Source of the DNA: Cryomorphaceae bacterium
GTDB lineage: Bacteria > Bacteroidota > Bacteroidia > Flavobacteriales_D > SKUL01
Direction of reading: 5' to 3'
NCBI GenBank assembly: GCA_007695365.1
Contig: REDV01000079.1
Location: 1 to 44,534, forward strand
Length of the DNA: 44,534 nucleotides
Of the stretch, positions 1-44,534 are shown one piece after another. The position numbers and the translations under genes are program-made. How positions within the stretch are numbered: position 1 is the first letter of the stretch; every line of letters starts with the position of its first letter. Under the pieces are notes generated by a model, which was not told the DNA's origin, ran no database searches, and saw nothing but the letters and a program-made list of their open reading frames with translations.

Positions 1-119
1 GCCTCAGCTGCCGACGCAAATTCAGCCACGGCGTTTCCTTCTATAAGTAGCCTGTCTGCCACAAACTTCATGGTTCGCGGATTGGGCGTCATTTCTGCAT
101 ATACATTGGTAGGAATCAT
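1..119 (-). CDS. NifU-family Fe-S scaffold protein, N-terminal part (truncated by window edge)
   Basis: Reading leftward from the ATG at 117-119, the first 39 codons give a peptide with the run TPNPRTMKFVADRLLIEG followed by AEFASAAEA. The TPNPxTxKF pattern followed by an AEF(A/T)SA segment is characteristic of the Nfu N-terminal domain (PF08712). In complete proteins this domain precedes a CxxC NifU domain that carries or transfers Fe-S clusters in the cytoplasm. The C-terminal NifU domain would lie outside the window, so it cannot be checked. The frame stays open upstream of the chosen ATG, but a good -7 promoter box at 160-167 would give a leader of about 35 nt, which supports this start. 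Confidence 0.75.
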   Translation of the reverse strand, partial: MIPTNVYAEMTPNPRTMKFVADRLLIEGNAVAEFASAAE

Positions 120-159
120 CGTTTCAGGTGTCAATAAGTTGTTAAATCTCTTGTGAAGA

Positions 160-167
160 CAAAGGTA
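160..167 (-). promoter_or_regulatory. Bacteroidota -7 box upstream of the NifU-type gene
   Basis: Read on the minus strand the bases are TACCTTTG, an exact match to the TAnnTTTG -7 consensus of Bacteroidota primary sigma factor promoters. It lies about 40 nt upstream of the NifU ATG. No convincing TTTG -33 box was found at the right distance. Confidence 0.4.
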
Positions 168-226
168 AGGAAGTAACTTTACCTTTCCGAGTCCGAAATT
201 GTTCTGTCATCCGGGCACATTTTATC

Positions 227-625
227 ATGCAAAAACTGGTGCACATACTGTTTGTAGGCATGTTCTCTCTGCTTCTGGCGGGAGGTTCTGCGGGCTTAAC
301 GCTGCATAAAATGGCGTGTTCCAGCAGTGGCAAGATCAGCTTCTCTCTCGACAGGGATTTTTGTTGCTCCTGGGATTGGGGCGGCCAGCCTGAAAACAGC
401 ATATCTCCTGTTTGTTGCGACTTTGATGAGATTCTTTTCCAGCTCTCCAGCTATGATGTGGGTGGCAAAGACGCTCCATCTATAAGTGTTGGGATTCCAA
501 CGGTAATGATTCATGTGCCGGCTCCTGCCGTTGCCAATGAACTCGCTCCCCGGGCCATCTCCGACCGCGCTCCGCCCCTGCCGCACAACCGTCGTCTTGC
601 ACGGCTGTGTACTTTCCTGATTTGA
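227..625 (+). CDS. HYC_CC_PP family small exported protein
   Basis: This 132-residue protein starts with a signal-type hydrophobic segment (residues 4-24). It then has a degenerate HYC-like position (LHKMAC, about 26-31), two cysteine pairs (FCCSW and VCCDF) and a C-terminal APPLPHNRRLARLCTFLI segment. That arrangement matches the Bacteroidota family named for its HYC, CC and PP motifs, whose members commonly sit beside heavy-metal TonB receptors and HMA proteins. The same context is seen here: the TonB receptor starts 78 bases downstream. The clustered cysteines suggest metal binding in the periplasm, but no activity is established. Upstream, TAACTTTA and TACCTTTC (174-187) are near-matches to a -7 box. 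Confidence 0.65.
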   Translation: MQKLVHILFVGMFSLLLAGGSAGLTLHKMACSSSGKISFSLDRDFCCSWDWGGQPENSISPVCCDFDEILFQLSSYDVGGKDAPSISVGIPTVMIHVPAPAVANELAPRAISDRAPPLPHNRRLARLCTFLI

Positions 626-703
626 AAAGGTGATTTCTGCCGGGTGCTCGCATAGCGCTCAGGCACATCTCGCTCATTTTTTCACCTTTTCAATTCACAA
701 ATC

Positions 704-2923
704 ATGATTTCAAAAATTCTGACTTCTCTTCCGGCGCTCTGCTTTGCGCTTGCCATGCACGGGCAAAGTAACATCCAGGGTGTAGTGTCCGGTATGGAAG
801 ACAATGAAAGCACACCGCTTCCCGGCGCAAGTGTTTACTGGGTCAACCAAAGCGGGGGCACAACCACCGATGAGTCCGGCCGCTTTACTCTTTCAGCGCC
901 GGCCAACCTCCCGGAACGACTCGTGGTGAGTTATGTGGGTTTCCAAAACGACACAATACTGGTTCATGATGTGGGTCAAAGCATAACTGTTACCCTTAGT
1001 GCCGCCGTTACCCTGCGCGAAGCCGAAGTTGTGTCGCGTCAAAAGGCGGTAAGCATGTCGACGATGGAGACCGTAAACACGGTTCACCTGAGTCGTGAGC
1101 ACCTACAAAAAGCCGCATGTTGTAACCTCAGCGAAAGCTTTGAAACCGATGCCTCCATCGACGTGGTGGAAAACGATGCTGTGGCGGGCACACGCAAAAT
1201 TCTGATGCTGGGGCTTGACGGCACCTACAGCCAGATTCTCTTTGAGGGAATCCCGCTCATTCGCGGATTGCAATCAACCTATGGGCTCACGTACATTCCC
1301 GGCACCTGGATTGAGTCCATTCAGGTTTCCAAAGGTGCCGGCTCCGTGGTAAACGGCTTCGAGTCCATGACCGGCCAGATCAACCTGGAATACTGGAAGC
1401 CGGAAAATCACGACCAGGGCCGCGCTTTCTTCAATGCTTACGCCAACCACATGGGGCGTCTTGAGGGGAATGGTTATTTGCGGCAGAAAATCAATGATAA
1501 ATGGAGCACGATGCTGCTTGCACACGGCCGCACCAGCTTAATGCGTATCAACAACAACGACAACGGTTTCATGGATATGCCCATGGACAATGAGATACAA
1601 GTCTTGAACCGCTGGAAATACCAATCCACCAGAAGAGAAAGCGTGTTTGGTGTGCGTTTTTTAACCGACGACAAATTTGGGGGGCAAGTACAGTTCGACC
1701 CCAGAACCAACAGGCTTGATCAACCGTGGTACGGCATGCAGGTGAGAACAAGGCTTATCAGCGGTTTTGGGAAGTCGGGGTTTTTGTTTCCTGAAACCCC
1801 CTGGAAAAGCATTGGTTTACAGGCTTCTGCCACCTACCACGAGCAGGATGCCTTTTTTGGTCTCCGCGACTATCAGGCAGCTCACACCAGTGCATATTTC
1901 AACGGAATTTACCAGACCATGATTGGCACCACCGATCACGTTGTGAAAGGAGGTGTAAGCTTTCGTGGCGACGATTATCGCGAGTCGTTTACCGACTCAA
2001 CTTTTAACCGTACTGAGATCATTCCAGGAGCCTTTGCCGAGTACGCCTGGACGCACAATGAAAAGTTCTCGCTGGTAGCGGGATTGCGGGCAGATTTCCA
2101 CAACCTTTTCGGAACCATTGTGAGCCCCCGGCTTCATACCAAGTACAACCTTGGGCCTCTTTCGGTTCTCCGGTTTTCCGGAGGACGAGGCTTCAGAAGC
2201 CCGGTGCTGTTTGCTGAGAACATCAGCCCGTTGGTGAGTTCGAGGCAGGTGACGGTGGTGGAAACACCCCGGGCGGAAGTGTCGTGGAATACCGGCGTAT
2301 CATTCCTGCAAAAATTCACCCTTGCTGGCATGGAGGGGCACGTAAACATAGACTACTTCTACACCTTTTTCGAAAACCAGCTGATTATTGACATGGATGA
2401 AAGTGCCCGGCAATTGATCTTCTACAATTTGGATGGACAGTCTTATTCGCATGCAGTTCAGGTGGACTTCCTTATTGAGCCTGTTGAGCGCTTCGAGGTA
2501 AAGCTCGCCTACAAGCACTACGAGGTGAAAACCACTTACCGCTCTCAGGGCCTGATTGACCGCCCGTTTGTTCCTCAGGACCGCGCGCTGATTAACCTTG
2601 CGTACAACACGCGCCACGACATCTGGAAGTTTGATATTACCACCAACTGGTTTGGCTCTGCCCGCATTCCCTCTACGGCCGAAAACCCTGTTGAGCACCA
2701 GCGCAGAACATCCTCACCCAGCTTCTTTATGCTGAGCGGACAAATTACACGCACTTTTAAGTTTGGCGAAATATACCTGGGAGGAGAAAACCTGAACAAC
2801 TTCAGGCAGCCCAACCCCATTATTGATCCGCAAAACCCCTTTGGAGACATTTTTGATGCATCCATGATCTGGGGCCCTATCGCGGGTGCAATTGTTTACA
2901 TTGGATTCAGAACAACATTTTAA
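704..2923 (+). CDS. TonB-dependent outer-membrane receptor, probably for a metal or metal complex
   Basis: The 739-residue protein has a signal peptide (about 1-20), a carboxypeptidase-regulatory-like beta domain (about 23-105, with PLPGASV, TTTDESGRFTL and VVSYVGF), a plug domain (about 115-235, with ILFEGIPLI and SIQVSKGAGSVVNGFESMTGQI) and a 22-strand-type barrel ending in an aromatic FRTTF. Such receptors import scarce ligands across the outer membrane using TonB energy. A Cys139-Cys140 pair sits just before the plug core (AACCNLSESFE). This is unusual for a siderophore or glycan receptor and fits a thiophilic metal. The flanking HYC_CC_PP and HMA genes point the same way (copper, zinc or similar). 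No SusD-like partner is present, which argues against glycan import. Confidence 0.85.
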   Translation: MISKILTSLPALCFALAMHGQSNIQGVVSGMEDNESTPLPGASVYWVNQSGGTTTDESGRFTLSAPANLPERLVVSYVGFQNDTILVHDVGQSITVTLSAAVTLREAEVVSRQKAVSMSTMETVNTVHLSREHLQKAACCNLSESFETDASIDVVENDAVAGTRKILMLGLDGTYSQILFEGIPLIRGLQSTYGLTYIPGTWIESIQVSKGAGSVVNGFESMTGQINLEYWKPENHDQGRAFFNAYANHMGRLEGNGYLRQKINDKWSTMLLAHGRTSLMRINNNDNGFMDMPMDNEIQVLNRWKYQSTRRESVFGVRFLTDDKFGGQVQFDPRTNRLDQPWYGMQVRTRLISGFGKSGFLFPETPWKSIGLQASATYHEQDAFFGLRDYQAAHTSAYFNGIYQTMIGTTDHVVKGGVSFRGDDYRESFTDSTFNRTEIIPGAFAEYAWTHNEKFSLVAGLRADFHNLFGTIVSPRLHTKYNLGPLSVLRFSGGRGFRSPVLFAENISPLVSSRQVTVVETPRAEVSWNTGVSFLQKFTLAGMEGHVNIDYFYTFFENQLIIDMDESARQLIFYNLDGQSYSHAVQVDFLIEPVERFEVKLAYKHYEVKTTYRSQGLIDRPFVPQDRALINLAYNTRHDIWKFDITTNWFGSARIPSTAENPVEHQRRTSSPSFFMLSGQITRTFKFGEIYLGGENLNNFRQPNPIIDPQNPFGDIFDASMIWGPIAGAIVYIGFRTTF

Positions 2924-2936
2924 AACCCAAAAAACC

Positions 2937-3299
2937 ATGAAAACCCTAACAACCTTTGTCTTCCTGTTTGCTTTCGGCATTGCCACAGTAGCGCAGGGCA
3001 ACGACGACAAGTTCGCAACTCTTCAAATAGAAACTTCAGCCGTGTGCGACATGTGCGTAGCTACTATTGAAAAAGGTTTTGCGTTCGAGAAAGGTGTGAA
3101 AAACGCCTCGGTAAATCTCGGTGAAAACACCGTCTCCGTAACCTACCGTAAAAGTAAAACCGACCCCGAAGCCTTGCGCAGTGCTCTGTTGAAAATGGGC
3201 TATGCTGCCGATGGTGTGCTTCCCGACAAAAAGGACTACGACAACCTTCACCACTGCTGCAAAGCAGATTTGCCTTTTCACGACCATGGCGATCATTAA
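2937..3299 (+). CDS. Exported heavy-metal-associated (HMA) domain protein
   Basis: The ATG at 2937 is chosen because it begins a clean signal peptide (residues 1-20, ending VAQ). The longer frame from 2886 overlaps the TonB gene. The 120-residue product carries one HMA fold (about 27-95) with the metal-binding Cys37-x-x-Cys40 in SAVCDMCVATIEKGF. A His/Cys-rich tail follows (HHCC at 105-108 and HDHGDH at 115-120). HMA domains pass soft metals such as Cu(I) or Zn(II) between partners. With a signal peptide this one should act in the periplasm, plausibly receiving metal from the receptor encoded 13 bases upstream. Its last 14 bases overlap the start of the gamma-carbonic anhydrase gene, which indicates translational coupling. 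Confidence 0.8.
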   Translation: MKTLTTFVFLFAFGIATVAQGNDDKFATLQIETSAVCDMCVATIEKGFAFEKGVKNASVNLGENTVSVTYRKSKTDPEALRSALLKMGYAADGVLPDKKDYDNLHHCCKADLPFHDHGDH

Positions 3300-3801
3300 A
3301 CCGGTAAGGGGCCTCGAGCCCCGTTTTGGAGACAACTGCTACCTGGCTGAAAACGCAACCATTGTAGGCGACGTTGAAATGGGAAACGAATGCAGTGTTT
3401 GGTTTCAGGCTGTAATTCGGGGCGATGTACATTACATCAAAATGGGCCACAAAGTAAACGTTCAGGACGGCGCGGTAATTCACTGTACCTATCAGAAAGC
3501 CCCCACGCAAATCGGAAACAACGTTTCAATCGGGCATCGTGCATTGGTTCATGGCTGCACTATTCACGACAACGTGTTGATTGGAATGGGCTCGATTGTA
3601 ATGGACGGAGCGGTGATAGAATCGAAGAGCATTGTGGCCGCCGGAGCCGTGGTGCTGGAAGGCACTGTTGTTGAAAGCGGATCGGTGTATGCCGGAGTTC
3701 CTGCACGAAAAGTAAAATCAGTGGATAAGCACTTGTTTGAAGGAGAAATTCAGCGCATTGCGAACAACTATGTGATGTATGCAGATTGGTTTAAGCCCTA
3801 A
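3286..3801 (+). CDS. Gamma-carbonic anhydrase family protein (left-handed beta-helix)
   Basis: The start at 3286 (MAIIKPVRG) is chosen by homology. It overlaps the HMA gene by 14 bases in another frame. The 171-residue protein shows hexapeptide repeats of a left-handed beta-helix from about residue 20 to 140, then a C-terminal helix. Candidate metal-ligand histidines typical of gamma-class enzymes are His66 (AVIHC), His84 (SIGHR) and His89 (LVHGC). Members hydrate CO2 or act as uncharacterised metal-dependent acyltransferase-like proteins; many bacterial members show weak or no carbonic anhydrase activity. Placement at the end of a metal-import operon is notable because the fold needs zinc or iron. 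The 3' end overlaps the converging murI gene by 4 bases. Confidence 0.85.
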   Translation: MAIIKPVRGLEPRFGDNCYLAENATIVGDVEMGNECSVWFQAVIRGDVHYIKMGHKVNVQDGAVIHCTYQKAPTQIGNNVSIGHRALVHGCTIHDNVLIGMGSIVMDGAVIESKSIVAAGAVVLEGTVVESGSVYAGVPARKVKSVDKHLFEGEIQRIANNYVMYADWFKP

Positions 3802-4604
3802 AGTGTAGCCCAGAGGTCGGCAGTTTCAAGTCGCACCTTTTCGCCAAAAAACAGGCGCGTGCTTTTCTCAAAGGAGTCTGTGAAGTCGGAAACGTAAAAG
3901 TGGTGTTCTGCGGGGTGTGTTTCACCCTCGTGAATGTCGTTTTTAAGTTGAGATGCCAATATACTGGCCGCATCGAGCACGTCCACACCGACACTCTTGT
4001 AGTACCGCTCTACCTCTTTGCGAATGAGCGGGTAGTGCGTACAACCGAGAATTAGCGCCGATATACCTTTCAGGTGTTTGCTGCCCAGGTAATTGTTGAT
4101 GATGGTCTGGCTGATGTTATTGTTGAAAAAACCCTCTTCAATCATTGGCACAAGCAAAGGGGTGGCCAGCGACTTGACTGTGAGTGTAGGATTAAGCCGC
4201 TGAATGACCCGCGGATAGGTTCGGGTTCGGATGGTTCCTTTGGTTCCTATCACGCCTATTCCTGAATTGATGTAGTTCGATGCTACGTGTTCGGCCACCG
4301 GGTCAATCACATTGTACACCTTGATTTGGGGGCCGGCTGCAGCAGCAATTTCGTTTCGTGCTATGCTGGAGGCGGTATTACAGGCCACCACCACCGTTTC
4401 GCAACCCTGCTCGGCTAAAAAGCGCGTAATGCGCAGCGAGTAGTGCTTAATTGCTGTGGGCGATTTGTCACCATAAGGCAGGTGAGCTGTGTCGCCAAAA
4501 TAAATAAGTTGACGATTTGGAAGTGCCTTGTGAATAGCAGCAGCTACTGTTAACCCTCCGATTCCGGAGTCGAAAATACCGATGGGAGCGAGGTTCTCTG
4601 CCAC
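3798..4604 (-). CDS. murI: Glutamate racemase
   Basis: The 268-residue cytoplasmic enzyme interconverts L- and D-glutamate for peptidoglycan synthesis. Family motifs are all present: IGIFDSGIGG at 8-17, the first catalytic cysteine Cys75 in VVACNTASS, and the second, Cys188, in LILGCTHYPLI. Length is normal for MurI. It is the last leftward gene after the icd cluster, but 235 bases separate it from the nearest small gene, so it may have its own promoter near 4620-4650; the minus strand there reads a TAATTTG near-match to the -7 box. It converges on the carbonic anhydrase gene with a 4-base overlap, leaving no room for a conventional terminator. Confidence 0.95.
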   Translation of the reverse strand: MAENLAPIGIFDSGIGGLTVAAAIHKALPNRQLIYFGDTAHLPYGDKSPTAIKHYSLRITRFLAEQGCETVVVACNTASSIARNEIAAAAGPQIKVYNVIDPVAEHVASNYINSGIGVIGTKGTIRTRTYPRVIQRLNPTLTVKSLATPLLVPMIEEGFFNNNISQTIINNYLGSKHLKGISALILGCTHYPLIRKEVERYYKSVGVDVLDAASILASQLKNDIHEGETHPAEHHFYVSDFTDSFEKSTRLFFGEKVRLETADLWATL

Positions 4605-4839
4605 GGGGTCGAAGATAGGGAAATTGTATCCGCCAAATTATTCTCTTGCGCAGATCATGAACCTATGAATTTACAGGGGTGGTGAAAACAACACTCCCAA
4701 CAAAACATTACAGGATACCTTACCTGACCCACCATGGCATCAATCGCTGCCCTGCCGCCAGAGAACATTTCGTTTTACAAGAAGATTAGCACCCCGCTAT
4801 CCTTCACTGAATGCACTAAACATTTTGGGGTACGCCAGA

Positions 4840-5142
4840 TTAACCCATTGCAAGTTTCTTCATTTCAGAGGGGTAAGAGCCTATGCATACAGCGGCTTCC
4901 ACGCGCAACTCTGACTGATTGCGCTTTGCTTCCTCAATCAACTCCAGAAGCTCCATTCTCGCATCTTCAAGTTGCGCCAACTTGATCTGAATAACCGGAT
5001 CGGGCTCTTCATAGCGTACCTGATAACACAGGTTTTTAGCCTTGTAGAAGTTAATTTTCTTATCTATCAACGCAATGATAACATCCTTGGCTTCGAGGTG
5101 TGTAAAGTAGTCATTGAGTAAAAGTATTTCAAGGTTTTTCAT
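4840..5142 (-). CDS. Small coiled-coil protein A, paralogue of the adjacent gene
   Basis: This 100-residue, probably cytoplasmic protein has no signal peptide. It is mostly helical, with a leading beta/turn (LLLNDYF), a conserved helix with IDKKINFYKAK (about 26-36) and an acidic coiled-coil stretch (LAQLEDARMELLELIEEAK, about 55-73). It aligns along most of its length with the 80-residue protein encoded 13 bases upstream. Both have I-D-x-K-I-x-x-x-x-x-K at the same distance from the start, followed by a charged helix and a short beta tail. Similar short unnamed proteins occur in Bacteroidota, but I know of no assigned role. It appears to be the last gene of an icd operon. Confidence 0.65.
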   Translation of the reverse strand: MKNLEILLLNDYFTHLEAKDVIIALIDKKINFYKAKNLCYQVRYEEPDPVIQIKLAQLEDARMELLELIEEAKRNQSELRVEAAVCIGSYPSEMKKLAMG

Positions 5143-5155
5143 GATTCAGGGGGTT

Positions 5156-5398
5156 TTAAAAAAGATGTACCGAGGCCTTCAATTTTACAGGTTCATCATT
5201 TTGGGTTAATTCCTGACGCAAACGCGATGCTTCGTTTTGTAACTGCTTTATTCGCTGTTCGCGCATTTTGATATCTTCTTCATTGTCCACACGCGTTATT
5301 TTTTGCTCGTGATATTTGATTTTCACATCTATCATTCTAAGGACTAGCTCAACGCCTTCATTTCGGGGGTACGTGCCATTGATAAGCTCTATGTTCAT
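5156..5398 (-). CDS. Small coiled-coil protein B, paralogue of the adjacent gene
   Basis: The ATG at 5396-5398 (MNIELINGTY) is preferred over the longer open frame, which runs into icd. The 80-residue product has a short N-terminal strand, a helix with MIDVKIKYHEQK (about 22-33), a strongly charged coiled coil (IKMREQRIKQLQNEASRLRQEL) and a short beta C-terminus (VKLKASVHLF). It begins 19 bases after the icd stop and is followed 13 bases later by its paralogue, so the three are probably one transcript. Function is unknown; the shape suggests a small oligomerising or adaptor protein. Confidence 0.65.
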   Translation of the reverse strand: MNIELINGTYPRNEGVELVLRMIDVKIKYHEQKITRVDNEEDIKMREQRIKQLQNEASRLRQELTQNDEPVKLKASVHLF

Positions 5399-5417
5399 CG
5401 TTTTAATTTTTAGTGGT

Positions 5418-6860
5418 TTACTGTCCCTGGCCGAGGGAAAAGCCTTGTTTCCCGTCGAACAGATAAAGGTTTTCGGTTTTGATGGCATCAACACCTGCAT
5501 CGGCGGCTCGCTGTAAGAGGTTGATAATATCTTTTGGCTGAATGACAGCACCCGATGCCAGTGGTTGATACCGGCATCGCCAGTGGTCGGTACAAAAGGT
5601 TTCACTAAACCCTCCAGGCCAGACCTTAATACCACGGTTGGTAATCATCGCCAGCGACAACTGCGAATCATTGAGACCATTAAGCAATTCGCCCAGTTCG
5701 TCGGGGTTTGTGCCGGGCCAGTGTACAAAAACATCTACCCCCACGAGCTCTTTATTCAACGGTTGTTTGCGCTGATAGGGCTTTATGACAATGGCTTTTC
5801 CGGCACCCTTTGAAACAGGCTCGAGGGTTTGGGGTGCTTCGCCCAACCTATCGATAACAGCCTCTGCAAAAGCCTTGGTGCCCACCCGCTGTTTGCTAAG
5901 TCCGTGACGGAATATATCTTCTGTGTGCACGCCATCTTCAATGGTTCGAAGCCAGGCGTTATGTATTGTTGCTCCAGTATCCCCTTGCCCGATGTGGCTG
6001 AGCATTTGAATGGCTCCGTGCAGCAAGCCTGAGGGGTTGGCTACGTCTTTCCCCGCAATGGGAGGAGCGGAGCCATGAATAGCCTCGAACATAGCACATT
6101 GCTCGCCAATATTGGCAGACCCGCCAAGTCCTACTGAGCCCGTAATCTGCGCTGCCACGTCAGAAATGATGTCACCATAAAGGTTGGCGGTAACAATCAC
6201 ATCAAAAATTTCCGGGGTATCGGCCAAACGAGCAGCTCCTATGTCAATAATCCAGTGGTCGATTTCAATGTCGGGGTACTCCCCGGCGATTTCACGAAAG
6301 ACCTCGTGAAAAAGACCATCGGTTTGCTTCATGATATTGTCTTTGCTGAAGCATGACACCTTTCGGCGGCCCTCATTTTGGGCATATTCAAAGGCGTATC
6401 GAATAATTTTCTCGCAGCCCGGGCGGCTTATAAGCTTGAGGCACTGAACCACTTCGTCGGTTTGGCGGTGCTCAATACCTGCGTAAAGGTCTTCTTCATT
6501 CTCACGCACTATCACTACATCCATGTTGGGGTGGTTGGTGCGTATAAAGGGATGCAGGCTTCGGCAAGGACGAATGTTTGCAAACAGCCCCAGGGCTTTG
6601 CGTGTTGTTACGTTCAGGCTTTTGTACCCGCCTCCCTGCGGGGTGGTAATGGGTGCTTTCAGAAATACCTTGTTTTGTCTAATGGTATCCCAGGCTTCAG
6701 GAGCAATTCCTGATGTATTACCAGATTTGTAGACTCGTTCACCTATTTCTATTTCATCAATGGTGAGCGCAGCGCCCGCCTTTTCCAAAATTTTGAGTGT
6801 GGCCGCCATGATTTCGGGACCGATGCCATCACCGTGCGCAACTGTTATTCTTGTAGACAT
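5418..6860 (-). CDS. icd: NADP-dependent isocitrate dehydrogenase, long form with C-terminal domain
   Basis: The ATG at 6858-6860 (MSTRITVAHGDGIGPE) is chosen over an upstream TTG at 6881. The 480-residue enzyme oxidises isocitrate to 2-oxoglutarate in the TCA cycle. Visible motifs are the N-terminal GDGIGPE, the substrate loop VVIVRENEEDLYAGIEH, the metal/NADP segment TANLYGDIISDVAAQITGSVGLGGSANIG (only its ends need matching) and GSAPPIAGKDVANPSG. About 140 extra residues at the C-terminus match the extra domain of the roughly 480-500-residue IDH subclass (Rickettsia/Thermus type). The E. coli enzyme is shorter. It is divergent from the LysR gene and heads a cluster with two small coiled-coil genes. 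Confidence 0.92.
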   Translation of the reverse strand: MSTRITVAHGDGIGPEIMAATLKILEKAGAALTIDEIEIGERVYKSGNTSGIAPEAWDTIRQNKVFLKAPITTPQGGGYKSLNVTTRKALGLFANIRPCRSLHPFIRTNHPNMDVVIVRENEEDLYAGIEHRQTDEVVQCLKLISRPGCEKIIRYAFEYAQNEGRRKVSCFSKDNIMKQTDGLFHEVFREIAGEYPDIEIDHWIIDIGAARLADTPEIFDVIVTANLYGDIISDVAAQITGSVGLGGSANIGEQCAMFEAIHGSAPPIAGKDVANPSGLLHGAIQMLSHIGQGDTGATIHNAWLRTIEDGVHTEDIFRHGLSKQRVGTKAFAEAVIDRLGEAPQTLEPVSKGAGKAIVIKPYQRKQPLNKELVGVDVFVHWPGTNPDELGELLNGLNDSQLSLAMITNRGIKVWPGGFSETFCTDHWRCRYQPLASGAVIQPKDIINLLQRAADAGVDAIKTENLYLFDGKQGFSLGQGQ

Positions 6861-6902
6861 TGATTTGATTTTGGAGTGCAAATTTCAGAAACCTAAGTCA
6901 TA

Positions 6903-6937
6903 GATAATAATATATATTTGCGATAAATATCATTATC
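6903..6937. promoter_or_regulatory. 35-bp palindromic operator overlapping the lysR promoter (icd-lysR intergenic)
   Basis: Two 15-base arms, GATAATAATATATAT (6903-6917) and ATAAATATCATTATC (6923-6937), are inverted repeats matching at 13 of 15 positions around a 5-base centre. On the plus strand the palindrome contains TATATTTG (6913-6920), an exact Bacteroidota -7 box, and it ends 7 bases before the lysR ATG. A bound LysR-type protein would therefore block its own promoter while facing the icd promoter on the other side. This is the classical autorepressor/activator layout of LysR family regulators. The palindrome is seen directly; regulator binding is inferred. Confidence 0.6.
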
Positions 6938-6944
6938 CTTCTTT

Positions 6945-7874
6945 ATGAACTACACTCTTCATCAGCTACAACTTTTTTTAAAGTTACTGGAAACCAAAAG
7001 CGTAACAAAAACAGCAGAAGCCATGTACCTCACCCAGCCGGCTGTTTCGCTGCAGCTAAAAAAGTTGCAGGAGCAGTTTCGGGAGCCCCTGTTTGAGGTT
7101 GTTTCGCGGCGCATACACATTACGCCTTTCGGTTATGAAATTGGTCTGGCTGCCGGCAAAGCATTGGAACTGATGGAATCTATCAACCATCGTTCTGAAG
7201 GCTTTGAAGGTAAGCTCTCGGGTCGACTGAGAATTTCGGTAGTTTCAACAGGAAAGTACGTGTTGCCTTATTTTTTAGCTCCTTTTATCCATCAACATCC
7301 GTCTATCAACCTTTCGATGGATGTAACCAACAAGTACAAGGTGGTTGAAACTCTTGAGCATAACGAAGTAGATTTCTCACTTGTATCTGTTATACCTGAG
7401 CACCTCAGTCTTGAGAGGTTGGATTTGCTGCCCAATAAGCTATATCTTATTGGTGGGCGGAATGACCGTGGTCTTGCTCAACCCAAAAAGCCGGCCGATC
7501 TTGAGCAACACCCCTTGATTTACCGCGAGGAGGGGTCGGGAACAAGGCTTACCATGGAGCGTTTCCTTGTGTCGTGTGGTGTGAAACAACGCAAAAGGCT
7601 GGAGCTCACCTCCAACGAAGCGGTAAAGCAGGCCGTTATTGCAGGTTTGGGTTACTCTGTGATGCCGTTGATTGGCATCAAAAACGAACTGCAGAATGGT
7701 GACCTGCGGATCTTACCCATGAAAGGCTTACCGCTGGAAACTACCTGGAGCCTTGTGTGGCCGCGGGGCAAAAAGCACGCCCCAACCGCTGCTGCGTTTG
7801 TTCAGTTTCTCGAGGCTCAAAAAGAGGGCATTGTGGAGCGCGATTTTGGATGGCAGGTAGCGCTCGACACCTGA
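6945..7874 (+). CDS. LysR-type transcriptional regulator
   Basis: The 309-residue protein has an N-terminal winged helix-turn-helix (about 1-60). It includes FLKLLETKSVTKTAEAMYL followed by TQPAVSLQLKKLQ, the signature of LysR regulators. A linker helix and a periplasmic-binding-protein-like effector domain (about 90-295) follow. Such proteins bind palindromes as tetramers and respond to a small metabolite. The gene is divergent from icd, with only 84 bases between the start codons, and a near-perfect palindrome lies there. Regulation of icd and of itself is the simplest inference; the effector is unknown. A terminator hairpin 2-3 bases past its stop belongs mainly to the opposite gene. Confidence 0.9.
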   Translation: MNYTLHQLQLFLKLLETKSVTKTAEAMYLTQPAVSLQLKKLQEQFREPLFEVVSRRIHITPFGYEIGLAAGKALELMESINHRSEGFEGKLSGRLRISVVSTGKYVLPYFLAPFIHQHPSINLSMDVTNKYKVVETLEHNEVDFSLVSVIPEHLSLERLDLLPNKLYLIGGRNDRGLAQPKKPADLEQHPLIYREEGSGTRLTMERFLVSCGVKQRKRLELTSNEAVKQAVIAGLGYSVMPLIGIKNELQNGDLRILPMKGLPLETTWSLVWPRGKKHAPTAAAFVQFLEAQKEGIVERDFGWQVALDT

Positions 7875-7876
7875 GC

Positions 7877-7916
7877 AAAAAAAGAGCGTCACGGGTTGCT
7901 CCTGAACCCGTGACGC
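7877..7916 (-). terminator. Intrinsic terminator of the S9 peptidase gene
   Basis: GCGTCACGGGTT (7886-7897) and AACCCGTGACGC (7905-7916) form a perfect 12-bp stem with a 7-base loop. On the minus strand the stem is followed within two bases by seven T residues (plus-strand A run 7877-7883). It lies 20 bases after the S9 peptidase stop. The plus-strand side lacks a T run, so it is weaker for lysR. Confidence 0.85.
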
Positions 7917-7936
7917 CTCAATCAATAAACGGTGCC

Positions 7937-10591
7937 TTAAATTTTGCGCACAGTGGTGACCACAGCGTTACCCATGGCCGGGATGACCTGCTCGTATTTT
8001 TCCGCCAGTCCGGCCTCCGGGTTGATCCAGTAGGTTGTTACGTCGGCCTCGTTGTCTACAGCTGTCACCGTAACCTTCCAGCAAGAAGCTCCATTTACCT
8101 CTTCGCGATCATGTACTTTCAGGTTTACCTGCTTTGACTTGAGGGTCATCATGTCGGGCATTGAGAACGTGAGTGCGTACCCTGCGTCGAGCGGCAGTCC
8201 GGCCAGAACTTTATCCATTCCCGCGCCATCGCTCACAAAGGCACCTGAGTATACAATTTCCATGTCTTGCCCCATGGCTTTAACAGCCACTATTCCGGGG
8301 TTAAAGATCATTACGATAGTTTGACCGGCCTGGTTAATGACGCGCTCTCCAGGGCTCATATCCGCGTGGTAAGACATCACATCTTTGCTCTCTCCCATCG
8401 GGCCGCGCGAAACATCGGTCACCACCCACTGGTCGGCATTTTTAGCCACCTCCCGGGTCATGGTCATGTCAAGCTGTTGACCCTGAACCGACATTTTCAC
8501 GTCGTATTCAAACGAGCCCTCCTTGAAAACCCTTTTAAGCTCGGGAAGCGCATCGGCAGAGCTTACCTCTGCTTTTGGCTCATAGGTTACTGTGGAAATG
8601 TCAACGCGAAGTTCTTCAAGCCTTTTGGCTACATCCTCTGGCATATCTTCCTGGTATCGCCCTCCGAGAATACCGGCCAGAAACTTCTCTATTTCGGCAA
8701 ACATCGCCATGTTATTCACAGGCTTAGCAAAGCCGTGGCCCTCATCATCGGCCAGCAGGTAGCTCACCTGTTTGCCGCGGTCGCGCATGGCAATGGCAAT
8801 CTGATCGGCCTCGGCTTTTTTCACACGCGGGTCATTGGCTCCCTGTATAATCAGCAATGGCTTCACAATTTTGTCGGCGCTAAAAAGAGGGCTCGCCTCG
8901 CGAATGCGCTTTTCCCCTTCTGGGGTGTTGGGGTCACCTACCATTCCGTGGAGGTAAGCGCGGGCAGATTCCCAATAAGGAGGAACGCTCTCGAGCAGGG
9001 TGAAGATATTGCTGGGGCCTACGATGTCCACCCCGCAAGCGTAGAGGTCGGGTGTGAAGGCCAGTCCGGCGAGGGTAGCGTAACCGCCGTAACTACCACC
9101 CATAATGGCGATGCGCGATGGGTCGGCAATTCCCTCATCAATAAGGTGTTTAGCGCCCCAGGTAATGTCGTCTTGCATCAGCAAGCCCCACTGCATGTCT
9201 CCTGCGTTCATAAATGCCTTTCCATAACCTCCGCTAGCCCGGAAATTGGGCTGCATTACGGCGTAGCCACGGTTGGCAAGAAACTGCACAATTGAGCTGT
9301 ATCCCCAGTAATCGCGGGGGCCTTTTGGGCCTCCGTGCACAAGAATAACCACCGGTAGGTTTTTGGCCTCAACTCCTTGCGGTATGGTCAGATAACCCGG
9401 AATTTCGAGTCCGTCGCTGCTTTTGTAGCGGATGGGCTTCATGGGTGCCAAATGCTCTTCTACCTTCTTTAGTTCAGGACGCGGGGTGTACTGGTGAATC
9501 AGCTCGCGGGTCGCTGTGTCGAAAAACCACGACTCAGAAGCGTACCTGTCTCCCGAAACGGACACCAGAAACTTTGAGTAATCGCGGGTGGAGCTTTGAA
9601 AGCCCACTTCTCGCCCCGGAAATTTGGACTTCAGAAACTCGTAGTTTTCTTTCCATGTATCATCTTTCCAGTAGGTACGGCGCTTATCGTCCACATAGCT
9701 GGTAGATACCATTTTGCGCGTATTGCGATCCATACGCATGCCGCCAAAATCCACGCGGCCTTCGGGGTCGCTTTCCAGAAGTTTTTTGTCACCGGTTTCG
9801 GGGTCCATCAAAAAGAGTGTGCTCAAATCAAGCTCGCCCTTATTGGTAACGAGGTACATTTTGGTGTTGTCCTCGTTCCAGCCATATACGCCGGCGCTCT
9901 CTGTTACCAGGGTTTCGTACACCGGCACCAGCTCATCACCTTTTTTATAGAGAATCTGGGTGGTTCCGGCCTCGTCTGTGCGGTAAAGCAACCGAAGGTT
10001 GTCGTCCCAGTCGAAACCATAGCTAGTGATGCGATCGTTGTTTTCGTAGATCAGTTCCAGTTCGCCGGTTGAGATTTTCAGCGAGTAAAGGTCGTGCCAG
10101 GCTTTATCCCGGTCGTTCAATCCAATCAGGAACAAGTCGGGGTTCTTGTCGCTCGCCTGATAAATCTGTGCTGTAACGTCTTCGCGTGGCGTGAGGTTTC
10201 TTGCCTCCGGCACTTTTCCCTCTTCGGCTTTTGCCATCGGGTCAACGGCAAAAATGTTCATGTTTTCGTCGCCGTCTTTATCCTTAACAAAAAGAATGTA
10301 CTTACCATCAATGCTCCATGAATAGCCGTACATGGGGCGCTTGCTATCGGTAATGGCTCGGGCGGCGTCAAAGGGCTCGTCAAATTTTTTGACCCAGATG
10401 TTCATAATGCCATCGTATTCTTTCAGAAAGGAAATCCATTTTCCGTCGGGGCTGAGTTGGCCTCCTGATATTTCAGGGTTTCCGAAAAACAGTTCGCGAT
10501 CCAGTAGTGGTGTTTCCTGGGCTGATACCAGCCCGGTAAATGCTGCTAAAAGCATAATAATGGGTGTTTTGAAAAATTTAATTCTTTTCAT
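7937..10591 (-). CDS. S9 family prolyl-oligopeptidase-like peptidase with an extra C-terminal domain
   Basis: The 884-residue protein has a signal peptide (1-24, ending VSAQ), a WD40-like beta-propeller (about 35-380, with repeats such as [13 protein letters not shown] and [13 protein letters not shown]) and an alpha/beta-hydrolase domain (about 400-655). The catalytic triad is visible as Ser500 (GGSYGGYA), Asp587 (GANDPRV) and His619 (DDEGHGF). Such enzymes cleave short peptides, often dipeptides from N-termini, and here should act in the periplasm. Residues 694-884 form a beta-rich extension ([11 protein letters not shown] to TTVRKI) not found in ordinary S9 enzymes. It resembles lipocalin-like DUF3108-type domains, an assignment I hold only tentatively. 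A minus-strand TAACTTG at 10641-10647 is a weak -7 candidate. Confidence 0.9.
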
Positions 10592-10767
10592 TGTGATGTA
10601 TTTGATTTCCGATTGTTGGATTGAATGCTGAATGAGCCCGCAAGTTACGCAGCTTCACCTGAAGTGCCCCAGTATATTTTATTGGAGCGGCACATTACGA
10701 GGATAATTGGGATGATCGGGATTTTGATAGGAATTTAACTACATTCATGCCAATCAACCCAGTAGCC

Positions 10768-12579
10768 ATGAGACTCTATCTTGTTCTGATATTTACCTTC
10801 TCATTCAGTGTTCTTTATGCACAGAAAACAGATTCTGGTTATACCTTGGTTTTTGACCGGGAAAGTACTGTTGACTCGCGAAAAGAAGCGGCATACGCAA
10901 TGGGATTAACGGATTTCGCAGACCTACACCCTTACTCAATGCTTGCGGTTCGGGGCGACGAGATGCCTTCCTCTGACTTGTTGGTAGTTTTTGGTGTCAA
11001 GAGCATTGGCGGCTTTTACATGAAAGGTGAAAACACATTTGGGGCAGAGACAGGCGAGTTGTTTGCCGTGCTCAATCAAGGCGTTGATGCCGGGCGTGCT
11101 CGAGCGCTTTGTGACCGCCTCAACCTGAAAGCACCTGTTTCCAATGCTTTTCTGCCTCATATTCTGAAAATTGAAACCGGGTTGTATGTAAATCACAACG
11201 AGGTAGCTCAGGAGCTGGAGCGCAGCGGCTTGTTCAAGCTGGTGGTTCCGCGGGTCATTTTTTCGGTATCTGACTGCTCCGTGAACGACCCACACTTTCA
11301 CCGCCAGTGGTCCTTAAAAAACAATGGTACCGCCCTCCAGGGAAACGGAACACCTGGGGCTGATATTGACGTAGAACTCGCCTGGGAAATCACGACTGGT
11401 AACGCTGATATTGCTATTGCTATTCTCGACAGCGGTGTGGATACACTTCACCCCGACTTAAGCAATAAGCTTTTACCGGGATACGACGCGATGGATGGAG
11501 AAACCCAGGGGTACCCGGTACCGTCATTTGCCAGCGATGGCCATGGAACAGCTTGTGCCGGAATCGCAGCCGCCGAAACCGACAATGGTGAAGGTGTTGC
11601 CGGCGTGTGCCCTGAATGCATGTTGATTCCCGTACGTGTGTTTACCTATGTTGAATTATTTGGACAGGTCATTCCGTTTTCAGACGCTGAGTCTTTTGTG
11701 AATGGCATCAGCTGGCAGTGGCAAGTGGCCAACGCTGATGTTTCGAGTAACTCGTGGGGCTTAACAGATGACATGCTGGCGCTCTTTCCGGGGCAGGATT
11801 TGCTGGTAAACGAAGCCATCGACGCTGCGTTGAATCAAGGTCGCGACGGGCTGGGTCTTATCATGGTATTTAGCAGTGGTAATACCGGTGATACCGATGT
11901 TGAACCGATATGGCCGTCTCGCTTGCCCGGCACTTTTGCAGTGAATGCTACAAGTATGTGTGATGAACGAAAGTCGCAGACCTCTTGCGACGGCGAAAAC
12001 TGGGAGGGCAACACCGGCCCCGGGCTGGATGTATCGGCTCCGGGAGTGCGTATTTCCACCACCGATATGGTAGGCGCTGACGGGTACCACAGCAGCAACT
12101 ACTATCATTTCTTTAATGGAACCTCTGCCGCGTGCCCCATTGTAGCCGGTGTGGCCGGGCTTGCGCTCTCACTGGACCCAGGCCTGAGCCGCCAGTCATT
12201 GGAGTCGGCATTGCGTCGTGGTTGCGAAAAAATAGGCGGGTACAATTACGACACCAATACTCCTGACGGCACCTGGAGCGCAGAAACAGGCCATGGGCGG
12301 ATCAATGCGCACATGGTGCTGCTTGAAGTTCCTGCCCTCAATGTGCAGGAGGCATACCACACTGGGGTTATTCACTTGAATCGTGGGGCGGAGCATGAAC
12401 TCATTGTAGAGAGCGGATTGGCTTCCTGGTGGGTGTTTGACTCGATGGGGCGGCTGGTTATGACGCAAGGGGAGAGCAACAACCTTATTTTACGCAGGGG
12501 TGATTTTGCGTCAGGCTTGTACATGGCAACCTGGCAGAGCGGAAACCAAAACGGTGTGGTGAAGGTCTTGATTCCCTGA
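10768..12579 (+). CDS. S8 subtilisin-like peptidase with T9SS C-terminal sorting domain
   Basis: The ATG at 10768 gives a compact signal peptide (MRLYLVLIFTFSFSVLYA); an ATG at 10747 adds seven residues. The 603-residue protein has an N-terminal propeptide-like region (about 20-175) and a subtilase domain (about 180-500). The triad is complete: Asp221 (AILDSGVD), His259 (DGHGTACAG) and Ser453 (NGTSAACP). The last 80 or so residues look like a type A sorting domain, with WWVFDSMGRLVMTQ, FASGLYMATW and a final VVKVLIP. The enzyme should cross the inner membrane by Sec and the outer membrane by the type IX system, ending on the cell surface or outside. It starts 176 bases from the divergent S9 peptidase gene. 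Substrates are unknown. Confidence 0.92.
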   Translation: MRLYLVLIFTFSFSVLYAQKTDSGYTLVFDRESTVDSRKEAAYAMGLTDFADLHPYSMLAVRGDEMPSSDLLVVFGVKSIGGFYMKGENTFGAETGELFAVLNQGVDAGRARALCDRLNLKAPVSNAFLPHILKIETGLYVNHNEVAQELERSGLFKLVVPRVIFSVSDCSVNDPHFHRQWSLKNNGTALQGNGTPGADIDVELAWEITTGNADIAIAILDSGVDTLHPDLSNKLLPGYDAMDGETQGYPVPSFASDGHGTACAGIAAAETDNGEGVAGVCPECMLIPVRVFTYVELFGQVIPFSDAESFVNGISWQWQVANADVSSNSWGLTDDMLALFPGQDLLVNEAIDAALNQGRDGLGLIMVFSSGNTGDTDVEPIWPSRLPGTFAVNATSMCDERKSQTSCDGENWEGNTGPGLDVSAPGVRISTTDMVGADGYHSSNYYHFFNGTSAACPIVAGVAGLALSLDPGLSRQSLESALRRGCEKIGGYNYDTNTPDGTWSAETGHGRINAHMVLLEVPALNVQEAYHTGVIHLNRGAEHELIVESGLASWWVFDSMGRLVMTQGESNNLILRRGDFASGLYMATWQSGNQNGVVKVLIP

Positions 12580-12588
12580 CATAGGTAC

Positions 12589-12623
12589 AAAAAAAGCCCC
12601 GCGAGGCTGAGAACCTGCGGGGC
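12589..12623. terminator. GC-rich stem-loop after the subtilase gene
   Basis: GCCCCGC (12596-12602) pairs with GCGGGGC (12617-12623), with a GAGG/CCT extension inside. Seven A residues precede it on the plus strand and no T run follows. As an intrinsic terminator it therefore fits the minus strand best, while its position 10 bases past the subtilase stop suggests it also ends that transcript. Direction is uncertain. Confidence 0.5.
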
Positions 12624-12667
12624 TGAAACTGTTGCTGAGGGCTTGTAGATGTGATAAATGAACCAAC

Positions 12668-12706
12668 CTATTTAACCAAATCTATTAACCAAACTATTAA
12701 CCAAAT
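12668..12706. repeat. Three short tandem copies of CTATT(T)AACCAAA(T)
   Basis: The units are CTATTTAACCAAAT (12668-12681), CTATTAACCAAA (12682-12693) and CTATTAACCAAAT (12694-12706). They differ only by one or two T residues. They lie between the subtilase stem-loop and the universal stress gene. The regular 12-14-base period could place protein-binding sites near one helical turn apart; no function is known. Confidence 0.6.
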
Positions 12707-12953
12707 GCGCCCTCGTGGAATGCAACAGCCGTTATGAAAAGAACGTTTGCTTTCTAACGTCAAACTCCCTGCCATTGTTATCCAACTACCGGAAGCAACG
12801 TTGTATTTAACACTTTTTGCGGCCAAGCCGCCACTTTCCGTTGAAAGTTCAGTAGTAAAACGAACGTAACCTGCTGAAATTGCCTGAGAAACTGTAAAAT
12901 TATGTTAAGCCTGAAATGTGATTAAATGGGTAAGGGCCCGTTTTGGAAGGGAC
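12707..12953. other. Intergenic stretch without recognisable gene
   Basis: Between the short tandem repeats and the universal stress promoter I see no open frame with coding character, no tRNA and no strong hairpin. It is probably untranslated spacer. Confidence 0.5.
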
Positions 12954-12983
12954 TTTGGTTGGGGTTAAAAAAATGTATATTTG
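12954..12983 (+). promoter_or_regulatory. Bacteroidota promoter of the universal stress protein gene
   Basis: TTTG (12954-12957) and TATATTTG (12976-12983) are separated by 18 bases. This is a full match to the -33/-7 consensus TTTG-N17..19-TAnnTTTG. Transcription would start near 12990, about 20 bases before the ATG at 13009, which also supports that start over the longer open frame. Confidence 0.75.
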
Positions 12984-13008
12984 GCGGGTAAACCTTTCCA
13001 TCACGACC

Positions 13009-13848
13009 ATGAGTAAAACAATCATCGTTCCTACTGACTTTACACCCATCGCAGAAAATGCGCTGGAGCACGCCATCGCTGTTGCCAAAACCATTGGCGG
13101 AGAAATTGCGCTTCTTCACATCGTTCCTAAAAAATCGCATGTGGAGGAGGGCCGCACCAAGCTTAATATGTTAATTGAGCGCTTCGCTGAAATCAACCAC
13201 GTAATCAGCATCAAACCGGTTATCCGTGTGGGTACAATCTTTGAAGACATTGGAGACGTAGCTGAAGAGCTTGAAGCCGAATTGATTCTAATGGGCACAC
13301 ATGGGCTTCGCGGTATGCAGTTCATTACCGGAAGCCACGCGTTGAAAGTTATTACAAGCAGTTCAACGCCTTTTGTGGTTGTGCAAGAGAGCAAAATCAA
13401 AGAAAGCGGATACGACGACATCATTGTTCCTTTGGACTTAAGCAAGGAAACCAAACAAAAGCTCAGCATTGTGGCCCAGATGGCTAAATACTTCAAGTCC
13501 AGGGTACACCTTATGATTCCGCGCGAGAATGATGAGTTCCTGAAAAACCAGCTTGACCGCAACCTCAACTATGCCAAACAGTATTTCTCTGATGAGGGAA
13601 TTGAGTTTACCACCAAGGTAAGCGAAGAAAAAAGTGGCGACTTTGACGAAGGGATTGTGGCGTATGCCAAGGAAATCAACGCTGACCTGATTGCGATTAT
13701 GAACCTGGCAGCTAACTCACTTGTGGGCATGTTGGGCAGCGGTTATGTTCAGCGCATCCTCACCAACGATGCGCAGGTACCCGTATTGATTGTGAATCCC
13801 ATCAGCACCACGATTTCCAAAACGTTTTTCCGCGCAATGGGCGGTTAA
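13009..13848 (+). CDS. Tandem-domain universal stress protein (UspA family)
   Basis: The start at 13009 (MSKTIIVPTDFTP) follows a strong promoter. The 279-residue cytoplasmic protein contains two Usp folds (about 1-145 and 150-275). The first carries IIVPTDFTPIAENALEHA and a GTHGLRGMQFITGS nucleotide-loop motif that resembles ATP-binding Usp proteins. The second starts DDIIVPLDLSKETKQKLS and has a less canonical loop (NLAANSLVGMLGSG). Usp proteins help survival under starvation or stress by unclear means. The gene stands alone, converging with the HD-domain gene; its terminator lies inside the 3' end of that gene. Confidence 0.9.
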   Translation: MSKTIIVPTDFTPIAENALEHAIAVAKTIGGEIALLHIVPKKSHVEEGRTKLNMLIERFAEINHVISIKPVIRVGTIFEDIGDVAEELEAELILMGTHGLRGMQFITGSHALKVITSSSTPFVVVQESKIKESGYDDIIVPLDLSKETKQKLSIVAQMAKYFKSRVHLMIPRENDEFLKNQLDRNLNYAKQYFSDEGIEFTTKVSEEKSGDFDEGIVAYAKEINADLIAIMNLAANSLVGMLGSGYVQRILTNDAQVPVLIVNPISTTISKTFFRAMGG

Positions 13849-13902
13849 TTATCACGTTGAATTATACTCTACCAGGCAATCAGCCCGCTGTGGAGTGTTG
13901 TT

Positions 13903-14487
13903 TCAATAAGCACTGAGGCGGCTCTTTATCTCCTGGAGATGAGCCGCCTTTTTAACTTGCCTCAATCTGATGGCAGACGGCGTAAAGTAGCGGTGAAGGT
14001 TGAAAAACTTAACTTGTATTTCGTCCCACTGTTTATCGGTTTTTATGATGCCATAGTGCATGAGCTCTACCTTAAGGCTATCAGCTATTGGGTGAAAGTC
14101 GTCTCTTCCGAGGTAGTCAAGGTCTGCGTCGCAAATTATTTCGTCCAGCTTGTTGTACGGGTGGTGTGGGACTCGAGTGGCTAAAATCATCTGGCCAATG
14201 GTGGCTACTTCCTCCGGGCTGTATCCGAATTGAGGCAACATCTCTGAGGCTATACCCGCGGCGAGCTCTTCGTTGTCCATGTATTGCTCACAAAAACCAA
14301 TGTCGTGAAAAAGGGCGGCGGTGCGCACCATGATTGTGTCGTGCTTTGAAACACCTTCAAGGTAGCAAAGTCTGTCAGCCGCGCGAACCACGTCAGCAGT
14401 GTGTTTGATATCATGGTAAATCAACACATCCTCAAGCTCGTGAGCAAGCTTGGCAAACACCCAGTTTTCTGCTTCTTTGTAGTGCAT
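13903..14487 (-). CDS. HD-domain phosphohydrolase
   Basis: The 194-residue soluble protein shows the HD metal-binding pattern: a histidine near 25-29 (YHDIKHT), the His61-Asp62 doublet in AALFHDIGF, His108-His109 (RVPHHP) and an aspartate near 120-122 (ICDADLDYLGR). Such proteins hydrolyse phosphate esters of nucleotides or signalling nucleotides; the substrate cannot be read from sequence. It begins 32 bases after the SpoIIE-type phosphatase gene on the same strand, so it is probably the fourth gene of that signalling operon. Its last codons contain the hairpin that terminates the opposing universal stress transcript. Confidence 0.85.
   Translation of the reverse strand: MHYKEAENWVFAKLAHELEDVLIYHDIKHTADVVRAADRLCYLEGVSKHDTIMVRTAALFHDIGFCEQYMDNEELAAGIASEMLPQFGYSPEEVATIGQMILATRVPHHPYNKLDEIICDADLDYLGRDDFHPIADSLKVELMHYGIIKTDKQWDEIQVKFFNLHRYFTPSAIRLRQVKKAAHLQEIKSRLSAY
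13916..13953 (+). terminator. Intrinsic terminator of the universal stress gene, inside the HD gene's 3' end
   Basis: AGGCGGCTC (13916-13924) pairs perfectly with GAGCCGCCT (13941-13949), and the plus strand continues as TTTTT (13949-13953). It terminates the rightward universal stress transcript and at the same time encodes the last residues of the leftward HD protein. Confidence 0.85.
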
Positions 14488-14519
14488 TATCGTTTAGCAA
14501 CAGGTAAAATTACGCATTC

Positions 14520-16289
14520 TTAAAAACCCACACCCACCATCAGGATATCATCTACCTGTGGGTGTCCCTCCATCCATGTATCGAGCCTTAACATGAACTC
14601 CTTTTGCTGCTCTTCCATGGGTAAGTGATGGGCAGACAGTATCATGCTTCTGAACTGCTTATACATGAACTTCCTCCCTTTTGGGCCGCCAAACTGATCT
14701 ACAAAACCATCGGAAAAGAGGTACACCTTATCTCCCGGCAACATCGGAACTGTGTGTTGCTCAAAAACCACGTTGTCGCGTTCAATACCTCCAATTGAGC
14801 ATTTGTTGGGTTTCAGTTCCTGAAGCGCACCGTTGCGCACAAGGTAGAGTTGAATATTGGCCCCTGCGTACTCGAGCGTACGTGTTCGGGTATCAAACAC
14901 GCACAGGGCCATATCCATGCTGTCGCTTACGTTGTTCTCCTCGTTGGTTTTGTGCAGGTTTTGCTGCGCTATGAGGTGAAACGACGACAGAATCCGCTGT
15001 GGAGTAAGGTTTGCTTCGTTATCCTTTACCGCCTGATTTAAACCATTGAATCCCACAAGGCTCATAAATGCTCCTGGTACACCGTGCCCCGTGCTGTCAA
15101 CCACTGCAAAAAGTTGTTTGTTCTTCAATTGCCTGAACCAATAAAAATCGCCACTGACGATATCGCGCGGTTTGTAAAACACAAAGCTGTCCGGAAACAT
15201 TGTGCTGATTTCGCGCATGGGCGGCAGGATGGTTTCCTGCAGCCGTTTGGCCGAACGGATACTGGCAGTTACATCCTGGTAGAGTTCTTCTATTTGGTGG
15301 CTTTTTTCAACCACCTCCTGGGTTCGTTCTCTTACCTGACGTTCGAGGTTCCGTTCATTGTCGCCAAGTTCGCGAGCCATTTTCAGCAAAGCTGCGCCCA
15401 GTTTGTCTTCGTTGCTCAGCGGTTGGTAGGGGTAATCAAAGTTTCCCTGCCCCACTTTCTCGGCAAATTCGGTAGTGTGTTTTACGCTATCTATAAGCGT
15501 ATTGAGTGCTTGCGCCATCTCTCCTATCTCATCGCGGGTAATTTTAACCGGCTCTTTGGGCACCACTCCCCTACCCATAGAGAGCAGTGCTGTTTTAAGC
15601 TGGCGCACGGGCCTCACAATGGATCTTCCTGTAAGAAGAGCAATAAGAATACCCCCCAGAAAAAGCCCTATTCCAAACGACCGGAGGTACACCTGTAACT
15701 GGTCGAACCCGGCGTGCATCTCAGCGCTGTCCCGATCCACGCTTTTTCGGATTTTGATAATCAGGTTATTGAGGTCAAAAAGAATTTCTTTGGCCTTTTC
15801 GTCAATTACACCGCCCTCTTCGGCCAGATCGCGTGCATAGAACACATTAAAGTCCTCGTCGTAGCTGCGCATATCCGGCAATTCCTTTTTAACAATCTCG
15901 TAGAGCTTAAGGAGTTCATCAATCGATTTGGTAATTCTGTTCTTCTTGATAACGTCATTCTCATCCCATGCAAGTGCTATTTTGTTCAGGCCTGCAATGA
16001 TCTCCGGTAAATCCTCTTCGGTAATACGCTTCAGGGTGCGTTTTTCCTCGGTGTCTTCGCGGCTTTGCACAAAGGCCCAGTTGGTAATGAGCATTCGGGT
16101 GCGAATCACTTCATAGCGCAATTTTTCCAGCTGCTGCACCGACGGAATGTACACTTCATTGATGCGGTCGTTAATTCGGCGGGAATCTGTAAGGGTTTGG
16201 TTGGTAATAAGGAACACGAGCAAAATGCAGAGAATGATTACCCCGAAGCCAGTGTATAGCTTGCCTCCTATGGTAAACCGAAATTTCAT
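14520..16289 (-). CDS. Membrane sensor with HAMP domain and SpoIIE-type (PP2C) phosphatase domain
   Basis: The 589-residue protein has a first membrane helix at about 14-30, a helical extracytoplasmic sensor region (about 31-202), a second membrane helix at 203-221, a HAMP domain (222-274, with RPVRQLK and DEIGEMAQALNTL), a coiled coil (about 305-350) and a SpoIIE/RsbU-type phosphatase domain (about 365-589). Metal-binding acidic motifs are seen at VSGDFYW (Asp381), VVDSTGHGVPGAFMS (Asp398), LFSDGFVDQ and VDDILMVGV. Such phosphatases typically dephosphorylate STAS anti-anti-sigma factors. No STAS gene is adjacent. The gene starts 22 bases after the TPR gene, inside a YfiR-TPR-SpoIIE-HD operon. 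Confidence 0.92.
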   Translation of the reverse strand: MKFRFTIGGKLYTGFGVIILCILLVFLITNQTLTDSRRINDRINEVYIPSVQQLEKLRYEVIRTRMLITNWAFVQSREDTEEKRTLKRITEEDLPEIIAGLNKIALAWDENDVIKKNRITKSIDELLKLYEIVKKELPDMRSYDEDFNVFYARDLAEEGGVIDEKAKEILFDLNNLIIKIRKSVDRDSAEMHAGFDQLQVYLRSFGIGLFLGGILIALLTGRSIVRPVRQLKTALLSMGRGVVPKEPVKITRDEIGEMAQALNTLIDSVKHTTEFAEKVGQGNFDYPYQPLSNEDKLGAALLKMARELGDNERNLERQVRERTQEVVEKSHQIEELYQDVTASIRSAKRLQETILPPMREISTMFPDSFVFYKPRDIVSGDFYWFRQLKNKQLFAVVDSTGHGVPGAFMSLVGFNGLNQAVKDNEANLTPQRILSSFHLIAQQNLHKTNEENNVSDSMDMALCVFDTRTRTLEYAGANIQLYLVRNGALQELKPNKCSIGGIERDNVVFEQHTVPMLPGDKVYLFSDGFVDQFGGPKGRKFMYKQFRSMILSAHHLPMEEQQKEFMLRLDTWMEGHPQVDDILMVGVGF

Positions 16290-16311
16290 GCCGGGGAGGC
16301 CAGGGGCTTCA

Positions 16312-17235
16312 TTATTTGTTGGTTTGTTGGGTGTCCTTGAGCATTTCGCGGTATTTGTTCGCTTCCTCGTTGTTATTCAGGCTCAGGTAGATTCCCCTCA
16401 ACGCGATGAGCGTTTCTCTGCGCTTGGGGTCAAGTTCATGTGCTTTAAGCATAAAGGGAAGCGCCTCACGGAACAACTCCACACTTTCGGCCTGAACCTT
16501 TACAATAGTTGGTATTTGAGCCTCCGCATCAATTTGCTCAATACCATAAGCGCCTTCGTTGTACAGGTTGATGGCAGTGTTGTAATTCGCCCCATAGTTT
16601 TCGGGGTCAATCTCAAGTACAACTTTGTAATTATCCAGCGCTTTAAACAGGAATTCTTTGTGCTTGTTGCGATCCTGCTCGTAGATTTTTCTATTGCTGG
16701 TTGCCAGGGCTTTAAAGTAAGTAATGTCGCGCTCTTCAAAGTTGAATGACGGTTCAATTGCGCGTTGAAGGTCTTTATAGGCTGCGTAAAGCTCTTCAGA
16801 GCGATGAATGGTTTTAGGGTCGAGTTCGCGCATTACCACCACCGCATCATTGTAAAGGGAAGAGGCAAGGTAGCGCAGCGATTTCAAGTTGTTTTCTTCG
16901 TACGCATTGCCGGCATCCAGTTCCATGGAGCGCTTGTAGGATTCAATGGCTTTTTCCCTGTGGGAGTGCCGCAAAGCATCGTTTTTAGCCTCATTGAACA
17001 GGTCTTTGTATACGAAGCCACGGATGTGCCAGCTCATGGCCTCCTCTTTACCTTCTTCTGAAACCACAGCAGCATCAATGAGCGATGCCGCACGAGCATA
17101 GTCTTTTTGCTGATAAGCCTCGTAAGCCTGTATGGTGGTAGCGGGCTGGGCCTGCACAAGGGGTGCCGTCAACAGAGCCGCACTCAACAGTGTGCTGAAG
17201 AAGATCAGGTTGTATGTGAGCTTTTTCATACGCAT
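16312..17235 (-). CDS. Exported tetratricopeptide-repeat protein
   Basis: The 307-residue protein has a signal peptide (1-30, ending VQAQ) and then a chain of TPR-like helix pairs. These include YEAYQQKDYARAASLID, WHIRGFVYKDLF, YKRSMELDAGNAYEENNL, LDNYKVVLEIDPENYGANYN and LKAHELDPKRRETLIALRGIYLSL. TPRs mediate protein contacts, so a periplasmic scaffold or ligand for the sensor encoded next is plausible. Its ATG shares one base with the stop of the YfiR-like gene (TGATG), and the phosphatase gene begins 22 bases later. This is tight coupling that suggests one functional unit. Confidence 0.85.
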   Translation of the reverse strand: MRMKKLTYNLIFFSTLLSAALLTAPLVQAQPATTIQAYEAYQQKDYARAASLIDAAVVSEEGKEEAMSWHIRGFVYKDLFNEAKNDALRHSHREKAIESYKRSMELDAGNAYEENNLKSLRYLASSLYNDAVVVMRELDPKTIHRSEELYAAYKDLQRAIEPSFNFEERDITYFKALATSNRKIYEQDRNKHKEFLFKALDNYKVVLEIDPENYGANYNTAINLYNEGAYGIEQIDAEAQIPTIVKVQAESVELFREALPFMLKAHELDPKRRETLIALRGIYLSLNNNEEANKYREMLKDTQQTNK

Positions 17236-17798
17236 CAGTTTTCTACATGTAATGCGAGACCTTTCAATGACATGCCTACAAACAGGTTGTTTCGCTCTGC
17301 ATTGGGAACGCTCAATTCGAACTTTAGATTATCGTCAACCACAATAAAATTGATTGCAACCCCCTTTGTGAGGGCTCCCTTGTGGTGAGAAATGAGCAGG
17401 GTGCTTGTACCATTCACATAGCTAATTACATCATCGAGAGATGAGCTGAATTCGTTGTCAACAAACAAAATGTGGCAGGTGGTGAAGTTCTGCGTGTTAG
17501 AAATTTTGCGAATTTCTATGGGCTGGCTACCAATGGTTTTACCATTATACTTAGTAACCAATTGCTGGTACATACTGGAGCTCCCCATTACACCTATGAT
17601 GAAGTTGCCTTTTTTGAGATGATCGGGCCAATCTATCATCTTTGCAAAGTTGTAGATGTAACTGGCTTTGATGATGGCGGCAGTATCCTTTTCATCAAAG
17701 CGAGGTCCTTCAGGGTCGGTGGTAGGCGCAAAAGCCAACACCACCGACAATAGAGTCAGTACTGCCAAACACTTCAGAAAAGATACACCGCGCATCAT
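17235..17798 (-). CDS. YfiR-like (DUF4154) periplasmic protein
   Basis: The 187-residue protein has a signal peptide (about 1-22) and the DUF4154/YfiR pattern. It contains IIKASYIYNFAKMIDWP near residue 45, FIIGVMGSS, a segment around TCHILFVDNE, and SHHKGALTKGVAINFIVVDDNLKFELSVPNAERNNL near the end (only its parts need matching). In Pseudomonas, YfiR is a periplasmic repressor of the diguanylate cyclase YfiN. Here no GGDEF gene is nearby; instead the downstream membrane output is a SpoIIE phosphatase. The gene appears to be first in the operon, and no clear -7 box was found upstream. Confidence 0.85.
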   Translation of the reverse strand: MMRGVSFLKCLAVLTLLSVVLAFAPTTDPEGPRFDEKDTAAIIKASYIYNFAKMIDWPDHLKKGNFIIGVMGSSSMYQQLVTKYNGKTIGSQPIEIRKISNTQNFTTCHILFVDNEFSSSLDDVISYVNGTSTLLISHHKGALTKGVAINFIVVDDNLKFELSVPNAERNNLFVGMSLKGLALHVEN

Positions 17799-17836
17799 GG
17801 GTTAAAGTTAACGCTACTTTCCTATAATGGTCATTG

Positions 17837-17857
17837 CGTGGATATTTGTTTTCCACG
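17837..17857. other. Weak hairpin between the ferritin and yfiR-like genes
   Basis: CGTGGA (17837-17842) and TCCACG (17852-17857) form a 6-bp stem with a T-rich loop. No T run follows on the minus strand, so it is at best a weak terminator for ferritin or a leader structure for the yfiR operon. Confidence 0.3.
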
Positions 17858-17919
17858 GTGTTATCTTAATAGCCCCGAGCCATCATTTACTTGCCCCGTT
17901 GCTAATAAATTTTGCTGGT

Positions 17920-18420
17920 CTATCTGTGCGCAGAAGGCATGTTCTCCAGGTCGCGATCAAACAGGTACAGCCCTCCCTTATCATTTCCTATCATGTTGAG
18001 TTTATCCATGATGGTTCGGGCCTGTGCTTCCTCTTCAATCTGCTCAGAAACATACCACTGCAAAAAGTTGTGGGTGGTATAGTCCTTCTCTTCCAGGGTG
18101 GTGTGAACCAAGCCGTTGATTTCTTCTGTTACCTTGATCTCATGACCTAACAAAGATTCAAAAATATCACCCAGGCTTTTGAATTTAGCTGGTGGCTGCT
18201 TGAGGGCAGGCACAATAGCGTGCCCCCCACGTTCATTGATAAATCGCACCAGTTTGAGCATGTGCATGCGTTCTTCGTCAGACTGTGTGTAGAGAAATTT
18301 AGCAGTGCCATTGAAGCCCTGGGTTTCTGCCCATGAAGCCATTGAAAGGTAAAACTGTGAGCTGTCTGCTTCTACCTCTACCTGCCTGTTAAGCGCCTTT
18401 TCTATTTTTTTGGATAGCAT
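17920..18420 (-). CDS. Non-haem ferritin
   Basis: The ATG at 18418-18420 (MLSKKIEKALN) is the usual family start. The 166-residue four-helix protein stores iron as a 24-mer in the cytoplasm and oxidises Fe(II). Ferroxidase ligands are in place: Glu17, Glu50, His53 (DEERMH), Glu94 and Gln127 (EQIEEE). This is the FtnA type, not a haem-binding bacterioferritin. A full -33/-7 promoter lies just upstream (18445-18475), so the gene is transcribed alone and divergently from RNase R. Confidence 0.95.
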   Translation of the reverse strand: MLSKKIEKALNRQVEVEADSSQFYLSMASWAETQGFNGTAKFLYTQSDEERMHMLKLVRFINERGGHAIVPALKQPPAKFKSLGDIFESLLGHEIKVTEEINGLVHTTLEEKDYTTHNFLQWYVSEQIEEEAQARTIMDKLNMIGNDKGGLYLFDRDLENMPSAHR

Positions 18421-18444
18421 AATTGTTCTTAGTTTTAGCGAATT

Positions 18445-18475
18445 CAAAGTTAGGTTTTATCTGCCTACTAACAAA
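18445..18475 (-). promoter_or_regulatory. Bacteroidota promoter of the ferritin gene
   Basis: Read on the minus strand, TTTG (18472-18475) and TAACTTTG (18445-18452) are 19 bases apart. The predicted start of transcription is near 18438, giving a leader of about 18 bases before the ferritin ATG. Confidence 0.7.
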
Positions 18476-18500
18476 CCTGTCGGTGTTCCGTTTAAAAATC

Positions 18501-20654
18501 ATGTCGCGCAAGAAGAAAAAATCAGGCCAGGAAAAGAAAGGATCACCAGGAAAATCAGCCGGGCAGGATTTGTCGGTGGCTGTCATTGCTGCCTTTAAGC
18601 GGGAAGAAAACCGCCCCATGAATTACAAGCAGTTACTGGCCAGCATGGGCTTACACAAGCCCGCAAAGGGCGTGCTTCAGCGGACCCTCGAGAAAATGCT
18701 GTACAGTGATTTACTGGACGTGACCAGCCGGGGTAAGTATCGCCTGGTTGATTTTACCCCTGGCGAACTTACCGGTGTTTTGCAGGTAACCCGGCGCGGC
18801 GTAGGATATTTACTCACCGAGCAGGGAGAGGAAGATGTGGTGATTAATCCCAAAGACATGGGAACGGCCTTTGATGGTGATACCGTGGCGGTTGTTCTGA
18901 AAGGAAAACGATCGGGTCAGCCTTCCGGCCGCATTGTGAAAGTGCTTCAGCGGGCCAGCACTACATTTGTGGGAGTAATTCAAATAAGCGAGCGGTACGC
19001 TTTTGTGGTGCCGTCTAACCAGCGCATTCACGTTGATATCTTTGTGCTGCGCAGCAATATTGGTGGAGCCCGAAACGGACAAAAAGTCATTGTTGAAATG
19101 ACCGGCTGGCCTGATGAATCGGAAAACCCGGTTGGAAAAGTTGTGGCCGTTTTGGGTAATCCCGGTGATCACGAGGTAGAAATGCACGCCATCATGGCAG
19201 AATTCGGGTTGCCCATGGACTTTAAGGCTTCTGTTCAGGAGGCTGCCGACAAAGTGGATACTCAGATAACTCCTGCCGAAATCAAGCGCCGCCGCGACTT
19301 CAGAAAAGCCACCACTTTCACCATTGACCCTGTAGATGCGAAGGATTTTGACGATGCGCTTTCGGTAGAGTTCCTCAAAAACGGCGTTGTTCGGGTGGGT
19401 ATCCACATTGCCGATGTCTCGCATTACGTGCAACCCGGCGATGTGCTCGACAATGAAGCGTACCAACGTGCTACTTCAGTGTACTTGGTTGATAGAGTAG
19501 TGCCTATGTTACCGGAGGTTTTGAGCAACCTTGTTTGCTCGCTGAGACCCGAGGAGGAAAAGTTGTGCTTTTCTGCAGTTTTTGATTTAGATGAGAACGC
19601 AGCCATCAAGACTGAGTGGTTTGGACGCACGGTTATCCGTTCAGACCACCGTTTTACCTACGAAGCTGCCCAGGAGGTAATTGACGCTCAAAAAGGGCCC
19701 TACCTCAAAGAGTTGAATACCCTTTTGGGTTTGAGCAAGATTATGCGCAAGGCCCGAACCGCATTCGGGGCCATAGAATTTGGTGGTAGTGAAGTACGCT
19801 TTGACCTTGACGACAACGGTAAACCCATTGGTGTGCGGGAGAAAAAGCTACAAGACACCAATCGGCTGATTGAAGACTTTATGTTGCTTGCCAATCAGCG
19901 TGTGGCCATGTTTGTAAGTCAGCGTAAACCTGACAACCCCATTCCTTTTGTGTACCGCGTGCACAACGAGCCGGACGAAGACAAGCTCACCGAACTCCGG
20001 GCATTTGCCCAACGCTTCGGTCACGAAATGAAAGCCGCTAAAAATAAAAGTGCCGCTTTTGCCATTACCGAACTACTGAGGAATGTAGCCGGTAAACCCG
20101 AAGAGAACCTGCTTCGCCACATGGCTATCCGAAGCATGGCCAAAGCCGTGTATAGCACCCAAAACATCGGACATTACGGTTTGGGCTTTCAGTTTTACAC
20201 CCACTTTACTTCACCCATTCGCCGGTATCCTGATGTGATGGTGCATCGCGTGCTGGAGCGCGTGCTACAAGGTGAGTCGGGTCCGGATCAGGACACACTG
20301 GAATCGTCGTGCCGGCATTGCTCGCTGCAAGAAAGAAAAGCTTCCGAAGCCGAAAGGATGTCAATCAAGTACAAGCAGGTAGAGTTTATGATGGAGCGCG
20401 TTGGAGAGGTTTTCGAGGGTATTGTTTCGGGCCTCACCAGCTGGGGGATTTTTGTGGTGCTCAACGACAACGCCTGCGAAGGAATGATGAACCTTCAACA
20501 AATGGAAGGCGATTATTTCGTTTTTGATGAGGAGCGCTACCGTGTTGTGGGTAAGCGAACCAAAACGGTATTCGAAATTGGCGATACGGTCACCATTCGT
20601 GTAGTGCGCGGCGACCTGATTAATCTGCAATTGGATTTTGAGTGGGTTCCCTAA
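18501..20654 (+). CDS. rnr: Ribonuclease R
   Basis: The ATG at 18501 (MSRKKKKSG) is used because the upstream frame overlaps the ferritin promoter. The 717-residue 3'-5' exoribonuclease has a basic N-terminus, a winged-helix domain, cold-shock OB domains (about 70-235), the RNB catalytic domain (about 255-590) and a C-terminal S1 domain (about 630-715, with GEVFEGIVSGLTSWGIFVVL). The metal-binding aspartates fall in TIDPVDAKDFDDALS: Asp276, Asp282, Asp284 and Asp285. The enzyme degrades structured RNA and takes part in rRNA quality control. It converges with the LytTR gene, leaving only 4 bases. Confidence 0.95.
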   Translation: MSRKKKKSGQEKKGSPGKSAGQDLSVAVIAAFKREENRPMNYKQLLASMGLHKPAKGVLQRTLEKMLYSDLLDVTSRGKYRLVDFTPGELTGVLQVTRRGVGYLLTEQGEEDVVINPKDMGTAFDGDTVAVVLKGKRSGQPSGRIVKVLQRASTTFVGVIQISERYAFVVPSNQRIHVDIFVLRSNIGGARNGQKVIVEMTGWPDESENPVGKVVAVLGNPGDHEVEMHAIMAEFGLPMDFKASVQEAADKVDTQITPAEIKRRRDFRKATTFTIDPVDAKDFDDALSVEFLKNGVVRVGIHIADVSHYVQPGDVLDNEAYQRATSVYLVDRVVPMLPEVLSNLVCSLRPEEEKLCFSAVFDLDENAAIKTEWFGRTVIRSDHRFTYEAAQEVIDAQKGPYLKELNTLLGLSKIMRKARTAFGAIEFGGSEVRFDLDDNGKPIGVREKKLQDTNRLIEDFMLLANQRVAMFVSQRKPDNPIPFVYRVHNEPDEDKLTELRAFAQRFGHEMKAAKNKSAAFAITELLRNVAGKPEENLLRHMAIRSMAKAVYSTQNIGHYGLGFQFYTHFTSPIRRYPDVMVHRVLERVLQGESGPDQDTLESSCRHCSLQERKASEAERMSIKYKQVEFMMERVGEVFEGIVSGLTSWGIFVVLNDNACEGMMNLQQMEGDYFVFDEERYRVVGKRTKTVFEIGDTVTIRVVRGDLINLQLDFEWVP

Positions 20655-20658
20655 ACCT

Positions 20659-21411
20659 CTACACGAGGTTGATGCGGTTATTTAACTCGTCTTTGTATGA
20701 CCCCCCGATTGGAATCACTTTTTTATCGTTTTCCAGAATCAGGTTGGGTTGCTCAATGGCCGCAATTTTGTCCAGCCGCACGATAAATGAGCGATGCACG
20801 CGCACAAAGTCTTCCGATGGGAGTTTTTTCTCGATATCCTTCATCGTGGAGTGAATGGTATAGCGAGAATTGAGTGCGTTGATAACCACGTAGTCTTTTA
20901 GGGCTTCCACAAAGTAAATGTCTTCGGTTCTGAGTTTTACCAGTCGAGAGTTGGATTTCACAAAAATAAAGTCCTTGCTGTCTTTGTTCTCCACGATAGA
21001 GTAGAGCATGTCGCGCTCTTTCCGCACTTCGCTTTCCCGCTTGTGCTTATAGATGGCCATCTCAATAGACGTGTGAATATCAATTTCCTTGAATGGCTTG
21101 ATGATATACCCGCACGGTTCGGTTACTTTAGCCCTCGCGAGGGTTCCTTCGTCAGCGTAGGCAGTGAGATAGATTACCGGGATATTTAGCTCGCCCCGGA
21201 TCTGGTCTGCTGCTTCTATACCGTTCATGTCGCCTTTCAGCATGATGTCCATCAAAACAATATCAGGCATGTTTTCACGGGCAAGCTCAATGGCCTTCTC
21301 GCCCGTAGATGCAGCTCCTACTACATTATATCCCAGTTTTTTGAGGCTCTGTTGAATGTCTTTTGACACGATGCTTTCGTCCTCAACCACCAATACGTTT
21401 GTCTTAGCCAT
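20659..21411 (-). CDS. LytTR-family response regulator
   Basis: The 250-residue protein has a receiver domain (about 5-122) with the acidic pair Glu10-Asp11, phosphoacceptor Asp55 (IVLMDIML), Thr83 and Lys105 (IIKPFKE). A LytTR DNA-binding domain follows (about 146-250, with YFVEALKDYVVI and FVRVHRSFIV). LytTR regulators bind direct-repeat sites and often control surface or secreted functions. Its start overlaps the kinase gene by 8 bases, so the two are a coupled two-component pair. Confidence 0.93.
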   Translation of the reverse strand: MAKTNVLVVEDESIVSKDIQQSLKKLGYNVVGAASTGEKAIELARENMPDIVLMDIMLKGDMNGIEAADQIRGELNIPVIYLTAYADEGTLARAKVTEPCGYIIKPFKEIDIHTSIEMAIYKHKRESEVRKERDMLYSIVENKDSKDFIFVKSNSRLVKLRTEDIYFVEALKDYVVINALNSRYTIHSTMKDIEKKLPSEDFVRVHRSFIVRLDKIAAIEQPNLILENDKKVIPIGGSYKDELNNRINLV

Positions 21412-24394
21412 GGCTCAGTGTTCGTTCGTTTACTTTTTCAAATGTAATGAAATATTCCGTTCCCTCGCCCGGCTTTGAACGGAAGCTTACCTCTCCGTCC
21501 AGCTGCTCAATAAGCGTAAAAACCAACTGCAGTCCGAGCGTATCTGTATCTTCAAAGTTAAAATCTTCTGTTACACCCACCCCGTTATCACTCACCCCCA
21601 GTTTCACCTTGCCGTTCTCTTCGCGGATTGAAAGTTTGAGAATCCCTTTCTGTCCATTAGGAAATGCATATTTCAATGCATTAGAAACCAGCTCATTAAC
21701 AATAAGCCCGCAAGGTATTGCCTGATCAAGGTTTAGAAAAACCCTTTCGAAATTGGTCTTGAGCTGAAGGAGTTGTTGACCAACACTGTAAGAATGAACC
21801 AGGTTCTTGGTCAGGCTCATGATGTAATCAGAGAAATCAATGGAGCTGAAGTCGCTGGTTTGGTATAGGCTTTCGTGGATAAAGGACATTGACTTGATAC
21901 GATTCTGGCTTTCCCTCAGTATGCTCAGCGTGTTCTCGTCTTTTACGTACGATGACTGGAGGTTGAGAATGCTTGAAATAACCTGCAGATTGTTCTTTAC
22001 CCTGTGATGCACTTCCTGAAGCAGTATTTCCTTTTCGTGCAAGGACTCGCGCATTTGCTTTTCAATGCGCTTTTTATCGGTAATCTCATGGGCCATGCAC
22101 GATAACTCGCTTACTGTACCGTCCTCTTTCCTGATGGGATTGAGAAAGGTCTCAATGTAAAAGGTTTCCTTTTTGTTAATTTTCAACATTCCTTCAAAGC
22201 GATTGGATTTACCTGCCAGTGCTTCGCCATAAAGCTGTTTCATGCCGGCTTGCAAATCCTTTCTCACATAGGGTTTGATTTTCTCCATGAAATTATCGCC
22301 AATATGAATTTCAAGACCTAGGTTCTTGTGCATTAAAAGCCCGAAATTGGTATTGTATGATGTGACCCTGAACTTGTGGTCGAGGGTCCATATCATCATG
22401 GCCGAAGAGTTGAAAATGGACCCTATTTTAGCCGTTTGCTCCTTAATTTTTACTTCAGCCTGCTTCTTGTAGGTTACCGAATGGGCAATGCCACTCAATT
22501 CTACCACCTCATTTTTTTCGTTCCGAATCGGGTTGAGAAAGACGTCATACCATTCTTGCTTCTTGTCGTTATCCAGAAAATGACATTCAAATTGCTGTGA
22601 TTCGCCTGATGAAGCACAATCGTGGTACTTACCTTTCCAAAAAGCTCTTTCAGTTTTACTCATTTGACTGCCGAGTCCGTTAAAAACCTCTCCATATCGC
22701 AACTCCTGCCCTGTAAGTTTTTTTACTACCGCGGCAAACCTGTTGTTATAGGAAGTCACTCTTCCTTTTAAATCCTGCGACCAAATCAGATAATGGCTGC
22801 TTTGAAAGATAGAACGAATTTTTGCTGCTTGTGCTTCTGCCTCGGCCTGTGCAATTTTTTTGTCTGTTATGTCCAGTATAAGCTCTCTGGAGCCCATATA
22901 AACACCTTTTTCAAATACCGGTGATGAATTGACCTGTACAAATCTGGTTTTGCCCTTGTGGTCCACCAACTCAAATTCAAGGTTATTGATAGACAACCCT
23001 TTGTTAAGATATGCTTCGCGTTGTTCGCGCACTGTTTTTCGCTGACCGCGTTTTACCATTTGCAGCAGATTCAAATTTTCTGCTTGAGATGATTTTGCAG
23101 CCAGAAGCTTTAGTGCTGCTTTATTCCAGTACTTTAAGTTGCCTTTAGGATCAATCATCAGATAGGCATCCGACATGTTATCAAATAGGTCGCGATAGAG
23201 TTCTTCGCGGTAACGCAGGTTCTCGGCAGCTTCCTTTTCCTTGCTGATATCGCGCGATACACCCATGGATCCGAGGTATTTTCCATCTTTAGAATGCAGA
23301 CGTGAAGCTGAAAGGAAGGCTATAAAAACTTCACCGCTTTTTCGCTTGTTGCGAACCTCCATGGCTATGCTTTTTTGCCCGGCCAGGGTTTTACGCACTC
23401 TTCTGTATTCAAGTTTGTCAGCAAAAAGCATTTCAGTTGTGGTACCCAAAACATCTGAGCGCTTGTAGCCAAATTGTTTCTCTGCCGCTTTATTGAACAC
23501 ACTTATTTTGCCGTTTTCGTCTTCGGCAATAATCATATCCATCGAGCTCTCAATCACTGCTTCATTAAAGTTACGCGACGCTTCCAGTTCGCGCTGGGTC
23601 ACTTTGTGCTCTCTTATCTCGTGCTTTAGAATCTGATTAATTTCTTCTGCCAGTTGAGCACGCATGCGTTCATGAATCCAATGCTTGCGCTTAGAAAGGT
23701 TGCTCAAAATTGTGAGCTGAAATTTTCTGCCCCCCACATTCACATGTACCGTCCGTTCTTCAAGATAAATGGTTTCACCATCCGGATCAATCATCGAAAA
23801 CTCGTGTACTTCGGGTAATTTTCCTTTTTTCCATTCCTCGAGGCGCAATTTCATCGTTTCTCTAACGTTCTCAGGAAACAGGGCTTGAAATTGTCTTCCT
23901 ACCACTTCAGCTTTTGATTCCAATCCCATCAACCACGCCGTAGAATCATTGATAAGCACTATCCGTCCTTTTTCGTGTACAATAACACCATCGGGTAAAA
24001 AATCCATCCACCCCAATTGAGAGAGAGGAACGTTGAAGTAAGGAGTTCCGGGTATAACAGCATGAAATTGAGCTACAATTAACCCTTGTTCGGAATGGAG
24101 AGGCGTGAAAGCAACTTGCAATTCGCTGGCAAGTGCATTACAATCTGCCTTTGCCTGCCGCAAGGTCATTCCCTGTTTTTCAATTTCCTCTTTGATTGAT
24201 GAAAAGGACTTTCCTTTACAAAACTGAATATTTATCAGCCTTTTAGATTTTTCAATATCGCCTTTCTCGGTAAGAAGAAAAGCAGCACTTTCAGAAATCC
24301 ATATGACTGTTTGCCGGGCACAATCCAACAATGCCACAGGAATATTGGCCTTTTTCCAATGGCTGATGATATCGTTGTGGCTTAGACTGATCAT
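21404..24394 (-). CDS. Soluble multi-PAS sensor histidine kinase, HisKA_2 type
   Basis: The 996-residue kinase has no membrane segment. After a degenerate PAS-like N-terminus (1-110) come PAS domains at about 124-240, 275-390, 395-515, 525-645 and 655-775. A HisKA_2 dimerisation helix carries phosphoacceptor His797 (EVHHRVKNNLQ), and a HATPase domain has the N box (IVNELVSNALKYAF, Asn900) and DNGVG (Asp936). PAS four and five are clearly similar (KIRSIFQSSHYLIW versus KIGSIFNSSAMMIW), pointing to an internal duplication. It overlaps the LytTR regulator by 8 bases and follows the MORN-repeat gene by 6 bases. The signal is unknown and must be cytoplasmic or relayed. Confidence 0.93.
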   Translation of the reverse strand: MISLSHNDIISHWKKANIPVALLDCARQTVIWISESAAFLLTEKGDIEKSKRLINIQFCKGKSFSSIKEEIEKQGMTLRQAKADCNALASELQVAFTPLHSEQGLIVAQFHAVIPGTPYFNVPLSQLGWMDFLPDGVIVHEKGRIVLINDSTAWLMGLESKAEVVGRQFQALFPENVRETMKLRLEEWKKGKLPEVHEFSMIDPDGETIYLEERTVHVNVGGRKFQLTILSNLSKRKHWIHERMRAQLAEEINQILKHEIREHKVTQRELEASRNFNEAVIESSMDMIIAEDENGKISVFNKAAEKQFGYKRSDVLGTTTEMLFADKLEYRRVRKTLAGQKSIAMEVRNKRKSGEVFIAFLSASRLHSKDGKYLGSMGVSRDISKEKEAAENLRYREELYRDLFDNMSDAYLMIDPKGNLKYWNKAALKLLAAKSSQAENLNLLQMVKRGQRKTVREQREAYLNKGLSINNLEFELVDHKGKTRFVQVNSSPVFEKGVYMGSRELILDITDKKIAQAEAEAQAAKIRSIFQSSHYLIWSQDLKGRVTSYNNRFAAVVKKLTGQELRYGEVFNGLGSQMSKTERAFWKGKYHDCASSGESQQFECHFLDNDKKQEWYDVFLNPIRNEKNEVVELSGIAHSVTYKKQAEVKIKEQTAKIGSIFNSSAMMIWTLDHKFRVTSYNTNFGLLMHKNLGLEIHIGDNFMEKIKPYVRKDLQAGMKQLYGEALAGKSNRFEGMLKINKKETFYIETFLNPIRKEDGTVSELSCMAHEITDKKRIEKQMRESLHEKEILLQEVHHRVKNNLQVISSILNLQSSYVKDENTLSILRESQNRIKSMSFIHESLYQTSDFSSIDFSDYIMSLTKNLVHSYSVGQQLLQLKTNFERVFLNLDQAIPCGLIVNELVSNALKYAFPNGQKGILKLSIREENGKVKLGVSDNGVGVTEDFNFEDTDTLGLQLVFTLIEQLDGEVSFRSKPGEGTEYFITFEKVNERTLSHG

Positions 24395-24400
24395 TTCACA

Positions 24401-25975
24401 TCAGTTTTCAATATCTCCGCCTTCAAGCAGTCCCTCTGCATCACCCTTTTGGACTTTGGTTCCGTTTATCTTGTATTCCAACCCGTTGCGGTATTTTATC
24501 GTGAGTTGCAGCATTCCTTCTTCGTTAAACGTTTTCCAGGTACCCACACGCAATCCGCTTTTGTACTTTCCTTCCTGCTTCAGCTGCCCATTCGGAAAAA
24601 AGTGACGGTGTCTTCCTGTTTCCAACCCCATGGCATATTCTCCTTCAAACCTTGTTTTGCCATCAAAGTAAAGGTATTTCCACACGCCGTGACGCTCACC
24701 ATCCAAATAACTACCCCGTGCTTCATGTTCTCCCAATTTGTAATACCACTCCCCTTCTTTGCTGCCGTTGGAGTATTCACCTTCGGTAATTACTTCTCCC
24801 TCTGCATTGTATTCTACCGATTCTCCGTCCTCGTAGCCCCTGCGGTAATACTCTTTCCGCAGTACCGATCCATTTTCGTAGTACCAAATCCACTGTTTGT
24901 GCGGCTCTCCCTCTATATAAGAACCTTTTTGCAGAATCTGTCCTGATGGGTAGTAAAAAACCCAATCACCATCGCGTTTTGAATCCACATAACTGCCCTC
25001 AGACTTTATTTCCCCATCCGGATAGTAGTGGGTCCAGTACCCCTGGTAATAACCCGCCCTGTCTACAATACCTTTTCCTATTTTAACATCGTTGCTGTAC
25101 ATTACGCCATCTATAATGTCCCCACCGCTATCATAAATCCTGTGAATACCTTCTTTTCTTCCTTCCTTGTTGTAACCACCTGTTGAGCGAATGCTTCCAT
25201 CGGGATAGTATGTGTTCTGTATATCAAGAACTTTTACTTCATCTGCATCCTCAACCAACATTCCGTTCTCGTATTTTTCGAGCGATAACAAGTTGCTTCT
25301 TCTGTCGAATGTCTTAAAAATACCATGTCTCAGGCCATTGGTGTAGGTGCCATCTACGGCAATATTGCCATTGGGATGGTAATCTACCCATCGCCCTGTT
25401 TTGCGACCTTCAGTATCGTATCTGTTAATAGTTTCCTGCCGGGTAACGAAACCGTTTTCATACCTGATTAGGGTGATGATTCTACCGTCCTTTCCATACT
25501 CAAAAGCAGGCCCCTGCTCTTTTCCAGCGTCAAAATCCACTTTTTTTCGCACTTCTCCGGTTTCGTAAAAAAACAGTGTTTCCCCCTGCCTGACGTCGCG
25601 TTCGTATTGAGCTACTTCTTTAACATTACCCTCGGGGTCATACCAGATTGTTTCACCGTGCCGTTTCCCTTCGCTGTATTTGATAGCACTCGTTTTGATA
25701 CCCTCATGGTTGAAAAAAACCCATGTGCTGTCCAGCTCAAAGTTGGTTCTTTTGCCCTTGGATTTAATCGTGCCATCTGGATAGTATGTTTTCCAAAAAC
25801 CATCAGGCTTACCATCTATCATCATGCCCTCACTGGAAACATTTCCGTTGGGATGGAAGAACTGCTCAAAGACTCCTTCCTGAGCCTGGGTTTTATTCAT
25901 CCACAGCATACAACTTAAAAGAAGGAAATTTGAAAAAACCTTTCTTGTAGTTATTAGGCTGTGAAATGTGTTCAT
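24401..25975 (-). CDS. Exported MORN-repeat (YwqK-like) protein
   Basis: The 524-residue protein has an N-terminal signal-type segment (about 12-32, ending TQAQ). It is otherwise built almost entirely of roughly 20-24-residue MORN-variant repeats of the form G-x-W-x-x-Y-Y-P-(D/N)-G-x-I-x-x-x-G-x-Y, about twenty in all, forming a long beta-hairpin ladder. Databases often call such proteins YwqK-family antitoxins; nothing here supports a toxin-antitoxin role. It is the first gene of an operon with the multi-PAS kinase and LytTR regulator. A role in envelope sensing is therefore more likely, though inferred only from position. Confidence 0.85.
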   Translation of the reverse strand: MNTFHSLITTRKVFSNFLLLSCMLWMNKTQAQEGVFEQFFHPNGNVSSEGMMIDGKPDGFWKTYYPDGTIKSKGKRTNFELDSTWVFFNHEGIKTSAIKYSEGKRHGETIWYDPEGNVKEVAQYERDVRQGETLFFYETGEVRKKVDFDAGKEQGPAFEYGKDGRIITLIRYENGFVTRQETINRYDTEGRKTGRWVDYHPNGNIAVDGTYTNGLRHGIFKTFDRRSNLLSLEKYENGMLVEDADEVKVLDIQNTYYPDGSIRSTGGYNKEGRKEGIHRIYDSGGDIIDGVMYSNDVKIGKGIVDRAGYYQGYWTHYYPDGEIKSEGSYVDSKRDGDWVFYYPSGQILQKGSYIEGEPHKQWIWYYENGSVLRKEYYRRGYEDGESVEYNAEGEVITEGEYSNGSKEGEWYYKLGEHEARGSYLDGERHGVWKYLYFDGKTRFEGEYAMGLETGRHRHFFPNGQLKQEGKYKSGLRVGTWKTFNEEGMLQLTIKYRNGLEYKINGTKVQKGDAEGLLEGGDIEN

Positions 25976-26333
25976 AAGTGTTGTTGCTTTTGATTGTTTT
26001 ATGAGTTATGAGCGTTTAATAACAAGTTATTGACACCTGTGGTTTGCTGAAATATTTGGATACCACAATTTTCATCCCAAACAAAAGTACGTGTTGAAAA
26101 TTACAAACGTGGAAAAGTTTAGCTGAGTTGTCGGTTTGAACTGTTGAAAAAGGTGTGTTTCAATGGCAGGAAAATTTCGTTGAATAGATTTTTTTTATTG
26201 ACGAATTATTCTAAACAGCCCCTGTACTTAATTTTCCTAATGAAGTTTTCAACGTTTTTTAACACTACCATCACATGGATTGACCACCAAATGTTAGTAA
26301 AGTGAACACAACGTTAACCCCATAGTATTTAGC
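25976..26333. other. AT-rich intergenic region between the MORN operon and rpiB
   Basis: This stretch has no open frame with coding character. A minus-strand TACTTTTG (26082-26089) is a possible -7 box for the MORN operon and would give a leader of about 100 bases. The rest holds A/T runs and no clear hairpin. Confidence 0.4.
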
Positions 26334-26341
26334 TACCTTTG
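26334..26341 (+). promoter_or_regulatory. -7 box of rpiB
   Basis: TACCTTTG is an exact TAnnTTTG match, 26 bases upstream of the rpiB ATG. The -33 position is poorly conserved (GTTAAC in place of TTTG). Confidence 0.5.
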
Positions 26342-26367
26342 GGAAGTAAAAATTGAATGAAAGAATA

Positions 26368-26799
26368 ATGAAACAAATAGCAATTGGTTCTGACCATGCG
26401 GGTTATGAAATGAAGCAAGGTATTATCGCTTGGCTCAATGAGTTGGGTTATGATGTAACAGACCATGGAACAAATAGTGCGGACAGTGTAGATTATCCGG
26501 ATTTCGCCCATGCTGTATCGTTGGATGTAGTGAATGGTAAGTGTGAGGTAGGTATTGTGTTGTGTGGATCAGCCAACGGTGTTAGTATGAGCGCCAATAA
26601 ACACGCCGCTATTCGTTGTGCTCTTTGCTGGAATGAGGAAATTAGCCAGCTCGCACGACAGCATAATGATGCCAACGTACTGGCTATTCCGGCACGTTTT
26701 GTGACAGAGGAAGGTGCTCTTGCGATGGTTCAGGCTTTTTTGAATACTTCATTTGAAGGAGGAAGACACCAACGCAGGGTTGAAAAAATTGCTCCATGA
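26368..26799 (+). CDS. rpiB: Ribose-5-phosphate isomerase B
   Basis: The ATG at 26368 (MKQIAIGSDHAG) is preferred over the in-frame TTG at 26353. The 143-residue enzyme interconverts ribose 5-phosphate and ribulose 5-phosphate in the pentose phosphate pathway. The Asp9-His10 of SDHAG, the GTNS loop and catalytic Cys66 in GIVLCGSANGVSM match the LacAB/RpiB family. The usual Gly after CGS/CGT is Ala here (CGSANG), a mild change near the active site. Its stop overlaps the M28 peptidase start by 4 bases (ATGA), so the two genes are translationally coupled. Confidence 0.93.
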   Translation: MKQIAIGSDHAGYEMKQGIIAWLNELGYDVTDHGTNSADSVDYPDFAHAVSLDVVNGKCEVGIVLCGSANGVSMSANKHAAIRCALCWNEEISQLARQHNDANVLAIPARFVTEEGALAMVQAFLNTSFEGGRHQRRVEKIAP

Positions 26800-28361
26800 A
26801 GAAATGGTTTTGTTTAGGGGTTTATACCCTGGCCTTGGTGGCTGTTGGTGCTGCCCAGCCATTCGATACAACAGGTACTCACTATGGAAAAAACATCCAT
26901 GTTGATTCACTCAGAAAGTACCTTGAGGTTATTGCGTCTGACGAATTTGAAGGCAGAGAAACCGGTAAAAAAGGACAGAAGATGGCGGCGCATTACATAG
27001 CGGGGCATTTTGAAAGATTGGGCCTGCAGAAACCCAATGATTCAACCTACTACCAACCCTTTAACGTAAAGGAAGTGAGGATTGATGGTGGTTCAATTAT
27101 AGTGGGTGGAAAGACATTCTCTTTTTTTTCTGACTTTTATTTCTACGAACCCCTTGCTGCAAGGGGTCTTCGAAATTTTAAGTCGTTGCATTTTTTGGGT
27201 TATGGTGTGGATGATTCATTGTACAGCGATTATGCGACTATTGCCAAAGTCCCCGAAACAGCCATAATCTGGGAGGGTGAGCCCGTAAAAGCGGATGGGG
27301 ATTTTTTACTCACAGGTTCTGAATTGAATACGGATTGGAGCAAGGATTTCAGCAAGAAGCTGGATGCCGCTCGCAACAGGGGAGTGAGAAATCTGCTTAT
27401 TGTGAATGAAGATTTTGGAAAAGCCATGAAACGCATGGGGTTTTATCTCACCATGCCGCGTATGACGCTGCCCAAAGAGAATGGCAAAGAACCGGACATG
27501 TCGGTGTTCTATATATCTCCGTCCATGGCCAAAGCGGTACTTGGTAAAGCGTATAAACCTGAAAAGTTACGGTTGCAGGCTGGGCGCGGCAAGGCTATTA
27601 GCTTTGAGGTGGCAGCTGAGGGGAGGATTGAAGTTCTTAAGGAAGGAGAACTGATAGGAACAGAGAATGTGCTGGGTATGATTGAGGGTTCATCCTTGAA
27701 AGATGAATATCTGATTTTAACCGCTCATTATGACCACTTGGGTATGCAAGGCGACGATGTATACAACGGAGCAGACGACGATGGTTCTGGAACTGTTGCA
27801 TTGATGGAAATGGCAAGAGTACTCGCTGAGGCGAGAGACCAGGGTTATGTTCCGATGCGATCTGTGGTTTTCCTTGCGGTATCAGGAGAGGAAAAGGGAT
27901 TGCTGGGTTCGGATTATTACACGCGAAATCCGGTGTATCCCCTGGAGCAAACCGTGGCAAATCTCAACGTTGATATGATCGGTCGGAATGATGACCGATA
28001 CGAACCAGATAGTCGCTATGTCTATTTAATTGGCTCGGATAAGTTAAGTTCGGTGCTGCACGAGATAAGTGAAAAAACCAATGAGGAGTGTTGCAATATT
28101 ACGCTTGATTATAAGTACAATGACCCCAATGATCCCAACAGGTTTTACTATCGCTCAGACCACTACAATTTCATCAAGAACGATATTCCGGCTATCTTTT
28201 ACTTCAGTGGGGTGCATGAAGATTATCACAAGCCCGGAGACACTGCCGACAAGATACAATATGGAAAGATGCGGGATGTGGTGGCTCTGATTTTTAATAC
28301 CGCATGGAGCATTGCCAATACCCGCAGAGAAATAACAGTTGACGTGGTGGACGCCCCGTGA
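26796..28361 (+). CDS. M28 family zinc aminopeptidase, exported
   Basis: The 521-residue protein has a signal peptide (about 1-20), a leading helical segment (LRKYLEVIASDEFEGRETGKKG, typical of this M28 group, given in part), a PA-like insert and a zinc-peptidase core. Metal-binding motifs are TAHYDHLG (His311), NGADDDGSG (Asp327), SGEEKGLLGS, NVDMIGR and a late HEDYH near residue 475. Such enzymes remove N-terminal residues from peptides in the periplasm or outside. It is coupled to rpiB by an ATGA overlap, an unexpected pairing of a cytoplasmic sugar enzyme with an exported peptidase. It ends 3 bases from the converging thioredoxin-fold gene. Confidence 0.92.
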   Translation: MKKWFCLGVYTLALVAVGAAQPFDTTGTHYGKNIHVDSLRKYLEVIASDEFEGRETGKKGQKMAAHYIAGHFERLGLQKPNDSTYYQPFNVKEVRIDGGSIIVGGKTFSFFSDFYFYEPLAARGLRNFKSLHFLGYGVDDSLYSDYATIAKVPETAIIWEGEPVKADGDFLLTGSELNTDWSKDFSKKLDAARNRGVRNLLIVNEDFGKAMKRMGFYLTMPRMTLPKENGKEPDMSVFYISPSMAKAVLGKAYKPEKLRLQAGRGKAISFEVAAEGRIEVLKEGELIGTENVLGMIEGSSLKDEYLILTAHYDHLGMQGDDVYNGADDDGSGTVALMEMARVLAEARDQGYVPMRSVVFLAVSGEEKGLLGSDYYTRNPVYPLEQTVANLNVDMIGRNDDRYEPDSRYVYLIGSDKLSSVLHEISEKTNEECCNITLDYKYNDPNDPNRFYYRSDHYNFIKNDIPAIFYFSGVHEDYHKPGDTADKIQYGKMRDVVALIFNTAWSIANTRREITVDVVDAP

Positions 28362-28364
28362 TTG

Positions 28365-29540
28365 CTATTCAGCTGTAAGCTCAGCAACAATGGCGGCAAT
28401 CCCGGAGGTGTATTGCTGGTACAGTTCTGCAGTGCCTGGTCCGGTAAAGCCCGAAGTGGCGTAGCGCAACCTTCCTTTCTTATCAATAAACATGGTGGTT
28501 GGATAGGCATCTACCGACTGAATCATGGGGAACCTTTCTGTGGCGAATGATTTCTGAGCGGGACCGCCGTAGTATGATGCAAAAGGAATATTGAAATTTT
28601 GAAAAAGACGCTTGATTTTAGCTTCGCATACGGCAAGTTCCGTATCGTATTCAAACGCAACAGGAATGACTTCAAACGCGTTCTCAAATCGAAGTTCAGT
28701 TAAAAATCGTAATTCATCGTGGCAGTTCGGACACCAACTGCCAAACAGGGTAACGATGGTCACTTTGTCTTTGAAATATTCTTCGTTGAACTCAACCTCC
28801 TCACCATTCCAGCGGGAGGCCGAGAATTGCATGGGTTGATTTTCCACCAAGGGAGACTGTTTAATTGCTCCAAGCTCGGAGCCGTTTGTTTTGGGTCGTC
28901 CTACCCATGTCATAGGTGGGTTATTGGTGCTCATGAAGGTGCCGAGAATGGAATCACCGGAGAATGAAGCGTCAAAAAGATACAAGTATCTGCCATCGAA
29001 TTTAGTGAGCCAGAAACCGTCGCGGGTGGTTAGTCCTTCAAGGTAGCGATAATCTCCCGTGGGCGTGAGGAAAGTCCCGCCCGCATATTCATCGCCCAGT
29101 TGAAATTGTCCTACGGCATTCCAGCTATTGGGCTCCTTTGGCCTGAAAACAACCTCGAAGAAAGCAGATGGATTGTGAGCGACTTTAGCTCTTGATGCGG
29201 GTTGAGCGGTGAACGGAAGTCTTATCGTGCCGCAGTCGCGATGCCATTGGCCTGTAATATGTACAGCATCTTGTTGCACAAAAGATATGGTGCCCCCGTA
29301 GTGCGGAAAGGTGAACCATGCGGTATCATTTTGTACTGCTGACTTTTCCAGAACGATTCGTTCTTCGCCATTAACAATGGTGAATGTGTCGTTGGTCCGC
29401 GTAAACCGAAACGGTACATCACCGTGGTCTGTATGCATGATGGCCAACCAGGCGGTAGCGCGTACATCCTCATGCTTCATGCTGGGGCTGCAAGCAACGA
29501 GCGCTAAAACGAGGAAACCAAAAGCGAAATACCGTTTCAC
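28365..29540 (-). CDS. Lipoprotein with C-terminal thioredoxin-like (TlpA/ResA-type) domain
   Basis: I choose the GTG at 29538-29540 because it gives a short lipoprotein signal (VKRYFAFGFLVLALVAC, acylated at Cys17). The longer frame overlaps the upstream ALDH gene. The 391-residue product has an N-terminal beta-rich domain (about 20-235) and a thioredoxin fold (about 245-385). The active site is Cys270-Pro-Asn-Cys273 (GSWCPNCHDE), and the cis-Pro region is AYPTTMFI. Bacteroidota proteins of this layout are membrane-anchored periplasmic thiol-disulfide reductases. It lies 62 bases after the ALDH gene on the same strand and may share its transcript. Confidence 0.88.
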   Translation of the reverse strand: MKRYFAFGFLVLALVACSPSMKHEDVRATAWLAIMHTDHGDVPFRFTRTNDTFTIVNGEERIVLEKSAVQNDTAWFTFPHYGGTISFVQQDAVHITGQWHRDCGTIRLPFTAQPASRAKVAHNPSAFFEVVFRPKEPNSWNAVGQFQLGDEYAGGTFLTPTGDYRYLEGLTTRDGFWLTKFDGRYLYLFDASFSGDSILGTFMSTNNPPMTWVGRPKTNGSELGAIKQSPLVENQPMQFSASRWNGEEVEFNEEYFKDKVTIVTLFGSWCPNCHDELRFLTELRFENAFEVIPVAFEYDTELAVCEAKIKRLFQNFNIPFASYYGGPAQKSFATERFPMIQSVDAYPTTMFIDKKGRLRYATSGFTGPGTAELYQQYTSGIAAIVAELTAE

Positions 29541-29602
29541 GCTCCGAATGTAATGAAGCTCAAAAAAATTGTAGCAAGCGGTTTTGCAGGAAAATACGAT
29601 TC

Positions 29603-31147
29603 CTACAAGTCGAACTGGATACCTTGAGCAAGAGGAAGGTTGTCGGAATAGTTGATGGTATTGGTTTGACGACGCATATAGATTTTCCATGAATCAGAAC
29701 CGGATTCGCGTCCTCCACCGGTGTCCTTTTCTCCTCCAAAAGCACCACCTATTTCAGCACCGCTGGTACCGATGTTCACATTTGCGATACCACAGTCGCT
29801 GCCGGCGTAACCCAGGAATTGTTCAGCTTCTTTGAGGTTGTGAGTCATGATAGCGGAAGAAAGTCCTTGATCTACCCCGTTCTGCATCTGAATTGCCTGA
29901 TCGAGCGTGCTGTATTTCATCACATAAAGAATTGGGGCAAATGTTTCTGCTTGTACAATTGCCATATTGTTTTGAACCTCAGCTATGCAGGGGCGAACAT
30001 AGCAACCACTTTCGTAACCCTCACCACTTAATACACCACCTTCTACAAGCATGTTTCCTCCCTGTTCTTTTACCTGGTTGATGGCCTTTTGGTAGGCAGC
30101 TACGGCATCCGTGTCAATAAGAGGACCCACGTGGTTGGATGAATCCAGAGGAGATCCAATTTTTAATTGTGAATAGGCTGCCTTTAGTTTTTCTACCACG
30201 GTGTCGTAGCTGCTTTCGTGGATGATAAGGCGTCGTGTAGAGGTGCAGCGCTGTCCGGCGGTTCCTACGGCGCCAAATACAGCCCCGATAATGGTGAGCT
30301 TGAGGTCTGCGTTGGGTGTTACGATAATGGCGTTGTTTCCTCCCAGTTCCAGAAGCGATTTACCGAGGCGTTGTGCAACGGCTGCTCCAACAATGCGACC
30401 CATGCGGGTTGAACCGGTTGCCGAAACCAAAGGAATGTTTTTGTCATGACTCAGGTATTCTCCTACTTTGTAATCGCCGTTGATGATGCACGAAATACCT
30501 TCGGGCAGGTTGTTGGCCTCCGCTACTTTGTTCCAGATATTCTGACACGCGATTGAACATAAAGGCGCTTTTTCGGATGGTTTCCACACGCAAACATCTC
30601 CGCACACCCATGCGAGGGCCGCGTTCCACGACCATACTGCTACCGGAAAATTGAAGGCTGAGATGATTCCAACTACGCCCAGCGGATGATACTGCTCGTA
30701 CATACGGTGTCCGGGTCGTTCAGAGTGCATGGTAAGGCCGTAAAGTTGTCGCGAAAGACCTACGGCAAAATCGCATATATCTATCATTTCCTGAACCTCA
30801 CCCAGACCTTCTTGCAAAGACTTACCCATTTCATAGGAAACAAGTTTACCCAATGCGGCTTTGTGTTCTCTGAGGGCGTCGCCAAATTGTCGCACAATTT
30901 CGCCTCTCTTGGGCGCAGGAACCTGTCGCCATACTTTGAATGCGCTGAGAGCTTTTTCCATTACAGCGTCATAATCCTCTCGTGTGGCGGCCTGAACAGA
31001 TGCAATGGGTTGACCATCTACAGGAGAAGAACTCAGGATTTCACTGCCTGAAGCTAAGAAGTTTTTACCCGTGGAACACCCGAGGTTGGTGTGCTTGATG
31101 CCGAGTTCTTTCATTTCGGCTGCAATGGGAAGTGTTGTCTCGATCAT
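29603..31147 (-). CDS. amaB: ALDH7-type aldehyde dehydrogenase (aminoadipate-semialdehyde / piperideine-6-carboxylate dehydrogenase)
   Basis: The ATG at 31145-31147 ([12 protein letters not shown]) is preferred; an upstream ATG at 31171 adds eight residues. The 514-residue cytoplasmic enzyme has catalytic Cys301 (GQRCTSTRR), the [10 protein letters not shown] glutamate motif, and near the C-terminus [18 protein letters not shown] followed by [10 protein letters not shown]. That last signature marks the ALDH7 (antiquitin/AmaB) branch. ALDH7 enzymes oxidise alpha-aminoadipic semialdehyde in lysine breakdown. No other lysine catabolic gene is in the window, so the physiological substrate is inferred from family only. 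A -7 box lies at 31169-31176. Confidence 0.85.
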
Positions 31148-31168
31148 GATGAAATGTTTTTGGAGGCA

Positions 31169-31176
31169 CAAAGCTA
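31169..31176 (-). promoter_or_regulatory. -7 box of the ALDH7-type gene
   Basis: The minus strand reads TAGCTTTG, an exact TAnnTTTG match, about 22 bases upstream of the ALDH ATG at 31147. It also makes a start at 31171 unlikely. No clear -33 box was seen. Confidence 0.45.
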
Positions 31177-31314
31177 CTTACTTTGAAGCAGACTTATGTA
31201 TTGTTGTATGGAAGATGGCTTTGATGGGGTTGAATGGTGGGCGGTGCCCGAAAAACACAGATAAACAGCAAGTTATAGTGCCGGGCCGGTTTAAGGAACT
31301 TCTGGGTGAAGGAA

Positions 31315-32250
31315 TCATGTTGCACCAGCGGGGGCAGTTGATGCAAAAACGGGCAGTTTATCGTCGCGACTTTGCAAAACGTAGATCAGACTCGACCATT
31401 CTGCGTTGGAAAGTGCCCTGATGTTGGATTGTGCGCCCTTAAAAATGCCTTTTGCCATATTCCCCTGCTTGTATTTTTCACTGAGGATAGAGACGTAAAA
31501 AGCATCAAAAGGCATTGCAATGGTGTGTGTGATACTCATGCCTATTTTTTGGGCCAGGTGCTCCATGGACTTTTGGGAGAAGTGAAACAGATGCCGCGGC
31601 ACGTCATAGGCGGCCCAATGTTCGTGGTAATGTTGTGCATCAAAAGACTTGTAGTTTGGTACAGCAATGATGATGGTTCCACGTGGAACAAGCTTAGATT
31701 GCAACTGGCGCAAAGTTTGGACTGGGTCGTAGGTGTGTTCCAATACGTGCCAAAGAGTAATCACGCCAAAGCTGGTTTTTAGCGACGAAAGCTGATGAGC
31801 CGGATATGCTTCTACTCCTTTTTCAATGGCGCGGTCTCTTGCTTGTGCATCCGGTTCCAGCCCGATGCATGAGATATTTTTTTGCCGGCAGTAGTTGAGA
31901 AAATCTCCGGTACCACACCCAAAATCGAGGAGGTTTTCGCCGTTGAGATGCTTTTTAACCAGATTGAGTTTGGAGCGCAGGGTGATTTGTTTTACGCGCT
32001 GGTACAGGTATGCAACAAGTCCTTTTTGAGAGTCGGAATGCGACACATATTCTTCAGACTGGTAATACCTGGAAATTTCTGACGGGGGAGGCTGGGGTTT
32101 TGTTTGAAGTGTTTCACACGTACCACAACGGATCAATGAAAAGGGTTCATCAGACAAAAACCAATCGCGCGTATCGAGAAAATGAGACCGGTTGCCGTTT
32201 GAACAAACAGGACAAACGGAGCTATTTTTTGAGTGTTCCACGTGAAACAT
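31315..32250 (-). CDS. SAM-dependent methyltransferase with N-terminal zinc-ribbon-like motif
   Basis: The 311-residue protein begins MFHVEHSK. It carries two CxxC pairs (Cys13/Cys16 and Cys42/Cys45) that look like a small zinc ribbon. A class I methyltransferase fold follows, with motif I LLDFGCGTGDF (about 107-117), an acidic LEPD at the end of strand 2, LWHVLEHTYDP and a Methyltransf_23-like core. The substrate is unknown. It is the last gene of the mnmG operon, with its ATG sharing one base with the mnmG stop (TAATG). Its first codons are a ParB site, so the sequence of residues 1-6 is set partly by DNA function. Confidence 0.85.
   Translation of the reverse strand: MFHVEHSKNSSVCPVCSNGNRSHFLDTRDWFLSDEPFSLIRCGTCETLQTKPQPPPSEISRYYQSEEYVSHSDSQKGLVAYLYQRVKQITLRSKLNLVKKHLNGENLLDFGCGTGDFLNYCRQKNISCIGLEPDAQARDRAIEKGVEAYPAHQLSSLKTSFGVITLWHVLEHTYDPVQTLRQLQSKLVPRGTIIIAVPNYKSFDAQHYHEHWAAYDVPRHLFHFSQKSMEHLAQKIGMSITHTIAMPFDAFYVSILSEKYKQGNMAKGIFKGAQSNIRALSNAEWSSLIYVLQSRDDKLPVFASTAPAGAT
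32234..32249. promoter_or_regulatory. parS centromere site for ParB
   Basis: TGTTCCACGTGAAACA is an exact match to the B. subtilis-type parS consensus (TGTTnCACGTGAAACA), a near-palindrome centred on CACGTG. ParB binds it and spreads, and ParA/SMC then segregate the origin region. It covers codons 1-6 of the methyltransferase gene, directly after mnmG. The parAB genes are not in the window. The site implies an origin-proximal location. Confidence 0.85.
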
Positions 32251-34121
32251 TAACGACCCACGTACACCATTAGCACCGAAATATCGGCGGGCGATACACC
32301 GCTGATTCGCGAGGCCTGACCCATGGTGGCGGGCTTGATTTCTGAAAGTTTTTCCCTGGCTTCAGCCGAAAGGGCAGTAAGCTGGCAATAATTGAGGTCG
32401 GGGTTCAGGCGTATATGCTCGAGACGCGCAAACTTTTCGGCCATCTCATGTTCCTTCGAAATGTAGCCCTCGTACTTCATCAGTATCTCAGCTTGCTGAA
32501 GCGCATCCTCGCGGATGTCGTTTGTGTGCAAATAGTCTTTCAGGGCTGAAGAGCCCTCGCACAATTCGTGCAGCGTAATACCCGGGCGCGTGATGACTTG
32601 TGAAAGCTTTACTTTTTGCTTCAGCGGACTGGATTTTTCGCGCTCCAGAACGGGGTTCATTTCGTTTGGTTCACAACTGGTGACGTTGAAAAATTGAAGC
32701 ACGTGCTCATAGTGCCGCCGCTTCTCTTCAACCAGTTTCATCCTCTCTTCGGATGCAAGGCCAAGGGCGTGCGATTTGGGAGTCAAGCGCTCGTCGGCAT
32801 TGTCCTGACGCAACATGATTCGGTATTCGGCCCTTGAGGTAAACATCCGGTAGGGTTCATCCGTTCCTTTGGTCACAAGATCGTCAATGAGCACGCCGAT
32901 GTAGGCTTCGGAACGGTCGAGTACAAACGGATCCTGCTCACGGATTTTGAGATGAGCATTGATGCCCGCCATGAGCCCCTGACACGCCGCTTCTTCATAG
33001 CCGGTTGTTCCGTTGATCTGTCCCGCAAAATAAAGCCCTGAAGCCACTTTGGTTTCCAGGCTGTGATATAGCTGCGTAGGAGGGAAGAAGTCGTATTCGA
33101 TGGCATATCCGGGACGGAACATTCTTGCATTCTCAAAACCGGGAATTTCGCGCAAGGCTCGCATCTGGACGTCTTCGGGTAAACTCGTAGAAAACCCGTT
33201 CACGTATATTTCAATGGTTCTCCAGCCCTCCGGCTCCACAAAAATCTGGTGCCGGTCGCGATCGGAAAAGCGCTCAATTTTATCTTCAATAGACGGGCAA
33301 TACCGGGGTCCTAATCCTTCGATACGCCCGTTAAACATCGGCGACTTATCAAAACCTGTGCGCAGAATATCGTGAACCGTGTTATTGGTGTAGGTGATGT
33401 GACAGCTTCGTTGGTTTTGGAGCGGCGAAGTGGAAGGGTGGAAAGAAAATTTACCGGGAATTTCGTCGCCTTTCTGCTCTTCCATTTTGGAGTAGTCCAG
33501 CGAGCGACCGTCAATACGGGGAGGAGTACCGGTTTTCATACGACCACTTCGAAAACCGAGGTCGCGAAGTTGTTCAGTGATTCCCGTTGCCGCTCGTTCG
33601 CCTGCGCGTCCTCCGCCAAACTGTTTCTCACCCAGGTGAATCAAACCGTTGAGAAAGGTACCATTGGTCAATATCACAGCCCTGCTCTCTATTTCAAGGC
33701 CCATACTTGTTCTCACCCCGCATACCTTGTCGCCCCGCACCAAAATTCCCGACACCATATCCTGCCAGAAATCTACCCCGGGAGTTTGCTCGAGCATCAT
33801 GCGCCACTCTTCAGCAAAACGCATACGGTCGTTTTGGGTACGGGGGCTCCACATGGCGGGTCCTTTGCTTCTGTTCAGCATTCTGAACTGTATCATACTG
33901 AGGTCGGTAACAATGCCGGAGTATCCCCCTAAGGCATCTATCTCTCTGACAATCTGACCCTTGGCAATACCTCCCATAGCAGGGTTGCACGACATTTGCC
34001 CTATGGCATTCATGTTCATGGTGATAAGCAGCACGGATGACCCCAAGTTGGCAGCGGCTGCGGCAGCTTCGTTGCCGGCGTGCCCGGCACCCACTACAAT
34101 AATGTCGTATTTTGCAAGCAT
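32250..34121 (-). CDS. mnmG: tRNA uridine-5-carboxymethylaminomethyl modification enzyme MnmG (GidA)
   Basis: The 623-residue FAD protein works with MnmE to modify U34 in tRNAs decoding two-family-box codons. The FAD-binding N-terminus (IIVVGAGHAGNEAA, 8-21), the conserved SCNPAMGGIAKG, the RTQNDRMR region, the GRMKTGTPPRID motif and YFAGQINGTTGYEEAA are all present; length is normal. It begins 8 bases after ybeY and overlaps the methyltransferase start by one base. A TATCTTTG box (34142-34149, minus strand) inside the end of ybeY could give an internal promoter. mnmG next to a parS site is a common origin-region arrangement. Confidence 0.97.
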   Translation of the reverse strand: MLAKYDIIVVGAGHAGNEAAAAAANLGSSVLLITMNMNAIGQMSCNPAMGGIAKGQIVREIDALGGYSGIVTDLSMIQFRMLNRSKGPAMWSPRTQNDRMRFAEEWRMMLEQTPGVDFWQDMVSGILVRGDKVCGVRTSMGLEIESRAVILTNGTFLNGLIHLGEKQFGGGRAGERAATGITEQLRDLGFRSGRMKTGTPPRIDGRSLDYSKMEEQKGDEIPGKFSFHPSTSPLQNQRSCHITYTNNTVHDILRTGFDKSPMFNGRIEGLGPRYCPSIEDKIERFSDRDRHQIFVEPEGWRTIEIYVNGFSTSLPEDVQMRALREIPGFENARMFRPGYAIEYDFFPPTQLYHSLETKVASGLYFAGQINGTTGYEEAACQGLMAGINAHLKIREQDPFVLDRSEAYIGVLIDDLVTKGTDEPYRMFTSRAEYRIMLRQDNADERLTPKSHALGLASEERMKLVEEKRRHYEHVLQFFNVTSCEPNEMNPVLEREKSSPLKQKVKLSQVITRPGITLHELCEGSSALKDYLHTNDIREDALQQAEILMKYEGYISKEHEMAEKFARLEHIRLNPDLNYCQLTALSAEAREKLSEIKPATMGQASRISGVSPADISVLMVYVGR

Positions 34122-34129
34122 ATAGGCTG

Positions 34130-34561
34130 TTAAAAGCCCCGCAAAGATAGGTAATAATCCTCCTTTTGCCTCATGTTCTCCTGCTCGGTGGGGCTCTTGT
34201 CGGCGTAGCCCAACAGGTGCAGCAATCCGTGAATAAGCAGCCTGTGTACCTCGTCGGGCACGCTCACGTTATAGGTGGCTGCGTTTTCGCGGGCTCGTTC
34301 GATGCTGATATACACATCTGCCCGCAAGCGATGGTCTTCGGCGTAATCAAAGGTGATGATATCGGTAAAGTCGTCGTGGCGCAAAAAGCGCTTATTAATC
34401 TGGTGCAGATAATGATCGCTGCAAAAGATGTAATTCACCTCGCGCACTTCGCGTTGGTGATCTTCAACGGCAGTCACAAGCCAGTTGCGGATTTCAGATT
34501 TTTGGGTGAGCCGGTAAGGGAGGTCTTCGTTAAAGAAGTAAAACGGCAATTTGCGCGTCAC
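34130..34561 (-). CDS. ybeY: Endoribonuclease YbeY (rRNA maturation factor)
   Basis: The 143-residue cytoplasmic metalloprotein takes part in 16S rRNA 3' end maturation and ribosome quality control. The family region DDFTDIITFDY (63-73) and the zinc motif are recognisable. The motif reads His111-x3-His115-x5-Asp121 (HGLLHLLGYADKS) where most bacteria have His-x3-His-x5-His. Aspartate or another residue at the third position is, to my knowledge, usual for Bacteroidota, so I treat the gene as functional. It sits 9 bases after the RsbW-like gene and 8 bases before mnmG. Confidence 0.9.
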   Translation of the reverse strand: MTRKLPFYFFNEDLPYRLTQKSEIRNWLVTAVEDHQREVREVNYIFCSDHYLHQINKRFLRHDDFTDIITFDYAEDHRLRADVYISIERARENAATYNVSVPDEVHRLLIHGLLHLLGYADKSPTEQENMRQKEDYYLSLRGF

Positions 34562-34570
34562 TGCAAAGCG

Positions 34571-34981
34571 CTATTTCAGGTTGTTGAAATTGAGCTCAAC
34601 CACCGCGCCATTATCTTCAAACGAAACGGAGTCTGCTAAGTGGCGCATCAGGAAAACCCCCCGACCGTTTGGTTTTTCGAGGTTTTCGGGCGAGGTTGGG
34701 TCGGGCACGTTTTCGTAATCAAAACCCGGACCTTCATCTGTAATTTTGCAGGTAAGCTTGCCGTTGTTGGTAATGAACTCCACGGTCACTTTAGCCTCCG
34801 GGTTTTCGCGGTTTCCATGGGTAATGGCGTTGTTTACGCCTTCGGTGATTGCTATCAGGATGTTGCCGTAGTGCTCCTCGGTTATACCGTGTTCGGCACA
34901 GATGTCGTCAATCATCTTTTCAATCACAGCGATGTTTTCCACGCGAGAGTCAATCGCTACTTTCTTGATGTCGGGTGACAT
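34571..34981 (-). CDS. RsbW-like ATP-binding protein (anti-sigma / serine kinase fold)
   Basis: The start at 34981 (MSPDIKKVAIDSRVENI) matches the usual family beginning; an ATG at 35005 adds eight residues and overlaps the previous stop region. The 136-residue protein is a stand-alone GHKL ATPase with N box EGVNNAITHGN, G1 DEGPGFD and G2 GRGVFLMRHLAD. This is the layout of RsbW/SpoIIAB-type kinases, which bind a sigma factor or phosphorylate a STAS partner. No STAS or sigma gene is adjacent. It lies directly after the DUF4175 gene and just before ybeY. A link with the SpoIIE-type phosphatase at 14520-16289 is possible but unproven. Confidence 0.85.
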   Translation of the reverse strand: MSPDIKKVAIDSRVENIAVIEKMIDDICAEHGITEEHYGNILIAITEGVNNAITHGNRENPEAKVTVEFITNNGKLTCKITDEGPGFDYENVPDPTSPENLEKPNGRGVFLMRHLADSVSFEDNGAVVELNFNNLK

Positions 34982-35007
34982 AGTCAGTGGGTCAGATGAA
35001 ATCATGG

Positions 35008-38000
35008 TCAGAGGCCAAATTTAATGAAATATTCGTTGACTTTGTTTTTGTAGTATGGCTTGAGCGACGGAGGCATGGTTTTAAGCAGTTCAATCTCGCG
35101 TTGCTTTCGCTGATTATACTCGAAAAACTCGCCAGGGTTACTAAGTGAATAATCTTTTGCTTCCTTGCTTTCGCGTTTTTCATCCAGTTCACGCTCTCGC
35201 TCGGCGCGCTCTGATTCCAGAAGCCGGATCATAATATCCTGTTGGCGACGTAGGGTCTCAGGTCGGATGTTCTTGTTCACAATGTCTTTCTCGATTTCCT
35301 CCATCTCTTTGGCGAGTTTGTTCAACTCATTGCCTGAACCGGAGCCGTCTTTGTTGAGTTCCTGAGCCATCTGCTCAATGGCTTTCCGAATGGCGGCCTG
35401 CTCTGCGGCCATTTTGGCGAGCTCCTTGCTCATGCCGTCTTTGCCCCCGCTACCCGTTTTGCCTTTGTTCTGCCCCATCATTTTTTCCATCTCGGCTATT
35501 TTCTTACCAAGCTGATCCTGCATTTGCTGCAAGGAAGAAGGAGAGGGTTTGCTGCCCTGTCCGCCGGGTTTTTGGCAGTTTCCCGTGCCGGGCTGACCCT
35601 GGGCCATTTGCTGTTGCATTTGCTGCAGCGCTTCGTCCAATAGTAGTGCAAGGTTGTTGATAGCGGTCATTACGTATTGTTGGTGCGTACGCGCCTGAGG
35701 GGTCTGGCGCTCGGCGAGATGTTCAATGGTTTTACCCATGTTTTGATTGATGGCTGAAATTTCGCGGTTCACGATACTTTGCAATTGCTCTACGCGTTTG
35801 GAGAGTGCAAACAAACTATCTTCAACCATTTTCGCGTCGTCTTTCACCTTTCGTTGCAATTGGGACAACTCGGTGTAACGAGGGTCTTTTTTGTCTATAC
35901 TGGCCAGCTCTTCCATGATGTCCTCCTGATCGAAGCTAAGCTGAATCAGGTTGTTGAGCAAGCGTCGAAGGTCATCCATATTCTCCTGGGCAGACTCTTC
36001 TTGCTGGGCTGCCATCATTGCCGCCATTGCGTTGGCCATTTGCTTCATTTGCTGTGAAGCGTTTTGTTGCGATTCAGAGGCTTTGTCTTTCTGATCCTGC
36101 TGAAGCTGGTCGGAGCTGTCCTGCATATCTTGCTGAATGGATTCCTCCATGGGGCCGGTATCTTCCATGTCCATGGGGTTTTCCAGGTCGGCGTTTTTCT
36201 CTTTAATGTCTTCCAGGTCTTTCCGCAGCTCTTCAAACTTTTCATTCAGCGCATCCTGCTTCTCCTTTAAGTCATCACTGTCCATTTCTCCAGACTCGGT
36301 TTCCTGCGCCAGCTCTTCCTGCTCTTTGGCCAGTTCTTCCAGCTTATCGAGTGTTTCTTCCATCTTCATTTCAAGCTCCAGCTGCTTGAATTGCTCCAGC
36401 GCGCGATCCAACTCTTTTTCCACGTCTTTGTTGTCCCATTTCATCTGGTCGAGCTCCTCCTGAATCTTATCCTTGTCGAGTTTTTCCATCAACTCCTCAA
36501 GGCGCTCGTACATTTCGCGCATTTCGTCGGTCATAATCTGGTCAAACAGCTCTTCCAGCCGGCGCTGCTTTTCCAGAATTTGTTCGTCAACTTGTTGGTA
36601 CTCCTCCTGGCGCATATTGCTCCGCTTTTGCTGCTCTTTCATCTGGTCAATGCGCTTCTGCATATTTTGTTGCTTCTTCACCAAATCTTCCAGCTTCTTT
36701 TGGTCTTGCCAGGTGAGTTCCTTTTTCTCGAGTAGTTCCCGACTCAACTCTTCCGCTTCCTTTTGCAGCATTCGCGCTTCTTTCATGCTCTTTTCGAGAT
36801 CTTCTTTAATCTGGCGATTGCTGTCGTCGCGCTCAGCTACTAGCTCATCATGGGTAGGGGCACGGTACTGCAGGGTTTGTGAGCGACTGGATTTCGCGCC
36901 GTTTACGCCATCGTTGTCCCACACTTCAAAAAAATACTCAACCGACTCGCCGGCTTTGAGCCCTAATTCACGCAAATTCCAGAAGTGGAAGAACTGCTGT
37001 TGGGTTTGGTCTGCGGCTACACCCAGATTAACGCGCTGCAAATCGCGGGGCCGTGTTTCGTCCTTGGTTTCGGCAAAGCGGTAGTTGAAGGTGAGTCGCG
37101 TAAAGCCGTAGTCGTCCTTGATCAACCCGTTGAAATACTTCAATTTCTGGCTTGCGGTGTCCGAGCGCTCTTCAACCTCAATGGTTGGGTAACGGTCGGG
37201 AACCACCTGTATGCGAAAGGGCAGGCTGTCGCGACGCTGCACAAGTTTATTGGTGGCTTGCACAGCGTAGCGTTGATCCTCGTTTGCCTGTGCGGCAAAG
37301 TCAAATCGACCTGAACCTGAGCGGCTCAACGACTGCCATTGCCCGTTCATCCACATCCGGAGGTCATCTACATCTTTGGTGTGAAACTGCCAGGATATCA
37401 ACGTTCCTTCTGGCACGGTAATGTTGCCCGTGTTGCGAAAAGATTCGGCTGGACGACCTGTGTATTTTGGGTACTCAAGCTGCACCGAAAAGTGAAGCAG
37501 CACAGGAGCGGCCAATGCTTTAAGCACGTACACTTCCGAGCGAAATCCGCCCGCTTCAAACCAAAAAGGAACATCGGCCTGCACCGACCGGAATTTGTGC
37601 AGGTGACGGCTTGTACCTTCTTTCTTCATGCGGCTGCGCTGGTCACTGGCCACGATGTACACGTTTTCAGGAATGGCATCGCCCTGCATTTGCAATGTGA
37701 GCAAAAAGTCTTCCTGCGTGGCGGCCTCCAACGATTCATTCTGAATCACAAACTGAAAAGGAGCAACTGGCTCAAAGGCCTCGGTGTGGCGCACAATACG
37801 CGTGGTGGAGTCTGTCAGCACGTTTGGCGCGGCAATCAAAAGTACCACCATCACCATAAACGGCGGAAGCGCGTATTTGAGGTAGCGCTTGTTTTCACTT
37901 AAATTGATGGCATCGGTAAAGGGAACCGGACGCAGCTCTCTGGTTTTTTGCTCGATACTGGCCAGCAGCAGCGGACTGGGGTTGCTGCGGTGCTGCGACT

Positions 38001-38358
38001 CAAGCTGAAGGGTGTTGAGCAGCTTGTCTTGCACATGGGTAAAATGCTTACCAATAATACGCGCTGCCTGCTCGTGCGAGATGAGCTTTCCCAAACGCAT
38101 CAGGCGCATCAACGGAATGGCAATGTAGTGCACCATCAGCCCGAGTGAGCCGAGCAGGAGGCTGTAAAACATGATGCTCCGGATAACCGGTGTGAAGTTC
38201 CCGAAATACTCCAGCAGGGCCAGCACGAGGTAGGACGCCAGAATGAGCCCCACGCTGTATAGCACACCGCGGATAATCTGGTTCTTGTAATACTTTCGGG
38301 TAAACGCGTCGAGCTTGTCGAGTAACTCGCGGTAACTGTTGTTTTCTGCTTGCTTCAC
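35008..38358 (-). CDS. DUF4175 family large membrane-anchored coiled-coil protein
   Basis: The 1116-residue protein has three membrane helices near the N-terminus (about 30-50, 61-83 and 160-180). A beta-rich extracytoplasmic part follows (about 190-500), then a very long charged, Glu/Lys/Gln/Met-rich coiled coil (about 520-1000), and a basic C-terminus with RKQREIELL and PSLKPYYKNKVNEYFIKFGL (residues 1097-1116). This matches DUF4175, a Bacteroidota family with no established function. Its placement as first gene before an RsbW-like ATPase, ybeY and mnmG is compact: it overlaps or abuts the next start. A -7 box at 38404-38411 probably drives the whole operon. Confidence 0.88.
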   Translation of the reverse strand: MKQAENNSYRELLDKLDAFTRKYYKNQIIRGVLYSVGLILASYLVLALLEYFGNFTPVIRSIMFYSLLLGSLGLMVHYIAIPLMRLMRLGKLISHEQAARIIGKHFTHVQDKLLNTLQLESQHRSNPSPLLLASIEQKTRELRPVPFTDAINLSENKRYLKYALPPFMVMVVLLIAAPNVLTDSTTRIVRHTEAFEPVAPFQFVIQNESLEAATQEDFLLTLQMQGDAIPENVYIVASDQRSRMKKEGTSRHLHKFRSVQADVPFWFEAGGFRSEVYVLKALAAPVLLHFSVQLEYPKYTGRPAESFRNTGNITVPEGTLISWQFHTKDVDDLRMWMNGQWQSLSRSGSGRFDFAAQANEDQRYAVQATNKLVQRRDSLPFRIQVVPDRYPTIEVEERSDTASQKLKYFNGLIKDDYGFTRLTFNYRFAETKDETRPRDLQRVNLGVAADQTQQQFFHFWNLRELGLKAGESVEYFFEVWDNDGVNGAKSSRSQTLQYRAPTHDELVAERDDSNRQIKEDLEKSMKEARMLQKEAEELSRELLEKKELTWQDQKKLEDLVKKQQNMQKRIDQMKEQQKRSNMRQEEYQQVDEQILEKQRRLEELFDQIMTDEMREMYERLEELMEKLDKDKIQEELDQMKWDNKDVEKELDRALEQFKQLELEMKMEETLDKLEELAKEQEELAQETESGEMDSDDLKEKQDALNEKFEELRKDLEDIKEKNADLENPMDMEDTGPMEESIQQDMQDSSDQLQQDQKDKASESQQNASQQMKQMANAMAAMMAAQQEESAQENMDDLRRLLNNLIQLSFDQEDIMEELASIDKKDPRYTELSQLQRKVKDDAKMVEDSLFALSKRVEQLQSIVNREISAINQNMGKTIEHLAERQTPQARTHQQYVMTAINNLALLLDEALQQMQQQMAQGQPGTGNCQKPGGQGSKPSPSSLQQMQDQLGKKIAEMEKMMGQNKGKTGSGGKDGMSKELAKMAAEQAAIRKAIEQMAQELNKDGSGSGNELNKLAKEMEEIEKDIVNKNIRPETLRRQQDIMIRLLESERAERERELDEKRESKEAKDYSLSNPGEFFEYNQRKQREIELLKTMPPSLKPYYKNKVNEYFIKFGL

Positions 38359-38403
38359 GGTTCTTGAACGTCATTCGGGCCGGGATGTTTTACGGCCAAC
38401 TAC

Positions 38404-38411
38404 CAAAGTTA
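38404..38411 (-). promoter_or_regulatory. -7 box of the DUF4175-mnmG operon
   Basis: The minus strand reads TAACTTTG, an exact match, placed to give a leader of about 40 bases before the DUF4175 ATG. A GTTG (38427-38430) lies 15 bases further upstream, closer than the usual 17-19, so the -33 box is doubtful. Confidence 0.5.
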
Positions 38412-38693
38412 CGGGTTATTCGCATGCAACAGAAGGGCCAATGGGTCTTTAACATTTGTTTCGGGCAATCGAGTAGGGGGTAAAGGGAGGTAATCAACCT
38501 AACATTGCCGTCCACTGAACAAATCTGACGCCAGGTAAAGTATTCTTCTCGGCAAGTTTGAGGTGAGATAGGGGGCTTTCACACCTCAACTCTCAAGAGA
38601 TTCCCCTCGCGAAACACCCATCGTGTCCGCATTCCGGGTTGTGTCAACCTACTTTAGGACGACACCCCTGTGTGTATACCAGGCATACCAAAC
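38412..38693. other. Intergenic stretch upstream of the DUF4175 operon
   Basis: I see no gene-like frame, tRNA or strong hairpin here apart from the promoter and terminator annotated at its two ends. Confidence 0.4.
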
Positions 38694-38719
38694 AAAAAAC
38701 AGCCGCTCTAAGGCGGCTG
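38694..38719 (-). terminator. Intrinsic terminator of the T9SS cargo gene
   Basis: CAGCCGC (38700-38706) and GCGGCTG (38713-38719) form a perfect 7-bp stem with a 6-base loop. On the minus strand six T residues follow directly (plus-strand A run 38694-38699). It lies 32 bases past the stop of the leftward T9SS gene. Confidence 0.85.
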
Positions 38720-38751
38720 CTTTGTATTGTTATGTCCGTTTACCTGTGGAA

Positions 38752-40731
38752 TCAGAACACCACGATGCGCAGGGAGGCCCGGCCTTCTTCGTGGGTGAGA
38801 ACCACCAGATAGGTGCCCGTAGCAATTCCCTCCAGGCTGAAGTACTGATAATTGAGGTTGTGACGGTTGAGTTGACCGTAGTTTCGCACCAGTCGCCCCT
38901 GAAGGTCTATCAGGGTAATTTCTACATCGCGATCCAGTTCTGTGTGCGTGCGAAGGTTGAACCCTTCGCGCGCGGGGTTCGGAAAGAGAGTAAACTGAGC
39001 AGGGCTGAGTTTGTGCTCCTGAACCGATACGGTGCTTTGCGCAATAGAGGAGGTGATCGTACAACCGTAGTCAGTGGTTACAATTACCCAGTAATTGCCG
39101 GCCGTTTCAGTAACGAGCACGGGGCCGTTCGCTCCTTGCACGGGAATCCCATTGAAAACCCATTGATAGGTTTCAAACATATCAGGAACGGATAGCGTAG
39201 CACCATCGGCACCAACAGTAATACTTACGGCGGGGCATACCAACAGCGAATCCGACATTACCTCACAGCCGTAGTCTGTGGTGATGAACAAGCTGTACCA
39301 TCCAAATTCTGAAACGGTGAAGAACGATTGTGTAGCTCCGGAAATCGGGTTGCCCTCATAATACCACTGGTAACTGCTGTAGTTTCCAGGCGTGCTCAAC
39401 AAGCCGGTGCTGGCGTTGTAATTGAGAGCAGGATTGGGGCAGAGGATAAACGGAGCACTCATGTTGCTGCAGCCAAAGCCGTTCTGTACCTCTACGTGAT
39501 ACACCCCCGGCGCGGGGTTGAACAGGGAGCTTTCCGTTCCGCCGGGTATCACGCTGCCGTTGAAGTACCACGTATAGGCGATAAATGTGCTGTCTTCATT
39601 TACCACAAGGTTGTTACCTGATTGGGTGACCACAGGATGCGGAGCAGGGAATACCGTGATGGTTTCCGTATTGGTAAACACCTCTGTGGGCGAAATGTCA
39701 ACCACCAGGAAGCCGGCAGTGCCTGTAGGCTCGCTGAAATTAATTACTCCAGGCCCCGAAATATCGAAGGCAAAAATCCCAAGGTCGTCGTCCGCCGAGA
39801 TTAAGTCTTCATCCCACACCTGAATGGTATAAGGCCCGTTGTTGGCGATGACAGTGAGGCCCGTCCAGCTTCCGGTTAGCGTATTGCTGGTGGACGGAGA
39901 CTGGTAAATGAGGTTGGAGTTTGCATCGCGAATTTGGACGTAAATGTCGGGCAAAATGCCAAAAAGTCCAGAGCAGGTAGGCTCTTCAATATCTCCGCAC
40001 CAGTTGTCGTTTACCGAAAGCACATGCACCTCGGTAATCACAAACTGATAGAACGTGGTTTCAAGTGTTACTTCGTAAGTGCCGGTGTCGGGGAAGAGCT
40101 GAGCCGGAGGCACCTGCTGATCACTGGTTTCACCGTTTCCAAAATCCCAACTCCATGAAGTGGGGTTGGGGGAGGCGTTGAGCAGGCCTTCAAACTGCAC
40201 CACTGCAGAGTCGCACCCCACGTTGGTATCGAAGATAAACGAAAAGTTTCCGCCTGAGCCCGGAAGCACAGTTAAATCGAGCGTAAAGGCTTGTGGCTGG
40301 TTCAGCTCAATACCAAAAGAGGGCACAAACACCGTGGCTACAATGTTGATGTTAATGGTGAAATTACCCGCGCTCAACGGGGTACCGCAAATTCGTGCGC
40401 AGCCGTGCTCATTTTCTGAAGGTATGTACAGACCGTTGGGCTGATTCAGCTCCACGCTCAGGCCAAAAGGAAGGCCAGTGGTTCCCGTAACCTGCACCTG
40501 CAAAAACTGTACGTCCAGACCGGCGTCGGGCTCAAAAAACTCTGAGGGCAGGTAAAAGTGAATATCGGTTTCGTAAAACTCGCCCGCTGTGGCGTCAGGC
40601 AGTGTTTCCGGACAAAGCGTCGGAAAAGCCGGAGTGAGCACACATGAGGTGTCAGGCGTGCATGTACCACACTGGGCAGCAGCATTCAAAGAGAAACCCA
40701 ACAGGGCAATGAGGGGTAATAAAAATCGCAT
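38752..40731 (-). CDS. Secreted PKD/Ig-like multidomain protein with T9SS sorting domain
   Basis: The 659-residue protein has a signal peptide (1-19) and a Cys-rich start ([20 protein letters not shown]). A putative beta-sandwich follows (about 40-170), then a PKD domain (about 180-265, with [15 protein letters not shown]), a C2-like segment (about 270-370) and three Ig/SprB-like repeats with Y-x-W-(Y/V)-(F/Y)-x-G-x-x-(I/V)-x-G (about 390, 465 and 535). The end is a type A sorting domain ([24 protein letters not shown] and a final SLRIVVF). It should be exported to the cell surface by the type IX system, perhaps as an adhesin; the ligand is unknown. It is divergent from gltX. Confidence 0.9.
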
Positions 40732-40798
40732 ACAGATTGGTTATTGGTTCAGCTTGTAATATTACAGAATTTGCAGAACACACAAGCGTTCGATGCGT

Positions 40799-40827
40799 TT
40801 TGTTGCGCGTCCATTCTGCTATCTTTG
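40799..40827 (+). promoter_or_regulatory. Bacteroidota promoter of gltX-folB
   Basis: TTTG (40799-40802) and TATCTTTG (40820-40827) are 17 bases apart. Transcription would start near 40834, about 11 bases before the gltX ATG. This confirms the start at 40845 rather than the longer open frame. Confidence 0.7.
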
Positions 40828-40844
40828 CGCAAAATTTTGAAAGC

Positions 40845-42365
40845 ATGACTGAAAAGCCGGTTCGAGTGCGATTTGCTCCCAGCCCTACGGGGCCTCTTCA
40901 CATGGGCGGAGTGCGCACAGCACTGTACAATTACCTTTTTGCCAAAAAGCACGGAGGGACCTTCTTGCTGCGAATTGAAGATACCGATCAAACACGGTTT
41001 GTACCGGGGGCTGAAGAGTACATCATCGAAAGCCTGAAATGGTGTGGCATTGTGCCTGATGAGGGGCAATCTTTTGGAGGAAACGACGGTCCCTACCGAC
41101 AGTCCGAGCGAAAGAACCTGTACCGCCAATACGCCGATCAGTTGATAGAAAGCGGCCACGCCTACTATGCTTTTGATACCCCCGAAGAACTGGATGCTGT
41201 GCGCGAGCGCGCCAAACGGGCAGGTGTGGCCTCCTGGCAGTACAGCAACATTACCCGCAGCAGCATGAAAAATTCGCTCACCCTCTCTGAAGATGAGGTG
41301 AAAGCAAGGCTCGATGCCGGTGACTCGTATGTGATTCGCATCAAAATGCCCCGCAACGAGGAAATTCGCGTGCAAGATATCATACGGGGATGGGTTGTGG
41401 TGAACAGCAACCAGCTGGACGATAAAGTGCTCTACAAAAGCGACGGCATGCCAACCTACCACCTCGCCAACATTGTAGATGACCACTTGATGAACATTTC
41501 TCACGTAATTAGGGGTGAAGAATGGCTGCCCTCAGCACCGTTGCATGTATTGCTCTATCAGCACCTTGGCTGGGAGGCACCGGAGTTTGCGCATCTACCC
41601 CTGCTGTTGAAGCCCGATGGCAACGGCAAACTCAGCAAGCGCGACGGCGACAGGCTGGGTTTCCCCGTATTTCCGCTTGAGTGGACGGACCCTGTGAGCG
41701 GTGATAAATCTTCGGGTTACCGTGAGAACGGATACTTTCCCGAGGCATTTATCAACATGCTCGCCCTGCTGGGGTGGAATCCGGGCAACAACCAGGAGTT
41801 TTTTACACTGGATGAACTTGTGGAGGCCTTCAGCCTGGAGCGTGTTGGGAAGTCCGGATCCAAATTCGACCCCGACAAAGCGCGTTGGTTCAATCAGCAC
41901 TACCTGAGGCTGCAGTCTGACGAAAGCCTTGCCCGGTCATTGATGCCGCATATTAAAGATCATGGCATAGAGGCTGACCTGAGCTACGTAGTTCGCGTGG
42001 TGGCCCTCCTGAAGGAGCGCGCGGTGTTTGTAGTGGATATGCTGGAGGGACTCTACTTGTTTCAGCGGCCCTCGAAATACGACGAGGGTACGCTGAAAAA
42101 GAAGTGGAAAGAAGATACCCCGGCCGTGCTGCGCGAGCTCAAGGAGCGCTTTGCTGCCGTGGAAAGTTTCAACGCTGCAGGTGCTGAAGAGGTGTTCAAA
42201 GCCTTGCTGGAGCAAAAAGGGCTTGGTTTTGGTGCCGTAATGCCCAACCTGCGGGTATTGATTACAGGGCAGGGAATGGGACCTTCGTTGTTTGATGTTT
42301 GCGAGCTATTGGGGCGCGAGGAGGTCTTGGCTCGCATGGAGTCTGGATTACAAAAACTGGGCTAA
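40845..42365 (+). CDS. gltX: Glutamyl-tRNA synthetase
   Basis: The ATG at 40845 ([16 protein letters not shown]) follows a full promoter. The 506-residue class I synthetase charges tRNA-Glu. The HIGH-type motif is [11 protein letters not shown] (12-22), the KMSKS-type motif is KLSKR (262-266), and the C-terminal anticodon-binding domain spans about 340-506. It reads as a normal full-length discriminating-size GluRS. Its TAA shares one base with the folB start (TAATG), so the two genes are coupled. Confidence 0.97.
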
Positions 42366-42715
42366 TGGGGATTATCAGGGTAAGCGGTATTACGGTGTAT
42401 GCCTATCATGGCTGCCTGGAGGAAGAGTCGCTGATAGGTAGTGAATACAGGGTAGATGTTTCCTTGCACTGCGACTTTTCATCGGCCGCTGCCAGCGACA
42501 AGCTCGACGAAACCATTGACTATGTGCGCGTGCATGAAATTGTGCGCGAACAAATGGCGGTGAGGTCCAAACTTTTGGAACACGTTGGCAGGCGCATCAT
42601 TGAGGCCACTAAAGCCGAGTTTAACATGTTGAAACAGGTTACGGTACAAGTGGCTAAAATCAACCCACCCATCAACGGAATGGCCCGTGAAGTGAGCATT
42701 GAGATCACGGGCTGA
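42365..42715 (+). CDS. folB: Dihydroneopterin aldolase
   Basis: The 116-residue cytoplasmic enzyme converts dihydroneopterin to hydroxymethyl-dihydropterin and glycolaldehyde in folate synthesis. Expected active-site features are YHGCLEEE (a glutamate near 20-22), DYVRVHEIV (Tyr53) and VAKINPPI (Lys98). The start overlaps the gltX stop by one base. The tRNA-Cys gene with its own promoter follows 66 bases later. Confidence 0.95.
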   Translation: MGIIRVSGITVYAYHGCLEEESLIGSEYRVDVSLHCDFSSAAASDKLDETIDYVRVHEIVREQMAVRSKLLEHVGRRIIEATKAEFNMLKQVTVQVAKINPPINGMAREVSIEITG

Positions 42716-42734
42716 GCATTTTTGAAACGTAATT

Positions 42735-42764
42735 TTTGATGGCTACGTAAAAAAGCTAACTTTG
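42735..42764 (+). promoter_or_regulatory. Bacteroidota promoter of tRNA-Cys
   Basis: TTTG (42735-42738) and TAACTTTG (42757-42764) are 18 bases apart, a full consensus match. The tRNA begins 17 bases after the -7 box. Confidence 0.75.
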
Positions 42765-42781
42765 CGTGCCCTTTTTAAGAA

Positions 42782-42855
42782 GGTTCCGTGGCCGAGTGGC
42801 TAGGCAGAGGTCTGCAAAACCTCGTACAGCGGTTCGAATCCGCTCGGAACCTCCA
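42782..42855 (+). tRNA. tRNA-Cys (anticodon GCA)
   Basis: The cloverleaf folds completely. The acceptor stem is GGTTCCG (42782-42788) with CGGAACC (42845-42851); the D arm is GCC/GGC; the anticodon stem is GAGGT/ACCTC with loop CTGCAAA (anticodon GCA); and the T arm is AGCGG-TTCGAAT-CCGCT. The discriminator base is T (U73), the identity base for cysteine. CCA is encoded (42853-42855). Confidence 0.97.
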
Positions 42856-42890
42856 AAAAGACCCCGAATTTACCGGGGTCTTTTTTTTTT
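42855..42890 (+). terminator. Strong terminator after tRNA-Cys, probably bidirectional
   Basis: GACCCCG (42860-42866) pairs with CGGGGTC (42874-42880) and is followed by ten T residues (42881-42890). The A run before the stem (42855-42859) pairs with the Ts, so it can also stop leftward transcription from the lipoprotein gene ending at 42894. Confidence 0.9.
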
Positions 42891-42893
42891 GCA

Positions 42894-43229
42894 CTACTTC
42901 TGAAAAGTCTTCCCGTCCAGCACCATCGTCCAACCGTATTCTGTTTGCTTGGGAGCCTGGTCAATATTGAAGCGCTGGTTTACAAAAAGAGCCGAAATGC
43001 GGAGCGTGCTGCTGTCAATAACCAACCGTCCACCGGTAATGGTTTTCGTGGCGCTACCACTGTATTCGGTGTAGTCGGCCCTGCCGTTGGAGTACAGCGT
43101 CATCTGAATACCCGGGCCGTACCAGCTTCCCTGGTAGTTGGCATAGGCGCCTTCCAGCTCCGTTTTTTTGCAGCCCATAAACGGACCCAGCATAAGGGCA
43201 AGCGCAAAAAGTAAAAATACTTGTCTCAT
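42894..43229 (-). CDS. Small hypothetical lipoprotein
   Basis: The 111-residue protein has a lipoprotein signal (LMLGPFMGC, acylation at Cys20). A beta-rich domain follows (YQGSWYGPGIQMTLYSNGRADYTE and GGRLVIDSSTLRISAL, given in part) of about 85 residues, resembling small lipocalin-like outer-membrane lipoproteins. No specific family or function is recognised. It has its own transcript, ending against the tRNA terminator. Confidence 0.75.
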   Translation of the reverse strand: MRQVFLLFALALMLGPFMGCKKTELEGAYANYQGSWYGPGIQMTLYSNGRADYTEYSGSATKTITGGRLVIDSSTLRISALFVNQRFNIDQAPKQTEYGWTMVLDGKTFQK

Positions 43230-43339
43230 AAATGAAAGTGTAAAGGTTAGGGGGCTAAGTTAGTTTTTTGGTTTTCGGAATCAAAGTGTTACTGGGCATA
43301 GCGAGGTGGTGTACTGAGGTCAGGTAGCTTAGACTGTTT

Positions 43340-43460
43340 CGGAGGCTATTTCTCCTGCAAGTTCGTTACGGCGCTAAAACAGCCGAATATGCTCTAAACC
43401 CGGTGAAGACCCGGATTAGCGTATCGACTCGCTAGGCTGCTAAGTCTATCGAGGCCTCCG
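43340..43460. other. Nested inverted-repeat element, possible structured RNA or small dispersed repeat
   Basis: Several complementary pairs are nested around one loop: CGGAGGC (43340-43346) with GCCTCCG (43454-43460), CAGCC (43380-43384) with GGCTG (43435-43439), ATATGCT (43387-43393) with AGCGTAT (43418-43424, one G-U pair), and CCGG (43400-43403) with CCGG (43411-43414). Together they describe a bulged hairpin of about 120 bases between two genes. No coding frame fits. It could be a small RNA or a miniature mobile repeat; the strand is unknown. Confidence 0.4.
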
Positions 43461-43574
43461 GCTTACAATAAGAAATGACGTTTTTTGGCAGGATTGCTGT
43501 CGCGATTCTTGATGTTGGTTACTTCAACCCCATTCAAAAGTTTCTTTGCATATTGTGCAGCAAAGCTTTGACCC

Positions 43575-44039
43575 ATGAAGAACCTATGGCTGTATGTTAC
43601 GATCGCTCTATTGGGGGCAGCTTGTCACCCCGAAGGCCGCGTATTTGTTGAACACCAGAAACTCTCTCCCCAAATAGAGTGGTTGAAGGAAGATGTTAAA
43701 ACCTTTAAGGTGCCGATTGAAATCCCCGGCGAATACCATCTGCGCCTGGCATTTCGCTACGCAAATGGCTACCAATACCGCGTAGCCTTGGTTAAAGTGA
43801 CCGAAATTTCGCCGTCCGGCAAAGAATCCGTTTACGAATACGAACTTTCCATACGCGATGAAAACGGGGATTATATGGGTGAGCCCGGCTTTGATATCTG
43901 GGACAGTGAACACCTCGTGGAGCCAAATAAAACTTTTTCTGAAACCGGCACCTACACCTATCACATTGAGCACAACATGCCCCGCGACCCCTTGCATTAC
44001 GCCATGGAAATCGGAGTGATTCTTGATGAAATTGAGTAA
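43575..44039 (+). CDS. gldH: GldH-like gliding-motility lipoprotein
   Basis: The 154-residue protein has a lipoprotein signal ending LLGAAC (Cys17). A beta-sandwich-like domain follows with VFVEHQKLS, IEWLKEDVKTFKVPIEIPG, YHLRLAFRYANGYQYR and a late IRDENGDYMGEPGFDIWD. The pattern of a tryptophan-containing start, an F-x-x-x-I-x-x-x-x-x-Y-x-L-x-x-x-x-R core and an ENGDYMGEPG-like turn resembles GldH, a lipoprotein of the gliding/T9SS set. I assign it with moderate confidence. A weak TTTCTTTG lies upstream. The next gene begins 15 bases after its stop. Confidence 0.55.
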   Translation: MKNLWLYVTIALLGAACHPEGRVFVEHQKLSPQIEWLKEDVKTFKVPIEIPGEYHLRLAFRYANGYQYRVALVKVTEISPSGKESVYEYELSIRDENGDYMGEPGFDIWDSEHLVEPNKTFSETGTYTYHIEHNMPRDPLHYAMEIGVILDEIE

Positions 44040-44054
44040 AGGCACGTTTCAGAG

Positions 44055-44534
44055 ATGATTAAGCTGTTGCACCTGATACTCTTTGTGAGCACTTTTATGG
44101 TGCCTGCCGTGCATTCTCAGAACAGTCTGGATTTTGCATTTGTCGTTCCGGAGGGGTTTAAGCTCATGGAGCAGAGTGAGTACAGAGCGATGTATCAGAA
44201 CAACAGAGGACACACCTTTGCTTACAATTTTGGCAAACAGACTATTGAAAAAGAAAACGAGCTGGATGTCCTGGTGCCGATATACATGTACACGCTTTCG
44301 TTGTCGATGGATGATTTTGAGCTTTGGGCACACGGAAAGGATTTTGTGGTAAATGACCAGAATTACTACTGGATGGAATATGTGAGTTCTTCGGGCGAAA
44401 ATGAGCTCTATCATTTTTCATACGTCACCACGAACAGCAAGAAACTGATAACACTGGCTTTTGCGTGCCCTATAGAGGATGCCGACGCATTCGCTGAAGT
44501 TGTAGTAGATGTTTTGAGTTCAATAGAGTATATC
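44055..44534 (+). CDS. Hypothetical exported protein, truncated at window end
   Basis: The frame is open from the ATG at 44055 to the last base, 160 codons. A signal peptide (MIKLLHLILFVSTFMVPAVHSQ, here split: about residues 1-21) precedes a mixed alpha/beta region with FVVPEGFKLMEQSEYRAMY, WMEYVSSSG and FAEVVVDVLSSIEY. The late helix after a strand resembles small PsbP-like or DUF1795-type folds, but I do not assign a family. Position 15 bases after the gldH-like gene suggests a shared transcript. Confidence 0.6.
   Translation, partial: MIKLLHLILFVSTFMVPAVHSQNSLDFAFVVPEGFKLMEQSEYRAMYQNNRGHTFAYNFGKQTIEKENELDVLVPIYMYTLSLSMDDFELWAHGKDFVVNDQNYYWMEYVSSSGENELYHFSYVTTNSKKLITLAFACPIEDADAFAEVVVDVLSSIEYI

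Follow-up and report, generated by a model that had tools for sequence, protein, structure and literature searches.

The gene module described here is best explained as a SiaA-like phosphatase gated by YfiR and a TPR protein, which would pass an envelope signal to a SiaC switch; this reading, in which the signal flow is deduced from the parts, is given a probability of roughly 0.6. The module lies in the window, i.e., the whole analysed stretch of 44,534 nucleotides from a Cryomorphaceae bacterium of the order Flavobacteriales. Sequence comparisons indicate that it is a real, conserved module, whose parts and linkage are well supported. It apparently provides a conserved route from an envelope signal to a protein-phosphorylation switch in a cell with no detectable c-di-GMP enzyme. 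If true, periplasmic control by YfiR and the SiaA/B/C phosphorylation switch are joined in a GGDEF-less bacterium, and the sensor-bearing cluster, which roughly half of the species sampled from the order possess, receives a testable role.

The preliminary description of this DNA had placed four open reading frames on the minus strand, separated by −1, 22 and 32 bases; they were re-found at the same coordinates and with the same gaps (Table 1).

Table 1. Features of the module and of its upstream flank, in window coordinates.
Feature	Coordinates	Strand	Properties
yfiR gene, YfiR-like (DUF4154)	17235..17798	-	187 aa; Pfam DUF4154 8.7e-31; N-terminal signal-peptide-like segment
tpr gene, all-TPR protein, predicted periplasmic	16312..17235	-	307 aa; AlphaFold, Foldseek; N-terminal signal-peptide-like segment
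pp2c gene, membrane sensor phosphatase	14520..16289	-	589 aa; Pfam HAMP 2.9e-10, SpoIIE 1.3e-21
Sensor-domain coding segment, residues 28-206 of the phosphatase	15672..16208	-	unclassified, helical, periplasmic
hd gene, stand-alone HD protein	13903..14487	-	194 aa; Pfam HD 8.1e-5, just above cut-off
ferritin gene, upstream of yfiR	17920..18420	-	likely ATG at 18420; Pfam Ferritin 4.5e-39
Bacteroidota -7 element match TAACTTTG	18445..18452	-	just upstream of the ferritin ATG; weak evidence

DUF4154 is present in 174 of the 299 genomes sampled from the order. The conservation sample consists of 60 loci fetched around it within the order. The YfiR, TPR and PP2C genes follow one another in the same order and on the same strand in 53 of these loci, which represent nine families; the gaps range from −68 to +7 bases between yfiR and tpr and from −8 to +71 bases between tpr and pp2c. 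The trio proteins of the relatives mostly share ~20–50% identity with those of the window, and since the order recurs despite this divergence, the arrangement exceeds what chance would produce. Gene-order conservation among relatives, proposed earlier as a check, is thus borne out, which supports the claim of an envelope signalling module with a PP2C-type phosphatase as its membrane output. The four-gene operon survives as a unit only in part: the three-gene core is conserved, whereas the HD gene is an accessory. The latter was rejected as a core member on the basis of the 60 fetched loci; a stand-alone HD gene after the phosphatase gene is seen only in the window's genus, and other families carry at this position a fused cyclase-HD gene, a convergent universal-stress-protein (Usp) gene, or something unrelated.

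Some background synteny exists around the trio. In several families, ferritin, RNase R and Usp genes are conserved around the trio as well. Of the 53 trio loci, 46 have a ferritin gene upstream in the same orientation (44–52 bases from the trio in family f8), and in 22 the next gene downstream is a convergently oriented Usp gene. The trio genes could likewise be neighbours by inherited gene order only, with YfiR and the TPR protein exerting no control over the phosphatase. This is very improbable, however, taking into account that the trio stays tight in families f2, f8 and f10, where the flanking genes change, that the sensor domain of the phosphatase is rarely found without YfiR, and that outside the order it follows YfiR with another output. 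In the window itself, a double universal-stress-protein gene at 12943-13848 converges on the operon, and a subtilisin-like protease is encoded at 10747-12579, its C-terminus weakly matching the type IX secretion sorting domain. The nearest named public relative among the matches listed is the Flavobacteriales metagenome-assembled genome SKUL01000275.1.

The ferritin gene is possibly part of the same transcription unit as yfiR-tpr-pp2c. The likely ferritin ATG is preceded, at a distance of 25 bases, by the Bacteroidota-type -7 element TAACTTTG, and no match to the element was found between ferritin and yfiR. The pattern occurs 25 times in the whole window against 29.6 expected and is not enriched over shuffles, so that co-transcription with ferritin is a suggestion only. 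Scans for sigma-70-type promoters and for terminators gave no more matches than in shuffles.

The sensor domain of the phosphatase is all-helical, spans about residues 31-205 between two transmembrane segments and forms a helical bundle in the AlphaFold model. No Pfam family was convincingly matched by it, and its assignment as a divergent CHASE8/YfiN domain was ruled out by the profile comparison (0.1% probability) together with the helical model. Consequently, the phosphatase is not a YfiN with a new tail. The sensor profile matches 145 of the 299 genomes, and 130 of the 150 individual matches lie within 3.5 kb of a same-strand YfiR gene; several of the other 20 are contig breaks or belong to genomes whose YfiR coordinates are unlisted. 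At the genome level, 140 genomes contain both sensor and YfiR, 5 the sensor only, 34 YfiR only and 120 neither, an association with a Fisher p of about 1e-44 by a statistic that ignores shared ancestry. In another order of the class, a protein with this sensor, HAMP and a GAF/PAS output is encoded directly after yfiR (L109:6568-9081; 77 bits on the sensor profile), and at L260:2601-4232 the same sensor and HAMP are joined to a GAF domain. Judged from these sequences, the helical sensor seems to be an input that is coupled to YfiR and able to serve varied outputs.

With 107 bits against a curated DUF4154 cut-off of 24.9, the YfiR protein belongs to this family, of which it is the only representative in the genome; on the NCBIfam TOL_0243 YfiR-like model it reaches 106 bits, under the cut-off of 125. 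For the TPR protein, the Pfam TPR matches are below cut-off, the AlphaFold model is a clear TPR superhelix with helices throughout (pLDDT 93.6), and the Foldseek matches are generic TPR proteins. Owing to their signal-peptide-like N-termini, both are read as periplasmic. YfiR represses YfiN (PMC3375315). In the window genome (3.52 Mb, 99.98% complete) the search for GGDEF proteins found none; the classical output from YfiR to a diguanylate cyclase is therefore unavailable, and action on such a cyclase elsewhere in the genome was rejected. HmsC-like redox sensing by paired disulphides is unlikely, since most YfiR relatives carry 0–1 cysteines. No YfiB-type outer-membrane lipoprotein is encoded beside yfiR, its neighbours being ferritin, TPR, PP2C and HD.

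The preliminary description had set this operon apart by a YfiR output other than a diguanylate cyclase. Such outputs have already been published, though not with a phosphatase: divergent Yfi systems with histidine kinase, HPT, MCP or GGDEF-EAL outputs are described (PMC3375315), and a search of that text finds mention of neither PP2C nor TPR. At the YfiR loci scanned outside the order, the neighbours are CHASE8-HAMP proteins (mostly histidine kinases), a HAMP kinase or TonB receptors, and the trio was not seen. Furthermore, a protein of ~605 aa at L084:1385-3199 joins a YfiR domain to a histidine kinase (HisKA + HATPase_c), and YfiR domains lie inside proteins of this size also at L087:5344-7158 and L091:6818-8653. 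The systems that pair YfiR with CHASE8-HAMP kinases or kinase fusions (PMC3375315; L041, L045, L067, L113, L084) resemble the window in their non-GGDEF membrane output, but the window module has another sensor fold and, as its output, a phosphatase of the serine/threonine type. YfiBNR and HmsCDE (PMC2837407, PMC3375315, PMC5550408) likewise have a YfiR-family protein beside a HAMP membrane protein; in contrast to both, the window has no diguanylate cyclase, and its helical sensor is unrelated to CHASE8. A TPR protein takes the place where the OmpA-like YfiB stands in YfiBNR, and the window YfiR, unlike that of HmsCDE, is cysteine-poor and hence without HmsC-type paired disulphides. In the open-access literature searched, no description was found of a YfiR-TPR-PP2C operon, nor, behind YfiR, of a phosphatase output, a helical non-CHASE8 sensor or a dedicated TPR partner.

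The phosphatase is laid out as a transmembrane segment, the helical periplasmic domain, a second transmembrane segment, HAMP (220-269), a linker and a PP2C domain at about 340-589 (AlphaFold pLDDT 85.8). On the SiaA model NF038263 it scores 235 bits, with the main match at residues 276-586, and misses by far the 700-bit cut-off for full-length SiaA because its sensor differs. By sequence it matches the solved SiaA PP2C domain 6k4e at 5e-41. Foldseek also returns the SiaA PP2C domain as the top match (8e-19, TM-score 0.89); RssB, SpoIIE and RsbU-type structures trail it by about nine orders of magnitude in E-value. The metal and active-site residues of SiaA named in PMC7647112, i.e., D457, D474, G477, D534, D600, G601, D604 and D653, align with D381, D398, G401, D459, D527, G528, D531 and D580, all of which are invariant in 43 relatives of the window phosphatase. 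By sequence, active-site residues and predicted fold, the phosphatase is SiaA-like; as only the catalytic half matches the model, it is not regarded as a SiaA orthologue. The SiaABCD system of Pseudomonas aeruginosa (PMC7647112, PMC8457831) thus shares with the window a HAMP-PP2C phosphatase with identical active-site residues, and the window genome also encodes a kinase of the SiaB type as well as SiaC bearing the NTSS phosphosite motif. It differs from SiaABCD in the periplasmic sensor, in the YfiR and TPR partners, in having siaB-siaC at another locus, and in the absence of SiaD or any GGDEF protein.

In that system, SiaA and SiaB act on T68 of SiaC (PMC7647112), and unphosphorylated SiaC activates SiaD through binding its stalk; DUF1987 proteins elsewhere are suggested to modulate other partners (PMC8457831). 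The window genome encodes three SiaC proteins, one of which adjoins a SiaB kinase scoring above the SiaB-family cut-off. The NTSS motif, which holds the phosphorylated threonine, is kept in two of the three, the third reading NIAS. SiaC is the likely target of the trio phosphatase. The preliminary description had regarded the wiring as lacking a described pathway. This stands insofar as the phosphatase output was not found described, but a SiaA-like phosphatase, SiaB and SiaC in one genome make the downstream part less obscure than it held. Most of the 40 fetched SiaC loci have SiaB beside SiaC. SiaA-type PP2C genes are located 6 and 24 bases ahead of siaB-siaC in L167 and L174 and within the siaB-siaC cluster in L163. 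No siaB or siaC was found beside the trio among the fetched loci, and both lie outside the window operon.

The distribution of SpoIIE proteins also bears on the substrate. In the 19 genomes of genus g34, these comprise only a near-universal type of ~410 aa and the trio phosphatase, alongside a single SiaC. Among genomes with the universal type as their only SpoIIE protein, ~38 have no SiaC and ~24 have one, mostly diverged; the latter render the argument by elimination helpful, not clean, and suggest that the ~410 aa type may act on SiaC too. Nearly all genomes of the order, some without SiaC among them, encode this type (L131:6554-7783). Of the 145 genomes with the sensor, 139 have SiaC, as do 107 of the 154 that lack the sensor; this comparison ignores shared ancestry. 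The window genome contains six other SpoIIE proteins, and the three that were checked score 168-211 bits on the SiaA model. The simplest reading is a hub in which one SiaB and a few SiaC proteins would be served by several phosphatases, that of the trio reading the periplasm.

Two small STAS proteins of the window genome are further candidate substrates, and SpoIIE/RsbU-type structures are among the Foldseek matches. It is conceivable that the phosphatase acts in the manner of RsbU on a STAS anti-anti-sigma protein, the output being a transcription programme instead of SiaC signalling. This is rather doubtful, since SiaA is by far the best fold match, SiaA-type PP2C genes adjoin siaB-siaC in this order, and the ~410 aa SpoIIE protein, kept in many SiaC-less genomes, would be the more natural STAS phosphatase.

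Under the preferred SiaC reading, periplasmic YfiR and the TPR protein would set the state of the helical sensor, presumably by contact, and HAMP would relay this state to the PP2C domain. The latter would strip from SiaC, its probable substrate, the phosphate placed by the SiaB kinase, and one of the two states of SiaC would bind and control an effector. By analogy with YfiR and YfiN, from which the sign of control is borrowed, YfiR most likely keeps the phosphatase off until an envelope signal arrives; the TPR protein perhaps reads the signal that frees the phosphatase. The HD protein would be an accessory output gene of the module. An ABC-2-type transporter of 1020-1042 aa (ABC_tran + ABC2_membrane) adjoins siaB-siaC at L128:7926-11033, L167:6413-9475 and L174:6860-9988. 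It is convergent with siaB-siaC in the window genome (L128, where it has a TerB-like N-terminus) and follows these genes in the same orientation in two other families (L167, L174). This transporter is a candidate SiaC effector. The module opens a way to study the role of SiaC in cells that lack SiaD.

The best profile match of the HD protein is 2pq7, an uncharacterised HD hydrolase, and its match to the PDE9A profile is marginal (E 0.024 over 57 profile positions). The metal motif H29, H61-D62, D120 is intact, and invariant in alignment A4. The protein is ~45–54% identical to the C-terminal HD domain of class III cyclase proteins and scores 155-212 bits against complete domains of this kind. 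These cyclase-HD proteins combine a periplasmic beta-propeller, Y_Y_Y, class III cyclase and HD in ~1295 aa, with short versions of ~514 aa. An HD-profile scan of 84,980 species genomes gave at least 540 relatives, and 74 of the best 80 among them carry the cyclase fusion; two of the six stand-alone HD proteins in the best 80 have a class III cyclase gene nearby on the opposite strand. Such nearly constant fusion, comparable to that of GGDEF-EAL proteins, suggests a phosphodiesterase or a cyclase regulator. Going by sequence, the HD protein most likely either acts on cAMP or cGMP as a phosphodiesterase or regulates a class III cyclase; the marginal PDE9A match is compatible with the former but no proof of it. 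The Reg_prop / Y_Y_Y / class III cyclase / HD proteins (L044, L066, L205 and others) are alike in HD domain and, in three families, in operon position, but the window HD stands alone, without a cyclase or receptor part. A widespread cyclase-HD family is thus marked out, as is an unclassified helical periplasmic sensor domain.

In families f2, f8 and f10, the fused cyclase-HD gene comes after that of the phosphatase. It follows directly in 17 of the 53 trio loci, at 2-145 bases, and is one gene further on in another; seven class III cyclase matches are present elsewhere in the window genome. The phosphatase might accordingly control a class III cyclic-nucleotide enzyme, directly or via SiaC, in a cAMP/cGMP pathway of which only the HD half is encoded at the window locus. 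This is possible though unlikely: a cyclase-HD gene is lacking at this position in the majority of trio loci, among them those of family f9, most of the best 80 cyclase-HD loci (of at least 540) have no adjoining trio, and the window genome's own cyclases, as far as the six examined of the seven are concerned, fall outside the cyclase-HD clade. A combined scheme is doubtful as well. In it, the YfiR-TPR-gated SiaA-type phosphatase would control a class III cAMP/cGMP cycle via SiaC, joining a YfiBNR input to a SiaABCD switch free of c-di-GMP. The genome's Reg_prop cyclase L134 was considered as the partner of the HD protein in a split cyclase-HD; this is unsupported, as its cyclase domain groups with the genome's other cyclases outside the cyclase-HD clade, albeit with a long branch. 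The window genome has a second HD paralogue, a more distant one, at G000:C92:125009-125548 (L267; 77 bits on the A4 profile). Four tandem class III cyclase genes occupy L133:14-8447 in the same genome, the one that was domain-scanned carrying TPRs, and another small contig (L132) encodes class III cyclases related to this tandem.
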